In this document: one piece after another, positions 1 through 35,642 of the stretch
How the letters are laid out: every line of letters begins with the position of its first letter
How positions within the stretch are numbered: the stretch's first letter is position 1
IMG/VR virus record: IMGVR_UViG_3300042882_000845
Coordinates: 1-35,642 of that record
From: a virus
Strand: one strand, 5' to 3'
Length of the DNA stretch: 35,642 nt
Position numbers and translations under genes: made by a program
Notes under the pieces: generated by a model
Told to the model about the DNA's origin: nothing
The model's database searches: none
The model's input: only the letters and a program-made list of their open reading frames with translations

Positions 1-250
1 CGATCTCCGTCTCGCCGGCCTGCGCTAGATCAAGATAGATGTCCTCGTCCACGCCGGTCTGCACCGTGCGTTCTTCCGTGCGGCACAAATCGGGCCAGTC
101 AAAAAACTCCCAGGCGTCGCGGAGGTGCATGCCGAGGTTATCCGCCATGATGGTCTTGGTAGTTGTCGGCAGGTTGTCGATACTGCTGCCGTCCAAGCCG
201 GCGCGGCTGGCGGCGTTTGTAATGATGCTGCTGACGGTCGCAGTCTTCAT
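1..250 (-). CDS. Partial head-tail connector-like protein (3' end cut)
   Basis: The reading frame starts at ATG 250-248 and runs off the left edge after 83 residues. The start overlaps the stop of the upstream gene (ATGA), as in the rest of this operon. The visible part has the sequence DAWEFFDWPDLCRTEERT, a short acidic and tryptophan-rich stretch of the kind seen near the N-terminus of phage head-tail adaptor proteins. Its place downstream of portal and two small virion-type genes supports a connector role. The function is inferred from position and general resemblance; no catalytic motif is expected or seen. Confidence 0.65.
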   Translation of the reverse strand, partial: MKTATVSSIITNAASRAGLDGSSIDNLPTTTKTIMADNLGMHLRDAWEFFDWPDLCRTEERTVQTGVDEDIYLDLAQAGETEI

Positions 251-525
251 GCCGCCTCCTTAATCACGATGATCTGCGCGGCCTTGCCAGCGAAGGTGTA
301 GTCGCTGTCGCGGCTGACATTGCCAGCGGCCGACCGGACGTAGACGCCGGCTGCGTGGCGGCTGTAGAGGGGAATGCCAGAGCCAGCCAGGACACGCCAA
401 GCCGAGCCCAGCGGCGCCGAGCCGTCGAGCGGGAGGTCAGCATAGGTGCCTACCTCGCGGGCCAGCGGCGCGGCGGCCGAGGGGGCGCTAGGAGCAAATC
501 CTCCGGTTAAAGCGTTATAGGTCAC
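247..525 (-). CDS. Small phage structural protein
   Basis: This 92-residue protein is rich in Ala, Gly, Ser and Pro, with a low-complexity N-terminus followed by a short beta-type domain (WRVLAGSGIPLYSRHAAGVYVRS). It overlaps the gene before it by 4 nt and the gene after it by 4 nt (ATGA), so it is translationally coupled within the portal-connector segment. It is probably a minor virion or neck component. No specific family can be named from the sequence. Confidence 0.6.
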   Translation of the reverse strand: MTYNALTGGFAPSAPSAAAPLAREVGTYADLPLDGSAPLGSAWRVLAGSGIPLYSRHAAGVYVRSAAGNVSRDSDYTFAGKAAQIIVIKEAA

Positions 526-746
526 GAGCGGGTTACGGTGGCCAGCGGCGTGTTGTCCACGGTTGGCGGCTGCGTGGTGTAGGTGAATGTGACGGTGGCG
601 ACTACGGTGCCCGAGGCGCCGCCTTCGCGGTAGGTCACGGTCGCGGCGTTGTTCGTGGCGCCGTGGTAGGTGAAGGCAATGTAATCGTGCTGCGGGATGT
701 TGAGCCCGGCGACATTGCGAACGGCTACGTTGGGGGAAAATGCCAT
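522..746 (-). CDS. Small beta-rich virion protein
   Basis: This 74-residue protein has alternating hydrophobic and Thr-rich segments (DYIAFTYHGATNNAATVTY; GTVVATVTFTYTTQ) and ends in TRS. This is a frequent pattern in small phage proteins encoded just after the portal gene, many of which are annotated only as structural. It starts 3 nt after the portal stop and overlaps the next gene by 4 nt. A role in the virion is inferred from context. Confidence 0.65.
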   Translation of the reverse strand: MAFSPNVAVRNVAGLNIPQHDYIAFTYHGATNNAATVTYREGGASGTVVATVTFTYTTQPPTVDNTPLATVTRS

Positions 747-749
747 AGA

Positions 750-2870
750 TTACGCCGCCGCTGCCTGCGGGCCTCCGAGTTGTTGGTCCTGCGCCATTTT
801 CTGGAGCGCGGGCTGGGCGCCGGTGCGGCCGATCACGGCGTTTTGCTGCTGCTGTAATTGGAATTGGAAACCTTGGGCGCGGGCGTCGATCATCTTGCGG
901 AAGATTTCGTCCTGCTGATAACGCTGCTGCACCGCCGGGTTGCTCTGGATGATCGTCTGCAAGGTCTGCAAGCGGATCTGCGCGTTTTGGCCTCCTTCTT
1001 TGAGCGGGGGCTCGGTGCCGGCGGCGATCTTGGCGAATGCGCTTTGCTCGTCTTCCTGCTCGGCGGCCGTGGCGGCTCCGATGTCCTGCACCAACATGCT
1101 GGCCATGTTCGGGTCGATGGCTTGGAACATGTATTTTATGAGGCCAACGCGGTCGATGACGCCGAAGCTGTCCATTGGGACGAGGATCTTGGCGAGGTAG
1201 TCGAGCTTTGCGCCGAGGGCTTCGGCGTCGAGCATGCGGGCATCAAATTCCGCGGTGATATCAAACCTGCCGCGGATGTCCTGCGGGCTGGCGTTGAAGG
1301 GAAGCTGGTTGCCGGTTACCCGGGCGACCTCCTCGGGTGACATATACTGCTGCGCGAGGGCCATCGTCTGGACAACGCAGAGCTTCATGTCGAGAAGCCA
1401 GGTGTCGATCAGCTCCTGGGTGTGCAGCATGGCGAGCTGGGGCGGCACGCCTTGGGACATGCGCCCGAAGTAATTGTCCACGTCCAAGCGGGTGGCGGCC
1501 TCGACTTCGATGGAGCCCTGGCTGACCCGGGGCGGCTCCATGAAGCTGACCTCGCCTTGGCGGCGCTCAGGGATCTGGACGCCGGGGCCGAGGACCAAGT
1601 CAAATTTGCCGCGGTTAGCCGGCACGCGCACTGGCGGGAGGACGCTGAGGCTGGCGGCGTCCACGCGGAAGTCGCGCTGCACCTTGATCTCGTTCTGCGC
1701 GGTCATGCAGATTTCTGGGATGCCGCGGGACTCGAGGAGCGGGCGCGTGGTGCGCTCGCGGGCTAACTCAACGAAAGGATATAAGCCGTGCGCATATGGC
1801 ATGATCTCATGCACGGCGACTTTGTCCGGGACGTGGAACGACATGATGCTGCGGGTCACTCGGACGGCGCCGGTCTTTTCGTCGATCTCTTTTCTATAGA
1901 CGTGCCACACCTCAATCATGTCGCGCAGCTGTTCGTAGAGATACTGGTCGGTGCGATGGAGGTTCGCGGTGATCCGGCGCATTTCACCTTTGTGTTTGCT
2001 GGTGCGCTCAACCCAGTCCTCGTCCCAGCCCTCGATCATCCCGCGCTCGCGGAGTTCGACCTCGGTGAGGAGTTCCCGACGGGCCACAAAGGCGGCGCGC
2101 TGCAGGCTGAAGGACTGGATCGGGAAGATGATGTCCTCAAAGGCTTCCAAGGCGGTCCACACCGGCTTGTTCTCAAAGATGTAAGGGCTGTCCCATTCGA
2201 CGATGCCCTTCTCGCGCAGCTCGCGCACCTTGGCCGGCTTGCCAAGCTCCGGCACGATCTCACCGAGGAGCTGGGCGGCGAGTTCTTCTTGCTCAGGGTC
2301 CAAGACCACTTCGATGAGTGCTTGGAGGTTGGCGGCTTGCTCAGGGTCTTGCTGCGCAGCGGCCTCGAGCATGCCCATGGCGTCATCGATGGTGAACGTC
2401 TTGACCTCGGTGCGTGTGGTGGTCTGCCAGTCGATGGCCATGACGGCCAAGCCATACGTTTCTCTAAATTCGGCAGCCAAGCGGACCTCACGCTGGAGGT
2501 CAGACAGACAATGCTGAAACAAAAGCCACTTGAGCACGGCCTCAGCGGCAGTGCGCTTGTCGATGTCCATGGACTCGACCGGCTGGACCTGCACGCGCGC
2601 CTTAAAGAACGCGGAGGTCAACATCGCAACATGGTCGCGGACGATATTGTCGCTGAGGAAAATTTTGCAGTCGCTTGAACCGTCCCAAGGAAATGGCTGG
2701 GCGCCGAGGCTGCCCTTGCGCTTGCGGCCGTCCTCGTTTTGACCCGGCCAGATGCAGTAGCGGGTGTTCCAGTTGCGCAACTTCCTCTGGATGTAGGTGC
2801 TGGCGTCGCTGTCGGCCTGCTCAACCTCACCGAGGATTTCTACGATCTTGTCGCGGTCGATGGGTTTCAA
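750..2870 (-). CDS. Portal protein
   Basis: This 706-residue protein matches the length and layout of podovirus-type portal proteins: a helical N-terminus, a conserved stretch with IFLSDNIVRDHVAMLTSAFF near residues 70-90, a mixed stem/wing domain, and a long C-terminal helical and Gln-rich barrel region (QFQLQQQQN) ending in an Ala-rich tail. Portals form the dodecameric ring at one capsid vertex through which DNA is packaged and ejected. It lies after terminase, scaffold and capsid genes and before connector-type genes. The start overlaps the stop of the 111-aa gene upstream. Assignment is by overall resemblance and gene order. Confidence 0.88.
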   Translation of the reverse strand: MKPIDRDKIVEILGEVEQADSDASTYIQRKLRNWNTRYCIWPGQNEDGRKRKGSLGAQPFPWDGSSDCKIFLSDNIVRDHVAMLTSAFFKARVQVQPVESMDIDKRTAAEAVLKWLLFQHCLSDLQREVRLAAEFRETYGLAVMAIDWQTTTRTEVKTFTIDDAMGMLEAAAQQDPEQAANLQALIEVVLDPEQEELAAQLLGEIVPELGKPAKVRELREKGIVEWDSPYIFENKPVWTALEAFEDIIFPIQSFSLQRAAFVARRELLTEVELRERGMIEGWDEDWVERTSKHKGEMRRITANLHRTDQYLYEQLRDMIEVWHVYRKEIDEKTGAVRVTRSIMSFHVPDKVAVHEIMPYAHGLYPFVELARERTTRPLLESRGIPEICMTAQNEIKVQRDFRVDAASLSVLPPVRVPANRGKFDLVLGPGVQIPERRQGEVSFMEPPRVSQGSIEVEAATRLDVDNYFGRMSQGVPPQLAMLHTQELIDTWLLDMKLCVVQTMALAQQYMSPEEVARVTGNQLPFNASPQDIRGRFDITAEFDARMLDAEALGAKLDYLAKILVPMDSFGVIDRVGLIKYMFQAIDPNMASMLVQDIGAATAAEQEDEQSAFAKIAAGTEPPLKEGGQNAQIRLQTLQTIIQSNPAVQQRYQQDEIFRKMIDARAQGFQFQLQQQQNAVIGRTGAQPALQKMAQDQQLGGPQAAAA

Positions 2871-3202
2871 GAGACGAGGATGGTGGTGTTGCGGGGTGTG
2901 TATTTGACGACCGTCTCAGGGTTCTTTTTCTTGAACCAATCGCGGAAGCCCTTGTCCTGCCAGCAGCCGGGATTTGTGCCGTGCCAAGCCCAGTAGCTGT
3001 CGGCATCGATGCTCATCTCGCGGACGCCGATGCCTTCGATGGCGCAGTTCTCCAAGCGGGCGTTAGCCTGGGCAATGCGTTGCTGGCGCGTGGCCGCTAG
3101 AACAGCGTCCGCGTGCCAACCGCGCAGCAATTCCTCTTTGACGAGGTGCTGCATCTCATCGCCTAGGTCGGCGACAAGATCGCTCCAAAGTGTTTCAGCC
3201 AT
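2867..3202 (-). CDS. Conserved phage protein of unknown function between capsid and portal genes
   Basis: This 111-residue protein has a helical N-terminal half and a C-terminal segment with an aromatic cluster (IDADSYWAWHGTNPGCWQDK) followed by basic residues and PETVVKY. Similar segments occur in phage proteins encoded next to portal genes, but I know of no assigned function. The start is an ATG with a short spacer after the decoration-protein gene, and the 3' end overlaps the portal start by 4 nt. It could be a completion or head-assembly factor; that is inference from position only. Confidence 0.7.
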   Translation of the reverse strand: MAETLWSDLVADLGDEMQHLVKEELLRGWHADAVLAATRQQRIAQANARLENCAIEGIGVREMSIDADSYWAWHGTNPGCWQDKGFRDWFKKKNPETVVKYTPRNTTILVS

Positions 3203-3256
3203 CCTAACTGCTGCCGTCCGCCTTGCAGCGGACGACAGAGTGTTAAGACAGACGGA

Positions 3257-3703
3257 CTAGACCTTGTTCAGATCGACAACGCTCAAGAAGATGTGGACTT
3301 CTCCAGCATCCAGCTCGGCCAGGTCGTACGAAGCCATCGAAGCCACAGTGGCGATGATGGGCGTAGACGCTGTGTAGGCAATCGGCGCAGTGCTATTGAA
3401 GATGCGCGCGGTCACCGGGGTGCCGTTGGTGTTGATCTGTTGCGAGGCAATCAGCTGGTTGGTCGTGCCCGAGACACCAACAACAACCGTGTTGCTGTTG
3501 TAGGCGCTGGTGCCGGTCTTTTGGAACGACGTGACCAAGTGGCTAGCTGCGTTCGTGATGATGCTGTCAGCCGGAAGGGTGAGCAGCGTCAGCGTCTGGG
3601 CGGTGTTATCAGTCGCCTCGGTGAGCGAAGTGTGCGTGATGACAACCTTGTGCGTGAAGCCGGTTGCGGCTTTAGTTTCGGCGGGGAGTTCGTATGTTTT
3701 CAT
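3257..3703 (-). CDS. Putative capsid decoration or head structural protein
   Basis: This 148-residue Thr/Ala/Val-rich beta protein has the pattern LTEATDNTAQTLTLLTLPAD and ends with DAGEVHIFLSVVD. Related proteins often follow the major capsid gene in phages and are annotated as structural or head-decoration proteins. A GGAG sequence lies about 10 nt upstream of ATG 3703, so ribosome loading is of the ordinary type. It probably binds the capsid lattice; the exact role is not shown by the sequence. Confidence 0.75.
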   Translation of the reverse strand: MKTYELPAETKAATGFTHKVVITHTSLTEATDNTAQTLTLLTLPADSIITNAASHLVTSFQKTGTSAYNSNTVVVGVSGTTNQLIASQQINTNGTPVTARIFNSTAPIAYTASTPIIATVASMASYDLAELDAGEVHIFLSVVDLNKV

Positions 3704-3727
3704 TGAATTATATTCTCCGGTTTACGA

Positions 3728-4738
3728 CTAGGAGGTCGCGGCGAACTTGGCCAAGCCTTTGGGGTTCATGCAGACGAGCGCGGCGATTGCATCGACGAGC
3801 GCACGCTTGCCTCCACCCATGTCTTCCAACTCTTGGAAGCGGGGGCGGCGGCCATAACGCAGTTCGATCATCTCAGGGCTCATGACATAGCCGCGGGCCA
3901 ACTGAACGGCCGAGGCTTGGTCCTTGGCACAAAATAGTGATGGGACGATATCTAAAATTCCAAAATCGCCATGGAAGCTATCGATAGATGCCACTATTTT
4001 CTTGGACTCAGCGGACTGCGAGAAGGTGCGAACCGAAAGGCCGGCCTTGTTGTCAGTTCCACCCGCAAAGCGAGTGAAATTAGTGAAGGCGCGCTTTAAC
4101 TCGGGGCCACAAACGAGCATGCTGGAGTTCATGGTGCCGGTGACGGTGTACATCGACTGCAACACGGCCTGCACTTCGCTTTCGGTGAGGGAAGCGGTGG
4201 CGGTCGTGTTGATGCTGCCTGACGGTGTGCGGAAGGCCGCAGCAACCGGGAGGTCAGTTTGCGCCGAGGCGTTGATCCAGCTGCCGAGACCGCGGGTGCG
4301 GTAGGGGTTGGTGCTGGCCTGCTCTTGGCTGTCGCGGTCGGAACAGACGGCGGACTCGATGTCGCGCTTCAGTTCAACAAGGCTCTTGGAAACCGAATGA
4401 GCGAATGCCTTGTTTTTGCCGATGCCGGCGATGTCTGAGATTTGGGTGTAATCGTCAACCTTGATCGAGCGGCGGAACTTCATCGCGCGGCCCGAGAGGA
4501 GTGCGCGGCTGGAGCTGGCGTCGTCGAAGGTCGAAACGTCTGCGTTGGTCAGAACGCCGTCAAAGGACGGGTCTTTGTACTCATCGGCCTGCCAGGAGAA
4601 AACTCCGGGGTTGGTGATGTCGGCGCCTTTGCGGGCGGTCGAGGTGACGGGGGTGTTTTTGTTATCAACGATGCTGATAACGTCCGCGAGGTCTTCGCGG
4701 AGGCCCGAAAAATTCGGGAATACTGTGCCTTGTGACAT
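3728..4738 (-). CDS. Major capsid protein (DUF5309/SU10-like)
   Basis: The preferred start is ATG 4738, giving 336 residues. An in-frame start at 4792 would add 18 residues overlapping the scaffold gene and looks spurious. The protein opens with a short N-arm, has a central region with KVDDYTQISDIAGIGK and a C-terminal segment with HGDFGILDIVPSLFC, followed by LRYGRRPRFQELEDMG. This HGDFG..dIVP pattern is characteristic of the DUF5309/SU10-type HK97-fold capsid family. It follows a scaffold-like gene and precedes a decoration-type gene. The product forms the icosahedral shell. No internal cleavage site is evident. Confidence 0.87.
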   Translation of the reverse strand: MSQGTVFPNFSGLREDLADVISIVDNKNTPVTSTARKGADITNPGVFSWQADEYKDPSFDGVLTNADVSTFDDASSSRALLSGRAMKFRRSIKVDDYTQISDIAGIGKNKAFAHSVSKSLVELKRDIESAVCSDRDSQEQASTNPYRTRGLGSWINASAQTDLPVAAAFRTPSGSINTTATASLTESEVQAVLQSMYTVTGTMNSSMLVCGPELKRAFTNFTRFAGGTDNKAGLSVRTFSQSAESKKIVASIDSFHGDFGILDIVPSLFCAKDQASAVQLARGYVMSPEMIELRYGRRPRFQELEDMGGGKRALVDAIAALVCMNPKGLAKFAATS

Positions 4739-4769
4739 GATTGGTTGGTCTTTCTTGTTAGGGTTTTCC

Positions 4770-5777
4770 TTACAAGAGCGCCGCGGAAACAAATGACTCG
4801 ATGTCGTCCATTGAGTCTCCCGTCAGTGCTCTCATTGCGCTTTTTGCGCCTTTGCTACTGGTGGAAGATTTCGTTGCGCTGACCGGGTTGGCGGGAGTTG
4901 GCGTTTTGGCGATTTCTTTGGACGAAGAGACTTTCTTGGCGGCTTTCGCTTTCGCGTCAGCGGCACCTTGCTTGGCCATGAGCGTTTGCTCTCCGAGGAG
5001 AGCTAGTGCGACCCAGTATTCAGCCTGCGGGAGCTTCAGCAGCTCCGGCGCCTGCTTGACCGTGGCGGTGAACGCCTGGTGCATTGGGGTGCCTTTCTTG
5101 AAGATGTCGGGGAACAAGGACTTCGCGGCCTCAAGGGCCGGCTGCCGTTGGGCGAGCCAGTTCTGGCGGGCCGGCGCGTGCAGCGTGAGAACGTCGTCAG
5201 CCTTAATGAGGTAGTTTTTGACCTCGTCGCTGTCCACATAGACCTCAGTGCCGTCCGGTCTACGAACGGTGGCACCGTCCGTGTGACGCAGTGCCCAGCG
5301 GCGGACCTCTTGGGCGCTCTTGATTTTAGCATCAAGTGCCTCCTGGGTATCCACATCGGCCAGCGGGTTGTCGGCCGTGGGGCTAAGGACCGGGCGGGCG
5401 GCTTCATTAAGCTGCGCTTCGTACTCGGCAACCTTGGCCTTGGCCTCCTCCGCTTCTGCGGCTAGGGCTGTGGCCTTTTCCTCGGCGGACTTGCGGGCGG
5501 CGGTGAGCTTATCGATGCGGCGCTGGATCTTCTCCCGCGGCACATCTTCCTCGTCCTCGTCCTGTTCTTCCTTAGCTTCTTCAGCTTCGGAAACATCTTC
5601 AGCCGGATCTTCAGTCTCCGGCTTGTCTTCTTCGTCTTGTGAAAGATCGCTATCGCTTTCTGATGCTTCGCTTTTGTCTGCCTTTGCCGGCTCAGGTGAA
5701 AAACCCAAGTCGCCTAGTGCGGACGCTAAAACATCAACTTCTCCTGCCGATTGATCGGCAACCTTACCTTCCTCCAT
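4770..5777 (-). CDS. Scaffolding protein
   Basis: This 335-residue protein has a very acidic N-terminal third (Asp/Glu runs at about residues 35-85), a long coiled-coil segment (about 85-125; KIQRRIDKLTAARKSAEEKA), a middle region with PLADVDTQEALDAKIKSAQE, and a basic Lys/Ser-rich C-terminus that could contact capsid protein. This layout is typical of phage scaffolding proteins, which template procapsid assembly and then leave. A strong GGGAGG precedes ATG 5777. A hairpin terminator and a possible promoter lie upstream, so capsid-gene expression may be set here. It is immediately upstream of the major capsid gene. Confidence 0.85.
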   Translation of the reverse strand: MEEGKVADQSAGEVDVLASALGDLGFSPEPAKADKSEASESDSDLSQDEEDKPETEDPAEDVSEAEEAKEEQDEDEEDVPREKIQRRIDKLTAARKSAEEKATALAAEAEEAKAKVAEYEAQLNEAARPVLSPTADNPLADVDTQEALDAKIKSAQEVRRWALRHTDGATVRRPDGTEVYVDSDEVKNYLIKADDVLTLHAPARQNWLAQRQPALEAAKSLFPDIFKKGTPMHQAFTATVKQAPELLKLPQAEYWVALALLGEQTLMAKQGAADAKAKAAKKVSSSKEIAKTPTPANPVSATKSSTSSKGAKSAMRALTGDSMDDIESFVSAALL

Positions 5778-5828
5778 GGTCTAAACCTCCCAAGATGGTG
5801 CCAGGGTGAACGTCACCAAGACCGACCG

Positions 5829-5862
5829 AATAAAACAAACCACAGCCCCGACTCAGCGGGGC
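5829..5862 (-). terminator. Rho-independent terminator-like hairpin upstream of the scaffold gene
   Basis: On the minus strand GCCCCG pairs with CGGGGC (5857-5862 with 5845-5850) around a 6-nt loop, followed by a T-rich run (TGTGGTTTGTTTTATT). It sits in the 164-nt gap between the scaffold gene and the gene at 5942-6235. It would stop or attenuate transcription coming from the terminase side. Confidence 0.6.
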
Positions 5863-5884
5863 ACTCCGTTATTCGATGGCAAAG

Positions 5885-5913
5885 AGTATGGCAGACAGCT
5901 GTACATTTGTCCA
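5885..5913 (-). promoter_or_regulatory. Possible sigma70-type promoter for the capsid operon
   Basis: On the minus strand TGGACA (5913-5908) and CATACT (5890-5885) are separated by exactly 17 bp. Each box differs from consensus at one or a few positions. The predicted start, near 5878, lies only about 16 nt before the hairpin at 5862-5829, so transcripts would meet the hairpin at once. This is a pattern match only. Confidence 0.35.
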
Positions 5914-5941
5914 GCACTAATTTCGTTGGACCGAAAAGACA

Positions 5942-6235
5942 CTAGAGCTTCGCCGCTTCAGCCCTGCGCTGCTCGAGGTCGTCCCACAGCTCCTGCAGGG
6001 CATTCAGCTGGCCGGCGGCGTGTGCGACAAATCCCGGCTCCTTCGAGGTCGCCATCGCGCTGACCAAAAGGACAGCATCGGCAATCCGGTCTTGCAGGGC
6101 CAGCATGACGGCGAGCCACGCAGCCGGCGCTTGCTCCCGCGGGAAGGCCAGGGCGGCGAACGTGTCGAAATCTTCGGGGTTTTTGTACATGTCAATTGGG
6201 ACATGTTTACGGCGTGTACATATGTTGATCTGCAT
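5942..6235 (-). CDS. Small helical protein, unknown function
   Basis: This frame of up to 97 residues is mostly alpha-helical (AAWLAVMLALQDRIADAVLLVSAMA; ALQELWDDLEQRRAEAAKL). An internal ATG at 6190 would give an 82-residue form beginning MYKNPEDFD. Neither start has a clear Shine-Dalgarno sequence, so the start is uncertain. It lies between the terminase-side genes and the scaffold operon. No family is recognised. Confidence 0.6.
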   Translation of the reverse strand: MQINICTRRKHVPIDMYKNPEDFDTFAALAFPREQAPAAWLAVMLALQDRIADAVLLVSAMATSKEPGFVAHAAGQLNALQELWDDLEQRRAEAAKL

Positions 6236-6266
6236 AGTTTTTGGTTAGTAGTTAAAGTGGCTTGAA

Positions 6267-6470
6267 CTATCGGGCGATTCGTATGCCGCGAAGCAGCTTG
6301 TCGGCGCTGACCACAAATGGCGCGCACTCAATGCAGCACGGCCCGAGTTGCGGGTCGCGCAGCCATTTAGGCGTGAGCGGTCGCTCGCAGACCTGGCACA
6401 AGGGATGGCCGCCGGGGGCACACTTCCAGTCGTCTGGCGGTGGAACTTGGCCCCGGAAGAGCGTAGTCAT
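6267..6470 (-). CDS. Small cysteine-rich, zinc-finger-like protein
   Basis: This 67-residue protein has cysteines arranged as WKC...LCQVC...PCCIEC, which could bind one or two zinc ions. Its start codon overlaps the terminase stop (TAATG), so it is coupled to terminase translation. Small Cys4-type proteins near terminase genes are common in phages, and some are HNH or regulatory proteins; no HNH motif is visible here. Function unknown. Confidence 0.6.
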   Translation of the reverse strand: MTTLFRGQVPPPDDWKCAPGGHPLCQVCERPLTPKWLRDPQLGPCCIECAPFVVSADKLLRGIRIAR

Positions 6471-8098
6471 TAGTAGCTGCCGCCTCCGCGGGACCTCATG
6501 GAGCCGCCGTCGATGAACATGGCGTCGGAGAGGCAGATGTAGCGCAGCACGTCGATGGGGTCTTTGGTCGGAGCCTTTTTGCCATCTGCTCCTGTGTAGG
6601 TCTGCAAAGCGTAGATCGTGTTTTTGCAGTTTTCGCTAATGTACAGGCGCGGCTGGTTGCGGGCGTCTACCGGGAGTTCGGGATTGTATGACAAGGCGTC
6701 GTTGATCATGCCAACGCCCTCGTCAATGCTGTCGCCGGGGGTCGCGGTGAAGAACATGTCAAGGGACGCCATCTCATCGATGAGTGTGGTGGGCGCTTCC
6801 TTACCGAGGGTCTTGGAATGCCCATACCGGCTGTCCATCCAGCGTTCAAAAATGGGCTCGCCGTCCTCAACGCGCAGGATCTCGTCTTTGTAGCGCTGAA
6901 GGCCGAAGCCGAAGTCTTGCATGGCGGGCCCAGGGCGGCCGTCCATGCGCTTGCCGTCTGGGAGCGCCCATTCGCCGGCGTAGCCAACGCCTTCAATGTA
7001 TTCGGTTTGGCTGGGCCATTCGCGGTAGACAATGGTGCGGCCGGCGGGGTCAAAGACGGTCCAGAGCATGAACCAGTTTTTGCCGCTGGCCGGATCGACC
7101 CAATGATACTTAGTGCCGTTCGGTATTTCAGAATGGCGAATGACGTGGACCTTGGGATTGAAGAGCGGGAAGCGGCCGGCGATGGCTTTGGTGGGCACAC
7201 CGTACGCGCGCGTGAGGATTTTCTCCCGGGTCTCGCTTTGCAGCTCGCGTTTCATGCGGGACCATCCGGCCCACGGGTTGCTCTGCGTGTGGAAGTAGAG
7301 GACCGGGCGGCCCTTGGGGTTTATCTGCTCGATGGGCACCTGTTCGTAGCCAACAACCTTGCCCTCGGCGTCTTTCCGCGGCAGCAGCTCGGCGTCAACC
7401 TCCTGCACGTTTTTGGCGCCGTTGAGGTAATCAGCAACGGTGGGCGACCAGCCCTGCACCGGCGTAAAAGTCACGGCCAGCTTGCCGTTGCGGTCAACGA
7501 GGCGGAACCGGAGGGTTTCTAGGACATCAAGCGGCACCAATTCATCGCACCAGCAGGCATCGATCTCGCCGCCTTCGATTGTGGAGGGATCTTGGGCGTA
7601 ATTGCGGAAGATGCAGACCGCCTGGTTAGGCGCAACGAATTTTGCCTCGGTGAAGCCGCCTTTGACGCTGTAGGTGATGTTTGTGACCTGGCCCTTGCGC
7701 GCGTTCCGCCACTCCGGCGGCATGTACTTCCAAATTCGGGGCTGCTGAAGCTCAATGGAGTTCGGAGCCGTGGTTTGAAAGCACCAGACGACCGCGCCGG
7801 GCTTGCTGTACATCGTTTTGATGACCTCCTTGGCCGCCCACTCGGTTTTGCCGGACCTGTTTCCACCCATGACAAGCAATTCGCGGTGCTTTTCCAGCAA
7901 CTCAGACGCTCGGCGCCACACCGGCGGTATGTAGCCGTTGCGGAATGGGTCAGCGGACTCTTGCGCGATGAGTTCTTCGCGCTTTTTGAGGTACGCCCAG
8001 CCGGTCGCGGCGTCAACGGACGCCAAATAGTCATAATCTAGGACCATGACCGGATGCTGTGATGGCGAAAAGCGCCGCTGATGTTCGTTTAGTTCCAT
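6470..8098 (-). CDS. terL: Terminase large subunit
   Basis: This 542-residue protein is the packaging motor. The ATPase domain has a Walker A motif GGNRSGKT at residues 78-85 (Lys84), a Walker B ending in CDE at 184-186, and a later nuclease domain with an Asp in HWVDPASGKNW (Asp335). It uses ATP to drive DNA into the procapsid through the portal and cuts DNA at the start and end of packaging. The start is ATG 8098. Upstream lies a strongly structured segment (8140-8213). Length and motif spacing fit podovirus-type large terminases. The small subunit is not certain: the HTH protein at 15813-16433 is one candidate. Confidence 0.93.
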   Translation of the reverse strand: MELNEHQRRFSPSQHPVMVLDYDYLASVDAATGWAYLKKREELIAQESADPFRNGYIPPVWRRASELLEKHRELLVMGGNRSGKTEWAAKEVIKTMYSKPGAVVWCFQTTAPNSIELQQPRIWKYMPPEWRNARKGQVTNITYSVKGGFTEAKFVAPNQAVCIFRNYAQDPSTIEGGEIDACWCDELVPLDVLETLRFRLVDRNGKLAVTFTPVQGWSPTVADYLNGAKNVQEVDAELLPRKDAEGKVVGYEQVPIEQINPKGRPVLYFHTQSNPWAGWSRMKRELQSETREKILTRAYGVPTKAIAGRFPLFNPKVHVIRHSEIPNGTKYHWVDPASGKNWFMLWTVFDPAGRTIVYREWPSQTEYIEGVGYAGEWALPDGKRMDGRPGPAMQDFGFGLQRYKDEILRVEDGEPIFERWMDSRYGHSKTLGKEAPTTLIDEMASLDMFFTATPGDSIDEGVGMINDALSYNPELPVDARNQPRLYISENCKNTIYALQTYTGADGKKAPTKDPIDVLRYICLSDAMFIDGGSMRSRGGGSY

Positions 8099-8139
8099 AC
8101 CACACGCCGTCTCCGCGGCGGTCCTATCCTCTAAGTTGC

Positions 8140-8213
8140 AAAAGGACGCCGAGCCGGTGCCCTGCGCCGGGCCAGCTCCCCCGAGCTGTTGTTAAGCCGT
8201 CTCGGCGTCCTTA
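8140..8213 (-). other. Structured element (long stem with nested hairpins) before terL
   Basis: A perfect 12-bp inverted repeat, AAGGACGCCGAG (8142-8153) and CTCGGCGTCCTT (8201-8212), encloses 47 nt. That interior holds another perfect 6-bp hairpin, CAGCTC/GAGCTG around GGGG on the minus strand. On the minus strand the outer stem is followed by TT from a CCTTTTGC run. It overlaps the end of the 8192-8485 gene and sits just before terL. It may be a terminator, an attenuator or a packaging-related site. Confidence 0.45.
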
Positions 8214-8485
8214 AAATCCTGTCCAACGATGTCCATCGTCGGGTTTTCTAAAACTGTGACCTGGTCTGAGCGGAAGTGCCGGATCTTGCCGCCGTCCTCG
8301 AGGACTACGGCAAAGATGTCATTGCTCAACGGCCCGCCAGACTCAACGTAGAGCAGGCTGCCGTAGCCGACCGGCGTTTCCACCGGGACGATGCGTTGAA
8401 ATTCGTGGATCATCGCAAAAGTGACGGCGCGGAGGTTGGCTGCAGACCCCTCCGCTCGCTCACACCACTTGCTCTCGGCCGCCAC
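8192..8485 (-). CDS. Conserved-type phage protein, unknown function
   Basis: The frame is opened by GTG at 8485 (97 residues); an internal ATG near residue 25 (MIHEFQRIV) is an alternative. The domain reads as small and beta-rich (GYGSLLYVESGGPLSNDIFAVVLEDGGKIRHFRSDQVTV), resembling SH3- or KOW-like barrels. It is the last gene before the structured element and terL. No family name is supported. Confidence 0.6.
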   Translation of the reverse strand: MAAESKWCERAEGSAANLRAVTFAMIHEFQRIVPVETPVGYGSLLYVESGGPLSNDIFAVVLEDGGKIRHFRSDQVTVLENPTMDIVGQDFKDAETA

Positions 8486-8535
8486 ACCACATAACAGGCC
8501 GCTGCAGAGCGTTTGATGCCGTCAGGTAAATTCAT
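8410..8535 (-). CDS. Possible 41-aa protein overlapping the next gene
   Basis: ATG 8535 overlaps the stop of the 57-aa gene (ATGA), and the frame reads MNLPDGIKRSAAACYVVW before stopping at 8410. The start coupling is like that of real genes here. The C-terminal half overlaps the GTG-started 8192-8485 frame and looks like out-of-frame sequence. Either this or the GTG frame may be mis-started. Confidence 0.3.
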   Translation of the reverse strand: MNLPDGIKRSAAACYVVWRPRASGVSERRGLQPTSAPSLLR

Positions 8536-8705
8536 CGGCGTGCCTTGCGCTCGGCAAACGCCCGGGCGAGCTTGGACACCTTGCAAGTGCTGCGCAGCTT
8601 GCAAGCCTCCTGCACAGACGCCTTGGCGTGCTTAAGCAGAGCCTTCACCTCGGGCGGGTCAGTCGGCTCGATGCTTAGGTCGTACATGTCGCGGGGTTTT
8701 GTCAT
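8532..8705 (-). CDS. Small basic helical protein (57 aa), unknown
   Basis: The frame starts at ATG 8705 and reads MTKPRDMYDLSIEPTDPPEV followed by a Lys/Arg-rich helical region with two cysteines (EACKLRSTCKVSKLARAF). It is five bases downstream of the membrane-protein gene stop and its own stop overlaps the following ATG. A small DNA-binding or regulatory role is possible but not shown. Confidence 0.55.
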   Translation of the reverse strand: MTKPRDMYDLSIEPTDPPEVKALLKHAKASVQEACKLRSTCKVSKLARAFAERKARR

Positions 8706-8709
8706 AAGG

Positions 8710-8865
8710 TTAGGGTTGCACGGTCACATGCCACAGGCCGATCTGGGCGAGGGCATAGCCAAACCAGACAAGGCCGTTCCATGCGTTGTGCTGGATGAGG
8801 GCTTGGTCTATCGCCACGGCGAAATACATGAGACCAACGAGGGCGATGAGGACGGCGCTAGTCAT
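8710..8865 (-). CDS. Small membrane protein (51 aa)
   Basis: The frame opens at ATG 8865, overlapping the previous stop (ATGA). It has two hydrophobic segments: residues 3-18 (SAVLIALVGLMYFAVA) and about 30-46 (GLVWFGYALAQIGLWHV). A two-helix membrane protein is expected. It is encoded far from the lysis genes, so a holin role is not indicated. It could act in superinfection or membrane association of replication; both are guesses. Confidence 0.6.
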   Translation of the reverse strand: MTSAVLIALVGLMYFAVAIDQALIQHNAWNGLVWFGYALAQIGLWHVTVQP

Positions 8866-9089
8866 TGTTTTGCGAGCCATTCGACTGCTGCGTCTGCGTT
8901 GCCAACGTCTCCAGCCATGACGGCATTGTCCGATACGATGCCGCAGTCCTGCAGATGGTTCATGGTAGCGACCTCATTAAGTCCGTGCGCGTCGATGTGA
9001 TCAGTCAGCTTGTTGCGGAAGATGCGGTCGAAGTTGCGGCGATAAAAGTCGCCATTCACCGCGCGCGGGCTGTCCCCTTTTCCGGCCAT
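8862..9089 (-). CDS. Conserved small phage protein (MAGKGDSPR type)
   Basis: This 75-residue protein begins MAGKGDSPRAVNGDFYRRNFDRIF, a start that recurs in small proteins of many unrelated phages and is of unknown function. The remainder is acidic (NADAAVEWLAKQ at the end). The start overlaps the stop of the 49-aa gene (TAATG). It belongs to the chain of small coupled genes between the recombination genes and terminase. Confidence 0.75.
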   Translation of the reverse strand: MAGKGDSPRAVNGDFYRRNFDRIFRNKLTDHIDAHGLNEVATMNHLQDCGIVSDNAVMAGDVGNADAAVEWLAKQ

Positions 9090-9238
9090 TAGCGTCGGGT
9101 CTTGGAGGTCTTTGCGGATTGCTTGAATGCCTTTGCGGTGGGTGAGCCGGCGGAACCGGGTTTGCGCATCTTCTCGCCCGATCCGGCGGCGATGCGTTTT
9201 TGTTTGGCATTAATATTTGCGTAGAGTCCTGACTTCAT
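9089..9238 (-). CDS. Conserved small basic phage protein (49 aa)
   Basis: The frame at 9238-9089 reads MKSGLYANINAKQKRIAAGS followed by a Lys/Pro/Ser-rich tail with KMRKPGSAGSPTAKAF. Proteins of this type, about 45-50 residues with an AKxKRIxAGSGEKMRKPG core, are widespread in phages. The strong positive charge suggests nucleic-acid binding, but the function is unknown. Other frames here, such as a Pro/Arg-rich one at 9001-9210, are shadows. Confidence 0.8.
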   Translation of the reverse strand: MKSGLYANINAKQKRIAAGSGEKMRKPGSAGSPTAKAFKQSAKTSKTRR

Positions 9239-9606
9239 GGTTTGTGTTTTGGTTGTTTGTTAAGGCGAAGCCACGCTTCGCGGAAGAGGTAGCTTTGGAT
9301 GTAGGCGCCGGTCTCCTCATCGTTGCTCACGATGTGGCGCAGAACATGCGCGGTGACGTGGTAAAGCTCATGGACGAGCGAACCGATGTCTTCGGCGTCC
9401 TCAATCCAGACAACGGCGTGCGAGTTGAAGCACATCGCCCAGGCGGCATCGCCCTCGTCAGGGGCGTTGTCAGGGTCATTGGGATCAAGCTGCAAGATCG
9501 CCACGCACCGCCGCAACGCCGTGCTCTGAGGGGTGCCTGCGAAAAACTCTACGGCAAGGCCGAAAGTCTGTTCGCGCACGGTGAAGCGGCGGGCGGGGCG
9601 TTTCAT
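9235..9606 (-). CDS. Small zincin-like (HExxH) phage protein
   Basis: With the preferred start ATG 9606 the protein has 123 residues; an upstream in-frame start at 9633 lies inside the previous gene. It has a clear H-E-x-x-H zinc motif, HELYH, at residues 79-83, followed by NDEETGAYIQSYLF, where Glu97 or Glu98 could be the third ligand. This matches small phage proteins with a putative metallopeptidase core. Substrate unknown. It sits between a DUF6378-like gene and the small conserved 49-aa gene. Confidence 0.7.
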   Translation of the reverse strand: MKRPARRFTVREQTFGLAVEFFAGTPQSTALRRCVAILQLDPNDPDNAPDEGDAAWAMCFNSHAVVWIEDAEDIGSLVHELYHVTAHVLRHIVSNDEETGAYIQSYLFREAWLRLNKQPKHKP

Positions 9607-9607
9607 T

Positions 9608-9901
9608 TTATTGCTGGGCGGCAACTTCGTCACATTCGGCCCCGCATGCTGCGTAGCCCGCGATGTCTAGCCAGTTGTCAGCCTTGGCGGCATGCGACTG
9701 CCGGCCTAGCTTCACGCAGATCATCAGCGCGGCGATGTCACTTGCGGTGACGACGACTGGGTAGCCGTTGCTGCGCGTTAGGTAGGCACTGATCATCGCG
9801 GCCTGCGTGCCGAAGTCATCGCTCGGCGCACCGTAGCTGTCGTTCCGCTCGCCGCATACGGCGGTGGCCGCGGCGGTCAAGATGGTTTGGGCGGTGCGCA
9901 T
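9608..9901 (-). CDS. DUF6378-like phage protein
   Basis: This 97-residue protein contains RNDSYGAPSDDF near residue 19 and VKLGRQSHAAKADNWLDIAG in the C-terminal half. The R-x-x-x-YG and KLgR....kxDnWxDiaGY patterns are typical of the DUF6378 phage family. Biochemical function is unknown. ATG 9901 directly abuts the exonuclease stop, consistent with the recombination operon. Confidence 0.75.
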   Translation of the reverse strand: MRTAQTILTAAATAVCGERNDSYGAPSDDFGTQAAMISAYLTRSNGYPVVVTASDIAALMICVKLGRQSHAAKADNWLDIAGYAACGAECDEVAAQQ

Positions 9902-10659
9902 TAGGCTGCTTTCTTAAGGCGCAGATTTGCGTAGTGCAGGAACAGCTTTGCTTTGAAGACTTCCCAATAAGCGTCGATGTTGCTTAGCTCCGAAACCTCA
10001 AAATCGTCTGGCGACTCCTTGCCAATGCGCACGATGGCGCGGCGCTCAATCGGCATGTCCGGCCGATTCTCGTTCCATAGTTGCTCGTAGCCGGCAAGCT
10101 GCACTCGGTGAGCGTTGTTGATAGCCTTGCTCGTCTTCCAGTCTAGCAGAACGACCTTGCCGTCACGGTCACGCGCGGGTGCGTCAATGGTGCCACCGAA
10201 AAGGTATTCCTCGGAGACCAATTGCACTTCGGGTTCAATGACGGAGAAGCCTTCCTTGTCCCACCAGCGTCGGAAGTTGGCGAAGGCAACGTTTGCCCTT
10301 TCAATGTCCGCTGCAGAAAACTCGGCGAGGTCAGGTTCGTGGTTGTGCAGAAAACATTCGATCATGAAGTGCGCAACCGTCCCAATATCGGCCGCCTTGT
10401 CGCGGACCTTCCGATAGTCTTGCCCTTCAATGCCTAACTTCCATGCCCAGTGGATCAACCCGCTGGTGTCCTCGCCGAGCTTGGCGATAGTCGAGGCGCC
10501 GGGCACGTCTGTGCCGTTTTTAAGCGGGTACTTCTGGTGAGCCCGGGTCTTTTCAAGGCGGACGATCTTGCGTCCGTCCTCGGTGAAGCGGTCGGGCTCG
10601 GCGGGTTTGACCGCCTTGGCCCTGCGCGTAGTTGCCTTGCGTGGTGTTTTGGCAGGCAT
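9901..10659 (-). CDS. PD-(D/E)XK exonuclease (RecB/Cas4-like)
   Basis: The likely start is ATG 10659 (252 residues); an earlier in-frame start at 10767 would extend deep into the SSB gene and add an Arg-rich shadow tail. The nuclease core shows GTVAH at 93-97, Glu144, the GGTIDAP Asp159, then LLDWKTS with Asp173 and Lys175, and QLAGYEQLW with Gln187 and Tyr191. These are the motifs of RecB-type PD-(D/E)XK nucleases found in phage recombination modules. It most likely resects DNA ends next to the adjacent SSB-like protein. A Lys/Arg-rich N-terminus of about 20 residues may bind DNA. Confidence 0.88.
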   Translation of the reverse strand: MPAKTPRKATTRRAKAVKPAEPDRFTEDGRKIVRLEKTRAHQKYPLKNGTDVPGASTIAKLGEDTSGLIHWAWKLGIEGQDYRKVRDKAADIGTVAHFMIECFLHNHEPDLAEFSAADIERANVAFANFRRWWDKEGFSVIEPEVQLVSEEYLFGGTIDAPARDRDGKVVLLDWKTSKAINNAHRVQLAGYEQLWNENRPDMPIERRAIVRIGKESPDDFEVSELSNIDAYWEVFKAKLFLHYANLRLKKAA

Positions 10660-10664
10660 GCTGG

Positions 10665-11237
10665 TTACCAGCTGATCTCTTGGTCGTCGGTGCCGGTCTT
10701 GGCCGCGGGGGCTGCGGACTCGCTTACGTCGAAGCCGTAGGCTTGCGCGCTGCCGCCGTCGCCCCAAGTAACGAGGTCAAGGACTTGGACCGCCTTGGGT
10801 TGCAGCGTGATGCCGGCGCCGAGGCTGGCCGTGTACCAGCAGTAGGGCACTACGGCGACTTTGAGCTTGGACCCGCCGCCGATGTTGTCGGTGATGGGCT
10901 GGCCGTCCGAGCCAAAGAGCTTCGGCTGGCGGCTAAAGGTTTCGCCTTCCTTGTTCTTGCCCATGGCTTTGACTTTGAGCTTGAGCTGGGTGAGGCCGTC
11001 GTTGTCTTCCCAGGGTGCTGCGTGCAGCTTGAGCTTTTCTTTCTTCAGCTCGCGCTTCTTGTCATCAAGGAACTCGGCGAAGAGGGCTTCGACTTGCTTG
11101 ATGAAGGGCTCGGCGTCCTCTGAGGACATCTCGAGGTTGACTTTGTAGACGCCAATCTCGTCGAACTTGGTGTCGGCGCGATTGAGGCTGGGATAGCGAG
11201 CGATGCCCGCGGGTGTGGTTAGGGTTTTTGTTGCCAT
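10665..11237 (-). CDS. Single-stranded DNA-binding protein (gp2.5/DUF2815-like)
   Basis: This 190-residue protein starts with a beta-strand region (IARYPSLNRADTKFDEIGVYKV) typical of phage SSB-type OB folds. A Lys-rich helical insertion follows (EFLDDKKRELKKEKLK), then a second beta region. The C-terminus is Asp/Glu-rich with an aromatic tip (TDDQEISW), the kind of tail that recruits partner proteins. The adjacent exonuclease and downstream nuclease/helicase genes support a role in replication and recombination. The family assignment is by resemblance. Confidence 0.75.
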   Translation of the reverse strand: MATKTLTTPAGIARYPSLNRADTKFDEIGVYKVNLEMSSEDAEPFIKQVEALFAEFLDDKKRELKKEKLKLHAAPWEDNDGLTQLKLKVKAMGKNKEGETFSRQPKLFGSDGQPITDNIGGGSKLKVAVVPYCWYTASLGAGITLQPKAVQVLDLVTWGDGGSAQAYGFDVSESAAPAAKTGTDDQEISW

Positions 11238-11241
11238 GATG

Positions 11242-11601
11242 TTATTTGGTTTGTGGTTGTTGTTGTGTTGGTACTAGAAAATCCGATCCGCGGAGGATGG
11301 TGAGGAAATCGTTAGCGCGCAGGGTGACCAGCCAGTCTTCGCCGGTGCGCTTGTGGGCAACGACCGGGAAGAGCTTGTCTTTCGCATCGCGGATGGCCTG
11401 GGCGATCCAGTCTTTGACTTTCGTCACCTGGCAAAATTTGACCTCCCAGTGGATGTCAGGCAGGCAAGGGCAGACGACATCGGGCGAATCGCCGAGGCCG
11501 CTGAACTGCTGGCCGCGGCGGATGCCGGAATCACCGAATGCGGAACGCAGCTCGTCTCTCCACATGCGTTCTCCGCGGGCTCCTTTCGCGCGGGAGTTCA
11601 T
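11242..11601 (-). CDS. Small PD-(D/E)XK nuclease, resolvase-like
   Basis: This 119-residue protein has the compact Hjc/VRR-type layout: KGARGERMWRDEL with Glu11, an RRGQQFSG loop, GDSPDVV with Asp41, then HWEVKF with Glu53 and Lys55. These are the catalytic elements of small PD-(D/E)XK endonucleases. It probably cleaves branched DNA during replication or packaging. The gene overlaps the DnaB stop (ATGA). The C-terminal Gln/Pro/Thr-rich tail lies just before the SSB start. Confidence 0.8.
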   Translation of the reverse strand: MNSRAKGARGERMWRDELRSAFGDSGIRRGQQFSGLGDSPDVVCPCLPDIHWEVKFCQVTKVKDWIAQAIRDAKDKLFPVVAHKRTGEDWLVTLRANDFLTILRGSDFLVPTQQQPQTK

Positions 11602-12986
11602 TTGTAGAAGACCTCCTGCATTTGACGCGACGGTGCGTAGACGGTGTCGGCGGTGTCTGTGGTGCGGTTGCCGAGGGCCGCGTTCTCAAAGCGGGTCAGT
11701 CGCGGGCGCCAAATAAGGTTCACCTTGCCGGTCGCGCCGGCTCGATGTTTTGCGATGTGCAGCTCGGCGTCTTGCGGATCGGGTTCAGTTTCTTGGTCGG
11801 CGGCGTAGTACGCAGGCCGGTGCAGTAGACAGACCAAATCGGCATCCTGCTCAATGCTGCCGGACTCGCGGAGGTCGGACATCTTCGGGCGGTTGTCGAC
11901 GGCTTTTTCTGCGTTGCGGTTTACCTGAGCGGCGGCAACGACCGGCACTCCCAGCTCCATGGCCATGGCCTTGAGGCCGCGGGAGACAAAGCCGACTTCG
12001 TTCTCGCGGGACTGGGCTCCGGCGTGGCTGACCAGCTGCAGATAATCAACAAAGATGACCTTCACGCCCCAGCGGCGGACGGCAAGACGTGCGCGGCCGC
12101 GGATGTCCAACATGGTGAGGCCGCCGCGGTCATCAACGTAGAGGGGTTCCGTGGCGAACTGGTCGGCGGCCTGCACGATGCGGAGCTTGCTGGCGTGGTC
12201 GAGGAAGCCATTGCGAACGACCTCAATGTTGGTCTCCGCGCGGCCGAGGACAACGCGACTGGCCAGCTCGTTGGCGGGCATCTCCAGCGAGAAATACAAA
12301 GTCGGGACGCCGCGGCGGGACATGTTTTCGCAGGCGTTGAGCATCCAGGCGGATTTGCCCATGGCTGGACGGCCAGCCACGATGGTCAGCTGCCCGGGGC
12401 GCAGGCCGCCTGTGAGGTAGTCGAAGGACTTAAAGCCGGTCTCTACGCCGAGCTTGGCCCCGGGCACCATCAGCTTCTCCAGCTCCTCCAGCAGGCCGGG
12501 CACGATGGCAGACGCGGGGCGCATGCTGTCGGTGGATTGCCCGAGGGAGAGCGACAAGACGGACTCGCCGGCGTCCTGCAGCACGCTGTCGGCGGGCTGT
12601 GACATATCGGATGCGGCAGACTGCAGGCGGCCGGCTGCGTTGAGAATTGCGCGGCGGGCGTGGAGGTCGCGGAGAGTCTGGACGTGGTACTCGACCGCAG
12701 CGGGTCCACCGGCGGTGTGGGCGACCATATCGGTGACGGCCCCGGCGCCGCCGACAAACTCAAGGCGGTCGTGGCTAGCGAGGACTTGCGTCACAGCCAC
12801 GATGTTCGGAACGCCGCCGGCTCCGCGGATGTCGCGGATGACGCCGAAGACTTGCGCGTGGGCTGGCGTGAAGAAAAGGTCAGCGTTGAGGCCAGCGATC
12901 TCGTCGATCATGCCGGGCTCAGACATGAGGGCACCAAGCACGGCGGCTTCGACCTCGGGCGCGTTGGGAACAGCTTGCTTTTTCAT
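11598..12986 (-). CDS. dnaB: Replicative DNA helicase (DnaB-like)
   Basis: This 462-residue protein has the two DnaB domains: an N-terminal helical domain (about 1-150; PEVEAAVLGALM) and a RecA-like motor. The motor contains GRPAMGKS as Walker A with Lys211, VIFVDYLQLV as Walker B, a Q-motif-like AAAQVNRNAE, and DLRESGSIEQDAD in the arginine-finger region. It unwinds the phage fork as a hexamer and would be loaded by the O-like initiator encoded upstream (14467-15309). A GGAGG lies 11 nt before ATG 12986. Length and motifs are those of a full enzyme. Confidence 0.95.
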   Translation of the reverse strand: MKKQAVPNAPEVEAAVLGALMSEPGMIDEIAGLNADLFFTPAHAQVFGVIRDIRGAGGVPNIVAVTQVLASHDRLEFVGGAGAVTDMVAHTAGGPAAVEYHVQTLRDLHARRAILNAAGRLQSAASDMSQPADSVLQDAGESVLSLSLGQSTDSMRPASAIVPGLLEELEKLMVPGAKLGVETGFKSFDYLTGGLRPGQLTIVAGRPAMGKSAWMLNACENMSRRGVPTLYFSLEMPANELASRVVLGRAETNIEVVRNGFLDHASKLRIVQAADQFATEPLYVDDRGGLTMLDIRGRARLAVRRWGVKVIFVDYLQLVSHAGAQSRENEVGFVSRGLKAMAMELGVPVVAAAQVNRNAEKAVDNRPKMSDLRESGSIEQDADLVCLLHRPAYYAADQETEPDPQDAELHIAKHRAGATGKVNLIWRPRLTRFENAALGNRTTDTADTVYAPSRQMQEVFYK

Positions 12987-13078
12987 TAGGCCGGACCTCC
13001 GTCGTTATTCTCGAGGATCGCTATGACAATCATTGCCAGCAGAAGGAGCAGCAGGTATGTCGTGAGCAGTGCGTTCAC
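12986..13078 (-). CDS. Possible 30-aa single-pass membrane peptide
   Basis: GTG 13078 opens a short frame with a strong Leu/Ile transmembrane segment (TYLLLLLLAMIVIAILENND) that stops by overlapping the DnaB start (TAATG). It overlaps the C-terminal part of the 13005-13325 frame in another phase. The hydrophobic run is unlikely to be chance, and the stop/start overlap matches the operon style. No partner is known. Confidence 0.5.
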   Translation of the reverse strand: MNALLTTYLLLLLLAMIVIAILENNDGGPA

Positions 13079-13325
13079 TTGCGAGCCTCCGTAGTGCGGC
13101 TCGACGCTTGAGCCAGCGATCGCACGCTGCGTCGACCATGAGAAAACTTTCGTAGGCGTAGGGAGAAATCCATAGGTCAGGGGTGATGGCGGCAAGTGCA
13201 GCGCGATTACGGGCTCGGTGGGTGGCGGTGATTTTTGCGGGGTTGCCGTCAAGGGTTTCCATGGCACTTAGTAAGACTGGGTGGTGTGCCGTGGCGTCTG
13301 TCCATGACTGTCCCAGACTGTCCAC
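13005..13325 (-). CDS. Unknown protein (106 aa), start uncertain
   Basis: The frame opens at GTG 13325, two bases after the preceding stop; an ATG at 13265 (METLDGNPAKI) is an alternative giving 86 residues. The body is basic and helical (HRARNRAALAAITPDLWISP; ACDRWLKRRAALRRL). The first codons contain a DNA repeat of CTGTCC every 10 bp on the plus strand (13298-13327). The C-terminal end overlaps the membrane peptide. Not recognised. Confidence 0.5.
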   Translation of the reverse strand: MDSLGQSWTDATAHHPVLLSAMETLDGNPAKITATHRARNRAALAAITPDLWISPYAYESFLMVDAACDRWLKRRAALRRLASERTAHDIPAAPSAGNDCHSDPRE

Positions 13326-13326
13326 T

Positions 13327-13557
13327 TCATGGCAAGAGTTTTTCTATGGTCAGATCAAGATTTTCGGGGTCAGTCATCAGCAGTGCTTCGTGCTTGGCTG
13401 AGGACACGGATGGGGTCAGCGCAGCGCAGGACTGCAGGACGCGCCGGAGCATCTTGCGCTGGCTGGTGAGGTCGGCGATCTGGGACTCGAGGGAGCGGAT
13501 CTTGAGCGACCCAATGCCCGCCTCTGCGGCCGGCCCAAAGTTGATCTGGCCGATCAC
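13327..13557 (-). CDS. Small helical protein, unknown
   Basis: The frame stays open from 13596 (89 residues), but a GTG at 13557 overlaps the preceding stop (GTGA), giving 76 residues, and is preferred. It holds a coiled-coil-like stretch (GSLKIRSLESQIADLTSQRK). It ends by overlapping the next region's start. Function unknown. Confidence 0.5.
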   Translation of the reverse strand: MIGQINFGPAAEAGIGSLKIRSLESQIADLTSQRKMLRRVLQSCAALTPSVSSAKHEALLMTDPENLDLTIEKLLP

Positions 13558-13742
13558 GCGGACCTCCTTCGCTTGGTCGTTGTTCCGTACAGCCACGCGG
13601 ACTTGCGGAAGTTAGGGTCGGTGATGATGCCGCGGGACGCCAAGAAGCGGTCGCAGGCGGCGTGGACCTCGAGGTGCCGGATGTATGGGCAGCCGGGGGT
13701 GCCGTCCTCAATGGTCTGCGTCTTGCCGTTCTTGGTCATCAT
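13554..13742 (-). CDS. Small protein (62 aa), unknown
   Basis: Tandem ATG codons at 13742 and 13739 overlap the stop of the previous gene. The protein reads TPGCPYIRHLEVHAACDRFL and ends in a basic tail TTKRRRSA. The sequence HAACDRFL echoes ACDRWLK of the gene at 13005-13325, so the two may be distantly related. No function can be given. Confidence 0.5.
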   Translation of the reverse strand: MMTKNGKTQTIEDGTPGCPYIRHLEVHAACDRFLASRGIITDPNFRKSAWLYGTTTKRRRSA

Positions 13743-13906
13743 TTGGATTCCTCCTTTTGGCTGATCTCCCAGGCATCCCGGAGGGCCATAAGGCCGGCCA
13801 TGGTTTGCTCAAAGAGTTCATTGACGGCCTTGGGGTTGATGATGATTTGGTTGTTTTTGCAGGTGACCGCGGGGGGCTTTTTCTTGGTGGGTGTTTTGGT
13901 TTTCAT
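13739..13906 (-). CDS. Small basic protein (55 aa), first gene after a regulatory region
   Basis: ATG 13906 gives a protein with a Lys/Thr/Pro N-terminus (MKTKTPTKKKPPAV) and a helical C-terminus (VNELFEQTMAGLMALRDAWE). A longer in-frame extension to 13996 reads through a poly-C tract and is not credible. It follows the palindrome and homopolymer region at 13931-13996, so it probably leads the transcript that includes the DnaB gene. Confidence 0.55.
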   Translation of the reverse strand: MKTKTPTKKKPPAVTCKNNQIIINPKAVNELFEQTMAGLMALRDAWEISQKEESK

Positions 13907-13930
13907 ATGTGGACAAAGGTACAGTGGGGG

Positions 13931-13949
13931 TAGGACATGCGCTGTCCTA
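13931..13949. promoter_or_regulatory. Palindromic operator-like site
   Basis: TAGGACA (13931-13937) and TGTCCTA (13943-13949) form a perfect 7-bp inverted repeat around a 5-nt centre. It lies 25 nt upstream of ATG 13906 and next to the homopolymer. The half-site shares GGACA with the TGTGGACA motifs found elsewhere in the window. A repressor site is the simplest reading; no T-run follows, so a terminator is less likely. Confidence 0.45.
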
Positions 13950-13959
13950 GGGGCGATAT

Positions 13960-13996
13960 AAATTTGATAAAGTAGGGGGGGGGGGGGGGCAATCAA
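13960..13996 (-). promoter_or_regulatory. Homopolymer-containing possible promoter
   Basis: On the minus strand TTGATT (13996-13991) is followed by one G, then 15 C residues (13989-13975), then TACTTTATC. The spacing from TTGATT to TACTTT is 16 bp and is formed almost wholly by the C-run, so changes in run length would change promoter spacing. The match to a -10 box is weak. The region falls between the nuclease gene and the 55-aa gene. Confidence 0.35.
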
Positions 13997-14470
13997 TTAT
14001 TGAGTTGTAGTTAAAGATTCTGCGACCTCGTCTAGAAGGTTCCAGTTACCCGGCTGGCGGTGGCGGTTAGGGTGATAGCGGACCTTTTGGCGGCCAAGGA
14101 TGTCGTCGAAGGACCAAAATACGAATTGGTTCCGGTCGGGCAAATAGGCGGCGAGGATGTCGAAGTCTCCGGCAGCGTAGGGTCGGGTGGTTGTGCCGCG
14201 GCCGCGCTTGACGGAAATGGAGTAGTCGCCGCGCTCTAAACTGGCGGTCTTGACCTGCACTGTGAGGCGTAGCTCGCCGCGGACTAAGACCCAGTCGGCC
14301 GTGTGGTCGTGGCCGAATGCCTTAAAGGTCTCCCAGTCGTAGACGATGCAGCCAGCGATAAAGAGGGCTTCGGTGAGGTCGCCGCGGCGGCAGTCGGAAA
14401 GCCTGCGGACGGCAATCTCCGGGACAGGAGCGTTGAGACCTTCGCAGATGGTGAAGACAGCTTGGGTCAT
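13997..14470 (-). CDS. PD-(D/E)XK endonuclease-like protein
   Basis: This 157-residue protein has GDLTEALFIAG with Glu34, HTADWVLV with Asp59, and LTVQVKTA with Gln72 and Lys74, followed by AGDFDILAAYLPDRNQFVFW. This order fits the PD-(D/E)XK family related to group-I-intron-encoded endonucleases and to resolvase-like nucleases. It is encoded directly after the O-like initiator (ATGA overlap at 14470), so it may act on replication or recombination intermediates. It is not intron-associated here as far as can be seen. Confidence 0.75.
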   Translation of the reverse strand: MTQAVFTICEGLNAPVPEIAVRRLSDCRRGDLTEALFIAGCIVYDWETFKAFGHDHTADWVLVRGELRLTVQVKTASLERGDYSISVKRGRGTTTRPYAAGDFDILAAYLPDRNQFVFWSFDDILGRQKVRYHPNRHRQPGNWNLLDEVAESLTTTQ

Positions 14471-15309
14471 GCTACCCCTCTCATGCGCTCTTCCTGCAGG
14501 GCTTCGAGCGCCATCATGCGCTTCTCGGCCTCGGACGGCTGCACCGGGCCGGTGCGCGGGATGTGGAGGACTTTTGCGGTCTCCTTGGGGGCGTCCACGA
14601 ACACGCCGCGCCAGCCGTGCTTGACGGATTTGCGGAGGGCTTCGACGGCGGCGGCCTCATTGACGGCGGCGAGGTCGGCGACAATGCGCTGGGCGGCTGT
14701 CGGAGTAAGCGGGGCTTTGATCTCGCGTCGGTGTTGAGCGAATTCTGCCCAGGCATTGGCGAGGCCGGCGCCGTGGGGCAGGGAAAGGGTGGCGGGATCG
14801 AACTTGGGCGGCTTCGGACGCGGAACTGCTACAGGGGAAGAAGGTGGCGAAGGCAACGCAGTTGCCGGAGCTGGCGCGTCAGCGCCGTTACGTTCTTCCT
14901 GTTCTTTATGTTTCTTTATGTTGGGGTCTAAATCTTGGACCACTTGGGTCCAGCGTTTAGACCACTTGGGTCCAGCATTTAGACCACTTGGGTCTAGATC
15001 TTGGACCGGTCTAAGTTTTAGACCCATCTCGGAAACGCCGGGGATTTTCCAGATCGAAGCCTCGGCGCCGTCGCCGGCCAGCTTGCGGTGGCCCTTTTCG
15101 ACCATGACTAGGTGGCCAGCATCGCGGAGTCGCTTGAGGCTGTTGGCGACCGTGGCGCGGCACAGGCGGGTCTTCTGGCAGAGCTTGCCCCAAGAGCCAA
15201 AGCAGTTGCCGTCCTCGTCGGCGAAGTCAGCCAAGGCCAGCAGGACAAGCCGGTCGGAGCCCTCGACGGGGCTGACGTACCAGACGAAGTTGGTGGCGGC
15301 AACAGACAT
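14467..15309 (-). CDS. Replication initiator, lambda O-like (HTH domain)
   Basis: This 280-residue protein has an N-terminal winged-helix/HTH_36-like domain (about 15-70; LADFADEDGNCFGSWGKLCQ, then RATVANSLKRLRDAGHLV). A central linker (about 105-145) is encoded by DNA iterons, then comes a Pro-rich stretch and a helical C-terminal region (LTPTAAQRIVADLAAVNEAA). The layout is that of lambda O-type initiators: HTH binds iterons inside the gene and the C-terminal part recruits helicase. DnaB is encoded downstream on the same strand. It starts directly after the stop at 15310. The O-like role is inferred from this layout and from the iterons. Confidence 0.75.
   Translation of the reverse strand: MSVAATNFVWYVSPVEGSDRLVLLALADFADEDGNCFGSWGKLCQKTRLCRATVANSLKRLRDAGHLVMVEKGHRKLAGDGAEASIWKIPGVSEMGLKLRPVQDLDPSGLNAGPKWSKRWTQVVQDLDPNIKKHKEQEERNGADAPAPATALPSPPSSPVAVPRPKPPKFDPATLSLPHGAGLANAWAEFAQHRREIKAPLTPTAAQRIVADLAAVNEAAAVEALRKSVKHGWRGVFVDAPKETAKVLHIPRTGPVQPSEAEKRMMALEALQEERMRGVA
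14932..14997. repeat. Three 22-bp iterons, likely replication origin
   Basis: Three tandem 22-bp units lie at 14932-14953, 14954-14975 and 14976-14997, sharing CTGGACCCAAGTGGTC on the minus strand with few changes. Each contains an imperfect palindrome (GGACC...GGTCC or AGACC...GGTCT). A shorter relative lies at 14998-15015. An A/T-rich stretch (about 14903-14921) is adjacent and could melt. Because 22 is not a multiple of 3, the repeats read in three codon phases, so they cannot be a peptide repeat. Confidence 0.7.
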
Positions 15310-15660
15310 CTAGCTGCGCCTCCCGAATTTGTTCCTGTGGGCACCCTTGGGGCCGTCAAACTCAAGGGTGCCGTCCGGGCGGACCCTAGCAAAGCGCACC
15401 TTGATCCGGTCGTTGGTCCTCCAGTCTTCCTTGGTCTGGACATAGGTGACCGCCGGGCCGTCGAACCCGGGGGGCAAAATGAAGAGCATCTTAGGGTGGG
15501 GGCAGGACTTCACCGAGACGGCCGCGGTGACCTCCTCGCCAACAGCAAAGGGGGCGCCGGTGGGCTTAAGGGCGGTCTCTTGGGCGGCTGCAGGCTTGGG
15601 CTCCGGGGTGGCTTGAGGTTGCGGGGCGGGCTTGAACTGGGCTATGATTTGGTTTAGCAT
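15310..15660 (-). CDS. Proline/alanine-rich N-terminus plus compact domain, unknown
   Basis: ATG 15660 gives 116 residues; a longer in-frame extension to 15729 has no support. The first 45 residues are Pro/Ala/Gln-rich (FKPAPQPQATPEPKPAAAQE). A compact beta-type domain follows (AVGEEVTAAVSVKSCPHPKM; GTLEFDGPKGAHRNKFGRR). The stop abuts the O-like start. Possibly a nucleic-acid or host-factor binding protein; not recognised. Confidence 0.6.
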   Translation of the reverse strand: MLNQIIAQFKPAPQPQATPEPKPAAAQETALKPTGAPFAVGEEVTAAVSVKSCPHPKMLFILPPGFDGPAVTYVQTKEDWRTNDRIKVRFARVRPDGTLEFDGPKGAHRNKFGRRS

Positions 15661-15812
15661 GGGTCTTTTAGTGAAAAATTTCGGGAGACTGAAACGGTGG
15701 GGGGTATTGCGCAAACCGCGGACCGGCAACCCCCTCCCCCCCTGTCCTACAGAGGAATGCGAGAGTTACTGTGCGTTTATTAGTCATTGTATATGTTGCA
15801 TATTGTATTGTG
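15661..15812 (-). promoter_or_regulatory. Intergenic region with A/T-rich block and C-tracts
   Basis: This 152-nt gap has an A/T-rich block (about 15775-15812; TATACAAT on the minus strand), unlike the G+C-rich neighbourhood. A homopolymer area (C5-T-C7 at 15730-15742) and a TGTCCTACAG element follow. A 39-codon frame (15787-15668) is present but crosses the C-tract and is not convincing. It may hold the promoter of the initiator operon. Box sequences are not clear enough to define. Confidence 0.35.
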
Positions 15813-16433
15813 TTATAGCGTAAGTCCCTCATCCTCAAGGGTCCAATGTGCGGAGTCATCGGGTTTGGGGCTAGGTGCGGGTAGTTCGGCCGCCTTTTGA
15901 GGGCCGGCCGCGGGACCGCTGACCGGTTCAAACGCCCCCTCAATCACTTCAGAGCCCTTCCTCAAGCCACTCACGAAGGTCAGCCATTCGTCAGCCGACG
16001 GGGCCATGACATGCTCCACACGCTGGGTAGGTCCGCCGCTAAGTAGCTCCGACTTCTCCGTTGCAATTGCGGACATCACGGTCAGCGCGTGATCTTTCAT
16101 ATCTGGAAGGCGATCAAAGAGTTCCGCCGTTCCAATCGCCGCCAAAGTCTTCCAATTGTTTGCCGCAATACTCCGCGCTTTCTCAAGCAGCTCCGGCCGG
16201 TTGCGCACCAAGGCGACCACGGTGTGGTAGCTGGTGTTAAACGCCCGGCAGATCTGCGTGACTGGCACGCCGGCGACATGGGCGGCCATGATCTGCTGCG
16301 CCTTGGCCTCGGGAACCTCCATGCCGGTGCTGCCCTGTACCTTGACGATCTCCCTGCCGTCCTCAGCCGTGATGACCTCGACCTTGGTGTTGCCCTTCTT
16401 GCGGGGCTTAGATGTTGTCCGCGGTCTTGCCAT
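15813..16433 (-). CDS. HTH protein, possible small terminase or DNA-binding regulator
   Basis: This 206-residue protein begins with a basic segment (MARPRTTSKPRKKGNTK). A helix-turn-helix follows at about 45-80 (QQIMAAHVAGVPVTQICRAF then TSYHTVVALVRNRPELLEK), and then a helical domain with IATEKSELLSGGPTQRVEHV. The combination of HTH, a helical oligomerisation region and an acidic/Pro tail is seen in some phage small terminase-like proteins. It is encoded far from terL, which argues for a regulatory or replication role instead. A GAGG lies before ATG 16433. Confidence 0.6.
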   Translation of the reverse strand: MARPRTTSKPRKKGNTKVEVITAEDGREIVKVQGSTGMEVPEAKAQQIMAAHVAGVPVTQICRAFNTSYHTVVALVRNRPELLEKARSIAANNWKTLAAIGTAELFDRLPDMKDHALTVMSAIATEKSELLSGGPTQRVEHVMAPSADEWLTFVSGLRKGSEVIEGAFEPVSGPAAGPQKAAELPAPSPKPDDSAHWTLEDEGLTL

Positions 16434-16437
16434 AAAG

Positions 16438-16653
16438 TTACCTCAAAATCCTCCCCTTGTGCCGACGCAACAACGGCCGCACCGCTTCAATGCCCTGGTC
16501 CGTCTCAAATATGTTCAGATGCGCCCCCTTGATCGCCCGGGCAATCTTGGTCATGCCCATGTCTAGGAGGACGCCAGACAGCCAAGGGTCGCGGCTCTGG
16601 ACATGCCAGATGTCGTCCTCGATCTGCCATGCGCAGAGCTTGCTAGCTGTCAT
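16438..16653 (-). CDS. Small unknown protein (71 aa)
   Basis: ATG 16653 is preferred (71 residues); a longer frame to 16713 overlaps the zinc-ribbon gene more than is usual here. The protein reads KLCAWQIEDDIWHVQSRDPW and ends in a basic tail (LLRRHKGRILR). It overlaps the end of the zinc-ribbon gene by 11 nt. Not recognised. Confidence 0.55.
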   Translation of the reverse strand: MTASKLCAWQIEDDIWHVQSRDPWLSGVLLDMGMTKIARAIKGAHLNIFETDQGIEAVRPLLRRHKGRILR

Positions 16654-16837
16654 CGGTATGATGCCTGTAGGGGTTGCGCGCCATGCCAGTGATGGAGCTA
16701 GTCTTTGACTCAATTAGGTAATCGTAGTTGGGCTCGTCGCCTCCGCACTGATGGCAATGCTTGCGCGTCTTGAGGACGATGTGACCGCAGTCATTGCAGA
16801 CCCAGGTCTCCATCTCGCGGTTGACGACCCGGCTCAT
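16643..16837 (-). CDS. Small zinc-ribbon protein
   Basis: With ATG 16837 (overlapping the previous stop as TGATG) the protein has 64 residues and four cysteines in a C-x2-C...C-x2-C pattern: Cys14, Cys17, Cys28, Cys31 (WVCNDCGHIVLKTRKHCHQC). This is a zinc ribbon, probably for nucleic-acid or protein contact. The longer in-frame start at 16855 is less likely. It belongs to the small early-gene chain. Confidence 0.65.
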   Translation of the reverse strand: MSRVVNREMETWVCNDCGHIVLKTRKHCHQCGGDEPNYDYLIESKTSSITGMARNPYRHHTDDS

Positions 16838-17043
16838 CAGGCCAGCCGGTAGCAAGCAAACCGCTTGCCGTTGCGGTTCATCATCCGGCTACGCACGCGG
16901 ATGCCAGCGTCACGCATCTCGTCAATGCGTGCAGCGAGGCGCATGCACTTGAAGCGGGTGAATGCTGACAGCGGGGTGATGCCGCGGCCGGTGCGTAGGT
17001 AGCGCAGGATGCGGTTGGTCTGGTTCTTGGTATTGGTGCTCAT
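16837..17043 (-). CDS. HTH_39-like helix-turn-helix protein
   Basis: ATG 17043 overlaps the stop of the 37-aa frame. The 68-residue product has NRILRYLRTGRGITPLSAFT followed by MRLAARIDEMRDAGIRVRSR and a basic/aromatic end (FACYRLA). This layout is typical of small phage HTH_39 proteins, whose role is usually unknown but regulatory. A longer in-frame start at 17103 exists but would cover the 37-aa gene in another phase. Confidence 0.7.
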   Translation of the reverse strand: MSTNTKNQTNRILRYLRTGRGITPLSAFTRFKCMRLAARIDEMRDAGIRVRSRMMNRNGKRFACYRLA

Positions 17044-17153
17044 GGTTTGGTCTTGGTTGAAATGCGCCGGCAGATCGTCAGCAGTGCATCCACAGGGATG
17101 CATGGCCGGGTGCCGTGGTAGTTGCGGGCGGGGAGTTGGCTAGGGACGGTCAT
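17040..17153 (-). CDS. Possible 37-aa protein between MTase and HTH genes
   Basis: ATG 17153 overlaps the methyltransferase stop (ATGA) and the frame ends by overlapping the HTH start. It reads MTVPSQLPARNYHGTRPC and ends in STKTKP. Stop/start overlap on both sides argues for translation. The composition is neutral and nothing is recognised. Confidence 0.5.
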   Translation of the reverse strand: MTVPSQLPARNYHGTRPCIPVDALLTICRRISTKTKP

Positions 17154-18886
17154 GGCTGGTGCTCCATCAGCTCGCTAACGAGAACTCGGAAGGCTCGCTC
17201 TGCGGTGGCAGGCACAACTCCGTTGCCGAGGAGTCGCAAGGAATCTGTGCGGTTTGTGGACGCGCCCATCCAGTGACGAATCTCGGCCAGTTCTTGATCA
17301 CTGAGACCGGACACAGCGGGTCCACCCAACCCATCGGCACTCCCATCAAGCAGCAGACCCAATTCTGGTTTAATTTCCCCGCCTGCGCTCTCTCCACCAT
17401 CGGCGTCAGCTCCTTGTATTGCCGATCCTCGTTGCCTCGGCCGCTCTTGTGGTCGCGGGCTGTTGGCGTGCCCCATTGCTCCTCGCGCCATACCTGAGTT
17501 GCTATCGACTCGCCGCCGCGATTGTCGTTCCAATGCTCCCCATATTCTGGATGCATGGACGCCATCGCGCTGCGGGGCGTTGCCCATTGCTTGGTCACCT
17601 GATGCGTCAGCCCATGGTGCCGCTTGTCCACGCCCATCGGCGGGTTCTGCGCTTCGCAGGCGCGCGGCGTCATCCATTGCTTCACCGCACCCGCTAGATA
17701 AGTCCCCTGATGTCCGTTCGGACCATTGCTCTCCATGTCCGGCGTGTGGGCTGTGATCGTTGGCCACATCTTGGTCGCTTGAGCCAAGCTCATTTGCCGC
17801 GGCAAGCCGTCCGCATTCTTCCAGCTTTGCTGGCTGAAGCTGCCGCCCTGTCTGCCGCCTTGTGATGCTTCCGGCGTTGGCCACTGTTCCGCCTTCGCCT
17901 GACTGCTCAACGTCCCGTGGCAATGCGCCCCGCGATCCGCATTCCTCGCTGCAAAGTTCGGATCGCTGTCCGGCTCGTTGGCCCTTGGTGTCAACCACAA
18001 CCCTTGGCGGCTCCCAAGCGAACTGCTGCTCGCCGGGGCGGCTTGGCCATAGTTGACCATTTCCGACAGCTTGCCGGTGTTCATGCCCTTGCCCCAATGG
18101 CCCTTCGACTCCATCTGCGTGAGGTCTCGCGTTGGCGTGATCACGTCCATGCAGTTCGGCGTTGGCCATTGCTTGATCACCGCAGTCGTCAGCGATTCCT
18201 GCGAACCCTTCATGCCCCGCGAGCGATCTTGAAAGCCCTGACGCACCTCGCTGGCGCAGACTGTCGGCCAATTCTGATGCACCGCTTCCTTGAGATTGCT
18301 CTTGTAGGTCTTGCCAGTGCCGTCGATCCGATTGAGCGGCGTATTGTTGAAGTCGAACGCCGTTGCGGTGGGCCAGGATAAAGATCCTTTTCCGCTGGTG
18401 AGGCGCGCCGCATTCACTCGCTGACGCCACGCACCACGTCGTTCTGTAACCCATTCCTGCCAAGTCTTGCAGCACGTCGGGAAGCCCCATCGAGACATGT
18501 CCGTCGACGTTTTCAAAGAAACAGACACCTGGTCGCATTGCAGCAATTCCGGCTGCAATAAATGGCCAGAGGTGTCTGGGGTCTTCGGCTCCGAGGCGTT
18601 TGCCAGCGGCTGAGAACGGCTGGCACGGGTAGCCGCCAGAGAGGATGTCCACGCAGCCGTGAAACTCGGCCCATGGGAAGGTTTTAAGGTCCGTCCAAAT
18701 AGGAGCTGGGTCCAAGAGTCCCGCTTCCATTTTAGAGACCAAGTTCGCGCAGGCGAAGGCTTCGATCTCACTAAAAGCGATTGTGCGCAGGCTTGGGATT
18801 GCTCGGCTAAGTCCGAGATCAATGCCTCCGTATCCGGCACAAAGGCTGACGTGTGTAACTGGCGAGGCAGAATCCACATGGCTCAT
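17150..18886 (-). CDS. Cytosine-C5 DNA methyltransferase
   Basis: This 578-residue protein contains the canonical C5-MTase motifs: I (SLCAGYGGIDLG, about 14-25), IV with the catalytic cysteine (GGYPCQPFS, Cys88), VI (FENVDG, 124-129), VIII (QRKRIF, 164-169) and X (GNGVVPATAERAF, about 554-566). The long middle region (about 180-540) serves as the target-recognition part; it is unusually Ala/Gly/Asp/Arg-rich with recurring AMANA/AMGNA/AMGHAN-like segments. The enzyme methylates cytosine in a sequence-specific way, probably protecting phage DNA from restriction. The gene is overlapped almost end to end by a second open frame (17167-18879). Confidence 0.9.
   Translation of the reverse strand: MSHVDSASPVTHVSLCAGYGGIDLGLSRAIPSLRTIAFSEIEAFACANLVSKMEAGLLDPAPIWTDLKTFPWAEFHGCVDILSGGYPCQPFSAAGKRLGAEDPRHLWPFIAAGIAAMRPGVCFFENVDGHVSMGLPDVLQDLAGMGYRTTWCVASASECGAPHQRKRIFILAHRNGVRLQQYAAQSDRRHWQDLQEQSQGSGASELADSLRQRGASGLSRSLAGHEGFAGIADDCGDQAMANAELHGRDHANARPHADGVEGPLGQGHEHRQAVGNGQLWPSRPGEQQFAWEPPRVVVDTKGQRAGQRSELCSEECGSRGALPRDVEQSGEGGTVANAGSITRRQTGRQLQPAKLEECGRLAAANELGSSDQDVANDHSPHAGHGEQWSERTSGDLSSGCGEAMDDAARLRSAEPADGRGQAAPWADASGDQAMGNAPQRDGVHASRIWGALERQSRRRVDSNSGMARGAMGHANSPRPQERPRQRGSAIQGADADGGESAGGEIKPELGLLLDGSADGLGGPAVSGLSDQELAEIRHWMGASTNRTDSLRLLGNGVVPATAERAFRVLVSELMEHQP
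17167..18879 (-). CDS. Co-extensive 570-codon frame overlapping the methyltransferase
   Basis: A second frame, shifted +1 against the methyltransferase, starts at ATG 18879 (7 nt after its ATG) and stays open for 570 codons. It carries about nine recurring W-x-T motifs (KQWPTPNC, WPTPEAS, KQWMTPRAC, KQWATPRS, QWGTPTARD) and near its end LNQNWV and LMGVPMGWVDP. The WPTPTA-type repeat plus a LxPxWVxxLMGxPxGW ending is a pattern I recall in phage-encoded proteins, many annotated as methyltransferases or hypothetical. That recollection cannot be checked here. Either an overprinted protein or a compositional shadow; the open length favours constraint. Confidence 0.5.
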   Translation of the reverse strand: MWILPRQLHTSAFVPDTEALISDLAEQSQACAQSLLVRSKPSPARTWSLKWKRDSWTQLLFGRTLKPSHGPSFTAAWTSSLAATRASRSQPLANASEPKTPDTSGHLLQPELLQCDQVSVSLKTSTDMSRWGFPTCCKTWQEWVTERRGAWRQRVNAARLTSGKGSLSWPTATAFDFNNTPLNRIDGTGKTYKSNLKEAVHQNWPTVCASEVRQGFQDRSRGMKGSQESLTTAVIKQWPTPNCMDVITPTRDLTQMESKGHWGKGMNTGKLSEMVNYGQAAPASSSSLGSRQGLWLTPRANEPDSDPNFAARNADRGAHCHGTLSSQAKAEQWPTPEASQGGRQGGSFSQQSWKNADGLPRQMSLAQATKMWPTITAHTPDMESNGPNGHQGTYLAGAVKQWMTPRACEAQNPPMGVDKRHHGLTHQVTKQWATPRSAMASMHPEYGEHWNDNRGGESIATQVWREEQWGTPTARDHKSGRGNEDRQYKELTPMVERAQAGKLNQNWVCCLMGVPMGWVDPLCPVSVIKNWPRFVTGWARPQTAQIPCDSSATELCLPPQSEPSEFSLAS

Positions 18887-19029
18887 GCGTCCTCCTCAAC
18901 CAGCCCCTCAAGCACTGGGTCAAAGGGAATGCCAAGCCGGCCGCACGCATCCTCAGCGGCATTCCAAATGTCAGCCTCACGCTGCTCGTCACAGCACCGG
19001 TCGTCCGGGTCTCCGAGTTCGTAGCTCAT
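18883..19029 (-). CDS. Small acidic protein (48 aa)
   Basis: The frame from ATG 19029 reads MSYELGDPDDRCCDEQREAD and ends in LVEEDA, overlapping the methyltransferase ATG (ATGA). It is short and acidic with a CC pair. Start and stop overlaps on both sides indicate a true gene in the early chain. Not recognised. Confidence 0.55.
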   Translation of the reverse strand: MSYELGDPDDRCCDEQREADIWNAAEDACGRLGIPFDPVLEGLVEEDA

Positions 19030-19166
19030 GGCCGGGCCTCCTCAATCTCGGTCAGCAGCTCGCCACAATGATCGATGAGGTCGTCGGACAATTCGCGCAG
19101 TTGGTCGCGCTGCCAGTAGACGTTGCTGCCGAAAAACGGCGCCCACGCACTTGGGTAATGTTTCAC
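19026..19166 (-). CDS. Small protein (46 aa), GTG start
   Basis: A GTG at 19166 overlaps the previous stop (GTGA). The product includes AWAPFFGSNVYWQRDQLREL and an acidic helical tail (GELLTEIEEARP). The stop overlaps the ATG at 19029. Not recognised; translational coupling is the main evidence. Confidence 0.5.
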   Translation of the reverse strand: MKHYPSAWAPFFGSNVYWQRDQLRELSDDLIDHCGELLTEIEEARP

Positions 19167-19468
19167 TTGGCACCGCCCTTCCACTGGAAGACGGCCTTGT
19201 GCGCCTCGGACAGCGCATCAAACTTATCCTGCGAGGCATCACCAAGATGCGCCGTGTACAAGAGCTTCTTGACCAGCTCCCTCGCTGCGTTGCGCTCCTT
19301 GACCAGTCGCAGCAGCGGCGAGTCAAGGCCCGGTGCCTGCTCGGCCAGCTGCACTACAATGGCCGCAGTCGCCTCGGCCAGCCACTTGGCATCGCCAAGG
19401 CATTCGGCGTCTCCGCACTCGCAGAGAGCTTCGGGTGCGTACGGCTCATCAACGCGCAGGTCGATCAT
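19163..19468 (-). CDS. Early-region protein (101 aa), unknown
   Basis: The protein opens with MIDLRVDEPYAPEALCECGD and has a helical body (KWLAEATAAIVVQLAEQA; LVKERNAARELVKKLLYTA). The start overlaps the stop of the 41-aa membrane protein. A CECGDAEC cluster could bind a metal, but it is not a clear zinc finger. Function unknown. Confidence 0.55.
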   Translation of the reverse strand: MIDLRVDEPYAPEALCECGDAECLGDAKWLAEATAAIVVQLAEQAPGLDSPLLRLVKERNAARELVKKLLYTAHLGDASQDKFDALSEAHKAVFQWKGGAK

Positions 19469-19590
19469 CGCCGTCCTCCGATCTTGTTAATTGCGTTAAG
19501 GGCAACGAAGCCGACAACGAGGAGGACAACGAGCGACATGAAGGTCGCATCGGTGAGGTAGCTAATAACTTCCAGTGGTGTGGGTGTCAT
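19465..19590 (-). CDS. Small membrane protein (41 aa)
   Basis: ATG 19590 overlaps the stop of the HTH gene. The product reads MTPTPLEVISYLTDATFMSL followed by a hydrophobic VVLLVVGFVALNAINKIGG, a single transmembrane helix. The start and stop overlap neighbours. It may serve in membrane association or superinfection exclusion; that is inference. Confidence 0.55.
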   Translation of the reverse strand: MTPTPLEVISYLTDATFMSLVVLLVVGFVALNAINKIGGRR

Positions 19591-19826
19591 AGTTGTGGTG
19601 TGTTGGTTTGTTTTGCAGCCTGTCCACATGTGTCCACATGGCAGACATTGAAAGTGCGCTCGGCAATGAAAGCATCAAGTGCCCGGACGCTGATCCGCGT
19701 GCCGCGCTGCGGGCCGACCTTGAACGCCGCCAACTCGCCGCTGGCGATGAAGCCGCGGAGCGTGGCGTTGCGAACGCGCAGGGCTTGCGCGGCTTCGCTG
19801 ACAGTCAATGCAAGGTGGGCGTGCAT
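19587..19826 (-). CDS. Excisionase-like HTH (MerR/HTH_17-type) protein
   Basis: This 79-residue protein reads LTVSEAAQALRVRNATLRGF then IASGELAAFKVGPQRGTRIS with RALDAFIAER, the layout of HTH_17/excisionase DNA-binding domains. Such proteins bind near attP and bias recombination to excision, or act as early regulators. It is the first gene of the minus-strand early chain and faces the divergent plus-strand block across the 108-nt control region. Xis is the likelier role because the same phage has a tyrosine integrase. Confidence 0.75.
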   Translation of the reverse strand: MHAHLALTVSEAAQALRVRNATLRGFIASGELAAFKVGPQRGTRISVRALDAFIAERTFNVCHVDTCGQAAKQTNTPQL

Positions 19827-19934
19827 GCGTGGAGATTCGCAGACAGTTGTGGACAGCGCAAGACATATTTTTCACCACTTGTGGGGCCAAGACCCTATTT
19901 GACAAATGTCCCGAAGTGTCCCTAAGTGAATCCT
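19827..19934. promoter_or_regulatory. Divergent control region between the HTH gene and the plus-strand block
   Basis: This 108-nt region contains a perfect TTGACA at 19899-19904 reading towards the plus-strand genes, and copies of a TGTGGACA motif at 19848-19855. It also has an inverted CCACTTGTGG at about 19875-19884 and two TGTCCC copies near 19908-19921. Clear -10 boxes are not seen. Its placement between opposite-strand regulators is that of a lysogeny switch. Confidence 0.5.
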
Positions 19935-20186
19935 ATGAAAACGAACAAACGACTGGTCGGCGCCCGGAGATCGGTGCATGCAAACCTAAGTAGCGGCAAC
20001 CATGCACGGCTCCTACGCCACGCTGAGGCCGCTAATCTCAGCGCATCCAAGTACGCCGGCGTTGCCGTGGACTTCCTCTTGGACCTCGAGGAGGCATTCG
20101 GCGGGCCGCTGACGGAGCAGTTCCGGCGCATGCTGATCAACTCGTCCAACAAAGCCCAGGTCGCCCTCAAGAAGTTGCTGGCGTAA
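19935..20186 (+). CDS. Ribbon-helix-helix-like regulator
   Basis: ATG 19935 gives 83 residues (a GTG at 19926 could add three). The sequence ARRSVHANLSSGNHARLLRH, then AEAANLSASKYAGVAVDFLL, has the beta-strand plus two-helix pattern of MetJ/Arc-type repressors. It is the first plus-strand gene and faces the excisionase-like gene, so it is the best candidate for a repressor of the minus-strand early operon. No typical CI repressor gene is seen anywhere in the window. Confidence 0.6.
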   Translation: MKTNKRLVGARRSVHANLSSGNHARLLRHAEAANLSASKYAGVAVDFLLDLEEAFGGPLTEQFRRMLINSSNKAQVALKKLLA

Positions 20187-20307
20187 GTCGCTGGGGATCA
20201 GTCTTTAGAAACTATCTTTATTTTGACTGAAAATAGTTGTGGACAGATTGGGACATGGTTGATAGGTTGACGACAGATCCGCAAGGGTCCGCAAGAAACA
20301 CACCACA
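20187..20307 (+). promoter_or_regulatory. Regulatory gap with TGTGGACA motif
   Basis: This 121-nt region has TTGACT near 20223 and a TGTGGACA copy (20238-20245) followed by GGGACATGG. It ends in CACACCACA directly before ATG 20308. It may drive the next plus-strand genes. No -10 box is convincing. Confidence 0.35.
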
Positions 20308-20583
20308 ATGAAAAACCTAATCGTCAAATTATCACACCGCAGCAATCCAGACATTGATGGCGGCTACTGGAACGAGCCACAAGAAAGTGGCAAAACGCAA
20401 AACGTGCCTGTCAGCAGCTTTGCAGAGGCATCCAAGACTTGCAGCGCATTCATTCGCCGCAATCAGCTTGGCGGCGGCAACTGGACCGGTGGCAACATCT
20501 ATGAGGGCCGCAAAAAGGTTGGTCACGTCAGCTTTAATGGTCGCGTTTGGGATATCGAAGGCAACGAGATTCTTGAGGGCTAA
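20308..20583 (+). CDS. Conserved phage protein with GGGNW motif (91 aa)
   Basis: The protein has FAEASKTCSAFIRRNQLGGG then NWTGGNIYEGRKKVGHVSFN and GRVWDI. The C..FI..N.LGGGNW.GG and G.VSyNGRVW patterns recur in small phage proteins of unknown role. It is the second gene of the plus-strand block. The start has no Shine-Dalgarno sequence but a CACACCACA leader. Confidence 0.7.
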   Translation: MKNLIVKLSHRSNPDIDGGYWNEPQESGKTQNVPVSSFAEASKTCSAFIRRNQLGGGNWTGGNIYEGRKKVGHVSFNGRVWDIEGNEILEG

Positions 20584-20586
20584 ACC

Positions 20587-20832
20587 ATGACCGCACTTAA
20601 CAAACCCGTTGCCCGCAGGGCAGTCACTCGGCCAGCCGCCTATGGCGTGCGCGCTGAGTTAGTCATCAGCCTTCATCCCGGGGGCATCATCGGCATCCGC
20701 GAGGTTGGACGCCGCAGCAAGAGCGAGGTCTGCTTCGAGGCGGCTGAGCTTTACGTTGATGGCGTCCGCCGCCGGATCGCCAAGGAACGCGCCGATAAGC
20801 GCAAGGCCCGAAAGGCTCGCCGCAAACCCTAA
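20587..20832 (+). CDS. Small phage protein with LHPGGIIGIRE motif (81 aa)
   Basis: The core reads RAELVISLHPGGIIGIREVG, a pattern seen in small phage proteins, followed by RRSKSEVCFEAAELYVDGVR and a strongly basic tail (KERADKRKARKARRKP). Starts 4 nt after the previous stop. The tail may bind nucleic acid; function unknown. Confidence 0.65.
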   Translation: MTALNKPVARRAVTRPAAYGVRAELVISLHPGGIIGIREVGRRSKSEVCFEAAELYVDGVRRRIAKERADKRKARKARRKP

Positions 20833-20873
20833 CTGGCAACGCCCGGGTCCAATCCTCGGGCATCCACACCACA

Positions 20874-21125
20874 ATGAAAATCCAAAACGCCATCAACAAG
20901 CTGCAGAAAAACGGCTTCGCCGTTGCAACGCAAGACGACCGCTTCTTCACCGCGTCGAAGCGGGGGCTCCGGCGCGTCGTCGAGTTCAGCCGTAACGGCC
21001 GCAGCGACGAAGCAACGTGCATCGGCTTCCGCTCAATCAACGACCACAACGATCCCATCACTGACTACTGCGCGACATTCTTTTGCGACAGTCTCGCCAG
21101 GGCAATTCGTTCGGCGTCCAACTAA
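20874..21125 (+). CDS. Conserved small phage protein (83 aa)
   Basis: The protein shows MKIQNAINKLQKNGFAVATQ, then FSRNGRSDEATCIGFRSIND and ITDYCATFFCDSLARAI. This resembles small phage proteins with a v..eF.......i..r...D......DY pattern; function unknown. ATG 20874 follows CACACCACA directly, as at 20308, again without a Shine-Dalgarno. Confidence 0.65.
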   Translation: MKIQNAINKLQKNGFAVATQDDRFFTASKRGLRRVVEFSRNGRSDEATCIGFRSINDHNDPITDYCATFFCDSLARAIRSASN

Positions 21126-21126
21126 C

Positions 21127-21303
21127 ATGAACACTCACGCCATCGCCCAGACCGCCGCCAACTTCAACGCCGTCCATGATTACGATGTGGCTGCCGCGCT
21201 CAAGCTGACTGAGCTTGTCATCCGGCACGCTCATATGGTGCAGTTAGCGCGCAAAGAAGCCGCCGATCCGCAGCTCGCGCTGCCTTTGGAGGTTGCCGAA
21301 TGA
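21127..21303 (+). CDS. Small helical protein (58 aa)
   Basis: ATG 21127 lies one base after the previous stop. The sequence reads MNTHAIAQTAANFNAVHDYD then an amphipathic helix (AAALKLTELVIRHAHMVQLA). The end overlaps the start of the lipoprotein gene (ATGA). Unknown function. Confidence 0.55.
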   Translation: MNTHAIAQTAANFNAVHDYDVAAALKLTELVIRHAHMVQLARKEAADPQLALPLEVAE

Positions 21304-21686
21304 TCGCCGCCATCGCCAGACACGCCGCTCCTCTGGCCTTGGCGGCGCTCCTCGCCGCCTGCGCGACAACGCCGGAGCCCAAGCCCTTCGTGCCCACCGC
21401 ACCCAAAGCTCGAGCCATGGCCGTCCACAGCATTCCCACCGGCATGATGGTCATGGTGAACGAAGAATGGGTCGGCATAACGCCGTGCGTCATCATGCTC
21501 CCAGCGGACAGCAACGGCGGATTCACTGGTCCGCTGACCATCATCGAAGCCGTGCCAATCACCGGCGGCATGCAGTCCACCAAGATGTGGTGGCAGAGGC
21601 AGCGGATTCCCTCGAGGGTGGTCTTCACGCTGCCCTGGGCGCCGCCGCAGCCGGCGAAGAAGGCGGATCTCATCGTCACACAATGA
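21300..21686 (+). CDS. Lipoprotein with PEGA-like segment
   Basis: This 128-residue protein has a classical lipoprotein signal peptide: a basic N-end, hydrophobic core and lipobox LAAC with Cys21. The mature part has IPTGMMVMVNEEWVGITPCV, which fits a PEGA-type domain (S-x-P-x-Ga-V-x-vng-x-x-G-x-TP), then a Pro-rich end. Phage-encoded lipoproteins expressed from a lysogeny-side block can alter the host envelope or exclude superinfecting phages; that role is inference. It is the sixth gene of the plus-strand block. Confidence 0.7.
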   Translation: MIAAIARHAAPLALAALLAACATTPEPKPFVPTAPKARAMAVHSIPTGMMVMVNEEWVGITPCVIMLPADSNGGFTGPLTIIEAVPITGGMQSTKMWWQRQRIPSRVVFTLPWAPPQPAKKADLIVTQ

Positions 21687-21850
21687 ATGCACCGAAACAA
21701 AAACAACCGGAAACCTGTCCGATTTGCGGACAAGAAATCGGCAGCTATCACAGCCGCAAAGCTCTCGTTTACGTTGTGCTGGCAACGGTTGGCGCGATGG
21801 CCATCCTTGCCGCCATCGCCGAATGGCTTGGCTTGCTCACGTTTAAATGA
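21683..21850 (+). CDS. Small CxxC plus transmembrane protein (55 aa)
   Basis: ATG 21683 overlaps the lipoprotein stop (ATGA). It contains ETCPICGQEIG, one zinc-knuckle half, and a C-terminal transmembrane helix (ALVYVVLATVGAMAILAAIA). Its stop is 3 nt from the convergent integrase stop, so no terminator lies between them. Probably a membrane partner of the lipoprotein. Confidence 0.6.
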   Translation: MNAPKQKQPETCPICGQEIGSYHSRKALVYVVLATVGAMAILAAIAEWLGLLTFK

Positions 21851-21853
21851 CCC

Positions 21854-22948
21854 TTAATCCGGCAGCTCCACCCGCTGATCCATCGTAGCGTAGTGCCGCT
21901 CAGTCGTTGAGCTGGTGGTGTGACCCAAGAACCGCGACACGGTCGAGATCCGGCCGGTGGCGTTGAGCAGGTCGCTGCCCGCCTGCTTCCGCAGACAGTA
22001 GAGCAAGTCCTTGCGCCCGGGCAGGAACTCCCGCAGCCAGTTGTTCATGATGCGCATGCACCAGTTGTGCCGTGTGTACGTTGTCCCTCCGGGCACCATG
22101 TAGTCGTCAGCCTCCAGCAGCTCCGCGGCGACCGCATCGGGGAGCACAATCTGCCGCTGCCGCCGCGATCCGGTCTTGAGCGTGAAGCCCTCGTCCGGCC
22201 GCTGTACAAGTAGCAGCTCATGCTTGCCGCCCCGCTTTTCGATCCAGCCCTTCCGGCACGCCGCAATTTCAGTTGGCGTCATGCCGCAGCGGCGAGCCAG
22301 CAGGAACGCCCTGCGAATCCCGCCGCCGGCCAGCTTGCTCTTCTCCTCTAGGGTTGCCAGCACGTCCGCGGTGAGGGGAACAAAGGCATCGAGGTTCGCC
22401 CGGATGCCGGTCTTGGCGGTCGCATCGCGGAACTCGGCGAGGTCCGGCAAGTCAAAGCCCTCCCAGTCATTCGCCCGGCAGAAGACCGCGCGGCCCATGG
22501 CGAGGTTGGTCTTCTGCGAGGCCGGCGCCAGCTGCGTCTTGCGCAGGAAGTCGGAGACCAGCTTCCGGTTGAGGCGGGTGAGGGGAAGCGCGCGGAGTTT
22601 CTCTCGGTCAGTCACGCCCAGGCCGTCCCGCAGGACAACCAGCAGTGCGTTGACGTTGTCCTTGCGGGAATCTACCTTGCTTGTCTGCAAGTAATGATCG
22701 CACGCCGCACCAATCGATTCGGAGGAAGTCTTCCGGGTGAAGTCCTTGAGGGCGCCCAGCCCTTCGGTCGCCGTCTGCTCAAGAATGGCTTTCGCCTTGG
22801 CCTTGGCCATCGACAGGTCCGAGGTAGCCAGGCTAATGCGTTGCCGCTCCATCGAGGATGGGTGTCGAAAGTGCAATCGGTAGAACGGCGAGGCGCCGAT
22901 CTTGTGGAGTGTTCCGGTCAGTCCTCGGTGCTTAATGGTGGTGTCCAT
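21854..22948 (-). CDS. int: Tyrosine recombinase / integrase
   Basis: ATG 22948 gives 364 residues; the longer TTG start at 22957 is less likely. A core-binding domain (about 70-175) is followed by a catalytic domain with box I RRCGMTPTEIAAC (about 219-231), beta-strand Lys258 (TLKTGSRR), LLYCLRKQ with Arg320, LGHTTSSTT with His343, and nucleophile Tyr353 (RHYATMD). The usual first catalytic Arg (G-[LMI]-R) is Thr224, and the His of the H-x-x-R motif is Cys318, so two of the conserved catalytic residues are replaced. It lies directly beside the attP site (22991-23206). Confidence 0.88.
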   Translation of the reverse strand: MDTTIKHRGLTGTLHKIGASPFYRLHFRHPSSMERQRISLATSDLSMAKAKAKAILEQTATEGLGALKDFTRKTSSESIGAACDHYLQTSKVDSRKDNVNALLVVLRDGLGVTDREKLRALPLTRLNRKLVSDFLRKTQLAPASQKTNLAMGRAVFCRANDWEGFDLPDLAEFRDATAKTGIRANLDAFVPLTADVLATLEEKSKLAGGGIRRAFLLARRCGMTPTEIAACRKGWIEKRGGKHELLLVQRPDEGFTLKTGSRRQRQIVLPDAVAAELLEADDYMVPGGTTYTRHNWCMRIMNNWLREFLPGRKDLLYCLRKQAGSDLLNATGRISTVSRFLGHTTSSTTERHYATMDQRVELPD

Positions 22949-22990
22949 GCGCAGCAATATGCGGCCGCCCGCGGGCTCTTGTCAACCGAC

Positions 22991-23042
22991 TGTGCCAGCA
23001 CTGTGCCAAAGTGTGGCAGCAGTGTGGCAGATTGTGTGGCAG
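22991..23042. repeat. Left array of helically phased arm-type repeats
   Basis: Five copies of TGTGSCAR lie at about 22991, 23002, 23012, 23023 and 23035 (starts), spaced 10-12 bp. The last three share GTGTGGCAG exactly. Regular spacing of one helical turn suggests arm-type sites for integrase or its partners. The array is 43 nt upstream of the integrase ATG, so binding could also control int expression. Confidence 0.6.
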
Positions 23043-23108
23043 AAAGATTTGATTGTAGAGCCCTTATGGGACACTTGTGGACAGACGTTTACTCTAGAAT
23101 ATGATTTC

Positions 23109-23147
23109 GCCGGCATAGCTCAGCTGGTAGAGCACCTGATTTGTAAT
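23109..23147 (+). other. attP core: 5' half of tRNA-Thr(TGT)
   Basis: Thirty-nine bases match the 5' half of a tRNA-Thr gene: acceptor GCCGGCA (23109-23115), D-arm GCTC...GAGC, anticodon stem CCTGA (23135-23139) and loop TTTGTAA with anticodon TGT (23142-23144). Identity stops after position 39, and the 3' half (T-arm and acceptor 3' strand) is absent. This is the pattern of a core crossing over in the anticodon loop. It is not a functional tRNA by itself. Confidence 0.75.
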
Positions 23148-23186
23148 AAGCTGCTGTGCGCAGCATCCATGCGGGTCTTCGGGGAG

Positions 23187-23206
23187 TGTGGCTGGCGGTG
23201 TGGCAG
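23187..23206. repeat. Right arm-type repeats of attP
   Basis: Two copies, TGTGGCTG at 23187 and TGTGGCAG at 23199, are spaced 12 bp and match the left array. With the core between the arrays, this is the P/core/P' layout expected for a tyrosine-integrase attachment site. Confidence 0.55.
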
Positions 23207-23215
23207 ACATGACGA

Positions 23216-23233
23216 AGCCCGCCGTAGCGGGCT
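23216..23233 (-). terminator. Hairpin at the end of the late operon
   Basis: AGCCCGC and GCGGGCT form a perfect 7-bp stem around CGTA. It lies 33 nt past the stop of the last late gene (23266). The flanking T-run is weak on the minus strand, so efficiency is uncertain. Confidence 0.5.
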
Positions 23234-23265
23234 CCGAGTCTCCTGCACCGCGCTTGGCGGGGGAG

Positions 23266-23478
23266 CTATAGGTCGTCTAGTCCTGCCGGTGCTGGCTCTG
23301 CTGGTCGCCGCACCGGAAACTCAGACGGGTCGCGGTCAGTGACCATGGCAATGACCTCGCGCCGCTCTTGGGCGGTCAAACGCCGGCCGTACACTTTCTC
23401 AGCGGCCCCGATCATGCCGTCCACGTTTTCAGCCGTGTCGTCCGGGTCGTCGGTAAAATCTGCAGGGAATCCGCTCAT
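23266..23478 (-). CDS. Small acidic late protein (70 aa)
   Basis: The protein has MSGFPADFTDDPDDTAENVD and a helical, basic second half (YGRRLTAQERREVIAMVTDR). Its ATG overlaps the stop of the 1865-aa gene (ATGA), so it is coupled to it. It may be an accessory or chaperone of the giant protein. Not recognised. Confidence 0.6.
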   Translation of the reverse strand: MSGFPADFTDDPDDTAENVDGMIGAAEKVYGRRLTAQERREVIAMVTDRDPSEFPVRRPAEPAPAGLDDL

Positions 23479-26400
23479 TGTTCTAGGTAATTAAATGCAC
23501 CATTTTTAAGGGAAAGTCGAATGGTTTGTCCGGCGTCGTTGGAACCCTCGACGAAGCCCTCGGCCGTGCGCATGAACTGCGCGAAGTCGCTCGCCGTGCC
23601 GTTGCGCCCGTATTTGCGGACGAAGTTCTTCGTGATGTCTAAGGACGAGTGCCCAACCGCCTCGTTCTTAATTGCGTTCCAGGTAGCCCAGTGCAGGCCG
23701 CCGGGATCGGCGTGGGCGCCGAGGTAGTTGCGCAGCTCCGGTGAGTTGTTGATCGCCACCTGCGCCACGCTATCAAGGGAGTTGTAGAGGGCGAGGCTGA
23801 ACGCTGGGTTTCCGTTTTCAAGCGTGCCGTAGTTTTTGTAGATGCCGATGGGATCTTGCGGGATAACTTTTTGCGCGCCGACATACTTGAAGTATTGCTC
23901 CGGTGTTGCCGCGCCGGTCAGCTTCATCACGTCCGGCAGGTAAAGGTCAACAAAGCGCCAGCGATCCAGCACACTGCCCTTGACTCCAAAGCTCAAGCCC
24001 ACGAAGCCCTGCACCTTATTCTTCATGCCGACCTTGCCGTGCCCAAGTGCGTTGAACTGAGCGCGCATGTCGATGGCGTTGTTGTTGGCGTAAAGCGCAG
24101 CCACCTCGTCCCACCGCCCGTTGTGGTAAGCCAGCGCCTTGTAGAACGAATTAGCGTTCGCCTTGGCGTTGTTGCCCTTGCCGCGAAAATCTCCCTTGGT
24201 GCCGTCGAGAGCTTTGGCCACCAAAGCCTCCCAGGCCTTTGGCGTCATGTTGAACTTGCCCTGGACCGACATGTCAATGGCTTCAATGATTGCTGGGTCC
24301 AGCACGGTGCGCATCCACGCCGCTTCTTGGTTGACCACATCAAGCTGCTTGGAAAGCGTGCCCCAGTAATGGTGCAGCGCCGTGTTGAATGGCGACGGTT
24401 GCCCACCCACCAGTTGCCGCATGTCGGTCACTCCGTCCAGACCTTGCATAGCAGCCGCGCGTGTTCCTGGCACCGTGCGCTTGCCGTGAAAGCCGCCGTC
24501 AAGCAGTCCGACAAATGCCGCGGGGTCGGTCAGCATCAGCTTCAATCCGCTTGGAGGGATCAGAATATCTCCGACAACGCCCGAGGCGCGCATGATCTCC
24601 GAGTACCCAACCGGATCGACAAACTTCATTGGGTCAGCCGCGGCCAGCGCCGCCGCCCGCACTGACTGTTGCGCGTCGGCCTGCGCTCGCGCTCGGTCTG
24701 TCCGGGCAACATCGTAGATGTCCTGCTTGGAAAATGACACACCCTTGACCTTGTCGAGTTTGACGTTTGGCAGCGGCATCCAGTGCTGGCCCGTGTAGTC
24801 CTTCCAGCTTTTAGGGTTGCCGCCATCCACCACGGCGTCTGGCTTGTCTTTGCGCCGTATCACCAACTTAGGAACGCTTGAAGCCCCCTTCGGCAGCCGG
24901 GGAATCGCTTTGCGTGCGGTATCGGTGAGCTGCGTCACGGTGCCCTTCGGCATGGCCACGCCTTGATCGCCTGCAGGCGCAGCATCCGGCATCGCCTGCC
25001 CACGCCTCTGCAACGCCCGCTGCAACTGCGCATCTTCCGACCGCACGCCGCGGCGCTCCAGCTCTGCGCTGATAGCCTCGTTGCGCCGGAGCAGCTCGCG
25101 GGTCTGCGCAGCACCGCCACGCACCGGACGGCCCTCACGCATGCCCAAAGTGGACAGCCCGAGGTAGCCTTGGTTCTCCTCGTATTGGCGTAGGAGTTGG
25201 TCGGTGGGAACGGACTCGAGGGAGTCTGGCATGGCTTGAGCGCGCGGGGCGGCTGCGCGCGGCGGCTGACCAACATTCTCCAGCGCCGCATTGAGCTTCT
25301 TGCGCTGCGAGGCGGTCGGTTTCTCAGCGCGGTAAAACGCCTTGGCCAAATCGTCGCCGGCCAGCTGCGAATTCTTGCGGGCAAAGTCCACAAAGCTCTG
25401 CACAACATCCTGCATGTCGTAGTCAATCCTGCCGGTGTCGCGCGCGTTCGCCCATGACTCCACGTCATCAAGCAGGCTTTCGGTATAGGCATCCCACCGC
25501 TCGCTCATCCCATCACCCCTACCAGAAACCGGGGCATCCGGCATCCCCTGAGCCCCCCGCGGGATCTGCTGGGGCATGCGGTTGTTGTTGATCTTGTCGT
25601 AGTCGAAAAAGTAGCCAGTGCGTCCGCTCGGCTGGGCATCGTTGAGCCGGTCGATGCGCCAAGTGCGGATGCTGCCCCGGGGGTTCAGCTCGGCGTAGAG
25701 CGGGTTAGCGGCGCGCTGCACGGCCGTTCCGGTGCCGATGAGTCCGTTGAGGGTGTCGCGCTTCTGCTGTCCGATGGTCATTTCGCCGGGGCGCCCGTTG
25801 CGATGGTTGGCTAGGTAGGTCTTGAGGTCGGCCTCCACCTGCTTCATGTCGTTGTTAAAGATGCCCAACTCGCCCTTGTTGATCGCCCTCATGGCGGACG
25901 CGCGGAAGGCGTTGAGGTCAAGCGAGGCGGCCAGTAGGTGGTTCTGCTTAGTCACCTGCCAGCCGAACGGCACGGTCTCGCGCTGGATGGCGCGCACGGC
26001 ACCCATGTTGGTGATGCGGTAGCGTCCGCTCGATCCGGTGCCGATGGCGTTGTAGTCGATGTTCCAGCTTCCGCCCTCGGCACGGCTGGCCTCCATGCCC
26101 CGGGCAAACTGGCGGACGTGCTGCGGGAATTGCGTGAAGAGGTCAAACTGCGGCGGCAGCACCGGCCCGCCGATCACCTCGCGTCCGTTGACCTTGCGCT
26201 TGCCAAACTCGGTTGAGTTGACCGGCACAAACTTCTTGGCGTCGTACAGCGTCTTGATCTGCGCTGCGCGGTTGGCCTCGGCGGCATTGATGATCGGCTG
26301 CGGCTTGTAGGCGTAGGTGCCGTCCGGCTTTTGGAACAGAAAGTCATTCTCCAGCACGCCGCGGCCTTCGTCCCGCAGCTTGACGTGCGTACTGCGCGCC

Positions 26401-29072
26401 ATGTCCTCCGGGCGGCTGCTCCGCGCCAGCTCTACGCCGCGGGGTGTTGCGCTGCCGGCCTCCTCGAGGCCGACCAAGTACTGATCGTAGGCGCGCACAT
26501 ACTCCTTCACCCGCTTCTGCATGATGCGGTCTTGGAAGAGCGGGTTGTCGCGGAAAAGAACAGACGGATTGTCCAGCATCTTGCCGGTGCCGCCGTCCAG
26601 CCGCACACCCATCACCTCCAGCACGCGCCCGCCGGCGGCCAGCATTGACTCAGCCAGGCGTGGAAACGCCCCGTCACGGCGGATGCCGCGGAAGTCAATG
26701 GCCGGAGCCTCGCTGGCAAACGTCTCGGCGATCACCTCGTCGCGCGCCCAGTCCAGGGCGTCCTCGCCGCGCTCAATGCTGCGCTGCGACAGTTCCTCGT
26801 AGCGTTCGTTGATCAGCCTTTCGCGCTCGCTCGGCTCCAGCTTGCGGCCCTTGGCGATGTCCGATGGAGACTTGTTGCCACTCTCAAGGTCGCGGAACTC
26901 CTGCTCAGTGAGCACTTGGGGCAGTTCCCCGGTTGTTCCGTTTTGAATGTCTCCATCGACCAAGCGGCCGACATACTCGCGGCCGCGGGCCTGCACGCCG
27001 TCTGCCCCATACTGCTGGTTGACCAAGTTGCGCAGATCGTTGCGCGGCTGACCGTCCAAAATGTTGCTGGTCAGGATGGCGTGGCCAATCTCATGCGGCA
27101 CGATGGCCCCGACACCGCCGGCTGACTTGCGTGCGTCGAGATTGATGAAGACCCTGGCGCGTCCGTTGGCGTCCTTCTCGAGGAACAGTCCCGCGGCCAA
27201 CTCACCGCTGGTCGCCGAGACATCCTTGTTCATCCGGTATTCGTCCGCCTTGAGAGGAACAAAATCCACCTTGCCTGCCAGCACGCCCTGCATGGCCGCC
27301 ATGCGGTCCAGTGAGGCATGTGGCAGCACCGACAGCGCGTCCACATTGCCGCCCACGGCATAGACATCGGCCATCATCCGAGCCACATCTGCGTCCGGCG
27401 CCGTGCTCCGGCGACCTATGGCACCGCCGACCAGTCCTCCAGCACCGCCGAGGGCCATGATGCCGCCGAAGACTTCACCGGCGCGCTCGGCATCCGGCTG
27501 CAGGGCCGCAAAAGGTGCTCCGGTGATCCCGGCCGCTACTGCCCCGCTGGTCACGTCGTCAGCTAGGCGCGCCGCTGTGGTCACGCCAGCGCGGTCGGCA
27601 AAGCGAGCCACACGGCGCAGTGCCTCGGGGTTGCCAGCGTCCTGCGCCACCCGCTTGAGTGTGCTATCGGTGCCGTCAACGTAGCCTGTAAAGTATTTGC
27701 GGTAGCGCTCAGGGATCGCCGTCATGCGCGCCAAGTCAGCCGCTGCTTCCGCCCGGGCCGTGCCGATGCCGCCTACACCCGCCTCGCGGATGATGGTCGC
27801 CGCACCGCCGGCCGCCGCGCCGGTCTTGCGGATGATCGCACCGCCGTAGCGCAGCCCCGGCAGCACGCTGCCCAGGGCCGTCACCGCGGCGGTCACATTG
27901 CCCCCGCCGCCCGCTGCGTCCGCATAGACCGCCGCACCGGCCGCACCGGCGCCTAGTGCCGCCTGCTGCTTGGCCGTCAGTCCGGTGATGTCCTGCACGC
28001 GGCTGCTGATACCAAACTCCATCCGCTCGGCGAGGTCTGCCGTGGCATCCGCCGCACGCTGCACACCCCGGAGCGGAGCGCCGGCTAGGGTCGCCGTCCG
28101 CCGTAGCACACGCAGCTTGCTCAGCGCGCCCGCACCCAGAGGCACCAAGTTGACCGGGTCGAGGGCCATTGAGCCGATCATCGACAGCGTCTCCGCAGGC
28201 TGCTCGTTGGTGATCTGGTAAGCCTCCTTGCTGGTCGCTGGTGCGGCCATCTTGCTGGCACCCACTTGAAAATCTGTCACTCCTGCGAACTCCTGCTCCA
28301 GCGACTTCTCGCGCTGGTAGCGATCATAAGCCTTGTCGAAGTCCTCCTCATTTTCCACCGGCGTCGGCTCCATGGCGTCCGCCTCGCTGGCCGCCGCGGC
28401 AATGATGTTGGCGTCCTGCAACTCATCGCCGGTCAGTTTGCCCTCCTGCTCAAGGCGCTTGGCCAATGCCTGGTGCTTCAGCCCGCGCCGCTTCGCCCAA
28501 GTCGTGGCGTCATCGACCTTGTTGCCTACCCAATCGAAAAGCTGCACCATGTTGATGCCGGCCTTGCGGATAGTTTCGGCGCCGGTCTGCACGTTGCGCT
28601 GCACTTGGTTAACCGGATCGGTGACCATGCCGACCATGCCGTCGCGGATCTCGCGTCCGGCCTCGGGGATCATGGCGAGCATGCCCGCGGCACCTTGTCC
28701 CACACCTTCGATAAAACGGCCGACCTCGTTGTTCTCCTCCGTCCGCCGCGTCCAGTACTGCCGGAATTCTTCCTGCGGCATGATGTAGTCCACGCGGCGG
28801 TAGTTTTCCTCCTCGAGCTGGTTTAGCTCGTAGTCCGTCATCGGCTCCGGCTCCGCGGGAGCTTCGGGCGGTAGGGCAATGCCACGCTCGCGGGCAAACG
28901 GCGTGGAGGCCAGCACTGGCAGCGCATCAAGCTGCCGGTCGGTAAAGCCTTGGGCCGGAGCAGGGGATGCGGCAAGGCGGTCCACCAGCCCGGTGGTGAT
29001 CTCCGGCTGTCCCTGCTGCGCTTCCAATGCGGACAGCTCTTCGTCAGTCAGTCCTATCGAACCTGGTACCAT
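23475..29072 (-). CDS. Giant internal-virion/polyvalent-type protein with zincin motif
   Basis: This 1865-residue protein is the longest in the window. Residues 8-17, 43-52 and 78-87 are three TDxxLxxL repeats exactly 35 residues apart. Ala/Gly-rich hydrophobic segments lie roughly at 370-440 and 530-553. A zincin motif HEIGH is at 660-664, with Glu779 or Glu783 in RDEVIAETFASEA as the possible third ligand. Short MPD(A/S) linkers recur around the start of the last third, followed by a long helical C-terminus. Phage polyvalent proteins are large virion-associated multidomain proteins that often carry zincin domains and are injected with DNA. The gene order (fibre, internal proteins, giant protein) supports an ejection role. 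Catalytic activity is not shown. Confidence 0.75.
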   Translation of the reverse strand: MVPGSIGLTDEELSALEAQQGQPEITTGLVDRLAASPAPAQGFTDRQLDALPVLASTPFARERGIALPPEAPAEPEPMTDYELNQLEEENYRRVDYIMPQEEFRQYWTRRTEENNEVGRFIEGVGQGAAGMLAMIPEAGREIRDGMVGMVTDPVNQVQRNVQTGAETIRKAGINMVQLFDWVGNKVDDATTWAKRRGLKHQALAKRLEQEGKLTGDELQDANIIAAAASEADAMEPTPVENEEDFDKAYDRYQREKSLEQEFAGVTDFQVGASKMAAPATSKEAYQITNEQPAETLSMIGSMALDPVNLVPLGAGALSKLRVLRRTATLAGAPLRGVQRAADATADLAERMEFGISSRVQDITGLTAKQQAALGAGAAGAAVYADAAGGGGNVTAAVTALGSVLPGLRYGGAIIRKTGAAAGGAATIIREAGVGGIGTARAEAAADLARMTAIPERYRKYFTGYVDGTDSTLKRVAQDAGNPEALRRVARFADRAGVTTAARLADDVTSGAVAAGITGAPFAALQPDAERAGEVFGGIMALGGAGGLVGGAIGRRSTAPDADVARMMADVYAVGGNVDALSVLPHASLDRMAAMQGVLAGKVDFVPLKADEYRMNKDVSATSGELAAGLFLEKDANGRARVFINLDARKSAGGVGAIVPHEIGHAILTSNILDGQPRNDLRNLVNQQYGADGVQARGREYVGRLVDGDIQNGTTGELPQVLTEQEFRDLESGNKSPSDIAKGRKLEPSERERLINERYEELSQRSIERGEDALDWARDEVIAETFASEAPAIDFRGIRRDGAFPRLAESMLAAGGRVLEVMGVRLDGGTGKMLDNPSVLFRDNPLFQDRIMQKRVKEYVRAYDQYLVGLEEAGSATPRGVELARSSRPEDMARSTHVKLRDEGRGVLENDFLFQKPDGTYAYKPQPIINAAEANRAAQIKTLYDAKKFVPVNSTEFGKRKVNGREVIGGPVLPPQFDLFTQFPQHVRQFARGMEASRAEGGSWNIDYNAIGTGSSGRYRITNMGAVRAIQRETVPFGWQVTKQNHLLAASLDLNAFRASAMRAINKGELGIFNNDMKQVEADLKTYLANHRNGRPGEMTIGQQKRDTLNGLIGTGTAVQRAANPLYAELNPRGSIRTWRIDRLNDAQPSGRTGYFFDYDKINNNRMPQQIPRGAQGMPDAPVSGRGDGMSERWDAYTESLLDDVESWANARDTGRIDYDMQDVVQSFVDFARKNSQLAGDDLAKAFYRAEKPTASQRKKLNAALENVGQPPRAAAPRAQAMPDSLESVPTDQLLRQYEENQGYLGLSTLGMREGRPVRGGAAQTRELLRRNEAISAELERRGVRSEDAQLQRALQRRGQAMPDAAPAGDQGVAMPKGTVTQLTDTARKAIPRLPKGASSVPKLVIRRKDKPDAVVDGGNPKSWKDYTGQHWMPLPNVKLDKVKGVSFSKQDIYDVARTDRARAQADAQQSVRAAALAAADPMKFVDPVGYSEIMRASGVVGDILIPPSGLKLMLTDPAAFVGLLDGGFHGKRTVPGTRAAAMQGLDGVTDMRQLVGGQPSPFNTALHHYWGTLSKQLDVVNQEAAWMRTVLDPAIIEAIDMSVQGKFNMTPKAWEALVAKALDGTKGDFRGKGNNAKANANSFYKALAYHNGRWDEVAALYANNNAIDMRAQFNALGHGKVGMKNKVQGFVGLSFGVKGSVLDRWRFVDLYLPDVMKLTGAATPEQYFKYVGAQKVIPQDPIGIYKNYGTLENGNPAFSLALYNSLDSVAQVAINNSPELRNYLGAHADPGGLHWATWNAIKNEAVGHSSLDITKNFVRKYGRNGTASDFAQFMRTAEGFVEGSNDAGQTIRLSLKNGAFNYLEQ

Positions 29073-29971
29073 CTTGCGTCAGCTCCTTTTTCGTAGGTTG
29101 TTCCTGCTACTGTTTTACGCTGACGCGGGGCCGCGCTTTGGGCGGCCGGCGTTGATGGGGAATCTTGGGGTTTGATCTTGGTGCTGGCGCGCTCCTTGGC
29201 AGAACGCACGATGTTTTGAAACTCGCTGACGCCCTGCAAAAAGGACTCCTCGCTCTGCCGGGGGTTCATCCTGGCCATGGCGTCGGTCGCCTTGCGGCCC
29301 TCCACCTCGGTGATCTGCCCGCCGCCCTTGAGTGTTTCAAACGCCTGCAAGAACTGCTGCCCTCCGATCTGGTCAAGCAGAACTTGGAAATCCGCCGGAG
29401 CCGTGCCGGGAACCTTTGGCAGGATGCTGCTTTTGCCCGTGGCGTATTGCCGCCCGGGGTGTGTTTTGGTCTTTTCTAGCAAGTCATCCATGTAGGACGC
29501 CGTGTCGAGGGTCTTCTGCATTGCGCGCGCTCGGTTTTCCTCAATGATGTCCGCCTCCGTCCTCAGCTTGCGCGTCTGCTCCTGCCGCACTGGGTCAGCT
29601 TCCATCATGGCCATCTTCTGTTGCTGCTGCATACGCGACTCCTGCTGTTTGAGCACAAACTGCGCCGCGCCCTCTTGGGTAAACTGCACGCCCCGCTTCA
29701 TCGCCTTGAGCAACTCCTGCGTTTCCAATGGCAACGCATCGAAGTCCTCGCGGGTCTGCACTTTAAGCGCATTGATGTCAAAAGCCATGCCGGTCTGCGG
29801 CAATGGCTCGGCAGCGACATCGCTGTAGACATCGGCTGGCGTTCCGTAATCCATCCCGCTCATGCCATTCATTTCGTCCATGGCATCAAGCGGCACGGCC
29901 TCCTCACCAGGCTCCAAGGCTGGGAGGTCCGGCTCAACCGGCGGGGGTAGTTGGTTGTTGCGTGGGGGCAT
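29054..29971 (-). CDS. Virion-associated helical protein
   Basis: This 305-residue protein has a Pro/acidic N-terminus, Gln-rich helices (LKQQESRMQQQQKMAMMEAD), the segment GGGQITEVEGRKATDAMARM (about 218-237) and a basic C-terminus with GTTYEKGADARWYQV. The GGGQITE.EG.KAT.A.ARL pattern recurs in phage structural proteins upstream of very large virion proteins. It overlaps the giant gene by 19 nt. A role in internal virion structure or ejection is likely. Confidence 0.65.
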   Translation of the reverse strand: MPPRNNQLPPPVEPDLPALEPGEEAVPLDAMDEMNGMSGMDYGTPADVYSDVAAEPLPQTGMAFDINALKVQTREDFDALPLETQELLKAMKRGVQFTQEGAAQFVLKQQESRMQQQQKMAMMEADPVRQEQTRKLRTEADIIEENRARAMQKTLDTASYMDDLLEKTKTHPGRQYATGKSSILPKVPGTAPADFQVLLDQIGGQQFLQAFETLKGGGQITEVEGRKATDAMARMNPRQSEESFLQGVSEFQNIVRSAKERASTKIKPQDSPSTPAAQSAAPRQRKTVAGTTYEKGADARWYQVR

Positions 29972-29972
29972 G

Positions 29973-30443
29973 TCAGGGAATGGCGTCGGCGTTGATATTG
30001 GAAGGAAGCGTGGTCATCCGGCCTTGGCCGGCGGCGACCTGTGCTTGCGCTGCCGCTTGGTTGCGCACGCCCGGCATCCGAGCCGCCTGAGCCTGCCCAG
30101 CCTGCTGCACGCCGATGCGCTGGTTGGCCATCATGAAGTTGCTGTAAGGTCCAACAAACGACAGCAGCGCCTCGTAGCCCATGACTTTCTCGCGCGGGTC
30201 TTTAGACTTCTTCAGCTCGCCAAGTGCGTTTATGGCAACGTCGTTGCCGTTGAACATTGCGCTACCCAAGATGTCACCGATCTTGTCATAGCTGGACGCC
30301 TTGGCCTCCATTGCCTTGTTGTCGCTGTATGTCTGCGCAAGACCGGAAATTCCGCTCATCACGTTGTTCATCTGCCCCTGCATAAGCTCCTGCCGGTTCT
30401 GCTGGTTGCCCTGCTCGATTGCCCAGAATTGTGCTGGTGTCAT
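29973..30443 (-). CDS. Gln-rich virion-associated protein (156 aa)
   Basis: The protein is Gln-rich and helical (WAIEQGNQQNRQELMQGQMN; AQAQVAAGQGRMTTLPSNI). AAGGAG lies just before ATG 30443. It is one base from the next gene. An internal virion or ejection role is suggested by neighbours only. Confidence 0.6.
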   Translation of the reverse strand: MTPAQFWAIEQGNQQNRQELMQGQMNNVMSGISGLAQTYSDNKAMEAKASSYDKIGDILGSAMFNGNDVAINALGELKKSKDPREKVMGYEALLSFVGPYSNFMMANQRIGVQQAGQAQAARMPGVRNQAAAQAQVAAGQGRMTTLPSNINADAIP

Positions 30444-30467
30444 GTTATTTGTTCTCCTTGTTAATTG

Positions 30468-31307
30468 TTAGCGTGATCCGCCGATGGCACCGGTAATTCC
30501 ACCGAGCGCGGCTCCTGCAGCTATTCCATAAGGACCAAGAGGCGCGCCGGCCATGGCTCCAGATACGGCTCCCATGCCGCCGCCCATCAGCGCACCGCCA
30601 GCTCCACCTGAGCTAAACTGTCCACCCGAATACATCGGGCTCAGCCCCTGTGCACCGCCCACCATGGCCATTGAATTCTGCGTCAGGTTGGCAAACGGCG
30701 AGCCAATGCCCATAGCCATGAGCGCGGGGTTGGTGGACATGCTGAAGTTGTAAGCGTCTTGGCCGAGACCCATCTTCCGCATGCGCTCCTGCTCAGCCAG
30801 CTGGGCAGACTGCCCGAGGATGCCGAGGTCTTGAGCCCTGCGCTGCTGGACGAAACGATCACGGTTAAGCAACTCGGCACCGATGCCAGCGCTGCCTGTC
30901 GCCATCCCTCGGGCGGCCATGGCTGAGCGCGCCTGCTGCGTGGCGTCCCGGGTGTCCTGGGCGGAAAGCATGCCAGCACGCTCGCCGACTGCACCTTGAA
31001 GCTGCTCTTGGAACCGCGTGTACTCCGGTGCGGATGACTGGGCAGCGTCAAGCTGACCAAGGAGGCTGCTGCGCCGGCGCATCTCATCGGGCAAAGCTGC
31101 TTCGTAGCTGCTGCGGAGCCGTTGGTCGCCGAGCAGTCGGAGGCCGAAGTCAATATTCCTGCGGCTCTCCTGCCGAGATGCGTTGCCAGCTGCAACTGAC
31201 ATGGCTGGCAGCTGCTCCCGCTGGATGGCGAGCTGTTGGCGCAGCAGACTTGCAGATTGCTCCAGGTCAAGTGTTGGTGCTGTTGGTGATGATCCTCCCA
31301 TTCCCAT
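30468..31307 (-). CDS. Internal/ejection protein with Gly-rich hydrophobic C-terminus
   Basis: This 279-residue protein has long helices (LRQQLAIQREQLPAMSVAAG; FQEQLQGAVGERAGMLSAQD) and then a glycine-zipper-like end (GGALMGGGMGAVSGAMAG; AAGAALGGITGAIGG). This end could insert into the host membrane, as in podovirus ejection proteins. AGGAGG precedes the ATG at 31307. Gene order supports the assignment; sequence alone does not prove it. Confidence 0.6.
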   Translation of the reverse strand: MGMGGSSPTAPTLDLEQSASLLRQQLAIQREQLPAMSVAAGNASRQESRRNIDFGLRLLGDQRLRSSYEAALPDEMRRRSSLLGQLDAAQSSAPEYTRFQEQLQGAVGERAGMLSAQDTRDATQQARSAMAARGMATGSAGIGAELLNRDRFVQQRRAQDLGILGQSAQLAEQERMRKMGLGQDAYNFSMSTNPALMAMGIGSPFANLTQNSMAMVGGAQGLSPMYSGGQFSSGGAGGALMGGGMGAVSGAMAGAPLGPYGIAAGAALGGITGAIGGSR

Positions 31308-31319
31308 AATGTTGTCCTC

Positions 31320-31658
31320 CTAATTGTTAAATCGTTTGCTCAGTTTGTCCCAGCGGTGTGCCCGCCAGCGGCCGTCGTTGTTGCGCTGCCAGACCAAATA
31401 CTTGTGGGCGTGCGGAGCAACGCGCATGCCTGCCCAAATGACATCGTGGCCGGCAGCCAGCTTGCAGACCCACGCATTGGGGTCTCCGGCCGTGATGCGC
31501 CCTTCGTCTTCATTCCAATGTGCCTCCCAGGCCAGCAAGAACAGGTCGCTGCACGAGTAGACTAATCCATTGGCCACGCAGTCCGCGATAGCCTCGATGA
31601 GTCGCTCGTCCGGGCAGTGATCCTGTTGCCATTGTGCTGCTTTTTCCCATGGGGTCAT
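31320..31658 (-). CDS. Conserved phage protein (112 aa)
   Basis: The protein has CPDERLIEAIADCVANGLVY, CSDLFLLAWEAHWNEDEG and an aromatic/basic end (YLVWQRNNDGRWRAHRWDKL). The start overlaps the stop of the fibre-like gene (ATGA). It may be a fibre assembly factor or chaperone; only the position suggests this. Confidence 0.6.
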   Translation of the reverse strand: MTPWEKAAQWQQDHCPDERLIEAIADCVANGLVYSCSDLFLLAWEAHWNEDEGRITAGDPNAWVCKLAAGHDVIWAGMRVAPHAHKYLVWQRNNDGRWRAHRWDKLSKRFNN

Positions 31659-32488
31659 CGGATGAACATCGCCGTGATCAAGGGACAGGACGTGAGCTGC
31701 GACCCAGCACCGGTGGCGGCGCGGATCACGCAGGCGTCTGCTGTCTTCACATCGGTGGACCTAGCCGTGACGATGTTGTCTTGGGCGACCGCGCTTCGGG
31801 CCGAAAGGCCGGCAACAGCATAGTCCGCGTCTGGAAGTGCCACTGCAAAGTTGACGGCAAATTCCGCGCTCGTTTCAGAGTCGTTGACCGGGGACACGCA
31901 GGCGACATTGCCAGAGGCACGCACAGTCCTTCTGCGAAGTGTTCCTTGGCCGGTTGTGTCTGAAGCCTTAACATCGCCAACGGCATTGAACTTTGTGTTT
32001 TCCGGCCCCACCGCAGTCAGCGTGTAAGCCCTGCTTGTTGGGCGCTGCGCTCCACCGGTTGTAAAGTCAAGGTAGACCACATGCCCCACTCTAAGGCCGT
32101 GCGCCGAGGCTGTGGTCACAACGACAAGGGTGCCAACGCTTGAGGTCGTGTAGGTAAAGTCCAAGTTGTTTGCCGTTGCGCCATTGATGTTCACCCACGC
32201 CCGGGCACCATAGATCGGCGCCGAGCCAGTTTGCGCACCGCTCAACTTGGCAGGGGTGACCGATGCATCGATTATGTTGGCCGCCGCCACGGTGATCGCC
32301 GCGGGCAATGCGCCGGTTGCCAGCTTGGAGAAGGCGATTTGGGCGCTGGCTGAAAGGTCGGCGTCCACGATGTTGCTGATTGCCACACCCGGGGTCTGCG
32401 CGGCGTTAAGCGTGTCCGGCGTGACGGTGTCGCCGGTGACAAATCCGGTCGGTGCGTTGTGTCCTTTGGTTACAGTGATAGTTGCCAT
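31655..32488 (-). CDS. Tail fibre-like protein
   Basis: This 277-residue Thr/Ala/Val-rich beta protein has ADLSASAQIAFSKLATGALP and ASVTPAKLSGAQTGSAP, patterns common in phage tail fibres, and a globular C-terminus that could contact host receptors. It is encoded next to the nozzle-like gene, which supports a receptor-contacting role. Confidence 0.65.
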   Translation of the reverse strand: MATITVTKGHNAPTGFVTGDTVTPDTLNAAQTPGVAISNIVDADLSASAQIAFSKLATGALPAAITVAAANIIDASVTPAKLSGAQTGSAPIYGARAWVNINGATANNLDFTYTTSSVGTLVVVTTASAHGLRVGHVVYLDFTTGGAQRPTSRAYTLTAVGPENTKFNAVGDVKASDTTGQGTLRRRTVRASGNVACVSPVNDSETSAEFAVNFAVALPDADYAVAGLSARSAVAQDNIVTARSTDVKTADACVIRAATGAGSQLTSCPLITAMFIR

Positions 32489-32494
32489 AATAGT

Positions 32495-34495
32495 TTAAGC
32501 TGCGTGACGTGTTTCGGTTTGCGGGAGGCTAGGGATGGCGGCCTCAATTGAGATGTTGCGGATCTCCGGCCGGTTGGCGTTGGTTAGGATTTCCAGCTCG
32601 CAGTAGTGAGCCTTGGCCCGGATCGGCAACTTCAAGCTGTAGTCGTTGCCGGAGCCTGTGGTGTTTTCCAGCCCGGGCACCAAGAGTTCGGTCTTGTCTG
32701 GGTTGCGCAGGTTGGCCGTCACGGTGATGGACCCGGTGTTGGGCAGCACGGCGTCAGCCAGGGCGCGGGTGAAGCGCTTGCTGCTCATCGTCCCCATGCC
32801 GTAGCGGCGCGTGCGGATCTTGCCGGGCACCGCGATGGTGCGGTTGGCCTCAGCGTCCGCAGACTCGTCGCCTGCCTCGACCTCGTCCATGAGCATCAGC
32901 TTGCCGGCTTGGCTGCTGATCATTACGCGGCGACGGTCAGCGATGTCGGCGACCAAGAAGTCGTTGACGCCCACGCCGTAGATGTCGCGGGTCTCCCAAG
33001 CCTGGTTAAGTTGGTTGTAGATAAAGACTCCGTTGTTGCTGCCTTTGCTCGTAGACAGGGGAACGGCGAGGAAGTAGCGGTTGTCGAAATACAGTGCCGT
33101 GGCGTACTCAACGAGGTCAGCCCGCAGTCCTTGCAGCTGGTCGGCGATGGGGTCGCTCAATGGCTTGGTCTCGCCGCGGAGCTTGAGGTCCAGCTTGGTG
33201 TCCAGCCGGTAGACGCCGGAGTCGGAGAGGAAATAGATAAACTGGCCGGCCGTGCAGATCGTCCGGCGGGCCGCGCAGCCGATCTCGTCGGTCAGCAGGT
33301 CGAGGCGGGTGACTGCGGTGTTGATCGCAACATCGCTGCCGTCCACCGCCGAGGTTTGCGAGATGGTAGCAATCCAGATGCTTTTGCGGCAGAAGACCAA
33401 GACCGCGTTGTCCACCCAGGGATGCACGGCCACGATCTTGTCGTTGCCGCCAACGCCAACCCGGAAGGACTGCCAGAAATTGTCAAAAACATCTGGGTCA
33501 AGCACATCGCTGAGCATGACGTTCTGCTTGCCGTCAGGGATGACCAGGCGGTTGCCGATGTAGTTGCCCCAAGGCGCCGAGCGGAGGCGCCGGAAGGTCA
33601 CGCCAACGTCTGGGACGCCAGCCGTGGAACGGACAAAGCCAGTGGCAGGGTCGCCGGCCCAGTAAAGCGGAGCCTTGACCCGTCGCACCTTGATGTTGGC
33701 CGAGGAGTCCGAGGGTGTGCCGGTCGGGACGGCGATGGTGAAATCGTTGGCGTTGAGGCTGGCAGCCTCGACTTGAAACTCATGCCCATCGAAGGCCGCG
33801 CTGCTGCTTCCCTCGATGCGCACGCGGGCGCCGGCGGGGTAGCCGTGGTCGGTCACATAGACTGTGGCGACCGTTCCGGCGACTGAGATGCCGCTCGCCG
33901 TGGTGTACTTTTGCTCGTAGCCGGCCTGCGTGGCGTCGGCCTCGCGGAAGAGGTACATGCGGTCAAACGCCTGCACCATCGATACGTTGTCCGAGGGCTG
34001 CACGCTTTCGCCGGAGGGGTAGGTGATCGAAGAGGGGAGGCGAGCGATGACCAGCTCTTCGCCGCTGCCGAGGTCAAGGTTGTTGTCGTTGTCTACGGCG
34101 AGCACTCCGCTGGCCCAGGCGGCTGAGAACTGAAGGCTGCCGTCCGTCAGGTAGACGTAGGCTCGGTCAGCGGCTGCCAGCAGGGTGACCTCCATGCTGT
34201 TGGCCTCGTCCGGCGAGCGCATGACGGACGCTGCGAAGATGCCGCCATCGTAGCTATTGCGGACGATGGGGCCGGGATCGGTAAAGACGAAGGGCACAGT
34301 CAGCGGCACCTCGCCCGGCGAAATGTCGTCAGCCAGCCGCTTGAGCCCGCGCCTTGTCACGGCCACGCCGCGGTCAAGCCGCATGTTCTCGCTGAGTTGG
34401 AGCATGCCAGCGGGCAAGGTGACAGGGTTCATTCGGCTGGAGTAGCCGATGAATCCCATGTCGCCGTCGCGCTGGACTGGACTTTCAAGGGACAT
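32495..34495 (-). CDS. Tail nozzle or tubular protein (gp12/gp10-like)
   Basis: This 666-residue, beta-rich protein has N-terminal SRMNPVTLPAGMLQLSENMR then LDRGVAVTRRGLKRLAD, a start like the stabilising/nozzle proteins of short-tailed phages. Repeated strand motifs follow (RVRIEGSSSAAFDGHEFQVE; HPWVDNAVLVFCRKSIWIAT) suggesting a beta-propeller. Such proteins close the portal and form the DNA-ejection tube. The ATG sits one base past the stop of the small tail-associated gene. Assignment is by general resemblance. Confidence 0.65.
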   Translation of the reverse strand: MSLESPVQRDGDMGFIGYSSRMNPVTLPAGMLQLSENMRLDRGVAVTRRGLKRLADDISPGEVPLTVPFVFTDPGPIVRNSYDGGIFAASVMRSPDEANSMEVTLLAAADRAYVYLTDGSLQFSAAWASGVLAVDNDNNLDLGSGEELVIARLPSSITYPSGESVQPSDNVSMVQAFDRMYLFREADATQAGYEQKYTTASGISVAGTVATVYVTDHGYPAGARVRIEGSSSAAFDGHEFQVEAASLNANDFTIAVPTGTPSDSSANIKVRRVKAPLYWAGDPATGFVRSTAGVPDVGVTFRRLRSAPWGNYIGNRLVIPDGKQNVMLSDVLDPDVFDNFWQSFRVGVGGNDKIVAVHPWVDNAVLVFCRKSIWIATISQTSAVDGSDVAINTAVTRLDLLTDEIGCAARRTICTAGQFIYFLSDSGVYRLDTKLDLKLRGETKPLSDPIADQLQGLRADLVEYATALYFDNRYFLAVPLSTSKGSNNGVFIYNQLNQAWETRDIYGVGVNDFLVADIADRRRVMISSQAGKLMLMDEVEAGDESADAEANRTIAVPGKIRTRRYGMGTMSSKRFTRALADAVLPNTGSITVTANLRNPDKTELLVPGLENTTGSGNDYSLKLPIRAKAHYCELEILTNANRPEIRNISIEAAIPSLPQTETRHAA

Positions 34496-34848
34496 TAAGT
34501 GGCGATAAGACCGAGGGCGCGCAGCTTGCCGAGTAGGGCGTTGAGTTGGGTGATGACGCTGGCGGCGTCCGTTGCGTTGGCCACGGCGGTGGGCTGAACG
34601 ACCGGCGTGGCGTTGTAGAAGCCGAGCTTTTGCGCGGTCGCCGTGCCAACCTTGGTGCCGGTCGTGGTGCCGAGCACTAGGTTCACGCCTTCAAACACAG
34701 TCTTGTTGCCCGAGAGGTTGAGAGCGGCCGACACAAGGTTGCTGACCGAGATCTTCTTGGTCACACCGCCATCGGAAATAACAAGAAGGTCAGCTGCTTC
34801 CGGTGTTGCGGCGAGTTCTTCGGTGATCTGTGAAATTGTTTTTGCCAT
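34495..34848 (-). CDS. Small tail-associated protein (117 aa)
   Basis: The protein contains LVLGTTTGTKVGTATAQKLG and FYNATPVVQPTAVANAT. The TGTKiGTAt.QKLGFyGATPv.Qpt pattern recurs in small phage tail-fibre or baseplate-type proteins. It is placed between the amidase and the nozzle-like gene. Probably a structural adaptor. Confidence 0.7.
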   Translation of the reverse strand: MAKTISQITEELAATPEAADLLVISDGGVTKKISVSNLVSAALNLSGNKTVFEGVNLVLGTTTGTKVGTATAQKLGFYNATPVVQPTAVANATDAASVITQLNALLGKLRALGLIAT

Positions 34849-34852
34849 ATAA

Positions 34853-35440
34853 TTAGTTCAATGCTTCTTCCAGTTTGCTGCGAAATCTTGCCGCGTCACC
34901 GGGGGAAATGTCCGTCTTCCTGCTCGGCGAAACCTGCTGGTGCGTAACGACCATGCTCATCGGGATGCCCCACTTGCGCAGTCGCGGGGCCAGCCACTCG
35001 ATGGCGGATGCCATGGCATCGTCGCCCAATGGGTAGTCATAGGTGTTGCCCTCCCAGGCGAGGCCAAGGCTCCATGAGTTAAGGTCGCCGCGCCCCATCC
35101 AGTTGCTTTTGCCAGCATGCCAGGCGCGCTCGCTGTCGTTGCAGAACACGGTGCGGCGGCCGTCGCGGGCGATGAGGACGTGATAACTCACTTTACTTGC
35201 CGGATTGCTGATCCACTCGCAGCCGCCCCGGTAGCTGCCGTCCGAGTGATGCAGGACCACCGCTTGCGGGATGATCACGTTGCTCCCCTTGTTCGGCGTG
35301 CTGACCCTGCGCTCGTCGAAGCTCATCAGCGGCCGCTCGACGGTGAAGTTCATTGTGGCAACGGAGGGCAAATTCGGCGAGGCCGGCGCTAGGGAAGCGT
35401 CGGACTTTTTGCCAAATAGATTCAGTAGCCAGCTCCACAT
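34853..35440 (-). CDS. N-acetylmuramoyl-L-alanine amidase (endolysin)
   Basis: This 195-residue Amidase_2/PGRP-like enzyme cleaves the amide bond between MurNAc and L-Ala of peptidoglycan. Zinc ligands are visible as His64 or His65 (VVLHHSDG), His167 (VTHQQ) and Asp177 (KTDISPG); SYHVLI (85-90) and AWHAG (106-110) are typical family elements. The N-terminus has a short hydrophobic segment (WSWLLNLF) that could act as a membrane anchor. It follows a small lipoprotein and a partial membrane protein, forming a lysis cassette. Confidence 0.9.
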   Translation of the reverse strand: MWSWLLNLFGKKSDASLAPASPNLPSVATMNFTVERPLMSFDERRVSTPNKGSNVIIPQAVVLHHSDGSYRGGCEWISNPASKVSYHVLIARDGRRTVFCNDSERAWHAGKSNWMGRGDLNSWSLGLAWEGNTYDYPLGDDAMASAIEWLAPRLRKWGIPMSMVVTHQQVSPSRKTDISPGDAARFRSKLEEALN

Positions 35441-35443
35441 TGC

Positions 35444-35587
35444 TTACTTAGCGAGTCCCTTGGTGCTCGGGGTCACGGTCACGGTTGCCTGCTGCTTCAC
35501 AAAGTCGTAGCCAACCGTCACGCAGCCGGGGAGTAGCAGGTAGCCAGCGAAGACCAAGGCGGCGGCGATAAACTTAGCCGCGAGCAT
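35444..35587 (-). CDS. Small lipoprotein (lysis cassette)
   Basis: The 47-residue product has an N-terminal hydrophobic segment and a lipobox LPGC with Cys22, then a short Thr/Val-rich mature part (YDFVKQQATVTVTPST). Small lipoproteins next to endolysin genes often act as outer-membrane spanins; the mature part here is only 26 residues. The ATG overlaps the end of the preceding gene in another frame. Confidence 0.6.
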   Translation of the reverse strand: MLAAKFIAAALVFAGYLLLPGCVTVGYDFVKQQATVTVTPSTKGLAK

Positions 35588-35642
35588 TGTTGTCCTTGGC
35601 CATCACAAGTCCCCAGGCGGCGGCCAGCGAAGCGGCGATGAG
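35574..35642 (-). CDS. Partial small membrane protein (possible holin)
   Basis: Only the last 22 codons are inside the window, reading LIAASLAAAWGLVMAKDNNA before the stop at 35574. The hydrophobic stretch and place before a lipoprotein and amidase suggest a holin. The start is beyond the right edge, so the length is unknown. Confidence 0.4.
   Translation of the reverse strand, partial: LIAASLAAAWGLVMAKDNNARG

Follow-up and report, generated by a model that had tools for sequence, protein, structure and literature searches.

A phage gene open in two frames most likely encodes both chains of one C5-cytosine DNA methyltransferase

Does a methyltransferase gene that is open from end to end in a second frame encode two proteins, or do base composition and repeats keep the second frame open? 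This question is raised by IMG/VR record IMGVR_UViG_3300042882_000845, a virus record of 35,642 bases that was analysed over its whole length (henceforth referred to as the window). Two open reading frames lie on its minus strand and overlap almost wholly: M, the methyltransferase frame, and W, in the +1 frame of M (Table 1). A sequence-only reading of this DNA had described W as running without a stop for 570 codons (17167-18879) from an ATG located 7 nt downstream of the M ATG at 18886, and both frames were found where it had placed them. PHROG matches to a major head protein (3728-4792), a scaffold protein (4770-5777), a terminase large subunit (6470-8098) and an integrase (21854-22957), all on the minus strand, establish that the window belongs to a tailed phage, which, given the integrase, is probably temperate. 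Elsewhere in the window a 426-aa frame (32606-33886, plus strand) lies opposite a 666-aa frame (32495-34495, minus strand), which might be another open frame or reflect composition only.

Searches of viral contigs returned at least 258 relatives with W as the query, at least 500 with an alignment of W, and 28 with M. In each of the 109 sequences that were compared, namely 108 loci plus the window, W was read in +1 relative to M, with overlaps mostly of 0.9-1.7 kb. We shuffled codons among synonymous positions, keeping one of the two proteins, and counted stops in the other frames. In 101 distinct W genes found by W alone, 2 stops were observed in the M frame where 1112 were expected, and the third frame contained 1617 against 1619 expected; reciprocally, 22 M genes found by M alone contained no W-frame stops against 98 expected, with 296 against 297 in the third frame. 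A first version of the test, applied to the catalytic part of 69 genes with an intact M, gave 0 W-frame stops against 168 expected. For the window itself, shuffling with the M protein kept gave a probability of W-frame openness of ~0.12 for the N part times 0.005 for the middle, and shuffling with the W protein kept predicted ~13 M-frame stops, of which none was seen. The alternative that the second frame is held open by chance draws on the G+C content of the region (~60%) and on its internal DNA repeats. However, the third frame, which acts as a built-in control, contained the stops that chance predicts while M and W contained almost none, and therefore composition and repeats do not explain the open frames; stops were also depleted in bacterial loci of less than 50% G+C (13 against 47 expected), and it is in the W frame that the middle part shows conservation. 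Chance openness was thus rejected by the stop and substitution tests, and we consider its probability negligible. The openness of the two frames is not due to chance, and the gene is a real, conserved two-frame gene. Rare viral members (L050, L062 and L197) contain a stop or frameshift in the M frame, which could represent assembly errors or decay, and in L062 the W modules are joined to M-type sequence in one frame.

Position-specific substitution rates indicated which frame is selected in which part of the gene. For gene pairs of 75-90% identity, the first, second and third M codon positions had mismatch rates of 0.17, 0.09 and 0.31 in the N part and 0.17, 0.06 and 0.35 in the C part, as is usual for a gene coding in M. 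The corresponding rates for the middle part were 0.26, 0.10 and 0.11, and because M position 1 is W position 3, this is the pattern of W-coding sequence; the counts pool related, non-independent pairs, and the contrast was large in all three identity bands. Along the window the selected frame alternates M-W-M-W-M (Table 1). Homologues with many stops in the second frame, or conservation confined to the methyltransferase frame, had been named as findings that would speak against a second protein; instead, the second frame stays open and the middle of the gene is conserved in it. Overall, the stop counts, the substitution rates and the 109 loci bear out the proposal that the region encodes two proteins and that this arrangement recurs across phages.

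Table 1. Positions of the two frames, their start region, the selected segments and the W-chain elements in the window
Feature	Position	Strand	Basis or remark
M frame: C5-cytosine DNA methyltransferase subunit (alpha-like; motifs I-VIII and X)	17150..18886	-	578 aa; PF00145, PHROG methyltransferase families including C-terminal motif X
W frame (+1 of M): putative second subunit (beta-like; target-recognition modules and motif IX-like LMGVPMGW)	17167..18879	-	570 aa; phrog_1008, viral relatives, conserved +1 placement
Shine-Dalgarno-like AGGAGG upstream of M and W starts	18891..18896	-	read from sequence
ATGTG dual start: W ATG (18879-18877) and conserved M GTG (18877-18875)	18875..18879	-	conservation of start DNA in the family
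First W codons, WILPRQLH, W-selected	18853..18876	-	synonymous versus nonsynonymous differences in the family
M-selected segment: catalytic domain, motifs I-VIII; W kept open	18371..18853	-	M position 3 most variable; W-frame stops 0 against 168 expected
W-selected segment: WPTP modules 1-3 (part)	18074..18370	-	M position 1 (W position 3) most variable
M-selected anchor around WPSRPGEQQFAWEPPRVV, a short WPxRPG segment	17954..18073	-	substitution rates; counterpart between IX and X in L140, L141 and L122 (grouped as single-frame for this comparison; L141 and L122 otherwise class as split, M ending after VIII)
W-selected segment: modules 4-9 and motif IX-like element	17294..17953	-	substitution rates
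M-selected C-terminus with motif X (RLLGNGVVPATAERAF)	17153..17293	-	PHROG matches and substitution rates
Nine tandem W modules, each starting W-x-T-x	17374..18375	-	for every module, relatives occur in other phages, where their place in the series varies
LNQNWVCCLMGVPMGW, motif IX-like element of W	17326..17373	-	collinear with M.HhaI motif IX via L186; in frame with I-VIII and X in L140, L176 and L186

The DNA at the start of the two frames is conserved across the family as ATGTGGATACTACCAAARCAATTACACAC or ATGACATGGATAC.... Of the family start sites, 72 belong to the ATGTGG class; in 45 of these no in-frame ATG precedes the GTG that overlaps the W ATG, so that this GTG is the first M start, and in 31 a Shine-Dalgarno-like core lies at most 20 nt away. 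An M frame opening with the ATG at 18886, as first described, is present in the window, but across the family the GTG at 18877, which overlaps the W ATG, is probably the conserved M start. Codon differences in the DNA preceding motif I (70 distinct segments) were overwhelmingly synonymous when read in W (4384 synonymous versus 462 nonsynonymous) and overwhelmingly nonsynonymous when the same DNA was read in M (466 versus 5614). Selection thus acts on the first codons as W protein (WILPKQLH in the family, MWILPKQLH with the start), which fixes the W start.

We then considered what the two chains encode. M residues 12-189 match PF00145 (E 4.7e-33), a catalytic domain with PCQPFS and FFENV, and a Pfam search of M beyond residue 189 gave no match. 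Motif X (RLLGNGVVPATAERAF) was recognised near the end of M by weak matches to phrog_1008 and phrog_10223, together with M-frame selection; the target-recognition domain and motif IX are absent from the M chain, and a motif IX-like element sits in the W frame. W matches phrog_1008, labelled DNA methyltransferase, with an E value of 2.3e-25. The recurrence of W-x-T repeats in W, noticed in the sequence-only reading, proved to reflect nine tandem WPTP-type modules, and its LMGVPMGW ending is an element conserved in relatives (family form LMGxPxGW, within LNPxWVExLMGxPxGW). Across the family, W proteins contain 1-9 WPTP-type modules with a median length of 36 aa, which a rough similarity cut groups into ~127 families; the place of a given module in the series varies from phage to phage. 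At L099 (3002-4891) a W frame of 630 aa continues past its first LNPRWVEVLMGLPVGW-like element with a further module block and another such element.

W gave no match to Pfam or NCBIfam, and this result bears on the possibility that W is a homing endonuclease concealed as an insertion within the methylase gene. There is a precedent in the ShiLan domain, an HNH domain that is likewise hidden out of frame, as a second protein, in a phage methylase and leaves the methylase frame open (PMC11855218). The ShiLan HNH domain, however, is a mobile 195-aa insertion in the third frame, whereas W covers the whole gene and, by family search, is not a nuclease; moreover, parts of W are found in frame in methyltransferases. 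An HNH insertion was rejected on the grounds that W has no HNH domain match in Pfam or NCBIfam and the overlap is not an insertion, and we give this explanation practically no weight.

Bacterial relatives, which are spread over many phyla, were informative about how the two chains relate to each other. Of 74 bacterial pairs, W was read in +1 relative to M in 69, some of these being repeated copies in one genome, and both lay in one frame in the other five. In L140 (Pelosinus) a single chain contains motifs I-VIII, three WPTP modules, LNPDWVECLMGFPIGW, a WPG...QYDYEPPR segment and motif X, and L164 resembles it up to the contig end, which cuts the gene. L176 and L186 have LNPDWVEWLMGFPxGW followed by motif X in frame, and in L141 and L122 M ends after motif VIII and W contains the modules, IX and X. 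Across the N domain, the W frame is interrupted by 6, 4 and 2 stops in the single-frame loci L164, L176 and L186, which act as negative controls; in most other bacterial loci the W frame is open for ~100 codons upstream of motif VIII. Since some bacterial relatives have I-VIII, WPTP modules, LNPDWVECLMGFPIGW and X in one frame, W is most likely the missing recognition and motif IX part of the same enzyme. L140, L141, L122, L176 and L186 can be arranged as a series of one-frame methyltransferase, AquI-like split and nested overlap. The closest cellular relatives by W (L113-L116) are from Verrucomicrobiota (Pedosphaera, Geminisphaera and Opitutae), which gives a weak indication of the hosts that the phage group infects, and a single uncultured Roseovarius chromosome contains five W/M loci (L135-L139). 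We found phrog_1008 in 4 of 299 sampled bacterial genomes of one phylum and in 17 of 299 of another. With W as the query, tblastn of cultured phages matched Phage C75C1 only and a search of plasmids gave no match; a compact bacterial W matched 127 phage and 7 plasmid records, with compact relatives in Paenibacillus, Mycobacterium, Escherichia, Pseudomonas, Lactobacillus, Klebsiella and Porphyromonas phages. The two nested frames of Escherichia phage K1H, like those of Paenibacillus phage Toothless, both carry the annotation DNA methyltransferase.

We therefore favour, with a probability of roughly 0.85, the explanation that the region encodes one C5-cytosine methyltransferase written in two frames, whose two full-length chains would assemble into one enzyme. 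The M chain would provide the catalytic and cofactor motifs I-VIII and X, and would contain neither a recognition domain nor motif IX; the second chain would be made in the +1 frame from a W AUG that overlaps the M start or sits a few bases away; and the middle of the W chain would provide tandem target-recognition-like modules followed by the motif IX-like element. We infer that M and W assemble into an active methyltransferase, as in M.EcoHK31I, and that the part of each chain that is out of selection serves as a tolerated linker. The W modules would probably set which DNA sequences get methylated, and methylation would probably protect phage DNA against several host restriction enzymes. A more specific proposal, the odds of which we consider even, is that this is a combinatorial family in which phages shuffle ~36-aa W cassettes, each bound to stay open in both frames and providing a recognition unit for W as well as an open linker for M; one two-frame gene would then yield a multispecific heterodimer.

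The alternation of the selected frame, and the existence of single-chain relatives with the same parts, could also be accommodated by programmed ribosomal frameshifting, in which translation starts in M, shifts to W for the modules and motif IX and returns to M for motif X, yielding one continuous enzyme. However, such a mechanism does not need W to be open across the N domain (0 stops against 168 expected), M to be open through the modules or the W start to be conserved, and five segments would require four shifts; we therefore regard frameshifting as improbable.

Structural comparisons bear on the role of W. In a PDB sequence search with L186 we obtained a collinear alignment to M.HhaI that places LNPDWVEWLMGFPIGW on HhaI KLHPRECARVMGYPDSY (motif IX), this stretch contributing 3 bits only; a profile of the IX-X segment against the PDB gave nothing significant and found no methyltransferase, and a PDB sequence search with W gave nothing relevant. 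The assignment of the W element as motif IX, based on its position and this weak pairwise alignment, is thus a putative one. AlphaFold gave a poor model of W alone (pLDDT 52, pTM 0.20), and a single-chain model of L140 built from a composite alignment had a confident catalytic domain matching M.HhaI and a module region with pLDDT <50, so that the recognition role is without structural support. That W alone gave no reliable predicted fold, and that its motif IX-like segment has no significant profile match to solved methyltransferases, would be consistent with W being an independent overprinted protein outside the methyltransferase, for example an anti-restriction or regulatory factor. Yet the single chain of L140 contains the same modules and the LNPDWVE element, in frame, after motif VIII and before motif X (that of L164 does so up to the contig end), the M chain has no motif IX and phrog_1008 is annotated as DNA methyltransferase, and for these reasons we judge an independent W to be very improbable.

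A split methyltransferase written in two frames would matter in several respects. The locus is a same-strand overlap of ~1.7 kb, with both frames kept in more than 100 phages; shorter versions occur in bacteria from many phyla. In our judgement, few protein-coding overlaps known in prokaryotes would be as long or as widespread. Annotation pipelines usually keep one frame, and half of the enzyme is consequently missed. The family offers a natural test of two proteins sharing one DNA stretch, with single-frame relatives as controls, and may be a source of modular methylation specificities for phages against restriction.

Finally, we compared the locus with known systems. Very few studied enzymes have such an arrangement, which here is conserved across many unrelated phages and bacteria. 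In M.EcoHK31I, the gene for the large chain also encodes the small one, in an alternative frame, and here too (in the window, 109 viral loci and 69 bacterial pairs) the second chain lies in an overlapping alternative frame. M.EcoHK31I (YGGCCR) needs two polypeptides, of which the large has motifs I-VIII and X, as well as the predicted recognition domain, and the small has motif IX only; artificial fragments of other C5 methyltransferases also reassemble (PMC3404938). Set beside M.EcoHK31I by description, our system would have, as judged from position and from single-chain relatives, the same distribution of I-VIII and X in one chain and a putative motif IX in the other, for which the profile of the IX-X segment gave no significant match. 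Unlike M.EcoHK31I, the overlap extends over approximately the whole gene, the starts are a few nt apart, W has up to nine tandem modules and the recognition region apparently lies in W. M.AquI (CYCGRG) is also a split C5 methyltransferase, and its second chain contains the distal recognition region and motif IX (PMC3404938). It likewise consists of two chains, and bacterial L141 and L122 resemble it in having the target-recognition domain, IX and X in W; in contrast, the window keeps motif X in M and its chains overlap along their whole length. The multispecific C5 methyltransferases of phages SPR, phi3T, rho11 and H2 are single-chain, single-frame enzymes. Like them, W carries modules in series (1-9, exchanged between phages), with a putative recognition role, but here the series lies in another frame and another chain. 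Works in the reference lists of two papers describe, by their titles, phage enzymes of this type with several target-recognizing domains in series (PMC8936443, PMC12707154). The K1H and Toothless pairs also have a W-type protein nested in the +1 frame of a C5 methyltransferase, but they are compact, with W starting inside M and few modules. In literature searches on overlapping methyltransferase genes we found no description of this two-frame family beyond M.EcoHK31I, M.AquI and ShiLan. The earlier suggestion of a new kind of overprinted gene gives way to a more conservative one: with W most likely the recognition and motif IX part of the same enzyme, M.EcoHK31I as a precedent and the K1H and Toothless pairs already annotated, the locus is most likely a variant of the overlapping-frame split C5 methyltransferases, distinguished by its whole-length overlap, near-coincident starts and exchangeable modules.
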